From a virus: DNA of 28,682 bases. The translations under genes were made by a program, and so were the position numbers. Shown one piece after another: positions 1 to 28,682 of this stretch (position 1 is its first letter; each line of letters opens with the position of its first letter). The stretch lies in IMG/VR virus record IMGVR_UViG_3300033141_002704, positions 1 through 28,682 of that record; one strand, given 5' to 3'. A model generated the notes under the pieces. The model ran no database searches and was not told the DNA's origin. It saw only the letters and a list, made by a program, of their open reading frames with translations.

Positions 1-412
1 TAGGTCTTAAAGGAGGGTGAGCCTCAATCCATTTCTGTTCATTGTTGTCATGTTTAATCCCTGTGATACCAGGACAGATACTGCAGGGAACAGACAGCAT
101 GGCATGGGTATAGTATGTTGTGGTTTTCTCCTTTGCTTTCTTTGCTATTTTTTTCTGGTTGTATATCCACTTTACTCCTTTGTAGTGCTTCTGACTCTGA
201 CAGATTTCCTCATCAGCATATCATATGATGTGAGGAAAGCCTTCAGGGTGGAGTGGACATAGTGGTGCAGAACATTCAAAGTCATGGATACATTGTTTCA
301 TATGGTATCTCCCCCTCTAGTACTAGTACTATGTTGTGTAGTGTTGTGTAGTGTTGTGTTGTACTGTGTTGTGTTGGACAGTGTCATACTGTATACCCTG
401 TTGCCTGTTGCA
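1..412. other. Left-edge region without a supported gene; GTTGTGT-type repeat tract
   Basis: No gene is called here. A GTG-started frame at 17-262 exists, but its AGGAGG-like sequence directly abuts the GTG, so the spacing is wrong. Positions about 322-390 are a low-complexity TG-rich stretch with repeated GTTGTGTAGT-like words, just past the stop of the leftward gene at 413. Read on the minus strand it is an ACACAAC-rich, G-poor tail. The same kind of tract recurs in other intergenic regions of this window, on the transcribed strand in most cases. Confidence 0.5.
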
Positions 413-607
413 CTAGTTCAACGTCTTTTCTGCCCACCACAACTCTCCCTCTGTGTCCTCCAATTGCCCTTTCAATTCTGCTATACGATTCACCAATGCT
501 TCGTTCATATCTTCTAACTGTGAAATTATTTCAGTCAGAGAAGATACTTCCTCAGCGAGCTTACGGTTTTGCATACGTAACTTTTCGTAGTATGTCCCTA
601 TACTCAT
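413..607 (-). CDS. Small coiled-coil protein (64 aa)
   Basis: I do not recognise a family. The protein starts MSIGTYYEKLRMQNRKL and is heptad-like throughout (leucine/isoleucine spacing in LAEEVSSLTEIISQLEDM and the following NRIAELKGQLED), so a single coiled coil is the visible structure. The ATG overlaps the stop of the upstream gene 604-810 as ATGA, a classic translational-coupling arrangement, which is why I chose this start. A longer frame to 838 exists, but its extra N-terminal part runs antiparallel in frame to the better supported upstream gene. Last gene before the repeat tract at the left edge. Function unknown; it may act as a partner of its coupled neighbour. Confidence 0.6.
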   Translation of the reverse strand: MSIGTYYEKLRMQNRKLAEEVSSLTEIISQLEDMNEALVNRIAELKGQLEDTEGELWWAEKTLN

Positions 608-810
608 TGACTCTCTCCCTTGGTTTCTCCTTCTCTGATTTTCCCCTTGATTTCTCCCAGTGTTCTTGCTGTAAACCGCAACTTTAGGTATCTTATTCCA
701 AGCAATCTTCTTATTTCGCTTGCTGACCACCTGTTCTGCTTTTTCGCATTCGGCCAGTAATTTATAACATATCCTTTGTACATACGATTGTGATGCTTCG
801 GCATGTTCAT
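604..810 (-). CDS. Small phage hypothetical protein (68 aa), basic
   Basis: The protein contains MYKGYVINYWPNAKK followed by W, ARTLGEIKGKIRE and a charged tail. The pattern of YKGY.I.YWP early and ARTLGEIK late is one I associate with short phage accessory proteins of unknown function, with no named domain. The start is supported by an AAGGAGGAG ribosome binding site about 8 nt upstream of the ATG at 810. Its stop overlaps the next gene as ATGA. It heads a two-gene leftward unit diverging from the AbrB-like gene at 969; the 158-bp gap between them must hold both promoters. Function not assigned. Confidence 0.65.
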   Translation of the reverse strand: MNMPKHHNRMYKGYVINYWPNAKKQNRWSASEIRRLLGIRYLKLRFTARTLGEIKGKIREGETKGESQ

Positions 811-932
811 CTAAAACTCCTCCTTTTCTGCTGTTCATTATGTATTCTACGAATAGTTCAAACTTACCACAATTCTTTCCTGCTCGTCAACCCTTTTTTT
901 CAAACTTTTACGGGATAAACTTAAACTTTTGC

Positions 933-962
933 TTGACAAGAGGAAGGATAGTGTTGTATTAT
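933..962 (+). promoter_or_regulatory. Sigma70-like promoter for the AbrB-like gene
   Basis: TTGACA at 933-938 and TATTAT at 957-962 with an 18-bp spacer. The expected transcript start (about 969) falls on the ATG of the AbrB-like gene, so the message would be leaderless if that start is right, or translation would begin at the in-frame GTG at 1020. Seen by eye, not tested. Confidence 0.45.
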
Positions 963-968
963 TCAACC

Positions 969-1178
969 ATGAGAGAGAGTAGAAAAAGCAATGAAGGCAA
1001 GGCTAACAATTTTAATCCTGTGTCCTCACATACTACTACCCGCAAGGTAGTACAGTGCGGTAAATCCTTTTACATAGGGTTGCCGCTGAAGTGGGTGAAG
1101 CAACATGGAGTAAACAAGGGAGAGAAAATGGGGGTAGTGTGTGAAGGGGGATTGCTGAAGATAATACCACAGGGGTAG
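969..1178 (+). CDS. AbrB/SpoVT-like DNA-binding protein (69 aa)
   Basis: The C-terminal half, RKVVQCGKSFYIGLPLKWVK followed by QHGVNKGEKMGVVCEGGLLKIIP, matches the swapped-hairpin AbrB pattern (R.v...G.S.yi.lP..w....gl..Gd.v.v...d..l.i.P), found in transition-state regulators and antitoxins. The N-terminal 27 residues are polar and probably disordered. Such proteins are dimeric DNA binders, so a role as a phage regulator is likely; the target is unknown. Start uncertain: the frame is open back to 840, ATG 969 coincides with the predicted transcript start, and GTG 1020 would give only the AbrB domain. First gene of a rightward unit followed by the glutaredoxin-like and MazG-like genes. Confidence 0.6.
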   Translation: MRESRKSNEGKANNFNPVSSHTTTRKVVQCGKSFYIGLPLKWVKQHGVNKGEKMGVVCEGGLLKIIPQG

Positions 1179-1214
1179 AGCAAGAGAGAGAATAGAAAAG
1201 TATGAGGAGAGACC

Positions 1215-1538
1215 ATGTTGATTCTTTTGACTAAGGATAACTGTGAGAAGTGTCACTACGTGAGTGATAACGCTGATATGACCCACGTTATCGAATGGAA
1301 TATGAACAAAGACACCGAATGGGGTGGACATCTCCACACCAACCCTATTGCCAATACGGTACACGCAGACATAGACATAATAATCGCTGTTGAAGTTCTT
1401 ACCGTCTTGGCGTTCAATGAAGCGAAGATAAGAGAGGTTGGCGCAAAGATTATGCCTCTGTTGATGGATATGGACGGGAAGATACTGGCAGAGGGTGCGG
1501 GGAGATGTATTAGGGTGTTGGGGAGACAGGATGATTAA
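1215..1538 (+). CDS. Glutaredoxin/thioredoxin-fold protein (107 aa)
   Basis: The N-terminus MLILLTKDNCEKCHYV has the beta-strand followed by a CxxC motif (Cys-Glu-Lys-Cys, residues 10-13) expected for a glutaredoxin-like redox protein. The middle part is less typical, but the end (KIMPLLMDMDGKILAEG) resembles the P-x-L-x-x-D-G-x-x-L strand-turn of the fold, including the proline that in glutaredoxins precedes the third strand. Phages often carry such proteins as electron donors for ribonucleotide reductase or for regulation; no reductase is visible here. GAGGAGAG lies 3-10 nt upstream of the ATG. Length is slightly above that of classical glutaredoxins (about 85 aa). Fold fairly sure, partner unknown. 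Confidence 0.6.
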   Translation: MLILLTKDNCEKCHYVSDNADMTHVIEWNMNKDTEWGGHLHTNPIANTVHADIDIIIAVEVLTVLAFNEAKIREVGAKIMPLLMDMDGKILAEGAGRCIRVLGRQDD

Positions 1539-1561
1539 GAAGATAACTGAGAGGAGAAGAA

Positions 1562-1627
1562 ATGGTTAAATTGAGCAGAGCAGATATCCTTGACAAACAG
1601 TACCGTCATTATCAATGGTGTACCTAA
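1562..1627 (+). CDS. Possible 21-aa small ORF
   Basis: ATG preceded by GAGGAGAAGAA; encodes MVKLSRADILDKQYRHYQWC plus one residue, then TAA. It sits in the 122-bp gap between the glutaredoxin-like and MazG-like genes, on the same strand. It may be a real small protein or only a translated leader. No family recognised. Confidence 0.3.
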   Translation: MVKLSRADILDKQYRHYQWCT

Positions 1628-1660
1628 CAACAAATATATACACTTCGACAAGGAGGAGAG

Positions 1661-2023
1661 ATGATAGACAAACAGGATGGAGTATTCATACATAACAACA
1701 GAGCATTCAAAGACGATAAGAACAAGCCTCGTTTCGACCTAATTCCCCCTGCTCCACTCTTAGAACTTGCAAAGGTATATACATCTGGAGCGGAAGAACA
1801 CGGAGAAGACAACTGGCGGAGAGGTTTAAAATGGGGACGGGTTTATGCAGCTATCCATCGTCATCTGAATGCTTTCTGGAGCGGAGAGGATAGAGATGCT
1901 AAGTCACAGTTATCCCATCTGCTTCATGCTGCCTGGGGTTGTTTTACTCTATACGTATACACAAAAACCCACCCTGAATTAGACGACAGGATGAAGGGTA
2001 ATCCAGGAATACAATGTCAGTGA
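1661..2023 (+). CDS. MazG-like nucleotide pyrophosphohydrolase, DUF5664 / dATP-dGTP diphosphohydrolase type (120 aa)
   Basis: The sequence has the DUF5664 signature in order: KNKPRFDLIPPAPLLELAKV, then YTSGAEEHGEDNWRRGLKW, AAIHRHLNAFWSGEDRD and LSHLLHAAWGCFTLYVY. The EE..ED and GED.D acidic residues and the paired histidines are those expected of an all-alpha MazG/HisE-type metal site. Family members hydrolyse (d)NTPs to monophosphates; the best known phage relative, MazZ, removes dATP and dGTP in phages with 2-aminoadenine DNA. No PurZ or DpoZ is visible in this window, so that role is not claimed. Very strong RBS AAGGAGGAGAG. The 3' end overlaps the next gene by 10 nt. Confidence 0.8.
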   Translation: MIDKQDGVFIHNNRAFKDDKNKPRFDLIPPAPLLELAKVYTSGAEEHGEDNWRRGLKWGRVYAAIHRHLNAFWSGEDRDAKSQLSHLLHAAWGCFTLYVYTKTHPELDDRMKGNPGIQCQ

Positions 2024-2505
2024 ATACATGTCCTCATGGCCTACCTAGTCCTCACTGGGACAAAGCATGGCTCTACCGTGAATATGTATGTAAGAATCGT
2101 TCTATTACCTCGATTGCCCGAACGGTACATCGTCATCGCAGTGCTGTTGGATATTTTCTGACCAAGTTCAACATTGCCCGACATCCATCTTTGCGGTATT
2201 CCCTGAACCCACATTTCAAGTACAGAAGTGGTACTGACAGGACAAGAGGGAACAACAAAAAGAACAAAGGGGATAAATCTGACAGGTCTAACAGTTCAGA
2301 CCCTCCGCATGGGACTATCCACTCTACCTATTCATCCCATTCACCCAACGCAGGTATGCGGACGTGCCTGAAATGTCACCGGCAATTCTTCTCAGAGGAC
2401 AAGACGAGGCTTAGAATATGTGATTGGTGCAAGAACAATTCAGAAGAGTGGTGTATGTCAGGTTGTTTGGAGGAAAGGAATTTAGTGTTGTGTGAAGTGT
2501 TGTGA
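2014..2505 (+). CDS. HTH plus zinc-ribbon DNA-binding protein (163 aa)
   Basis: Residues about 18-53 (WLYREYVCKNRSITSIARTV onward to FNI) form a helix-turn-helix of the kind found in homing-endonuclease and phage regulator N-termini (short helix, SITSIARTV, HRHRSAVGYFLTKF recognition helix). The middle is a Ser/Asn/Lys-rich linker. The C-terminal part RTCLKCHRQFFSEDKTRLRI followed by CDWC is a CxxC-CxxC zinc ribbon as seen in phage late regulators. No nuclease motif is visible, so I favour a transcription regulator over an endonuclease. Starts inside the MazG-like gene (10-nt overlap) and ends 24 nt into the convergent DUF2723 C-half gene. Confidence 0.6.
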   Translation: MSVNTCPHGLPSPHWDKAWLYREYVCKNRSITSIARTVHRHRSAVGYFLTKFNIARHPSLRYSLNPHFKYRSGTDRTRGNNKKNKGDKSDRSNSSDPPHGTIHSTYSSHSPNAGMRTCLKCHRQFFSEDKTRLRICDWCKNNSEEWCMSGCLEERNLVLCEVL

Positions 2506-3558
2506 GGAGGGAGAGGGTTGGTAGAACGGTGTAGAGTGTGTTGATGTTTCCCCCTGGTTGTTTTCTTCACTCTCTACCCCTTCTCCACTCTTTCTCTTCC
2601 CACTATCCATCGCCTGTTTCACTTGTGCTTCTCTCAAATATGCTTTGTACTTTCTCAACATTCTGCCTCCGCTCTGCATCATGTCTGCTGCTTTGTTGAA
2701 ACACTTTGCCGCTTTTCCCCATTCTTTTTCATTGAGCCAGCACAATCCTATATTGTACAGCGGTTCAGGGTTCAGAGGGTCAACAACTCTGATGAACCCG
2801 TAGTATTCCCTGGCGAGACCGAACAATCGGAGCAACACACAGAAGTTCCCGTAGGATTTAAGCAGTTCTGACAACAACCATGCTTCCCCGTCGTCTTGAT
2901 ACTTTGTTCTATTCCTCACACATATGCCGGTCAGATTGTCGAATATTGCACGCTGTACAGACTGAATAGCTTTAGGGTAATTCACTACAGGGTCTATGGT
3001 CATCTTTCTGGGCAACACCCTGAACCACATACCCACAGGGATAAGTTTAGTTCCTGTAGCCTTGATGTACTGTATCATTTCTTCTGTCTTTCCTTTCTCT
3101 ATGTAGTTTCTTACTATACTTTGGTAGAACGTTGGCTCGATGTAGAACGTATGGTAAGGTACATTCTCGTATATGCATGTGTCGAAAAACCTGTTGTCAT
3201 GCACATCAGGGAAGGTAGTGAGCAGGGGATACTTACCCTTGTACACAGGGGAGAATATATCTGTTCCGTAGTACAGTATATCAGGAATGTTGAATATGGT
3301 AATGTCTGGTCGCACTCCCCCGCATCGCTGTAGACAAGATACGCCAAAGTAGAACATCTTGGCATAGATGACAGAACCATAGGGAAAGTTATTGAACTGG
3401 TGGGTATAGAACTCATCAGGGACAAAGAAGTCTGAACGGTTGGAATGAGTACAGCCGGTATAGACAGCAGAGAACAGGTGGGATAGAGTAAGGATAACAT
3501 AGAGTAGGGTTACAACATAGAAAACTGCTTGTCTACTACTTTCTCTGAGGTTTTGCAT
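2482..3558 (-). CDS. C-terminal half of a DUF2723 protein: membrane anchor, extracytoplasmic domain, TPR (358 aa)
   Basis: One hydrophobic helix near the N-terminus (AVFYVVTLLYVILTLSHLF) is followed by a soluble domain that matches the part of DUF2723 proteins after the membrane block: a segment ending PYGSVIYAK, then GVRPDITIFNIPDILYYG. In full-length relatives this is the periplasmic region with the invariant RPDV-like motif. A single TPR follows (PEPLYNIGLCWLNEKEWGKA to NKAADMM), then a Ser/Gln-rich tail. The likely start is ATG 3558; an in-frame GTG lies at 3579. It overlaps the N-terminal-half gene by 23 nt in another frame, so the two halves act together as a split protein or represent a frameshifted single gene. 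Confidence 0.65.
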   Translation of the reverse strand: MQNLRESSRQAVFYVVTLLYVILTLSHLFSAVYTGCTHSNRSDFFVPDEFYTHQFNNFPYGSVIYAKMFYFGVSCLQRCGGVRPDITIFNIPDILYYGTDIFSPVYKGKYPLLTTFPDVHDNRFFDTCIYENVPYHTFYIEPTFYQSIVRNYIEKGKTEEMIQYIKATGTKLIPVGMWFRVLPRKMTIDPVVNYPKAIQSVQRAIFDNLTGICVRNRTKYQDDGEAWLLSELLKSYGNFCVLLRLFGLAREYYGFIRVVDPLNPEPLYNIGLCWLNEKEWGKAAKCFNKAADMMQSGGRMLRKYKAYLREAQVKQAMDSGKRKSGEGVESEENNQGETSTHSTPFYQPSPSSQHFTQH

Positions 3559-4606
3559 TGTGGTGTTCTCTTGTCCCACTCCACACTTTCCCTACCTGCC
3601 ACACTCCCACACTCAACAACACACACCAAAACATATATGACGGAACATAATGCACTGGTTCTTTCCATGAGACTATATAGAACCACCATTCACTGAAGAA
3701 ATAAAAGAACAGCAGGACACAGAGCTTAGTCTGTTCAGTCATCATCCAGTAGAACCCAACTACAGTCAACCCCATTCCTATTGCTCCAAAATCTTCATAG
3801 AGCAGGTCAAAGTAGTGATGAATTTGTCGTCCCAACTCTCCCACTCCTCTATACCTCATACGTATCCCTTTGTCCTTCCTGTCTGTTACGTGATAGAATA
3901 TATTGTGTACAGTCTCAGGATTACCCCAGTCGTAATAAGGGTTGGTGTATGACCGGACAGGTAGGTAGAAGTAGATAGAACCACCGAGGGAGAGTAACAG
4001 GAGATAGACTATGAGAGTTTTCCTGGGAGTGTTACGTTGTCTGTATGTATAGATGAATAGTAGCGTAGCAAACAGGTAGAACCCTGTTGTTACGTGTACT
4101 CCTACAGTAAGGGCGAGAATGAACAGGGCAAGGCAGGCGTAACGTACTTCCTTTTTCCTCCACCACAACACCAAACACAATCCTGCCGCCACAATCCCTG
4201 CATACTGCAATGGATATACTTCTGTTACTGTCACTCCCTTCCAGTAATCAGGGCTTGCTCCAAGAAACACACAGGATACAACAGCAGGGAGTGTGGGAGC
4301 AGTACAACCCATTCCTTTTAACACGTACCATAAGAGCAGATACAGCAACCCTATCCCTACTCCACCCGATACCACAGACAACATAACCACTCTCATCTCT
4401 ATCGTTCCCAGTGGTATAAAAGTGAATATCTTCCCCACGCAAGCGTACAGGGGAGACCCCGCAGGATGTGCTATGCCCAGTTCGTTTGCTACTACTACAA
4501 ATTCAGGAGCGTCACGCCAGTCCATAGAGGGGGAGAAGGTAAAGAGGTAAAGGATAATGAAGAGTAGAATAAGCAGAGGGAACACAACAACTCTATTCGT
4601 TCTCAT
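3536..4606 (-). CDS. N-terminal half of a DUF2723 (PMT-like) membrane glycosyltransferase (356 aa)
   Basis: About nine membrane helices. Family motifs: MDWRDAPEFVVVANELGIAH just before PAGSPLY at residues about 28-54 (acidic pair in the first outer loop as in protein O-mannosyltransferases and GT-C enzymes), VTEVYPLQYAG near residue 125, and YLPVRSYTNPYYDWGNPETV near 215, all recognised DUF2723 features. GT-C enzymes transfer sugars from lipid carriers to acceptors on the outer face of the membrane. A phage copy would modify host surface or exported phage proteins. The ATG used (4606) is the last of three ATGs carried by a 17-bp triplication that separates it from the upstream stop. Rare cargo for a phage; probably host-derived. 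Confidence 0.75.
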   Translation of the reverse strand: MRTNRVVVFPLLILLFIILYLFTFSPSMDWRDAPEFVVVANELGIAHPAGSPLYACVGKIFTFIPLGTIEMRVVMLSVVSGGVGIGLLYLLLWYVLKGMGCTAPTLPAVVSCVFLGASPDYWKGVTVTEVYPLQYAGIVAAGLCLVLWWRKKEVRYACLALFILALTVGVHVTTGFYLFATLLFIYTYRQRNTPRKTLIVYLLLLSLGGSIYFYLPVRSYTNPYYDWGNPETVHNIFYHVTDRKDKGIRMRYRGVGELGRQIHHYFDLLYEDFGAIGMGLTVVGFYWMMTEQTKLCVLLFFYFFSEWWFYIVSWKEPVHYVPSYMFWCVLLSVGVWQVGKVWSGTREHHNAKPQRK

Positions 4607-4644
4607 TCCCTATTCGTTCTCATTCCCTATTCGTTCTCATTCCC
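4594..4644 (-). repeat. Three perfect 17-bp tandem repeats at the DUF2723 start
   Basis: Units 4594-4610, 4611-4627 and 4628-4644, each TATTCGTTCTCATTCCC on the plus strand (GGGAATGAGAACGAATA on the coding strand). The upstream gene stops in the first unit read (TGA 4637-4639) and each unit carries an ATG. The first two ATGs open short frames that stop in the next unit; the third starts the DUF2723 gene. With one unit the genes would overlap as ATGA. Confidence 0.9.
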
Positions 4645-4927
4645 TCTTCAACACAAACTCTTTCAGAAATCTCTCCATGTGCTTGTACAGCGTTGTCCCC
4701 TCTCTCCCCTCTCTTTTCAGCCTGTCCTGCATGTACTGTACAACTATTCCCATGAAGATAAGAGAAAAGGGTGGTTGTGGTCTGAAATCAAGGATTGTAG
4801 AGGGAGTGTTGTGTGTGGAGGACAATGTTGTGATGTGTTGTGATGTGTCCTCTACGTTCCCTGCACCTCTATTATTCTTGTCATTCTTGTTGTCCTTATT
4901 CCCTCTGTTCTTTCTTCCCTCTCTCAT
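4637..4927 (-). CDS. Hypothetical protein (96 aa)
   Basis: No family recognised. The N-terminal third is Asn/Lys/Arg-rich and low complexity; the C-terminal two thirds contain a hydrophobic stretch (PPFSLIFMGIVVQYMQ) followed by a basic amphipathic helix ending in FLKEFVLKRE. It could be a small membrane-associated protein. GGAGGA lies 4 nt upstream of the ATG. It overlaps the upstream gene's end by 32 nt and its own stop is in the 17-bp triplication before the DUF2723 N-half, so it probably belongs to the same translational unit and may be an accessory of that enzyme. Confidence 0.5.
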   Translation of the reverse strand: MREGRKNRGNKDNKNDKNNRGAGNVEDTSQHITTLSSTHNTPSTILDFRPQPPFSLIFMGIVVQYMQDRLKREGREGTTLYKHMERFLKEFVLKRE

Positions 4928-5246
4928 TCTTCCTCCATGCTACTGTTCTGTTTCCTCTTATCCCTTCCATTACCACTGCAAAACATCCCTGTTCTGTCAA
5001 CCCCCTGTACCACCCTTCACATATCCAATATTCAGAAGGCTCGCAAGGCAGCAGGATGATATCACATATCCTAAACCGTACTGACCCTACTTGAACCACC
5101 ACCCGAACGTTTGTATCAGATCCTTTCTTCGATACCCTGGGAATCACTTCAGGGATATGACAGACAATAAGTGCGGGAAGGTATAGGTGTTGATCAGGAA
5201 GTAAACGTTCAGGACAGGTAAGAGCAGGGCAAGGAATGTTCAACAT
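4896..5246 (-). CDS. Hypothetical protein (about 116 aa), start uncertain
   Basis: The frame encodes a plausible compact beta-rich protein (segments such as VRVVVQVGSVRFRICDIILL and YWICEGWYRGLTEQGCFAVV) with a basic tail. No family recognised. The frame stays open upstream of ATG 5246 to about 5316, including an ordinary-looking stretch, EEIQGNYILSIPSP, but without ATG, GTG or TTG. A purine-rich RBS-like stretch lies around 5280-5292, so the true start may be a rare codon or the start may have been lost. Follows the 50-aa membrane protein gene. Confidence 0.4.
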   Translation of the reverse strand: MLNIPCPALTCPERLLPDQHLYLPALIVCHIPEVIPRVSKKGSDTNVRVVVQVGSVRFRICDIILLPCEPSEYWICEGWYRGLTEQGCFAVVMEGIRGNRTVAWRKNERGKKEQRE

Positions 5247-5304
5247 GGGAGAAGGAATGGACAGAATGTAGTTTCCCTGAATTTCCTCTCCCTCTCCACC
5301 CTCT

Positions 5305-5457
5305 CTACACTCCGCATCCTATCAGTATCATCAGCCATATGAACACAACAGGGGAAAGAAAGAATAATATAATCCCTACCCCAATGAGCCACAGAACAGT
5401 CTTGTTTTTCCATTGGTATGTCCGGTTTGTTTGGTGTGTTGTTCCTGCTCTACTCAT
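5305..5457 (-). CDS. Small single-pass membrane protein (50 aa)
   Basis: ATG 5457 to TAG 5305. Residues 1-19 are polar and positively charged (MSRAGTTHQTNRTYQWKNK), followed by one long hydrophobic segment (VLWLIGVGIILFFLSPVVF, then IWLMILIG). This fits an N-in membrane peptide, with one helix or two short helices around the SP turn. GGAGCGAAGAGA upstream may serve as the RBS. Small membrane proteins in phages include holins, superinfection-exclusion proteins and toxin-like peptides; nothing here decides between them. Confidence 0.55.
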   Translation of the reverse strand: MSRAGTTHQTNRTYQWKNKTVLWLIGVGIILFFLSPVVFIWLMILIGCGV

Positions 5458-5490
5458 TTGATTCTCTTCGCTCCCAGTTCTCTACTCTCC

Positions 5491-5862
5491 CTATCCTCTC
5501 TCTTTCTTCCTATACCACTGCAAACATATATACCAGGCAAAAGTACACATGGCCGACAACTCTCCCAGTTGCCCCAATACAAAATTTCCCAATCCTTCTG
5601 TTCTTGCAAACCCCAGGAACGATTCATTGTGTCTGTATTCTTCTATTGCACATAGATATTTCTCTTCAATCGGTGGTGGTGGTATCAACTCTACCGTTCT
5701 TTTATACTCCCCGAATATTTCCTGTGCATGTGCTTCCATACTTCTGATTGTATTAATCATACTGTAATAGTGGTTAAATATTCTTTGTGCAACTGTCCTG
5801 TAATTCATCCCTGTAGAAAATACTTGTTCAACACATCTTGTCTCCCCTTTTGCCCTTTTCAT
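5491..5862 (-). CDS. Hypothetical protein (123 aa)
   Basis: No family recognised. Mostly helical by composition: an N-terminal segment with MNYRTVAQRIFNHYYSMINT, a PPPP linker at about residues 61-64, then a helical part ending in a hydrophobic aromatic stretch (LSAMCTFAWYICLQWY) that could be a short membrane segment, with a basic tail. The ATG overlaps the upstream stop as ATGA (5859-5862), so it is translationally coupled to the coiled-coil gene 5859-6062. Confidence 0.55.
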   Translation of the reverse strand: MKRAKGETRCVEQVFSTGMNYRTVAQRIFNHYYSMINTIRSMEAHAQEIFGEYKRTVELIPPPPIEEKYLCAIEEYRHNESFLGFARTEGLGNFVLGQLGELSAMCTFAWYICLQWYRKKERG

Positions 5863-6062
5863 TTTCCCTCTTTCTGTTTCTCCACTCCTACAAGTTCTAT
5901 CTCTCCTCTTTCCACTTGTCTCCTATACATCTCTTCTTGTAGCTTCACTAATTCCGCTCCCAGTTCTCTGTTCTCAGCCCTCAATTCCATTATTCTCTTT
6001 CTGTTCTTCCGTAACTGCAACAGCATTTTCTCAATCCGCTTGATTCTACCAGCACTGCTCAT
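5859..6062 (-). CDS. Small coiled-coil protein (67 aa)
   Basis: The protein begins MSSAGRIKRIEKMLLQLRKN and continues as one long heptad-patterned helix (IMELRAENRELGAELVKLQE) to a charged tail. Coiled-coil oligomer; no named family. The start at 6062 is chosen because it forms an ATGA overlap with the upstream gene (6059-6343), and its own stop forms another ATGA with the next gene, making a tight three-gene chain. The same frame is open to 6200, but that extension lies over the upstream gene and is Arg/Gly-rich, so I reject it. Compare the other coiled-coil gene at 413-607, similarly coupled. Confidence 0.6.
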   Translation of the reverse strand: MSSAGRIKRIEKMLLQLRKNRKRIMELRAENRELGAELVKLQEEMYRRQVERGEIELVGVEKQKEGK

Positions 6063-6343
6063 TTTTTCGCCTTGTGTGATTTGGCTTGTTCTCCTTTCCC
6101 TTTTGTCTCTGTTGTTGTATCCTCTGTTCTCTCCTCTTTCTCTGTAACAGCATATCTTAGTCTCACTGCTATTTTCTTGATTTCCAGCTCTTCTTTCCAC
6201 TCTGCCACTTTCTTGGCAGATTCAGCCAGTAACATTTCCCACTCGTCAGGATGATTAGTTGCAAGGATGTCCACCGCCATAGTGTACGCAATGGAGTCTG
6301 TACTGATAGATTCTTTGAGATTTCTAATTCCGTCCGGTGTCAT
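6059..6343 (-). CDS. Hypothetical helical protein (94 aa)
   Basis: Begins MTPDGIRNLKESISTDSIAY with an acidic/tryptophan patch (NHPDEWEMLLAESAKKVAEW), then KEELEIKKIAVRLRYAV and a long Lys/Glu/Thr-rich disordered tail. No domain recognised. GGGAGG RBS about 7 nt upstream of the ATG. First of three genes linked by ATGA overlaps (6343 to 5491). Charge composition would fit a protein that binds another protein or nucleic acid, but nothing specific is visible. Confidence 0.6.
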   Translation of the reverse strand: MTPDGIRNLKESISTDSIAYTMAVDILATNHPDEWEMLLAESAKKVAEWKEELEIKKIAVRLRYAVTEKEERTEDTTTETKGKGEQAKSHKAKK

Positions 6344-6356
6344 GGTGTTCCCTCCC

Positions 6357-6707
6357 TTACTGACTTTTCTTTAATATTTTACGTCTGTCTTTATGTTGTA
6401 ATTTCTTTACAGCTTTTGCTACAATTTGTGCTATTCTGCTTCCTCCTACGTCAAAACGTCTACCACACTCAACAAAACTACATAACCTCATAGGAAAAGG
6501 AACAATCAATCGAAGCATTTGCACTTGTGTCCTCTTAGGGTAAATTCCTTTCCACTGCTGTACTTTTCTATCAAACACCAAAAAGTATATTCCTACGACA
6601 AGGTTTTCTGTGCAATTACCCATTATTGTTCGTAGAATACAGCCTTCTCTATAACTTAATGTTCTAAGACTTTCTCTTGTATTTCCAGCAGAGATGTTAT
6701 TAACCAC
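6357..6707 (-). CDS. Sigma-70 region 4-like HTH protein (116 aa)
   Basis: The C-terminal part, SFVECGRRFDVGGSRIAQIV followed by AKAVKKLQHKDRRKIL, lines up well with sigma-70 region 4.2 (tLeEiGrrFgVsreRirQIeaKAlrKLrhp.R...L), and SLRTLSYREGCILRTIMG near residue 13 resembles region 4.1. About 40 residues with no counterpart separate the two, so this is a diverged or expanded region 4 alone, without region 2. Such proteins can redirect RNA polymerase or act as anti-sigma/appropriator factors. Start is a GTG overlapping the previous gene's stop by 8 nt; an internal ATG is an alternative. Assignment is by pattern only. Confidence 0.5.
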   Translation of the reverse strand: MVNNISAGNTRESLRTLSYREGCILRTIMGNCTENLVVGIYFLVFDRKVQQWKGIYPKRTQVQMLRLIVPFPMRLCSFVECGRRFDVGGSRIAQIVAKAVKKLQHKDRRKILKKSQ

Positions 6708-6843
6708 AATGTTTTTCCTCTTCTCTCACTTCAAACCACCAGCAGGGTACACTCTCATCACACCGTGGGATTATCTGACTATCAGGATGCTGTGCTGTAA
6801 ACTCATTCTGTACTTGCTCAAAGATTTCAACAATTCTTTTCAT
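6700..6843 (-). CDS. Hypothetical protein (47 aa; up to 72 aa if an upstream start is used)
   Basis: MKRIVEIFEQVQNEFTAQHP continues to a Cys/Trp segment (RCDESVPCWWFEVREEE). No family recognised. Start uncertain: the frame is open to 6918 with ATGs at 6918 and 6891, but those lie over the end of the HicB-like gene, whereas ATG 6843 follows a purine-rich GAGGGAGGG and AAGAAG region. The stop overlaps the GTG start of the sigma-like gene by 8 nt, so the two are probably coupled. Two cysteines are too few for a zinc site alone. Confidence 0.45.
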   Translation of the reverse strand: MKRIVEIFEQVQNEFTAQHPDSQIIPRCDESVPCWWFEVREEEKHCG

Positions 6844-6869
6844 TCTTCTTGACTCTCTTTTCCCTCCCT

Positions 6870-7142
6870 CTACGGTTCTGCTATCTCCCATTTTCTCTCC
6901 CAAGCTATTTTCAGCCAACTGTTCTTGACAATTTCAATCTGCTCCCGTGCCGCCTGTACATCTTTCCCCCAGGCAACACAACAGGGCAGTCTCGGTATAG
7001 TTGCCTTACAGTATACTTCCCCGTCGTAACAATCTCTTACCCATGTATACACCACCGTATAATCCATGTTCAGGTAATCCTGTAGTGGTCTCACAATTCG
7101 TTCTGCCCTTCCCTCCCTTTCAAATATACTATACAGCAACAT
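6870..7142 (-). CDS. HicB-like protein (90 aa)
   Basis: LQDYLNMDYTVVYTWV, then KATIPRLPCCVAWGKDVQAA and WLKIAWERKWEIAEP reproduce the HicB antitoxin fold signature (LeDYL.ldYt...., ..PdLPGC...GdT.eEA, W...a.e.g..IPeP). The middle glycine of LPGC is Cys here. HicB proteins neutralise the HicA mRNA interferase and often carry a DNA-binding C-terminus; this one ends right after the fold, and no HicA lies beside it. A stand-alone phage HicB may protect against a host HicA. The poly-G tract of the upstream gene ends about 34 nt before its start and no good RBS is visible, so translation may depend on the upstream gene. Confidence 0.7.
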   Translation of the reverse strand: MLLYSIFEREGRAERIVRPLQDYLNMDYTVVYTWVRDCYDGEVYCKATIPRLPCCVAWGKDVQAAREQIEIVKNSWLKIAWERKWEIAEP

Positions 7143-7148
7143 AACACG

Positions 7149-7367
7149 TCAAGACAGTGTGGGTAGTCGCCTCCCTCCCCCCCCCCCCCCCCCCAACACA
7201 TCTTCCCTGACATGCCAGTAAGCACACTGATTGTATAACCCGTGCTGTTTCAATCCTGCCTCCTTTCTCACTTGACATGCCCACACCCAAGCGGGGATAG
7301 AAACTTTATTGATTGCCGACTCGTCTATGAGTATACATCTGATGGCTCTCAATTCTTTTGTTGTCAT
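7149..7367 (-). CDS. Hypothetical protein with a poly-G-encoded glycine run (72 aa)
   Basis: MTTKELRAIRCILIDESAIN leads to WVWACQVRKEAGLKQHGLYN and a C-terminal run of seven glycines before RRLPTLS and TGA. No family recognised. ATG 7367 has GGAGGG 7 nt upstream; a GTG at 7373 would overlap the previous stop as GTGA. The glycine run comes from an uninterrupted 18-nt G tract, so its length sets the C-terminal frame: one G more or two Gs more (or fewer) gives different tails that run into the hicB start. Real length in the population may vary. Confidence 0.5.
   Translation of the reverse strand: MTTKELRAIRCILIDESAINKVSIPAWVWACQVRKEAGLKQHGLYNQCAYWHVREDVLGGGGGGGRRLPTLS
7177..7194 (-). repeat. 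18-nt homopolymer (poly-G on the coding strand)
   Basis: Eighteen consecutive C on the plus strand, inside the 3' end of gene 7149-7367 and about 34 nt upstream of the HicB-like start at 7142. Homopolymers this long are slippage-prone and are the usual substrate of phase variation, but they are also a common sequencing or assembly error site, so the count should not be trusted. Confidence 0.85.
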
Positions 7368-7369
7368 AG

Positions 7370-7798
7370 TCACTCCCTCCCTTTATAGTCTAAGTCAATA
7401 ATCCTGGTGTACTTACATATCACTACAGGCATATATACATAGCCAGCCGTAACAGTGTATACCTCTTGGTAGCCAGTGCATAGAGGGTGAATTATCTGCA
7501 CTTTCCATATACAATTCCTGCGTATATTTTCACTCACACCACACGGATAAACCTTTGCATTTTCGTAATTGACAAAGACATGAAACCCGTTTGGGTAATA
7601 CATTATGTCGTCTACTACGTCCATGTATATAAGTTGATACTCTGGGCAAAGTTCTGAAGCGCTTAACACTTGCCCCACGTAGTTACGCCCAAGTCGCATA
7701 CCACAAATCGATCTATATTGACCATCCCAATGAACTGGCCGTACTTGATATCCGTACTTGGGTATTTCTATACTACTGTCTAAATCATCTAAACACAT
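7370..7798 (-). CDS. Hypothetical protein (142 aa)
   Basis: Begins MCLDDLDSSIEIPKYGYQVR, then a series of beta-like segments (YQLIYMDVVDDIMYYPNGFH, VFVNYENAKVYPCG, YTVTAGYVYMPVVICKYTR). Rich in Tyr, Val and Cys, with no recognised domain, no signal peptide and no membrane helix. GAGGGAGGGAG about 6 nt upstream of the ATG. It is 3 nt downstream of the zinc-ribbon gene and overlaps the next frame at GTGA. Reads as a compact beta protein of unknown role in the early operon. Confidence 0.6.
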   Translation of the reverse strand: MCLDDLDSSIEIPKYGYQVRPVHWDGQYRSICGMRLGRNYVGQVLSASELCPEYQLIYMDVVDDIMYYPNGFHVFVNYENAKVYPCGVSENIRRNCIWKVQIIHPLCTGYQEVYTVTAGYVYMPVVICKYTRIIDLDYKGRE

Positions 7799-7801
7799 AG
7801 G

Positions 7802-7990
7802 TCACTCCCTCCCTCTGTTGAATTCACAAAAGAGTATCTTGTCACAATTCACCCTCCTTGTATATCTACACCGTACACAAGCAGCTACGACTATTCCGTC
7901 CTCAACCTGTTCTATCTGCCAGTTCTTACTTCCACAGATATCACAGATCGACTCCCACCCCTCTCCATCATGCTTCATTATGATTTTCAT
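7802..7990 (-). CDS. Small zinc-ribbon protein (62 aa)
   Basis: Two CxxC pairs, ICDICGSKNW and VAACVRCRYTRRVNC, with about 20 residues between them, predict a single zinc ribbon. The N-terminus MKIIMKHDGEGWES is short. Phage zinc ribbons of this size bind nucleic acid or RNA polymerase, but no subfamily can be named. GAGGGA is 6 nt before the ATG. Overlaps the end of the upstream gene by 23 nt, as usual in this compact operon. Confidence 0.6.
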   Translation of the reverse strand: MKIIMKHDGEGWESICDICGSKNWQIEQVEDGIVVAACVRCRYTRRVNCDKILFCEFNRGRE

Positions 7991-8192
7991 ATTGTTCCCT
8001 CACAATGCTTATTTGTCCCCTGTATTCCTGTACGTACCCCTCTTTGTCGCTGTCCATGATAAACATATCAACACCGTTGAAATTAAAGGCTACATGACAC
8101 TCCAGCTTCTCGTGCAGCTCAATCGCTTCCTTAACAGCATCGTTTATATGTGTCCCTGCCAAGAAATTTACACCAATAATTATACTTTTCAT
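7968..8192 (-). CDS. Hypothetical alpha/beta protein (74 aa)
   Basis: MKSIIIGVNFLAGTHINDAV begins with a beta-strand and a glycine-containing turn, followed by a helix (KEAIELHEKLECHVAFNFNG) and VDMFIMDSDKEGYVQEYRGQ. The pattern suggests a small alpha/beta fold, without a nameable family. GGGGGGGAG immediately upstream gives a strong RBS. Lies between the 35-aa membrane peptide gene and the zinc-ribbon gene; probably co-translated with both. Confidence 0.55.
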   Translation of the reverse strand: MKSIIIGVNFLAGTHINDAVKEAIELHEKLECHVAFNFNGVDMFIMDSDKEGYVQEYRGQISIVREQYENHNEA

Positions 8193-8204
8193 TATCTCCC
8201 CCCC

Positions 8205-8312
8205 TTATCTCATAACCATGCATAATAAATCGCACAACATACAGCAATCCACCATAAGCAATCCTGCTATCAGTACCCAGCCTAAGCCTATTACTACTTC
8301 TGTCTTAGTCAT
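8205..8312 (-). CDS. Small membrane peptide (35 aa)
   Basis: ATG 8312 to TAA 8205: MTKTEVVIGLGWVLIAGLLM followed by VDCCMLCDLLCMV and MR. One hydrophobic helix with four cysteines. The ATG shares one base with the stop of the DUF4942 gene (TAATG) and has AGAGGGG as RBS, so translation is well supported despite the length. Function unknown; candidates are a membrane effector or an accessory to an exclusion function. Confidence 0.55.
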   Translation of the reverse strand: MTKTEVVIGLGWVLIAGLLMVDCCMLCDLLCMVMR

Positions 8313-9103
8313 TATATCCCCTCTTTAACCTTGTCTCTCCCCCAAACCCTGTTTAACTGCTCCACCAGGTCAAGCCGCTTAAATGCAACATGAATATTCC
8401 CGTTCCTGTACCACTTACAGCTAAAATATTCAGTCTCGCACGTCCCTTTCTTGTCAATCAATGCCTGCTTGACCTGTGTAACCAAGTCATCGGGATACTT
8501 AGCAACTCCTTTCCCATCCAACAAATGAAATGCATTATCTATTGTTTTCAGTGTTTTCTTCCCGCACATACTCAACACAAAAGACCCACAAAAGAATTCA
8601 ACCCCATATTCTACAATTACCTTCTTTTCTATCTCCAACCGCTTGTTCGTTTTCAATTTACTAAACCGTGGGTGTAATGCCCTGACAGCATCTTCTACAA
8701 ACTCTTTCGCAAACACTGGTACATTAGAGGTAAACCTACTTAACACTTTTATAATATTCTCTGCTGTAATTTCAGGTGTCTTGTCTCTCTCTACCTCCTG
8801 CTCAAATATCCTTCTTGTCTTCTCGGTCATTACTTCATCAATTCCTGATGTCCGTACCAGTGATAACCACGTATCCGCTTTCAACTTCTTTCGTATATTC
8901 TCCACGGTATCCTCTACCGCTTCCTGTGTGTTGAAATCATAGTGTGCAAACCGAGGAGGAATTACTGTTGGACATTCTAAATACTGCTTAAGTTCCTGAT
9001 ATGCTTTCTGTAAGTACATCAATCCATTTCTTATGTTCTTTGTTGCCTCAGCGTAATGCTGAGCGATGCTTTCTGCTGTGTTGTGTGATATTATCTCTGT
9101 CAT
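8312..9103 (-). CDS. DUF4942-family protein (263 aa)
   Basis: The C-terminal segment ETEYFSCKWYRNGNIHVAFK continuing RLDLVEQLNRV matches the DUF4942 hallmark (w.k.F.C.wFkNGN.H..F...dLv..lN). The remainder is helical, with ADTWLSLVRTSGIDEVMTEK in the first third and VEYGVEFFCGSFVLS in the middle. DUF4942 occurs in phages and mobile elements, sometimes fused to methyltransferases; its activity is not known to me. The NGN.H....K motif could be catalytic. GAGGG about 8 nt before the ATG. Largest protein of the central leftward operon. Confidence 0.65.
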   Translation of the reverse strand: MTEIISHNTAESIAQHYAEATKNIRNGLMYLQKAYQELKQYLECPTVIPPRFAHYDFNTQEAVEDTVENIRKKLKADTWLSLVRTSGIDEVMTEKTRRIFEQEVERDKTPEITAENIIKVLSRFTSNVPVFAKEFVEDAVRALHPRFSKLKTNKRLEIEKKVIVEYGVEFFCGSFVLSMCGKKTLKTIDNAFHLLDGKGVAKYPDDLVTQVKQALIDKKGTCETEYFSCKWYRNGNIHVAFKRLDLVEQLNRVWGRDKVKEGI

Positions 9104-9106
9104 GGC

Positions 9107-9355
9107 TCAACCCTCCCTTAGTTCTTCTATCCCATGTTTCTTTCTTTTGTCCCGGATCGCATCAACATATCCTTGAATATAATCCTTGCGGAATGCAGTT
9201 AACCACCTTGCCCTGTCATGAAACCACCCCGCTTGATGCTGATAATCAGCCAGGATTAGCTCTTTCTCCCCAAAGTATGGATCACAGAGCCCATTTTCAT
9301 ACCCCCGCTTGTAATGTGTTTTCTTACGCTCATAATACAGTTCTTTGTCTCTCAT
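9107..9355 (-). CDS. Hypothetical protein (82 aa), charged
   Basis: MRDKELYYERKKTHYKRGYE begins a strongly charged helical protein with Tyr/Gly pairs (RGYENGLCDPYFGEKE) and an arginine/tryptophan patch (GWFHDRARWLTAFRKDYIQG, then YVDAIRDKRKK). Short phage proteins of this style (G.e.g..dP.f......aW..Gy) are common and uncharacterised. GGGGAAGG precedes the ATG at suitable distance. Lies 3 nt before the DUF4942 gene on the same transcript. Confidence 0.6.
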   Translation of the reverse strand: MRDKELYYERKKTHYKRGYENGLCDPYFGEKELILADYQHQAGWFHDRARWLTAFRKDYIQGYVDAIRDKRKKHGIEELREG

Positions 9356-9386
9356 GATGTACCCTTCCCCTTTTTGTGTTGTTATG

Positions 9387-9528
9387 TTATACCGCTACCC
9401 CTTCAATATATCTCTCATTACTCTCCTGCCATGCCGTGTTGAGCTCGTCCTGTATGTCCAGCTCTTCAGCAATCCTTTCCTCAATCCAACCGTGGCATCA
9501 GGTCTTCTCTTATCTTCGGTGAATACAT
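9387..9528 (-). pseudogene. Small ORF needing a +1 frame shift (46 aa if shifted)
   Basis: ATG 9528 has an excellent RBS (GGGGAGAGGA, 6 nt upstream) and encodes MYSPKIREDLMPRLD before an early TGA. The +1 frame immediately continues IEERIAEELDIQDELNTAWQ, then ESNERYIEGVAV and TAA at 9387-9389, with a composition matching its neighbours. Skipping one G in the TTGG stretch gives one coherent helical protein. MYSPKI.EDL.P.L is a start I associate with small phage proteins related to ribbon-helix-helix ones. Explanations: a single-base sequencing error, a decayed gene, or programmed frameshifting. Confidence 0.5.
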
Positions 9529-9560
9529 GAGTTTCCTCTCCCCTTTTTGTGTTATTATAT

Positions 9561-9869
9561 TCACTTCACCACTACCAAAAAACATCTGTACCCTGCCGCT
9601 TCCACTTCTTCCCTCGTGAACTCCCTGGATTCACCACACCTGAATTTCGGTATCACACAATACAGACAATCTCCATGCGTCAAGGTCACATTCACTCTGT
9701 TGAACTTGACATCCTCTCCCAATAGGATACTCAATACCTTCGCTGTGACCTCATGCGATACTATAGACGTCAACCCCTCTGGTACGTCAGCCAAGGCAAT
9801 TTCCACTATCTCAGCCCATGTGCCGGTGTCCAGCATCATAGGGGAGAAGGTGCTTGCTAAGTATTTCAT
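9561..9869 (-). CDS. acrIII-1: DUF1874 / AcrIII-1 viral ring nuclease (102 aa)
   Basis: Start MKYLASTFSPMML, middle LTSIVSHEVTAKVLSILLGE continuing DVKFNRVNVTLTHGDCLYCV, and FRCGESREFTREEV near the end follow the DUF1874 (STIV B116-like) pattern. Family members are anti-CRISPR ring nucleases that bind cyclic tetra-adenylate and cut it, silencing type III CRISPR effectors. Residues recalled as important in the archaeal SIRV1 protein have counterparts: Ser after the first Phe, the His of S-I-V-S-H, and Arg/Glu in R-C-G-E. The usual glycine before the histidine is Ser here. Length equals the family's usual 100-120 aa. Start 9869 has GGGAGGG upstream; the longer frame to 9917 is unnecessary. Confidence 0.8.
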   Translation of the reverse strand: MKYLASTFSPMMLDTGTWAEIVEIALADVPEGLTSIVSHEVTAKVLSILLGEDVKFNRVNVTLTHGDCLYCVIPKFRCGESREFTREEVEAAGYRCFLVVVK

Positions 9870-9921
9870 GGTTATTCCCTCCCTCCTGTGTTCTGCCCTC
9901 CCGATATGAGAGGACAAGTTA

Positions 9922-10212
9922 TTATTCTTCCTCTATGCTGTCCAACAACTTCTCGATCAGGTCGTCGGTTTCCGGAACTACGTCTACTGTTCCCTTCATC
10001 AACTCCTCTTCTGTCCATTCTACTTCGATATTCCCGATCCCAGGGCATTTCACTAATGCTATAGGACGTTCAACAGGGTCAATTTCCTGCCCTACGCTTG
10101 CCCCAACATGCCATGTCCCGTCTGCATACACGCCCAGCCATTCTCCCCACTCAGCAGTATAGTATGCAGCTACTGCCTTGTCGTCTATTGTGTTTTCTAT
10201 CAATTCTTTCAT
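9922..10212 (-). CDS. Acidic hypothetical protein next to the ring nuclease (96 aa)
   Basis: MKELIENTIDDKAVAAYYTA, then EWLGVYADGTWHVGASVGQE and a C-terminal acidic tail (WTEEELMKGTVDVVPETDDL to the end with seven further acidic residues). No named domain. Very low pI and small size are common in phage inhibitors such as anti-CRISPRs and DNA mimics; this is only a composition argument. GGGAGGAAG is 6 nt before the ATG. Its stop lies about 50 nt upstream of the AcrIII-1 start, so both are on one message. Confidence 0.6.
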   Translation of the reverse strand: MKELIENTIDDKAVAAYYTAEWGEWLGVYADGTWHVGASVGQEIDPVERPIALVKCPGIGNIEVEWTEEELMKGTVDVVPETDDLIEKLLDSIEEE

Positions 10213-10230
10213 GGTTACTTCCTCCCTTTC

Positions 10231-10530
10231 CTATCGGGCAGATGAGAACGGATCGCTCTCATCATTCCCCACTGAGTTTATCAGATTTTTCCTCTCAATC
10301 TCCTGCTCTATCGCCCTGCCTCTCTTGTTTCCGTACATCTGGGTCAGAGACAGCGCCACCTTCTCCTTGAGTTCCCAAGGCAGCTCTGGGTGGTCAATCA
10401 CTGTCTTGGCCTCAATGGAACTGAAGGCAAGGTCAAGTCCGTACTGCTCGAACCTGACCATCTTTGTGACTTTCGTATCAGGATCATGAACTTCTACAGC
10501 ATTACTTTGTACCTCTACTATCTCAATCAT
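10231..10530 (-). CDS. Hypothetical protein (99 aa) behind an attenuator-like terminator
   Basis: MIEIVEVQSNAVEVHDPDTK begins with beta segments, continues with VRFEQYGLDLAFSSIEAKTV, and ends in a helical part (WELKEKVALSLTQMYGNKRG, RAIEQEIERKNL). No family recognised. ATG 10530 is chosen over GTG 10539 because AAGGAGG lies 8 nt upstream. A strong intrinsic terminator ends only about 25 nt before the ATG, so expression of this gene and all genes to its left would need read-through, antitermination or a promoter in the terminator region. Confidence 0.6.
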   Translation of the reverse strand: MIEIVEVQSNAVEVHDPDTKVTKMVRFEQYGLDLAFSSIEAKTVIDHPELPWELKEKVALSLTQMYGNKRGRAIEQEIERKNLINSVGNDESDPFSSAR

Positions 10531-10554
10531 TCCTTTCACCTCCTCCTTGGGGCA

Positions 10555-10596
10555 TAAAAAAAGGCCACCCAGTCAAAACATCTGACCAAGTGGCCT
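10555..10596 (-). terminator. Intrinsic terminator inside the leftward operon, attenuator-like
   Basis: On the minus strand a 14-bp stem (arms at plus positions 10583-10596 and 10562-10575, three G.U pairs, 7-nt loop) is followed directly by a run of seven T. It lies between gene 10664-10942 and the RBS of gene 10231-10530. An imperfect copy of the first arm (plus 10601-10617) sits just upstream and can pair with the same second arm, giving two competing hairpins. Confidence 0.85.
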
Positions 10597-10663
10597 GGTG
10601 TTCTGACTCAGCGGCCTATTTTAGGCAAGTGTCTTATCGGCGCACTTTTTGCCGTAACCCTAT

Positions 10664-10942
10664 TTATTCAGGGTCAAATACTTCACTTTCAGGACGGTAA
10701 ACTTCAACCTCTACCGTCCCACTTTCATCGAGGGTTACCAATACGTAACCCTCTTCTTCGAACTGAGGAGCGTTGTAACTATTCCTCAGTGTGAACATTA
10801 CCTTGCAACCCAAGTACTTCCTCAAGTGAGGAAGAGGATTGCTCCCGAAACTGTAACTAAGTTGTACCCATTGGCATAACTCATCCCAAGTCAACCCTTG
10901 TGAGTTGACCTTTTCCTTTAAATCTTCTCTAAAATTATTCAT
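10664..10942 (-). CDS. Hypothetical protein (92 aa), first gene of the leftward operon
   Basis: MNNFREDLKEKVNSQGLTWD begins a helical N-terminus, with ELCQWVQLSYSFGSNPLPHL in the middle and a beta/acidic C-terminus (GYVLVTLDESGTVEVEVYRP). No domain recognised. The start is fixed by AAAGGAG 8 nt upstream of ATG 10942; the frame is open to 10981, but without an RBS. Preceded by a candidate promoter (11031-11058) with a leader of about 80 nt and followed by the intrinsic terminator at 10555-10596, so it may also be made as a monocistronic message. Such first genes of early operons are often host-takeover proteins, which is inference. Confidence 0.6.
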   Translation of the reverse strand: MNNFREDLKEKVNSQGLTWDELCQWVQLSYSFGSNPLPHLRKYLGCKVMFTLRNSYNAPQFEEEGYVLVTLDESGTVEVEVYRPESEVFDPE

Positions 10943-11030
10943 GTTGTTTCTCCTTTCTGACCGCTTAAGCCAGAAAGCCAATAAGACAGGTCAAGGTACG
11001 ATCCCTTCGCTGCCTCTATTTCAAAGAACT

Positions 11031-11058
11031 GTTATAGTTATCGCAAACTTCATGCCAA
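11031..11058 (-). promoter_or_regulatory. Candidate sigma70 promoter for the leftward operon
   Basis: On the minus strand TTGGCA (plus 11053-11058), a 16-bp spacer, and TATAAC (plus 11031-11036). The predicted start is near 11024, about 80 nt before the first leftward gene at 10942. It is the best-looking promoter match I found in the leftward control region. Confidence 0.4.
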
Positions 11059-11289
11059 CCTTCCCTCTCTCCCCAAAATAATTCCTTAACCCCTTGATAT
11101 CTTTCCTCTTCTTGTCCCCTTCCTGGTAACTCTCCCTCTCTGCTTCCTCTCCCCTGAATGTACAATTCTCGACTCCCTCTCTCCGCTATTTCTCCCCACA
11201 ACCCTTGTGTGCCAACGTCTACAAGCTACTGTATCAATCTCGACCCTACTGTCCAGATATTAGACAGTTGATATGTATGAAAATCGAAT

Positions 11290-11401
11290 GTGTGACTTTT
11301 ATATCACACCTATTTCAACCCAAATCGACGAAATTGCTTGGTATCAAAGGGATTGCGTGGGGTGTGACCAAAAATGCACAGGTGTGATTTTCTTGTCACA
11401 T
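11290..11401 (+). promoter_or_regulatory. Cluster of three TGTGA-N8-TCACA operator-like palindromes
   Basis: Site 1, 11291-11308, TGTGActtttataTCACA (arms extend to 6 bp). Site 2, 11363-11380, TGTGAccaaaaatGCACA (one mismatch). Site 3, 11383-11400, TGTGAttttcttgTCACA. Sites 2 and 3 are exactly 20 bp apart start to start, on the same helix face. The cluster ends about 33 bp upstream of the strong rightward promoter and lies between the leftward and rightward promoters, as a phage repressor or activator operator would. Confidence 0.65.
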
Positions 11402-11433
11402 GTTATGCAGAAAAGCGAATATGTTGGATGTGT

Positions 11434-11463
11434 TTGACAACGAATGCGCCTGTATGGTATAGT
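11434..11463 (+). promoter_or_regulatory. Strong extended sigma70 promoter, rightward
   Basis: TTGACA at 11434-11439, an 18-bp spacer, TATAGT at 11458-11463, with TG one base before the -10 box (extended -10). Start expected near 11470. It lies directly after the palindrome cluster and reads towards the gene at 11591 and the non-coding control region. Confidence 0.6.
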
Positions 11464-11590
11464 AGGGAAGAGTAATGAGGTAGAAAAACAGGGAATGAAA
11501 TGGAACGGAACGTGCAAAATATAGCTCGCTTCCCCTGTGTTTATGGGCGAGTAAAGAAAGAATGAAAGACTTCCAGGAACACGCACAGAA

Positions 11591-11809
11591 ATGGCGAAAC
11601 GCAAGCACAACAAAGAGAAACCCTTTGTAATTACAGGAGAGTTTCACTTTATCCGTCCGTCAAAGAAAGGGACAACATTTCGGTATACCACTTCGAATCC
11701 TGGCGGTATGATAGGGACAATATACATTCCTTCTGACGTTCCTCTCCCTGACGAAATCCATTTGGTACGTGAGCCCGGGCACGAGGAGAAATTCGGACTG
11801 GGAGACTAA
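11591..11809 (+). CDS. Hypothetical protein (72 aa)
   Basis: MAKRKHNKEKPFVITGEFHF, then IRPSKKGTTFRYTTSNPGG, IGTIYIPSDVPLPDEIHLV and a charged end. The F.F.rpTk.t.rY......igtlYi.k..lp..p..i.l pattern is one I associate with short phage proteins of unknown function and beta structure. AGGAAC upstream is a weak RBS. First rightward gene after the strong promoter and operator cluster, separated from the late genes by 700 bp of non-coding DNA. A lone gene under a strong controlled promoter could encode a regulator or a single-strand-binding-like protein, but this is not shown. Confidence 0.6.
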   Translation: MAKRKHNKEKPFVITGEFHFIRPSKKGTTFRYTTSNPGGMIGTIYIPSDVPLPDEIHLVREPGHEEKFGLGD

Positions 11810-12062
11810 GACCGCCACACCTTGTTTTCCTATTCCACCTCATCTCATCACAACACAACACCACAACATATAGTATCTCCCTGTTCTATTCTCCAGTGCC
11901 ACTTTCCTCAACCCAGTCATACCAACGGTTTTGCTCGTAAGTTTACATAATGTATATTATCAAGCATGCGCAATCTTCCCACAACCCCACTCCAGTCGTG
12001 CTACCCGGACCGTACTGAGCCGCTCTCTCTTCTCTCTCTGTAGGGTATCCTCTCCCTCTCTA

Positions 12063-12093
12063 GGGTAGGGGTAGGGGTAGGGGGTCAACCCCC
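12063..12093 (+). repeat. G-quadruplex motif with TA loops, plus GGGGG-TCAA-CCCCC hairpin
   Basis: Runs of 3, 4, 4 and 5 G separated only by TA (12063-12084) satisfy the four-G-run rule with 2-nt loops and resemble telomeric DNA. The last G run can instead pair with CCCCC at 12089-12093 across a TCAA loop, so quadruplex and hairpin are mutually exclusive. Confidence 0.7.
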
Positions 12094-12260
12094 ATTTGCT
12101 TAGTTCCTTGCATGGTGTGTTATTATATATATATCCCCTCCCCCTCTCTGTGATAAAAAAATAATATCCTGCCTTACCCCCTGTCCTGTCCTCCCTTACC
12201 CCCCCGCCCCCTCTCTCTGTTTTCCCTCTCTGCGACAAAAAATTTTGTGTAGTGTGTAGT

Positions 12261-12300
12261 GTTGTGTTATGTTGTATTACGTTGTGTTATGTTGTATTAC
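12261..12300. repeat. 20-bp exact tandem repeat in a TG-rich array
   Basis: GTTGTGTTATGTTGTATTAC occurs twice head to tail (12261-12280, 12281-12300). The array continues to about 12360 with a repeated GTGTCCTGTAGT word. It is bordered by A/T palindromes on both sides. Confidence 0.85.
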
Positions 12301-12462
12301 ACCGTGTCCTGTAGTGTTGTGTGTCCTGTAGTATAGTGTGTTGTGCTGTGTAGTATCCTCTCTGGCTAAAAAATTTTTTACATAAAATCTTCCCCCTGTT
12401 TTAATTTCCCTGCCATTTCCCCTTTTATTTCAACAACTTACCTATGTTTCCAACACCCACTA

Positions 12463-12494
12463 TGTTGCAGAATTGCAACACTGGACTGTAATAT
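12463..12494 (+). promoter_or_regulatory. Inverted repeat overlapping a candidate late promoter
   Basis: TGTTGCA-GAAT-TGCAACA at 12463-12480 is a perfect 7-bp inverted repeat, the size of a dimeric-repressor site. TTGCAG (12465-12470) and TAATAT (12489-12494) with an 18-bp spacer could be a promoter for the packaging genes, with the palindrome covering the -35 box. Confidence 0.4.
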
Positions 12495-12522
12495 GATATG
12501 TAGAGACAGGTAAATGCAGTAG

Positions 12523-12915
12523 GTGGACGCAAGATGTGAACACAACACGGGGGTGCACACAGTGGCGGATATCAGGGTGAAGGACATAGAGGTATGGGAA
12601 CAGTTGTTTGAAGTGCCGCTCCATCCTTTGTTACTGTCCCTGTTCAAGTGGATAGCGGAAAGATATACCCCTGTAGTGATTACCTGCGGTTACCTGCACA
12701 AGAAGTTCTGGTCAGTTCATGGAACTTACCCTCTGCGTGCCCTTGACATTCGTTCATGGGTTTACCCCTTTCCTCAGACAGTCTGTAATAACATTAATGC
12801 CGCATGGGAGTACGACCACACCAGACCCAACCTCAAGTGTGCTGTATACCACAATGTTGGGCACGGTCTGCATATTCATCTGCAAGTACATGACAACACT
12901 AAGAAGAGAGAGTAA
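12523..12915 (+). CDS. M15/Hedgehog-fold zinc peptidase-like protein (130 aa)
   Basis: VVITCGYLHKKFWSVHGTYP, LRALDIRSW and GLHIHLQV reproduce the order of zinc ligands in M15-type peptidases (H......A.D.R ... H.H): His in VHG, Asp in ALDIR, and the H-x-H pair near the end. M15 enzymes cut peptidoglycan peptides and serve phages as endolysins or virion lysins; position directly before terS also fits a phage lysis or head-assembly gene. It is short and lacks a wall-binding domain or signal. Start uncertain: GTG 12523 is the longest; in-frame GTGs (for example in GVHTVADIRV) would remove about a dozen residues. Confidence 0.5.
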   Translation: MDARCEHNTGVHTVADIRVKDIEVWEQLFEVPLHPLLLSLFKWIAERYTPVVITCGYLHKKFWSVHGTYPLRALDIRSWVYPFPQTVCNNINAAWEYDHTRPNLKCAVYHNVGHGLHIHLQVHDNTKKRE

Positions 12916-12918
12916 ACA

Positions 12919-13533
12919 TTGGCGACTAAGGTTACTGCAACAAAAAAGAAAACCACAAGGAAGGCCGCAAGTAAACCCACAAGGAAACCCATAGCAAAAA
13001 AGTCTACGGCTACTAAAGCCAAAAAGAATACTTCATCCTCCTCGACCTCCCTCACCTCTACTACCCCAAGAGAGCTGCTGAGATTTGCCCGGATTGAGGC
13101 GGCTCTCTCTGCATTCAAAGAAGATAACCCGTTTAAAGAGATAGCACGTACACTTGGGATAGAATGGGATGAGTTCAAGTCTATCATGGCGGCAAACCCC
13201 AAGTTACAGGAACATGTGGAAGATGGACTGTTCGATATGTCATATATCTCTGCTATACAGGGGTTGACTAAGCTCGCTAAGGGGTACAAGAAAGAACAAA
13301 AGGTAATACGGTGGAGAAAGAATGGGGGACCGCAATACCCAAGCAGGCTTACTCTTACTGATGTAGCACCTGACATTACAGCGTGTGTGTTGTTAATCGC
13401 TATGGTGTCACCTGAAAAACTGTCTGAGGTCAAATCAGTGGATGGACTTGGAGGGGTGGCGCTGAAACAGTTAATCAAAGACATAGACGGATACACAAAG
13501 GATATTACGGCAAATGCCAAGGTCATCGAATAG
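12919..13533 (+). CDS. terS: Terminase small subunit-like protein (204 aa)
   Basis: Residues 1-55 are a Lys/Ala/Thr/Ser-rich basic tail (MATKVTATKKKTTRK and similar). Then an HTH-like domain (NPFKEIARTLGIEWDEFKSI), a helical oligomerisation part (LFDMSYISAIQGLTKLAKGY) and LTDVAPDITACVLLIAMVSP, which resembles the end of many TerS (PD..A...~L..r.pe). TerS recognises the packaging site and regulates TerL. Start is TTG at 12919 with AGAGAGAG upstream. It overlaps terL by 20 nt. The assignment rests on domain order plus position directly before terL; the long frame on the opposite strand (12876-13526) is a shadow. Confidence 0.65.
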   Translation: MATKVTATKKKTTRKAASKPTRKPIAKKSTATKAKKNTSSSSTSLTSTTPRELLRFARIEAALSAFKEDNPFKEIARTLGIEWDEFKSIMAANPKLQEHVEDGLFDMSYISAIQGLTKLAKGYKKEQKVIRWRKNGGPQYPSRLTLTDVAPDITACVLLIAMVSPEKLSEVKSVDGLGGVALKQLIKDIDGYTKDITANAKVIE

Positions 13534-15088
13534 GAAGGTTAAAAAGAAGAAGCAGGGGTCAATTCTTCCCGCTGAATGTGAGTCAACCCTTGCAAATCAG
13601 TGGTGGAGGCTTAACCATCTTTACCACATCAACAAAGAGGGAGTGAAAACCCCTTTCAGGTTGAACAAAGAGCAGAAGTATGTGTATCGCAACATATGGA
13701 ATAAAATGTGTGTGCTGAAGTGCAGGCAGGTAGGGATAACCACGTTTTTCTGTATCCTTGAACTTGATATAGCTCTGTTCAACTCTAACATGCGTATAGC
13801 GATAATAGCAAACAAGGAAGATGACGCAAAGGAGATATTCAAGGACAAAGTGTGGTTTGCGTATGAGAACTTGTCCCCACAACTCAAGGAAGCAATGCCG
13901 TTTACTGACAAGTCTAAGTTTCATATTACGTTTGCTAACGGGTCAAGCATTCGTGTTGCAACCTCCATTCTTGGCGCAACGCTCAACATACTCCATCTGA
14001 CAGAGTTTGGTGTGCTTTGTACCAAGTTTCCTGACAAGGCAAGAGAAGTAGTAAAGAATAGTGTAAATGCGGTTCACCCTGAGCGTGGGGGCTATCTCTT
14101 TGTAGAGTCAACAGCAGAGGGTAAGGAAGGATATTTCGGGGATTATTGTACTCAGGCACAGAAACTTCAGGACAGTGGGGCGGAACTTACCCCTATGGAT
14201 TTTCAATTCCTGTTCTTCCCGTGGTACGGACATGACGAGTATGTGCTGGATTCTCCTGACACAGAGATTCCTGAGTATCTTGACAAGTACTTTGAGGAGA
14301 AAGAAGCACAGCTTGACGTTGCGTTGTCTAAACCACAGCGTGTATGGTATGCCAAGACAATAGGGGACCTTGGGGAAGAGGATATGAGAAAACAGTTTCC
14401 TACTACCCCTGAAGAGGCATTCATGGCGGCTATTCACGGGACTTACTACACACAGCTTATCACTCAGGCACGTAAGGAGGGGAGAATTACAGAGATATCC
14501 TATGACAGAGACTACCCTGTGGACACTTGGTGGGATTTAGGTTTATATGACAGTCAGGTAATCTGGTTCGTACAGCTCATAGGGAACACACCACATATCA
14601 TAGATTATTATGAGAACAGCGGGGAAGATACATTGTTCTACCTCCGTGTGTTACAACAGAAACCATACATATATGGTACACACTATGCACCGCATGACAT
14701 AGAAAAAAGGGATTCGTTCACCGCAACTCCTCTCATAGAGCTTGCGGCTAAGATAGGACTGAAATTCCACACAGTACCACGAAGCAATCTTGCATCAGGG
14801 ATAGAACTAGTCAGAAGGCTTATCCCCAGATGCTTGTTTGACAAGACTAAATGTGCGGTGGGGATAGAACACTTAGAGAAATACCGCAAGCAGTGGAATG
14901 CTACATACGGTTGCTATACCAGTTTACCTGCGAAAACAAAAGACTCACACGGAGCTGATGCCTTCCGTACTGGTGCAGTAGCTCTTCATCTCGGTATGGG
15001 AGCGCCTAAGTTCGACACTGATTTAACCCAACAGCAGGCGGATGCTATGTATGAAAGATATGCTCCCCCGAACGCAAGGGTAGCATAG
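13514..15088 (+). CDS. terL: Terminase large subunit (524 aa)
   Basis: ATPase motifs: Walker A-like LKCRQVGITT (about residue 73, the K/R-Q-x-G-x-T/S variant of terminases), Walker B-like LNILHLTEFG with Thr-Glu instead of Asp-Glu, and coupling motif FVESTA. Nuclease part: WWDLGLYDSQVIWF (first acidic residue of the RNase H-like fold) and KDSHGADAFRTGAVAL (closing motif). It packages DNA into the prohead by ATP hydrolysis and cuts concatemers. Length is normal (about 450-600 aa). Start ATG overlaps terS. The portal follows 30 nt downstream. Confidence 0.93.
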   Translation: MPRSSNRKVKKKKQGSILPAECESTLANQWWRLNHLYHINKEGVKTPFRLNKEQKYVYRNIWNKMCVLKCRQVGITTFFCILELDIALFNSNMRIAIIANKEDDAKEIFKDKVWFAYENLSPQLKEAMPFTDKSKFHITFANGSSIRVATSILGATLNILHLTEFGVLCTKFPDKAREVVKNSVNAVHPERGGYLFVESTAEGKEGYFGDYCTQAQKLQDSGAELTPMDFQFLFFPWYGHDEYVLDSPDTEIPEYLDKYFEEKEAQLDVALSKPQRVWYAKTIGDLGEEDMRKQFPTTPEEAFMAAIHGTYYTQLITQARKEGRITEISYDRDYPVDTWWDLGLYDSQVIWFVQLIGNTPHIIDYYENSGEDTLFYLRVLQQKPYIYGTHYAPHDIEKRDSFTATPLIELAAKIGLKFHTVPRSNLASGIELVRRLIPRCLFDKTKCAVGIEHLEKYRKQWNATYGCYTSLPAKTKDSHGADAFRTGAVALHLGMGAPKFDTDLTQQQADAMYERYAPPNARVA

Positions 15089-15118
15089 GGAGAAAGGGGA
15101 GCATAGGGAGAATAATCT

Positions 15119-17164
15119 ATGGACGCAATGGTTACAGAATTTCACGAAGCATACAGCAACGCCTACTCTTCATGGGGAACAGCTCTTCTTGAGATGAAGA
15201 AAGACCTTGATTTCACTCTTGGCGGCAAAGGACAGTGGAGCAGTGCAGACCTTGCGTACCTCGAATCGGAACGCCGTAACGCTCTGTCCTTTAACAAGAT
15301 GGGAAGAGTGTTGCGCCTGGTAGGTGGATATCAGCGTAAGAACCGCTTGTCTATGACATGTCAGCCGATAGAGGGAAGCGATGAACCGACAGCAGATATA
15401 TTCAGTGCAATCCTGATGTTTCTCATGCAGTATGCAGACGGGTATAACGTACTGTCTGATGCATTTGAGAGAGGAGCACTTATCACAGGGATAAACCTTG
15501 TTCATCTGTACCTTGATTACTCCAGGGACATGATAAACGGGGATATACGTCTTGGCCGCATACCATACAATCTCTGTATGATAGACCCTTGTTTCAGCAA
15601 GCGTGACCTTTCTGACTGTTCTTACATAATGATAAGAAGATGTGTAACACGTGAGACTGCGAAAATGCTGTTACCCAAGCATAGTAAGTTCATAGACAAT
15701 GTTAAGCCACAAGGATTGGATTCCAGATTCCCCAATGCAAAATACTACAGGGATAGAAAAGGAGAATACAGACTACGTTACGATGAATACTGGAAACAGG
15801 GATACGACAAAGTAGAAGTATTGGTAGACATGCGGACAGGACAGACGAAGGAGTACACAGGGGATAAATCACGGCTCAAAGACATCATACAACAACTTGA
15901 GTACGAAGGACATCAAATCAAGGTGATTAAGCGGTACAAGCCTAATGTTACACAACATATCATTGTAGAGGACAATCACATCGAGGGAAACAAAAACCCG
16001 TTCGGACTGAGTGAATACCCCTTTGTCCCTGTCATGGGGTTTTTCCATCCTGAAGCAGAAGAGATGCAGTACCGCATACAAGGACTTGCCCGTTGTATGC
16101 GTGACCCTCAGACAGAAATAAACAAGCGTAGATGCAAGATGCTTGACATTATAGACAGTGCGATAAATACAGGGTGGATAGCACGGACAGGGCAGGTAAC
16201 CAATCCGAAAGACTTATATGGTTCAGGTCAGGGTAGGGTCATATATACAGCATCAGGGACGGCAGTTCCTATCTCAGAACAGCTTAGACGTATCGACCCC
16301 CCGCAAATCCCTGATGGCATATTCCGCCTGAATGAACTGTTCGACCGTGACATAATGGAAATACCAGGAGCAAACTCAGAGCTAATGGGAATGCCTGAGA
16401 GTGAGAACTTACGTGTAGCAGGGGTGCTGGCCAAGATGCGACAGGGACAGGGGCTTACTATCCTTCAGGACATATTTGACAATTACTGTCTTGCAAAACG
16501 TCTTGTCGGAAGAAAAATAATAAGACTGATACAGGAAAACTACTTGCCGGAAAAAGTATTTCGCATTACTGCCAAACAACCCACACAGCAATTCTACACA
16601 AAGGACTTCGGCAAGTACGATGTAACCTTACAGGAAGGCGTGCTATCTGATACACAACGGCAGATGTACTATACACAACTGATAAACCTGAAGGAACAAG
16701 GTATAGTCGATGTCCCTGAATCCGCTATTATCGAAGCAATGCCGCTGGCCGCTAAGGATAAGCTCAAACAGGCTATAGCAGAACAACAGAAACAACGACA
16801 GGCTCAGATGAGTAAGATGGAGCAACAGCAAGACCTTACTACGAAACTGCTCCAAGCCAAAACAGCATCAGATATCGCAGGGGCAGAAGAAAAGCGTGCT
16901 CAGGCAAGGGAGAACCTGGCCAATGCCCAGCTTGACCGGCTCAAGGCACTGAATCAACTGCGTGAAATGGACATGAATCAGGTGATAAACGGCCTGAAAA
17001 TACTTATAGACCTGGCCAATGCTGGACTAATCCCTCAGCAGCTTCCCCCGATGGGACGGAGTAGCAGGGGGTTGGGAATGCCACGTAATCCTGTGGGACA
17101 ACCTACACAAGCGGGACAAGCAAGAGGAATACCGTTACAGATTCCAGCGATGACAGTGAGGTAA
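15119..17164 (+). CDS. Portal protein, P22 type (681 aa)
   Basis: Large size, an N-terminal NALSFNKMGRVLRLVGGYQR segment, LVHLYLDYSRDMINGDIRLG with IPYNLCMIDPCFSKRDLSDC, YPFVPVMGFFHPEAEEMQYR and RDPQTEINKRRCKMLDII are characteristic of the P22-like portal family. The C-terminal 150 residues form a Gln-rich helical barrel-like tail (AIAEQQKQRQAQMSKMEQQQ). The dodecameric portal sits at one head vertex, docks the terminase and later the tail. Lies between terL and the scaffold/capsid genes with one short gene cluster between, a standard order. GGGGAGCATAGGGAGAAT upstream supplies an RBS. Confidence 0.9.
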   Translation: MDAMVTEFHEAYSNAYSSWGTALLEMKKDLDFTLGGKGQWSSADLAYLESERRNALSFNKMGRVLRLVGGYQRKNRLSMTCQPIEGSDEPTADIFSAILMFLMQYADGYNVLSDAFERGALITGINLVHLYLDYSRDMINGDIRLGRIPYNLCMIDPCFSKRDLSDCSYIMIRRCVTRETAKMLLPKHSKFIDNVKPQGLDSRFPNAKYYRDRKGEYRLRYDEYWKQGYDKVEVLVDMRTGQTKEYTGDKSRLKDIIQQLEYEGHQIKVIKRYKPNVTQHIIVEDNHIEGNKNPFGLSEYPFVPVMGFFHPEAEEMQYRIQGLARCMRDPQTEINKRRCKMLDIIDSAINTGWIARTGQVTNPKDLYGSGQGRVIYTASGTAVPISEQLRRIDPPQIPDGIFRLNELFDRDIMEIPGANSELMGMPESENLRVAGVLAKMRQGQGLTILQDIFDNYCLAKRLVGRKIIRLIQENYLPEKVFRITAKQPTQQFYTKDFGKYDVTLQEGVLSDTQRQMYYTQLINLKEQGIVDVPESAIIEAMPLAAKDKLKQAIAEQQKQRQAQMSKMEQQQDLTTKLLQAKTASDIAGAEEKRAQARENLANAQLDRLKALNQLREMDMNQVINGLKILIDLANAGLIPQQLPPMGRSSRGLGMPRNPVGQPTQAGQARGIPLQIPAMTVR

Positions 17165-17175
17165 GGGAGAGTAAG

Positions 17176-17244
17176 ATGAATAGAATAAACACAATGGACA
17201 ACACTGCTTTACACAACACAGAAAGGACTAAGCACTCACAATGA
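17176..17244 (+). CDS. Possible 22-aa leader peptide coupled to the next gene
   Basis: ATG with GGGAGAGTAAG upstream encodes MNRINTMDNTALHNTERTKH plus SQ, then TGA that overlaps the ATG of the following gene as ATGA. Most of it is encoded by an ACAACAC-rich stretch. It may be a real small protein or a translated leader that delivers ribosomes to gene 17241-17642. Confidence 0.35.
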   Translation: MNRINTMDNTALHNTERTKHSQ

Positions 17245-17642
17245 CTGAAATCATCACAGACCCAGTACATCACAACACAATACAAGACGCAGCAGTGGAG
17301 ATGGCAAAAGAACATCTTGACACTCTTGCACATATCATATCCACGTATAAAGGACTTCCTGTGTATTACGTTCTGTTCCATATCCCGCTGAATCCTGCTG
17401 AGCATTCCAATATCCTACACGAACGGGTAGTTATCATTGCACGACCACCACGACCATTACAACAGGGTACAGTGCTGTACAAAGTAGACCGTAACAGAGG
17501 TACATACCACAAAATAGGACAGTGGTTGCCGGAACAGCTTGCACCAGATGAACTTATAGACAGCAGAGACAACAACATTCAAGACTTGTATGATTCTGTG
17601 AAATACTCAGGGATACCACTAAGTATATTTCAGGAACACTGA
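17241..17642 (+). CDS. Hypothetical protein downstream of the portal (133 aa)
   Basis: MTEIITDPVHHNTIQDAAVE leads into a helix, then beta-like segments (YKGLPVYYVLFHIPLNPAEH, ERVVIIARPPRPLQQGTVLY, KVDRNRGTYHKIGQWLPEQL). No signal or membrane segment and no named family. It lies between portal and scaffold, where phages of this type carry small uncharacterised virion or assembly proteins. Its ATG overlaps a 22-aa leader frame, and no independent RBS is obvious. Confidence 0.55.
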   Translation: MTEIITDPVHHNTIQDAAVEMAKEHLDTLAHIISTYKGLPVYYVLFHIPLNPAEHSNILHERVVIIARPPRPLQQGTVLYKVDRNRGTYHKIGQWLPEQLAPDELIDSRDNNIQDLYDSVKYSGIPLSIFQEH

Positions 17643-17678
17643 GAGAGATAGGAAAGAACACACTAGGAGGACTCAACA

Positions 17679-17846
17679 ATGCCTGCATCGTTTAACAGGT
17701 GAATAGAAGCAGGGGGGCGAGTTCGTACCATAGCAGGACCAAACAAACGGTTCGGTATAAAGAAAGGACAGTACAGAAAGGTATGTATTTTAGGGAAAAA
17801 GTTGTTTCAGGGTGAGATTCATACGAAGAAGAAGGACAGTACATAA
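17679..17846 (+). pseudogene. Small basic phage protein interrupted by an in-frame TGA (55 codons)
   Basis: ATG 17679 has a perfect AGGAGG 8 nt upstream. It encodes MPASFNR, a TGA at 17700-17702, then in the same frame IEAGGRVRTIAGPNKRFGIK, KGQYRKVCILGKKLFQGEIH and TKKKDST before TAA. This closely follows a small phage protein type (MP.SF..C...GGRVRT......Y...C...g....GE), and by my memory the TGA falls where a cysteine is usual. TGA ends many other genes here, so the code is standard. Options: nonsense mutation (one base from TGT or TGC), sequencing error, or recoding; no convincing SECIS hairpin follows. Confidence 0.6.
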
Positions 17847-17900
17847 CAGTACATGACTCAACAGTACATAACAGTACATGACTCAACAGTATATGATTCA
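17836..17900 (+). repeat. 25-bp direct repeats, two full and one partial
   Basis: ACAGTACATAACAGTACATG plus ACTCA occurs at 17836-17860 and 17861-17885, followed by a degenerate partial copy to 17900. Each unit itself holds two ACAGTACAT words. The first copy spans the stop of the TGA-interrupted gene. No spacers between copies, so this is not a CRISPR. Confidence 0.85.
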
Positions 17901-18060
17901 ATACCCCAATGACTCTATGGACACGTATACGACTAAAACTTTTACTTTGGATATTAAAAATCACAGGACAAGGAGGTGGCAATGGAAAGAATACCGCACA
18001 ACAGAAACCCTTAACGGAACATACAACATGCAATACATTTCAACACGAAGGAGGCAATAA
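17878..18060 (+). CDS. Doubtful 60-aa ORF before the secreted protein gene
   Basis: The frame MTQQYMIQYPNDSMDTYTTK to a basic end (YISTRRRQ) starts inside the 25-bp repeats and has no ribosome binding site. A competing short frame at 17982 (MERIPHNRNP, 10 aa) has a perfect AAGGAGG. Either the region is an untranslated leader of gene 18069 or it encodes short peptides; I cannot decide. Confidence 0.2.
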   Translation: MTQQYMIQYPNDSMDTYTTKTFTLDIKNHRTRRWQWKEYRTTETLNGTYNMQYISTRRRQ

Positions 18061-18068
18061 AGAAAATC

Positions 18069-19094
18069 ATGAAACAACATAAAAGATTTGTAGCAATCAG
18101 TGCTCTGCTCATCATGACGTTTGTCCTATGCAGTATTGCTTTTGCTACACAGGAACAGACGGACAGGTGGTGGTTCAGGAACAAGGTGAACTTTTGGGCT
18201 ACGGTAGACTTCAAGAAAGCCCTGACGTTGAACACAGCTACTCCGATAGTGTTCGAGGGAGCTACGAAAGACGCTTACGAAACCACTTTGTCCATAGTTG
18301 ACCCTACAGCAGACAACACTATATACGTACCAAATACATCAGGATATCTCAGGGTGTGGGATAATGCAGGTACGGATGACGTAAACCTGATATTTGAAGG
18401 GGCTACGGCGAATACTTATGAGACCACGCTTACATTTACTGACCCTACGGCAGACAGGACTGTCACAGTGCCAAATGCTTCAGGGGTTGTACTTCTTGAT
18501 GCTGATATCGCCAACCAGGAACTATTGGGTACAGCACCGTTTGTCCTTCAGGGCACAACTGATGATACATTCTCTACTACTCTCTCAGTGGGAGACCCTC
18601 AGTCAAGCAAAACCGTAGCACTCCCCCACGACTTCAACGGTACTCTTGTAATGGTAATAGAACATGATGAAGCCCAGTACAGCGTTACTAACGCAACCCT
18701 TGACTGCACTTCCATATCCGTACCGACAAATGAAGTGTTCCACTCAAACATGGCGTTGCATTTCAAGTTCGCAGGAACAGTGTCAGGGACATCAAATCAG
18801 TGTAAGGTAATGATGTATGTAGGGGACACCAACGTTTCAACTCTCGACATTACGAACAGCTTTGAAGGGGACTTCGTAGGTGAGTATATCGTAGCAAACG
18901 GCACAAATTCCGCAACACAGGACATATATGGTTTTGTACGTGGAGCAGGCTGGAATGCCGACATGCCTGGTGATGCAGACCATGCAACTGATACTACTGA
19001 TTTCGCCTCTGCTCAGACAGTGAAATTACGAATAGTATCAGCAAATGCTTTGGATACGATTACGATAGAGCATTGTATAGTAGAGTTGGAGTAG
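18069..19094 (+). CDS. Exported three-repeat beta protein, possibly virion-associated (341 aa)
   Basis: A clear Sec signal peptide: basic MKQHKR, hydrophobic VAISALLIMTFVLCSIAFA, cleavage likely after AFA (residue 26). Then three related repeats of about 40 residues, each like IVFEGATKDAYETTLSIVDP followed by TADNTIYVPNTSG (second TVTVPNASG, third diverged, TVALPHDF). This ETTL...DPTAD.T...P repeat is familiar from phage structural and fibre proteins. The C-terminal 150 residues are a separate beta domain rich in Thr, Ser and Asn. AAGGAGG lies 14 nt before the ATG. A signal peptide is unexpected on a gene between portal and scaffold. Confidence 0.7.
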   Translation: MKQHKRFVAISALLIMTFVLCSIAFATQEQTDRWWFRNKVNFWATVDFKKALTLNTATPIVFEGATKDAYETTLSIVDPTADNTIYVPNTSGYLRVWDNAGTDDVNLIFEGATANTYETTLTFTDPTADRTVTVPNASGVVLLDADIANQELLGTAPFVLQGTTDDTFSTTLSVGDPQSSKTVALPHDFNGTLVMVIEHDEAQYSVTNATLDCTSISVPTNEVFHSNMALHFKFAGTVSGTSNQCKVMMYVGDTNVSTLDITNSFEGDFVGEYIVANGTNSATQDIYGFVRGAGWNADMPGDADHATDTTDFASAQTVKLRIVSANALDTITIEHCIVELE

Positions 19095-19306
19095 AGAAGG
19101 AATGAGTAGGTACGTAATGACAATGACAACATACAATTACAATGACAACAACAATAGTACACAACACAACAATAATTACAACCACAACACACAACATTAA
19201 CCACAACAACATTAACCACAACAACATAGCACTACCAGGGAGGCAGCCGCTCCTTCAGCACAGACTGTAACAGTCTGTCGGGCTTACAACATACGGAGAA
19301 TACATA
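19095..19306 (+). promoter_or_regulatory. AC-rich leader of the scaffold/capsid genes with a hairpin
   Basis: The region 19122-19228 is almost free of G and T in words (CAACAACAAT, CACAACACACAAC, a repeated ATTAACCACAACAACAT). A 32-codon Asn/Thr/His frame at 19102-19200 is a by-product of this composition. A perfect hairpin ACAGACT-gtaac-AGTCTGT at 19260-19278 follows, without a T run, so it is not an intrinsic terminator. The scaffold ATG at 19307 has GGAGAATACATA upstream. Possible roles are an unstructured leader, an mRNA-stabilising hairpin or a Rho-binding tract. Confidence 0.4.
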
Positions 19307-20098
19307 ATGCCAGACAACGACATAGATACTCCAACGGGCGGAAGCGATACAGGTCTTGCCGCCGGAGACCTCGATACATCATTATCGGGCAACAATGTTG
19401 ACAGTACAACTAACTCTGACGACACAACCCTCTCTCCTGCTCAATCTGACCAGGTTGATATGGCTGCTTTTCAGGCAGTACAGGAAGAGCTGAAACGCAT
19501 TAAAGATGACTATGATGCACAAAAAGAGCTGATGATGTTGCAACGTAATCAGATAGATACGTTACAAAGACAGACCGGCACTCCGCAACAGCAGCAGAGC
19601 CAGACTCCACCTGACCCGTTTGACGGTATGGAAGGAGATGCATTGCTTGATGTAGACACTGTGCGGGGTATCCTGAACAACTACAGGGAATCATTTGAGC
19701 AGACAATAGAAAGCCGTCTGTCTCAGATGAATGCTGCTCTGTCTCACTTGTCGGTTGCACAACAAAACCCTGACTATAGGGAAGTGATTGAAAAAGACCT
19801 TGCCAGGATAGTCAAGGAAAATCCGCAGTTGGGGCGTGACCTCGAATCTATAGGTGACCCTGGAGTAAGATTAAGGCTTGCTCTTGAAGTCGCACGGAGC
19901 AGAGGAACACAACAGAATAGGCCACCTTCTTCAACTCCTCCTTCGGATACAGCTAAACGTATTGTAAACAATGCATCAAAGTCTGGTGTTTCAACAGCAG
20001 CAGGAGGCGGTGGGGCACTCGGCAGAGTAGACTACTTCAAAGACTTGTCCGACGATGAATTTGAAGCGTATATTCAAAAAGTAAAAAATCGTGGATAA
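19307..20098 (+). CDS. Scaffold-like head assembly protein (263 aa)
   Basis: Asp/Ser/Thr/Gly-rich disordered N-terminus, then a coiled coil (VQEELKRIKDDYDAQKELMM and LQRNQIDTLQRQ), a Gln/Pro linker, an acidic/helical middle (NNYRESFEQTIESRLSQMNA) and a C-terminal motif YFKDLSDDEFEAYIQKVKN after a Gly-rich hinge. Acidic, coiled-coil, low-complexity proteins between portal and major capsid are typically scaffolds that are lost on maturation; the short helical end would bind the capsid protein. It ends 13 nt before the capsid ATG, with AAGGAGA in the gap. Confidence 0.75.
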   Translation: MPDNDIDTPTGGSDTGLAAGDLDTSLSGNNVDSTTNSDDTTLSPAQSDQVDMAAFQAVQEELKRIKDDYDAQKELMMLQRNQIDTLQRQTGTPQQQQSQTPPDPFDGMEGDALLDVDTVRGILNNYRESFEQTIESRLSQMNAALSHLSVAQQNPDYREVIEKDLARIVKENPQLGRDLESIGDPGVRLRLALEVARSRGTQQNRPPSSTPPSDTAKRIVNNASKSGVSTAAGGGGALGRVDYFKDLSDDEFEAYIQKVKNRG

Positions 20099-20111
20099 GG
20101 AGACATAAGCG

Positions 20112-22631
20112 ATGGCACAAAATTTAACAACTACGACGGATGTAGACCCCGGCGTAGCAACATATTATGACAGAATTTTATTGACCAGGGCATTACCATA
20201 CCTGGTACATCTCAAGTGGGCACAGGAGAAAACACTGGACAAGAAATCCGGCAATACAGTCAAGTTTAGACGGTATTCTGCTCTGTCTAAGGCTACAACT
20301 CCTCTCTCTGAGGGTGTAACTCCTCCGGGACAGTTGTTAGCTAAGACTGACTTGACTTGTAAGGTGAGCCAATACGGTAAACAAATAATTGCCGTAGTAA
20401 AACCCAACTATATGCTGGAAACCCCTAAAGCTCTTGTGACTATCTAGGTGAAACTACAAGAGATGAATACAATGGGCAATCAGCAGGTAACCGAATATGA
20501 CGTTGCATGGTTAGCCGGTATCTATGACGGGGAAGGCTGGTTTTCGTTGAAACATAAACATACTAACCGTGACGGGTGGTCTGGTGTAAACCTGTCAATC
20601 GGTATAGTAAATACGGATTCAGCTATTATAAACCGTGTAGACTGGCTTTTGGATGGGATTGAAGTTCCGCATGTTATCCGAGAAAAAGTACATGACAAGT
20701 GGAAAACGAGGTATGACATTGAAGTAAAGAAGTTTTCTCATGCAAAAGTGTTGATATCTCGTTTGTTGCCATATCTTATAGGTAAACGAGGACAAGCAGA
20801 ATTGTTATTACGTTTCATCAACCGGAGATTAAATTTACCTAAACACAGCAAGTACAAGAAAGAAGATATAGCTATCATGCAGGAATACAAGACCAAATAT
20901 GCACGAACAAAGGGAACCTCAACGACTATACGTAGGGAGGCAGGATGTTCTGTCTAAGATATAGTCTGAACTTACAGGAAACTGCAAGAGGAGAGATGAA
21001 GAGCTCTCCCGCTGCAATAGCAGTCATAAAGTAACAGAATGGATTTTGTCCACTACACCGACATAGTTGACCTCACGGTCGAAGATGCAGTGCTTACGGA
21101 AATTCACGAGTTGCAGGGTAGAGATATGTTTGCCCTGGATAAACCCATTAAATTCGGTGAAAACCCTTATTGGGGCAATACCGAGCCGAGCCAGCAGGCA
21201 GGCGTAGAGACTAAAAGGGCTTATGCACATTAATAGAAAAGAGTACAAAGGAAAGATTATTGGAATGGTTTTGGGTGATGGATATTTGTCAAAGAACAGA
21301 AAAAACTCTCACCTCAAGATAGAACATTCCGTGAAGCAAAAAGACTATTTTGACCTCAAGGTAGACGTTTTGAAAACATTAACTTCTGTAAACATTTTTC
21401 CAACATTTTCCCATATAGATGGTAAGGATTTTCCCCAATGGGTGTGTGAGACCAAGTCTCATCCTATCTACACAGAATTGAGGGACAGATTCTATTACCA
21501 CGGCAGAAAAACCGTTGACAGTCATTTAATGAAACTTTTAAGCGAAGAAGGGCTTGCTTATTGGTATTTGGATGACGGATACAGTTATGGAGAAAAAACA
21601 AGACAGACTGCTTATTTATGTACAGAATGTTTTAATAAAGCAGAACAGGAGTTGATGAATTATTGGCTTGTAAAGAGATTTGGGCTTCATTTCAGGCCAA
21701 ATAAGAGCAGAAACAGTTATCGGCTAAGATTGTTGGTGAAAGATACAGACAAACTGGTTGATATAGTCAAACCTTATACTCCCAAAAACATGTTGTATAA
21801 AATAGACTTTGACAGAGTATGCAAAGGAACAGCTTTATATACGTGTTCTTATTGCGGGAAAAAGTTCTACGACGGAATAGGAAAGAACAGGAAGTATTGT
21901 TCTAACAAATGTGCACAGAAAGTCCTTTGGAAAACTGGGCGGAGCAACTTGTATCAGAATTATAAGCTCCGAAGATATAGTCCGAACTCTATAGCAATAT
22001 AGAGGATATATTGGAAACTTTATATCATAACGAAATGGAACAGTTCGGTCAGACAATAGACGAAGTAGTCCGTGATATCCTTGCCGCCTGTGCTTCCACC
22101 ACTAGTGCATCACACGGAAGCAACGGAAGTAGTCCGACTGAGATAACCAAGGAAGACATAGACACAGTGGTAATGACTCTGTTGGGTAACAATGCCCGTA
22201 TGATGACCCCAATGATAAAGGCTGGAACAGGTGTAGGTACTGCACCGGTAAGGCGTGCATATTGGGGAACTATAGATGCAGACTTAATTGATGACCTTGA
22301 AGAGGTTACAGGATTCAAGGAAGTATCACAGTACGCTGGACATCAGGGCGTGGAAGAAATGGAATGGGGCAGCACTGGGAATGTACGCTGGTGTCATACC
22401 ACAGAAGGGTATGTATCGTCAAGTACCTATTACCTCCCTGTTTTCGGTAAAAACGCCTATGGTGTTGTACGGCTTACAGGTTCAACATTGAAATCCATCG
22501 TGAAGGGCTTTGGTTCAGGCGGGACTTCTGACCCGATAAACCAGAGAGGTACTGTAGGATGGAAAACAATGTTTACCGCAAGAATACTGAATGACAATTT
22601 TATGAACATTTTGCTCGTTACACACAGCTAA
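20112..22631 (+). CDS. Major capsid protein, N4 gp56 family, join of three exons (312 aa)
   Basis: Exons: 20112-20378 (89 codons), 21042-21119 (26 codons), 22038-22631 (197 codons plus stop), all in one frame when the two introns are removed. Around the first junction the product reads KVSQYG then DFVHYTDIVDL; around the second ELQG then EQFGQTIDEVVRDIL. This is the standard N4 gp56-family text (VSQYGd.v.ytDivdlt.eDpvl.e....g.q...t.d.vv.d.l). The rest includes LLGNNARMMTPMIKAGTGVG and TGFKEVSQYAGHQ. HK97-fold shell protein. Unspliced, exon 1 would add 22 foreign residues and stop at 20447, so splicing is needed for a capsid. Confidence 0.92.
20379..21041 (+). ncRNA. Group I intron 1 in the capsid gene (663 nt), with HEG
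   Basis: Exon 1 ends in U (20378) and the intron ends in G (21041). P1: UACGGU (20373-20378) pairs with GCCGUA (20391-20396), six pairs with the conserved U.G at the splice site and a 12-nt loop. P10: UU and AA before the guide (20387-20390) pair with GAUU starting exon 2. Core: AUGCUGGAAACCCCUAAAG at 20412-20430, GGGCAAUCAGCAG at 20474-20486. P7: GACUAU (20924-20929) with AUAGUC (20961-20966) in the typical AAGAUAUAGUCUGAAC. Resembles subgroup IA introns of phages. Confidence 0.9.
20463..20957 (+). CDS. LAGLIDADG homing endonuclease, single-motif type, in intron 1 (164 aa)
   Basis: YDVAWLAGIYDGEGWFSL is a LAGLIDADG motif with the catalytic Asp/Glu end (residues about 13-30), followed by VNLSIGIVNTDSAIINRVDW, WKTRYDIEVKKFSHAKVLIS and LLPYLIGKRGQAELLLRFI. 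One motif means it acts as a homodimer. It cuts the intron-free capsid allele so that repair copies the intron. The start is inside the intron core (MNTMGNQQ is encoded by the conserved GGGCAAUCAGCAG), and the 3' end runs through the P7 5' strand. Exon 1 read-through stops 15 nt before this ATG. An upstream GTG at 20448 is possible. Confidence 0.85.
   Translation: MNTMGNQQVTEYDVAWLAGIYDGEGWFSLKHKHTNRDGWSGVNLSIGIVNTDSAIINRVDWLLDGIEVPHVIREKVHDKWKTRYDIEVKKFSHAKVLISRLLPYLIGKRGQAELLLRFINRRLNLPKHSKYKKEDIAIMQEYKTKYARTKGTSTTIRREAGCSV
21120..22037 (+). ncRNA. Group I intron 2 in the capsid gene (918 nt), with HEG
   Basis: Exon 2 ends in U (21119) and the intron ends in G (22037). P1: CAGGGU (21114-21119) pairs with GCCCUG (21132-21137), six pairs with U.G at the splice site and, as in intron 1, a 12-nt loop. 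P10: UGUUU (21127-21131) pairs with GAACA starting exon 3, five pairs. Core: CGGUGAAAACCC (21155-21166) and GGGGCAAUACCGAGCC (21172-21187). P7: GACUA (21209-21213) with UAGUC (21978-21982) in GAAGAUAUAGUCCGAAC. The endonuclease gene sits between the two P7 strands, unlike intron 1. Confidence 0.9.
21223..22002 (+). CDS. LAGLIDADG homing endonuclease, two-motif type with zinc finger, in intron 2 (259 aa)
   Basis: Two LAGLIDADG-like motifs, KIIGMVLGDGYLS (residues about 11-23) and GLAYWYLDDGYS (about 110-121), as in the monomeric LAGLIDADG_2 family. Each gives one catalytic acid. The C-terminus has a treble-clef-like zinc finger, TCSYCGKKFYDG then RKYCSNKCAQK, seen in some phage homing enzymes as an extra DNA-binding part. 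Unrelated to the intron 1 enzyme in layout. The ATG has AAAAGGG upstream and overlaps the stop of exon 2 read-through (21231-21233). AT-rich compared with the capsid exons, in line with separate origin. Confidence 0.9.
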   Translation: MHINRKEYKGKIIGMVLGDGYLSKNRKNSHLKIEHSVKQKDYFDLKVDVLKTLTSVNIFPTFSHIDGKDFPQWVCETKSHPIYTELRDRFYYHGRKTVDSHLMKLLSEEGLAYWYLDDGYSYGEKTRQTAYLCTECFNKAEQELMNYWLVKRFGLHFRPNKSRNSYRLRLLVKDTDKLVDIVKPYTPKNMLYKIDFDRVCKGTALYTCSYCGKKFYDGIGKNRKYCSNKCAQKVLWKTGRSNLYQNYKLRRYSPNSIAI

Positions 22632-22646
22632 GGGGGTGGAAATATA

Positions 22647-23075
22647 ATGGAAATTACAGGTAAACTTACAGCAGACGGTTCTGCTGTCAGCATTGATTTC
22701 GGCTCCATTCCCACTTACTTCATGGTTATAAATGCCAATGCTGCTGATACAGAAGTTATTAAGATTGAGTGGTTTCAGCGTGCAGGGGATAGTGTAGAAC
22801 TTTGGCACTACTATCATGAAAATGATGGCGGTGGCGATGTCGCTACTCCTGTATGGAAAAGTTCAGGTGGATATATCTCTGAGAAAGATACCACTACAGT
22901 TGATACTTCTAACCCCGTTCAGCACAGAGGGTGTAAAGGTATTACCATAGCTGCTGATTTCATGGATGACAGCGACGTCCTTTACTTTTTGGCTATTAAA
23001 TCAGACCGTGATGTAAACCTAGGCGATGCTGCCGATGTAGGTGCGAGCGACTGGTTTGACCTGACTGACACCTAA
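22647..23075 (+). CDS. Head decoration-like protein (142 aa)
   Basis: MEITGKLTADGSAVSIDFGS, YFMVINANAADTEVIKIEWF, AGDSVELWHYYHENDGGGDV and VQHRGCKGITIAADFMDDSD form an all-beta protein without a signal peptide. Directly after the capsid gene (15 nt, GGGGGTGG RBS), where phages with N4 gp56-like capsids commonly encode a head surface or decoration protein. Family not identified. It is similar in style, but not clearly in sequence, to the exported beta proteins downstream. Confidence 0.6.
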   Translation: MEITGKLTADGSAVSIDFGSIPTYFMVINANAADTEVIKIEWFQRAGDSVELWHYYHENDGGGDVATPVWKSSGGYISEKDTTTVDTSNPVQHRGCKGITIAADFMDDSDVLYFLAIKSDRDVNLGDAADVGASDWFDLTDT

Positions 23076-23105
23076 AAGCTCAGACATTAAGGTTAAACAT
23101 TAACT

Positions 23106-23158
23106 GAGAGGGGAAGGGAGAGAAAGAACGTCAGTACAACTTCTGCTCTCTCCCCTCT
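23106..23158 (+). promoter_or_regulatory. Two competing hairpins between capsid and connector genes
   Basis: AGAGGGG (23107-23113) can pair with CCCCTCT (23152-23158), and GGGAGAG (23116-23122) with CTCTCCC (23148-23154). The 3' arms share three C, so only one full stem forms at a time. No T run follows. It precedes gene 23178-23570 by 20 nt and may set the drop in expression after the capsid genes. Confidence 0.35.
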
Positions 23159-23177
23159 TCACAACAATGGAGACAGT

Positions 23178-23570
23178 ATGGCAACTAAGAAGAAAAAACA
23201 ACAGAGCAATCCGATAAGGGAAAAAATTCTTAACGGTCCTAAAATCAGAGCACAGTTTAATAACATCGAAGATCCTGGGATGACTTTGGAGTTTACAAAG
23301 GAAGGGTTGCACTTCAAGTTTGAACACGGCAAAGAATATGATATGCCTGTAGCGATAATGACGTATCTTAACAGCCTGTGTGTACCTGACGACAAGTATG
23401 AATTGGTAGATGACGGATTGGGACATAAACAACTCAAAGGAATATCAAGGGGTGTGAGACATAGATTTTCCTGTATTCCTAATGATGAGACTATGTCAAG
23501 GATTACAACGCAATTAGCCACAGAGGGAGCACAACAGGAAGAAGGACAGTCGAAGGCAGCAGAGGCATAA
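23178..23570 (+). CDS. Hypothetical virion-associated protein (130 aa)
   Basis: Basic start MATKKKKQQSNPIREKILNG, then MTLEFTKEGLHFKFEHGKEY, DMPVAIMTYLNSLCVPDDKY and RHRFSCIPNDETMSRITTQL with an Ala/Gln/Glu tail. Proteins of this look (a short basic protein with an ..F.F.Hg..y.mP....yln....p.. segment) often lie between capsid and connector genes in phages with P22-like portals, with no assigned role. GGAGACAGT supplies the RBS. The next gene starts one base after its stop. Confidence 0.55.
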   Translation: MATKKKKQQSNPIREKILNGPKIRAQFNNIEDPGMTLEFTKEGLHFKFEHGKEYDMPVAIMTYLNSLCVPDDKYELVDDGLGHKQLKGISRGVRHRFSCIPNDETMSRITTQLATEGAQQEEGQSKAAEA

Positions 23571-23571
23571 C

Positions 23572-24201
23572 ATGGCATGGGACTTGACAGCATTAATTGC
23601 AAAAGTGCGTAGGATTACAGGGATACCAAGTACGACAAAGTTTTCTGATAGCGATATCACTGTGTATATTAACAACTACTATCAGAACCAGTTACCCAAT
23701 GAAGTTATAGCTGCTGCACTGAAAGACTGGTTTACGTTCAGCACTGTAGTTTCTACTTCTTCTTACGACCTTGATGCTGATGTTCGCATTATCAAGTCTC
23801 CTGCGACTATAGACAACACATCAATAGGGTTATATGTTGACCAAGACCTGTTCTACGCTAAATACCCACAGGATTCAGGTGCATCGAATGACAAGCCGGC
23901 AGATGCTCTTTACTTCGGTCGTACAGTTATTCTTCAACCTGTGCCTGATGCTGTCTATACGTTCAGGTCAGCTTGTGTAAAATATCCCACAGCATTGTCA
24001 GGGAGTAATGATACCCTTGTCGACTCTCAGTGGTTCAGTCTTGTAGCGTACGGAGCATCTCTTGACATTATGCTTGAGCAGGGAAGAAATGAGGAGGCCA
24101 TAGCATTGCAATCCTGGGTGAAGTATTACACAGATATGGCAATGGGATTGTTCCCGAAACCGGATATGCAGAGAATGAGGGATAGGGTGAGAAAACAGTA
24201 G
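23572..24201 (+). CDS. Head-tail connector/adaptor-like protein A (209 aa)
   Basis: DLTALIAKVRRITGIPSTTK with FSDSDITVYINNYYQNQLPN at the N-terminus; middle YVDQDLFYAKYPQDSGASND; then ALYFGRTVILQPVPDAVYTF and DSQWFSLVAYGASLDIMLEQ. This layout (helical N-terminal pair, beta middle, helical end) fits the adaptor or gp4-like tail accessory proteins that follow capsid genes. It is a paralogue of the next gene: shared SDS-YIN-YY, D.FYA..P.D, AL..G...L.P.PD..YT and W..L.A.GA. The family name is inferred from context and fold, not firmly recognised. Confidence 0.6.
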   Translation: MAWDLTALIAKVRRITGIPSTTKFSDSDITVYINNYYQNQLPNEVIAAALKDWFTFSTVVSTSSYDLDADVRIIKSPATIDNTSIGLYVDQDLFYAKYPQDSGASNDKPADALYFGRTVILQPVPDAVYTFRSACVKYPTALSGSNDTLVDSQWFSLVAYGASLDIMLEQGRNEEAIALQSWVKYYTDMAMGLFPKPDMQRMRDRVRKQ

Positions 24202-24302
24202 GGAGAGCAGAGAGAGAGTAGAGAGAGGGTAAGGATAGATAGAGATGAGATTAGTAAGAGTAGAATTGAACATCACTACGACAACACAACCATGAGGCGA
24301 CC

Positions 24303-24923
24303 ATGACGTTAAAACAGATAAGGGAAAGAGTAAGAAAACTAATACGTTTAAGCAAAGGTCCTAGCTACTCAGACAGTGAGCTTGACGCATACATCAATGA
24401 ATATTATGTCTATGTCATGCCGACAGACCTTATTCTCAACGACCTTTACACTACTTATTCTTTTATCACATCTGACGGTGACTCCGGTTCTTATACTATT
24501 CCTGAAGCAGAGGAGAGTGTGACGAATTACATCACTGTTGACGGCGTTCCCATATACTACTGGCTGGACGTCAAACGATTCTATGCTGAATGGCCGGAGG
24601 ATACAACACATACAGCGGGAGAGCCTACGCATGCGCTTCGTTATGGTAACCAGTTGATTCTGCGTCCACCCCCTGACGATACCTATACAGTTGAGATGCA
24701 CGTGCTTGAGCGTCCTGATGCTCTCTCTACTGATACTTCCACTCCAACGAATGAGAAATGGTCAAAGCTCATTGCATTAGGAGCGGCACAGCTTGTACTT
24801 GAGGACAGCGGAGATGATGATTTATTGGTATCAATTCAGGCAAAGTATGCGAGAGAAAAAGCACTTATAACATCAGGAGAGACAAGAATATTTGGACAGA
24901 CAAGGTCAGTCCCACGCTTTTAG
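24303..24923 (+). CDS. Head-tail connector/adaptor-like protein B, paralogue of A (206 aa)
   Basis: KQIRERVRKLIRLSKGPSYS with DSELDAYINEYYVYVMPTDL, WLDVKRFYAEWPEDTTHTAG, THALRYGNQLILRPPPDDTY and EKWSKLIALGAAQLVLEDSG follow the same sequence scheme as gene 23572-24201 from end to end, so a tandem duplication followed by divergence is the simple explanation. The pair may form successive rings of the neck, or a hetero-oligomer. The gap of about 100 nt between them is purine-rich (GAGAGAG) and ends with an ACAACAC tract. GAGGCGACC precedes the ATG. Confidence 0.6.
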   Translation: MTLKQIRERVRKLIRLSKGPSYSDSELDAYINEYYVYVMPTDLILNDLYTTYSFITSDGDSGSYTIPEAEESVTNYITVDGVPIYYWLDVKRFYAEWPEDTTHTAGEPTHALRYGNQLILRPPPDDTYTVEMHVLERPDALSTDTSTPTNEKWSKLIALGAAQLVLEDSGDDDLLVSIQAKYAREKALITSGETRIFGQTRSVPRF

Positions 24924-24936
24924 GAAGGAGGATAGA

Positions 24937-25704
24937 ATGAGAAGAGAGAACAACAGAGAGAACAACAGAGAGAACAGTAAACAACACAGAAGTTCCACAC
25001 ACTATTCCTGGTATATGGCTTTGCTCTGTGTGTTTGTACTAGTACTCTCAGGAGTATCGTACACTTATGCCGGAAGCAGAACATGGCCGAAGGGAACAAC
25101 GATGCCTGGGGATACCAGTGAGATAGATGCAATAAATGGGATAGTGGTCAGTGATGGTAGTGGAAATTACTCTGCTGCTACAGCAGGTACAGACTACGAT
25201 AAGCCAGGGGTAGTACCAACTGCTGCCAGACACTCAACTGCATTCTCCACACTGACAGATGATTCTACATCACCTAATGTATCAGCTTCTGACAGATGGC
25301 TATGCAGTAACTCAAATCCGACCACAATTACATCATTCCCTGGAGGTACAGCAGGAGACCATAAATTCATCAAGTTCACAAATGGGAATACCACTGTGGA
25401 TTTCTCAGGTACAACACTCAAGGGCAATCACGGAGTCGATGTAACGTTCAACAGTGGCGAATACCTTAACATGACATTTGACGGTACAAACTGGGACTGT
25501 ACCATCTACCACAATGCACTCCCTGTCACCAGTTTTTCTGATACTGTAACAATCCATGATGATGGGGATAGTACAAAGTGTTCAGGGATTACAGCGGGGA
25601 ATACAAGAACGATTACACCACCTGATGCCAACACCACAATTCCTATATATTCTGCTGCTGAAAGTGCATGCAACATTAACCACACTTGGAGCATGGGCTG
25701 TTAG
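24937..25704 (+). CDS. Exported or membrane-anchored Thr/Ser-rich beta protein (255 aa)
   Basis: An Arg/Asn-rich N-terminus (MRRENNRENNRENSKQHRSS, from 12-nt tandem repeats), then a hydrophobic segment MALLCVFVLVLSGVSYTYAG with possible cleavage after TYA (residue 45). The mature part is rich in Thr, Ser, Gly and Asn (INGIVVSDGSGNYSAATAGT, KFIKFTNGNTTVDFSGTTLK, NSGEYLNMTFDGTNWDC), as in phage tail or fibre proteins. ATG 24937 is chosen because AAGGAGGA is 5 nt upstream; the frame is open to 24892. It ends 16 nt before the next start, and the downstream frame continues across the gap, so the two could once have been one gene. Confidence 0.6.
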   Translation: MRRENNRENNRENSKQHRSSTHYSWYMALLCVFVLVLSGVSYTYAGSRTWPKGTTMPGDTSEIDAINGIVVSDGSGNYSAATAGTDYDKPGVVPTAARHSTAFSTLTDDSTSPNVSASDRWLCSNSNPTTITSFPGGTAGDHKFIKFTNGNTTVDFSGTTLKGNHGVDVTFNSGEYLNMTFDGTNWDCTIYHNALPVTSFSDTVTIHDDGDSTKCSGITAGNTRTITPPDANTTIPIYSAAESACNINHTWSMGC

Positions 25705-25720
25705 AGGTGACGAGGATAGG

Positions 25721-26167
25721 GTGTCTTATCACATGGGAACAGGTGGAGAAGTAGCTGGTGAAGTTACATGCAGTGTATTAGACCAAGCGTCAATTACATT
25801 TGACCCAGCGGCTGATTATGACCAGGAAAGCACGAATAGAACAACTCCATTATTTACGGTGTTGTCTAAAGTTTACCCCAATGGCATTATCATTGACTAC
25901 TGGCATATCAGCTATAATGTAGATCCGACTACAGAGCTGAACGCAAACCTATGCTATGCAGATGCACAAATAGGACTTGCCAACGAAGTAGTGATAGATG
26001 CACTTGATACAACCAGTGGTGTAGCAAGTGAAGATACAGACGCCAATATCAACAGTGGTAGTGCAATTCCTGCAGGCAAGTTCATGTATATCAAATATGA
26101 CGCTGACCCAACCGATGCCAATGTGATATGTACGTTTCAGATGGTATGGCACGCAGAGGAGGATTAA
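25721..26167 (+). CDS. Beta-sandwich-like structural protein without signal (about 148 aa)
   Basis: MGTGGEVAGEVTCSVLDQAS, DYDQESTNRTTPLFTVLSKV, IIIDYWHISYNVDPTTELNA and PAGKFMYIKYDADPTDANVI point to a beta-sandwich domain similar in character to the C-terminal domain of the 18069 protein. Start GTG 25721 (GACGAGGATAGG upstream) or ATG 25733. The frame is open back to 25556 over the end of the previous gene, but in a poor-looking sequence, so I do not extend it. No signal peptide of its own, unlike its neighbours; it may be a separate subunit or the detached C-terminal domain of the previous protein. Confidence 0.5.
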   Translation: MSYHMGTGGEVAGEVTCSVLDQASITFDPAADYDQESTNRTTPLFTVLSKVYPNGIIIDYWHISYNVDPTTELNANLCYADAQIGLANEVVIDALDTTSGVASEDTDANINSGSAIPAGKFMYIKYDADPTDANVICTFQMVWHAEED

Positions 26168-26168
26168 C

Positions 26169-26915
26169 ATGATTAAGAAAATTACTATGGTTGTAATGCT
26201 GATATTTGTTCTTGCTCTGCCTGCATGGGGTGGGCATATGATAATGAGAAACAGGATTACAAGTAGCGGTGGTAGTGGCGTAACCCGTGATTTCCACCTT
26301 GATTGTGAAGGGGCAGACGCTACAGCACGGGCGACAGCAGACAAAGTAAATGACACAGGGACGATTGTAGGAACGTACAATACAATCTCAGATATGTCAA
26401 GTACTCAAGCACATGGCGGGACATATTCTGTTGGGGCAAGTGCGGTTGATGAATATGTGGAGTATGTAATTCCTGATGATGATACTGTAATAAATGACCA
26501 AGAAGGGTATGTAAGTTTGTGGGTCTATCTCAATGCAGCGGATAGTGGAAATACACGGTTATGGAAAGCATTTCAAAACGGAGCAATGGCAAACAACTTT
26601 ATTGACATACAAATAAATTGGGCAGAGAAGATATATGTAGTACATAAGGGAAATGGGACTTCAGTGTCAGTTACATCTACAAATTCTATTACTTTACAGA
26701 CATGGATGCAGATACAAGTTAAATGGTCTGTAATAAACAACAAATTATCAGTCAAGCTTGGTTCTGATGCTTGGGATGACGATTCAGATGCAGATGCAGT
26801 TACAGCTTTTGCCTTATATGCTGATAGATTATATGTCGGCCCATATGGTAATTATTCAAGTGGGCCTGTTTATATTGACGATGTTGAGACATGGAGTACA
26901 TATGACCAAAGTTAG
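26169..26915 (+). CDS. Exported LamG/lectin-like protein (248 aa)
   Basis: Signal peptide MIKKITMVVMLIFVLALPAW followed by GG (cleavage about residue 21). The mature part begins with a Gly/Ser stretch and DFHLDCEGADATARATADKV, then STQAHGGTYSVGASAVDEYV, GYVSLWVYLNAADSGNTRLW, TWMQIQVKWSVINNKLSVKL and VYIDDVETWS. This follows the concanavalin-A-like lectin/LamG pattern (h.G.ysl......e.v.y......e..yvs.WvY, ending in a ..iDdv.v motif). Such domains bind sugars and occur in phage receptor-binding and exported surface proteins. The 3' end overlaps the next gene by 14 nt. Confidence 0.65.
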   Translation: MIKKITMVVMLIFVLALPAWGGHMIMRNRITSSGGSGVTRDFHLDCEGADATARATADKVNDTGTIVGTYNTISDMSSTQAHGGTYSVGASAVDEYVEYVIPDDDTVINDQEGYVSLWVYLNAADSGNTRLWKAFQNGAMANNFIDIQINWAEKIYVVHKGNGTSVSVTSTNSITLQTWMQIQVKWSVINNKLSVKLGSDAWDDDSDADAVTAFALYADRLYVGPYGNYSSGPVYIDDVETWSTYDQS

Positions 26916-28308
26916 AATAATAATTATCGGAGTTATATGCTGGATAATTCCGATCATAGCACATGCTGCTGCTCCTGACTTTTCATCAGCATCACATTCA
27001 GGGACATTGACAAACAATAATATAATTACTATATCATCTGCTTCTAATCTTGGGACAAGGCAAACAGGATTGGCATATGAATATTTTGATAATTTAGCAT
27101 CTGAAGCTACATTCACAACAGATAATCAGGCATTTGGTGGTGATGGTTATTTCGATACGAGCATTGGGAGTGCAGACACAGATAATTGCACTGCTGGAGG
27201 GGATTTTCACCAATTGGAACAATTAGGTTGGTGCATTGCCATAAAACGAAATGCCAGTTGTTACTCTACTGGATATGGTTACAGAAGAGCTGTCGGCTCT
27301 CCTGAACCTGGAGAAGTTGTGTCAAGTGGAGATAATGCAGGAGCAGATACAACTATAACAGGACAAACAGGACAAGTTTGGGTCAGTTTCATGCTTCGCT
27401 ATAATCCTTCTGGGTATGACAGCAATGTATCTTTCCCAATAGAAGATGTGCTCGACGGTTATACCAATTTTTCCCAGAAATTAGCACGCACATATGACAA
27501 AACATATAGTAGTTCTATAGCAGATATATATTGGAAGCTAAACGTTTGGTCACAAGGTAGTGCATGTGGAACAAATATTGATATGGAATGGAGGGCAGAC
27601 CGAAATCATGATAATGACTATCCTAATTATGATGATTCTGTTCAAGCAGGAGCTTCATGTAGCGATTATCACATGCCGTCAAGCATAAGTTATTGGATGC
27701 GAGTTGAATATATGATTGACGTAAATTCACAGGGGAACTCAGATGGGGAAATACGATATTATCTTGACAAAGGAAGTGGGCTTGTCCTTTTGTATCAAAA
27801 AACGGGCGTAAGCTGTGGTGAAGGAACTGATGATTTAGCTACAGATTATGTAAAGATAGGGGGCAATTTTTCAGGAACACAGCAATATTTTCTTACAGCA
27901 GACAACAACGAAAACGTAACCTTCGATTATGACGATATTGTAATTTCTACGACGGAGCCTAATGCCCCTGCTTGTGTATATCTTTCCAACCAATCCGTCT
28001 GGGGTTCTGGTGTATCTGACAGATGGAATGGGGATAGTGATTTTGTACGGCAGAAAGTAGGCGGGTCAGATTCCGCTGATTACGGGTTTAAGTCCTGGAG
28101 TGATACAGGATGTAAATTTGAGGTCAACCTATCTGGGTTAAGCACAATTGACACTATATATTTGTATGTGACCAATTGGAGTGGAGAGACTAATAGTAAT
28201 GGATATTCTCTCGGCGGAGTTCCTGATGTAACAGGTGCAACAATGGGTGGCAATGCCAACACCACAACATTAGGCTCTGGCGGTGGGTCATTCACATTGG
28301 GAAATTAA
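26902..28308 (+). CDS. Exported lectin-like repeat protein, 468 aa
   Basis: Signal peptide MTKVRIIIIGVICWIIPIIA, with AHA|AAP cleavage near residue 22. A first lectin-like domain contains EYFDNLASEATFTTD, GQVWVSFMLRYNPSG, WMRVEYMIDVNSQGNSDGEI and NVTFDYDDIVISTT, close in scheme to the previous protein (W....y..... ..DD..). A second, Ser/Gly/Asn-rich beta domain follows (SADYGFKSWSDTGCKFEVNL, ending GGGSFTLGN). ATG 26902 is chosen since the signal peptide starts there; the upstream open frame to 26758 overlaps the previous gene. Paired cysteines suggest disulfides outside the cytoplasm. Probably a surface or receptor-binding protein. Confidence 0.65.
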   Translation: MTKVRIIIIGVICWIIPIIAHAAAPDFSSASHSGTLTNNNIITISSASNLGTRQTGLAYEYFDNLASEATFTTDNQAFGGDGYFDTSIGSADTDNCTAGGDFHQLEQLGWCIAIKRNASCYSTGYGYRRAVGSPEPGEVVSSGDNAGADTTITGQTGQVWVSFMLRYNPSGYDSNVSFPIEDVLDGYTNFSQKLARTYDKTYSSSIADIYWKLNVWSQGSACGTNIDMEWRADRNHDNDYPNYDDSVQAGASCSDYHMPSSISYWMRVEYMIDVNSQGNSDGEIRYYLDKGSGLVLLYQKTGVSCGEGTDDLATDYVKIGGNFSGTQQYFLTADNNENVTFDYDDIVISTTEPNAPACVYLSNQSVWGSGVSDRWNGDSDFVRQKVGGSDSADYGFKSWSDTGCKFEVNLSGLSTIDTIYLYVTNWSGETNSNGYSLGGVPDVTGATMGGNANTTTLGSGGGSFTLGN

Positions 28309-28309
28309 C

Positions 28310-28462
28310 ATGCTGACAGGTGAAGTAATACAGAGTGACTTGATAACACTATTATGCAGTATGGCTTTTGCCTGTGGTGTGATATTCACTATATTCGCTG
28401 TGCTACTTATACAGAGAATGCTGAGGGATGAGGAGGAAGATAAAGGTAGTGTACATGATTAA
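28310..28462 (+). CDS. Small single-pass membrane protein (50 aa), holin- or spanin-like
   Basis: ATG 28310, one base after the previous stop, encodes MLTGEVIQSDLITLLCSMAF, AFACGVIFTIFAVLLIQRML as the membrane helix region, and an acidic end RDEEEDKGSVHD. No RBS beyond GGGAAAT, so it may be translated by re-initiation. One helix with a charged cytoplasmic tail fits several small phage membrane proteins (holin, exclusion protein); nothing decides. It overlaps the start of the next gene. Confidence 0.55.
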   Translation: MLTGEVIQSDLITLLCSMAFACGVIFTIFAVLLIQRMLRDEEEDKGSVHD

Positions 28463-28682
28463 ATATCTATTTTATGTATTGAAGCATAAATGGTATGTGT
28501 TAATTGAATGCTGGAAAGACGGATTATTATGGCACGGGATTACACATGATTTATCTAAATTTTTGCCTTCAGAATTTATCCCTTATGCAAGATGGTTTTA
28601 TGGTGAGTATGGGAAGAAATTTAATGGTGGATTTATGTATGAGTGGCGAAAAGCAGAGATAATAAAGGAAAATTTTAACTTT
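28455..28682 (+). CDS. DUF5662-like protein, N-terminal part, cut by the window edge
   Basis: MIKYLFYVLKHKWYVLIECW, then HGITHDLSKFLPSEFIPYAR and WFYGEYGKKF. The motif lvHDlSKf.p.EF.pYa..F is the signature of DUF5662, a small helical family common in phages and bacteria whose H-D...E arrangement suggests a metal site (HD-like), activity unknown. GAGGAGGAAGAT about 20 nt upstream lies inside the previous gene. 76 codons are visible; the usual length is about 150-190. Confidence 0.75.
   Translation, partial: MIKYLFYVLKHKWYVLIECWKDGLLWHGITHDLSKFLPSEFIPYARWFYGEYGKKFNGGFMYEWRKAEIIKENFNF

Follow-up and report, generated by a model that had tools for sequence, protein, structure and literature searches.

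An N4-gp56-type major capsid gene split by two group I introns, probably of different lineages, in an uncultured phage, and the recurrence of introns in related capsid genes

The window analysed here is the whole 28,682-base stretch of an IMG/VR virus record from an uncultured phage. Its major capsid gene is clustered with genes for a terminase, a P22-like portal and a tail protein and consists of three exons separated by two inserts, each carrying an open reading frame for a LAGLIDADG homing endonuclease (HEG1 and HEG2):

20112..20378, plus strand: capsid exon 1, 267 nt, codons 1-89, ending in Gln-Tyr-Gly at UACGGU^ (reading frame, profile match, spliced aligner)
20379..21041, plus strand: group I intron 1, 663 nt, phase 0 (reading frame, aligner, covariance model R1, RF00028 at 29.1 bits)
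20448..20957, plus strand: HEG1, single-motif LAGLIDADG reading frame, 169 aa from GTG (PF14528, 24.7 bits, over the cut-off)
21042..21119, plus strand: capsid exon 2, 78 nt, 26 codons, ending at CAGGGU^ (reading frame, spliced aligner)
21120..22037, plus strand: group I intron 2, 918 nt, phase 0 (reading frame, aligner, covariance model R2 on both halves)
21223..22002, plus strand: HEG2, two-motif I-SceI-like LAGLIDADG reading frame, 259 aa (PF03161, 114.8 bits, over the cut-off)
22038..22631, plus strand: capsid exon 3, 594 nt, codons 116-312 (reading frame, profile match, spliced aligner)

Removal of 20379-21041 and 21120-22037 leaves a stop-free frame of 312 codons in which the exons are joined without insertions or deletions. 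These boundaries, proposed in the initial annotation, proved exact to the base, being returned unchanged by a profile-guided spliced aligner that was blind to them and that required a U before the intron, a terminal intron G and guide pairing of at least four base pairs. The 312-residue product matched TIGR04387 (N4-gp56 family major capsid protein) over positions 1-322 of the 324 in the profile with 259.5 bits, the curated cut-off being 60 bits, in agreement with the capsid identity suggested initially; the two long pieces taken singly scored 85.3 and 136.3 bits. The nearest relatives of this capsid are 50-63% identical to it, and no close relative was found among genome contigs. The expectation that capsid homologues should lack sequence corresponding to the inserts was borne out by 87 relatives from viral contigs and GenBank phages, all of which are uninterrupted at both sites. 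Tyr-Gly at site 1 is invariant in 87 of these 87 relatives and the site ranks 30th among 306 seven-residue windows by conservation, whereas site 2 is of average conservation (155th of 306), so the statement that both introns had entered the best conserved part of the gene is true of site 1 only. That capsid production would depend fully on splicing, as was also proposed, can be said less firmly; it follows from the reading frames. An intein reading of both inserts was ruled out because they contain in-frame stops and shift the frame, and a frameshift or sequencing error was ruled out because the inserts, 663 and 918 nt long, have the complete anatomy of introns.

The paired elements of the two introns were assigned as follows:

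20391..20396, plus strand: intron 1 guide GCCGUA, forming P1 with exon positions 20373-20378 (6 bp including U.G, 12-nt loop)
20387-20390, plus strand: intron 1 P10, AAUU pairing with GAUU at 21042-21045 (4 bp)
20403..20408, plus strand: intron 1 P3 5' strand CCCAAC, pairing with GUAGGG at 20932-20937 (one A.A mismatch)
20413..20417, plus strand: intron 1 P4 UGCUG, pairing with CAGCA at 20481-20485 (alignment of related introns)
20924..20928, plus strand: intron 1 P7 5' strand GACUA, pairing with UAGUC at 20962-20966 (alignment of related introns)
21132..21137, plus strand: intron 2 guide GCCCUG, forming P1 with exon positions 21114-21119 (6 bp, 12-nt loop)
21127-21131, plus strand: intron 2 P10, UGUUU pairing with GAACA at 22038-22042 (5 bp)
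21139..21146, plus strand: intron 2 P3 5' strand AUAAACCC, pairing with GGGCUUAU at 21217-21224 (one mismatch; sequence and alignment)
21154..21158, plus strand: intron 2 P4 UCGGU, pairing with ACCGA at 21180-21184 (RF00028 match and alignment)
21209..21213, plus strand: intron 2 P7 5' strand GACUA, pairing with UAGUC at 21978-21982 (RF00028 match and alignment)

In both introns a U ends the 5' exon and a G ends the intron, P1 being UACGGU/GCCGUA in one and CAGGGU/GCCCUG in the other. With both strands of the window counted, the only two copies of the P7 strand AAGATATAGTC are those at 20956 and 21972. All parts of the junction anatomy described initially (exon U and intron G, six-pair P1 with its U.G wobble, 12-nt loop, P10 and P7) were found in both. 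A hand model built on the alignment contains a P3-P4-P6-P7 core with the P3/P7 pseudoknot in each intron, P3 carrying one mismatch in either case; covariation of P3 is seen in a set of 19 related introns that belong to the same P7 family.

The Rfam group I search, suggested as a check, succeeded in part: RF00028 matched within both introns (29.1, 24.5 and 23.5 bits; E 7.5e-5 to 3.4e-3), but at its gathering score of 50 it matched nowhere in the window, the best scores being 24-29 bits. The gathering score is a detection threshold and not a defining property of group I introns, and the low scores probably arise because an endonuclease reading frame splits each core. For this reason two covariance models were made that contain no window sequence and draw on other phages alone: R1 on nine compact introns in the capsid genes of relatives, and R2 on introns that have the second P4 type. 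R1 matched 20895-21041 (E 1.3e-13), the end of the match coinciding with the predicted 3' splice site of intron 1, and R2 matched intron 2 twice, at 21141-21310 (E 2.9e-14) and 21900-22025 (E 2.1e-8); neither model matched any of seven intron-free relatives. These independent models, together with the introns of relatives, uphold the assignment of two group I introns to the capsid gene.

The compact introns of relatives are 212-254 nt long (L346, L362, L381, L391, L405, L430 and L463) and have P7 GACU/AGUC in place of GAUAUAGUC; examples are:

L362, 120-350: compact intron, endonuclease-free
L362, 507-718: compact intron, endonuclease-free
L381, 4237-4472: compact intron, endonuclease-free
L346, 3991-4220: compact intron, endonuclease-free
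L430, 4382-4604, minus strand: compact intron, endonuclease-free

In nine of them the P3/P7 pseudoknot, P4 and P9 covary; 98% of the cells are paired, and changes on both sides affect 13 of the 22 pairs, a value as high being reached in 0 of 500 shuffles. At the Rfam gathering score no group I match was obtained in the compact-intron loci scanned, and at a permissive setting, applied to two loci, these introns likewise went undetected.

The endonucleases are of different LAGLIDADG types (PF14528 for HEG1, PF03161 for HEG2) and sit at different positions of the intron fold, both of which had been noticed from the sequence. The HEG1 domain, with the motif LAGIYDGEG, lies in the P6 loop of intron 1, and translation likely starts at the ATG at 20463. 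It weakly resembles I-MsoI (E 9e-5) and I-AniI type LAGLIDADG endonucleases; it is related to HEGs in capsid introns of L398, L446, L472 and L483, and tblastn against GenBank phages gave no match. HEG2, with the motifs IIGMVLGDG and YWYLDDG, lies in the P8 region of intron 2, between P3 and the 3' P7 strand, and is I-SceI-like across 190 residues (E ~1e-10; 4e-11 to 1e-10 against I-SceI structures, 1e-15 against 6x1j), differing from I-SceI by an extra Cys-rich C-terminus. This Cys-rich stretch (window 21790-21950, CSYCGKKF...KYCSNKCA) has a weak DUF6076 match, and a stretch of the same type is present in relatives' enzymes at sites 33 and 85.

In the numbering of the capsid profile, window site 1 is site 85 (Tyr-Gly^) and window site 2 is site 111. 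The related loci are all metagenome contigs, some of them truncated; among GenBank phages searched for split relatives, none was interrupted at the window sites. Run over 167 distinct capsid genes, the aligner placed no intron in 137 and made four evidently false calls (three in-frame open inserts and one 150-nt call), and these (L006, L007, L009 and L039) were discounted as either protein insertions in frame or minimal-length noise. A search with exon 3 alone, a query that creates no bias for or against introns lying upstream, gave 80 loci. Of these, 78 were new, and introns are present in eight of the new ones (L346, L362, L378, L381, L382, L391, L398 and L405). About one in ten of the nearest sampled capsid genes is split, at no fewer than eight sites in all, the majority being intron-free. 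Several genes are split more than once: L362 has three introns (sites 33, 85 and 101), L391 also three (sites 85, 97 and 101, with exons of 38 and 12 nt) and L430 four (sites 17, 33, 64 and 85, with a clean 303-aa product). The 12-nt exon of L391 (positions 3966-3977) is flanked by introns on both sides. In capsid genes of more distantly related phages, scans for the P7 motif revealed further introns, located at other sites; in a distant capsid lineage (L208, L177 and L126) introns lie at about site 120, and the L208 and L177 genes apparently have two introns each.

The locus L483 has introns at both window sites, again with a 78-nt exon between them. Its site-2 intron is HEG-free and scores 65.4 bits with RF00028 (E 8.6e-16), above the gathering score; the terminal G is absent from the assembled sequence, perhaps through an assembly slip. 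Judged by further RF00028 and R2 matches and by the reading frame, this gene probably has five introns:

L483, reverse-complement positions 10,730-13,426, minus strand: capsid gene with introns after Lys-Thr-Tyr near codon 18 and at sites 25, 85, 111 and about 176 (the contig ends within this last one)

Site 1 is occupied in nine distinct capsid genes: those of the window, L362 and L391, and those of L428, L430, L446, L463, L472 and L483, which came from a scan with the intron 1 guide; because most of the cases were retrieved by means of that guide, this count should not be read as a frequency. The guide GCCGUA stands at this same site in all of the scanned cases and in L391. At least three core types occur here, with either type of endonuclease or none: HEG1-like enzymes are found in the window, L446, L472 and L483 and I-SceI-like ones in L391, L428 and L463, and L362 and L430 have no enzyme here. 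The I-SceI-like family is also found at site 33 (L378, L382, L430 and L465) and at the window's site 111, and the HEG1-like family also at sites 64 and 43. In L409 and L465 the site-1 guide stands at a second TACGGT^GAT near the capsid start codon (MxxTTYG^D), and in L452 the intron 1 guide is likewise at a TACGGT near the start codon, as if the intron 1 family retargets any TACGGT^GAT.

The capsid genes most closely related to that of the window have no introns, and a tree of 151 capsids requires eight changes to account for the eight carriers of site-1 introns; this favours repeated gain or loss of site-1 introns over simple inheritance. Core type and enzyme type are largely coupled, and the site is only loosely coupled to both; since cores and enzymes largely travel together, the pattern looks like several intron lineages, each able to retarget by a change of its guide.

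The most probable reading, to which we assign about 95%, is that an N4-gp56-type capsid gene is split by two group I introns of different lineages, which are spliced out and spread by homing, and that this gene is a recurrent target. From the anatomy and distribution observed we infer splicing, enzyme activity and homing as the driver of spread. Each intron would fold in the transcript with its guide pairing to the last six exon bases as P1; after cleavage behind the U, the exons would be joined at the terminal G, the 3' exon being positioned by P10, and the capsid frame would be restored. Each LAGLIDADG endonuclease most likely cuts capsid genes that have no intron at its site, whereupon the intron would be copied in. 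On this reading, introns of several core types have entered the capsid gene many times, at no fewer than eight sites and repeatedly at the Tyr-Gly codon pair of intron 1.

Two independent invasions of the gene had been argued initially from the endonucleases. Different endonucleases alone prove little, because site 1 elsewhere holds a HEG1-like enzyme, a HEG2-like enzyme or none, and it is the core types that now support separate entries: UGCUG/CAGCA with the enzyme in L6 in intron 1 and UCGGU/ACCGA with the enzyme near P8 in intron 2, both types being found at several other sites of the capsid gene in other phages. Duplication of one ancestral intron within the gene, followed by an exchange of endonucleases, would account for the common U^G target pattern (GGU^GA), the equal P1 loop length and the shared P7 motif, and for the one stretch, just 17 bases, that blastn finds in common between the introns; it is nevertheless unlikely, given that P4, the J6/7 sequences and the enzyme positions differ and that each core type with its own enzyme at other capsid sites fits separate mobile lineages. 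Far less credible still is a decaying or mis-assembled capsid pseudogene with unspliced endonuclease inserts in a phage that uses another capsid protein. The gene is known from a single metagenome contig, but its intact exons give a continuous frame with no indels when joined, exon 3 is full length and 44-59% identical to relatives, the same sites and splice signals recur in unrelated contigs, and the rest of the contig contains no second capsid match.

Two further possibilities concern what the introns do. Exon 2, with 78 nt in frame, might sometimes be skipped to give a capsid variant shorter by 26 residues, as exon skipping is reported between adjacent group I introns in Twort orf142 and in phage SIOphi (PMC11878797). 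We regard this as quite improbable here: the guides pair with the wrong exon end over just three base pairs before a mismatch, and the product would probably not assemble, because the conserved region after Tyr-Gly would be lost. That the introns are kept for a benefit to the phage, as a late-gene timing switch or as a weapon against intron-free co-infecting relatives, and not only as selfish elements, is a tentative idea that we hold doubtful but deserving of more weight than either skipping or duplication. Both roles have been discussed for phage introns (PMC11878797), and a weapon would be well served by settling repeatedly in a gene that is essential and very conserved; at the same time most relatives are intron-free, and the present results fit plain homing equally well. 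Beyond the window itself, the two-lineage homing reading has a wider form that we consider reasonably likely: the N4-gp56-type capsid gene would be a general group I hotspot in uncultured phages, with up to five introns per gene, exons down to 12 nt, and unrelated cores with interchangeable LAGLIDADG enzymes converging on the same codons, chiefly Tyr-Gly, including a compact family that Rfam does not recognise.

Capsid introns as a kind are already known from Tuc2009, LittleE and crAss-like phages. A five-fragment major capsid gene with group I introns has been described in the crAss-like Zeta group (Yutin et al. 2021, PMC7886860); according to the accessible text of that report, several endonuclease-bearing group I introns in one capsid gene were there, as here, predicted from metagenome genomes, in another phage order and another capsid family, and that text reports no re-occupation of one codon by different intron types. 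RT-PCR and N-terminal sequencing have demonstrated that the capsid intron of mycobacteriophage LittleE is spliced (Pope et al. 2013, PMC3706429), and a capsid intron of lactococcal phage Tuc2009 is cited in that paper. These two share with the window an intron in the major capsid gene, with U before it and G at its end, but each has a single intron in an unrelated capsid gene, and for the window splicing is a prediction; LittleE also has a LAGLIDADG reading frame, but on the opposite strand. Three introns in the tail tube gene orf142 of Twort and two or three in polymerase and terminase genes of Bastillevirinae (PMC11878797) are like the window in combining several group I introns per phage gene with short in-frame exons, but other genes are concerned, and exon skipping is known there. 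The open-licence literature searched yielded neither a paper on introns in capsid genes of the N4-gp56 family nor a mention of a recurrent hotspot in them; what is new is a capsid family in which introns recur, with many sites occupied, several introns in single genes and one codon pair used repeatedly.

Of the late products of a phage, the capsid protein is usually the most abundant, so several obligatory splicing steps in its mRNA would be a strong natural test of phage self-splicing efficiency. The catalogue of occupied and empty sites, with different introns and enzymes at one codon, makes the homing cycle of gain, enzyme exchange and loss testable by comparison. The introns of Bastillevirinae were found by the authors in nucleotide and DNA-metabolism genes only (PMC11878797), and the capsid introns described here speak against nucleotide-metabolism genes being the main home of phage introns. 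Moreover, gene callers can be expected to give such capsid genes as fragments, and capsid-based surveys of viral contigs would therefore miss or split them.

The two-piece capsid matches in the human gut records MT836218 and MT837590 (L006 and L007) were rejected as introns and are in-frame protein insertions instead; the extra in-frame segment of about 230 nt follows profile position 241 and may be a surface domain. In the window itself, a TPR protein and a TMEM260-like O-mannosyltransferase (PF11028), encoded at 2482-3579 and 3536-4606 on the minus strand, adjoin phage genes, and this pair is possibly either host flank or a phage glycosylation pair.
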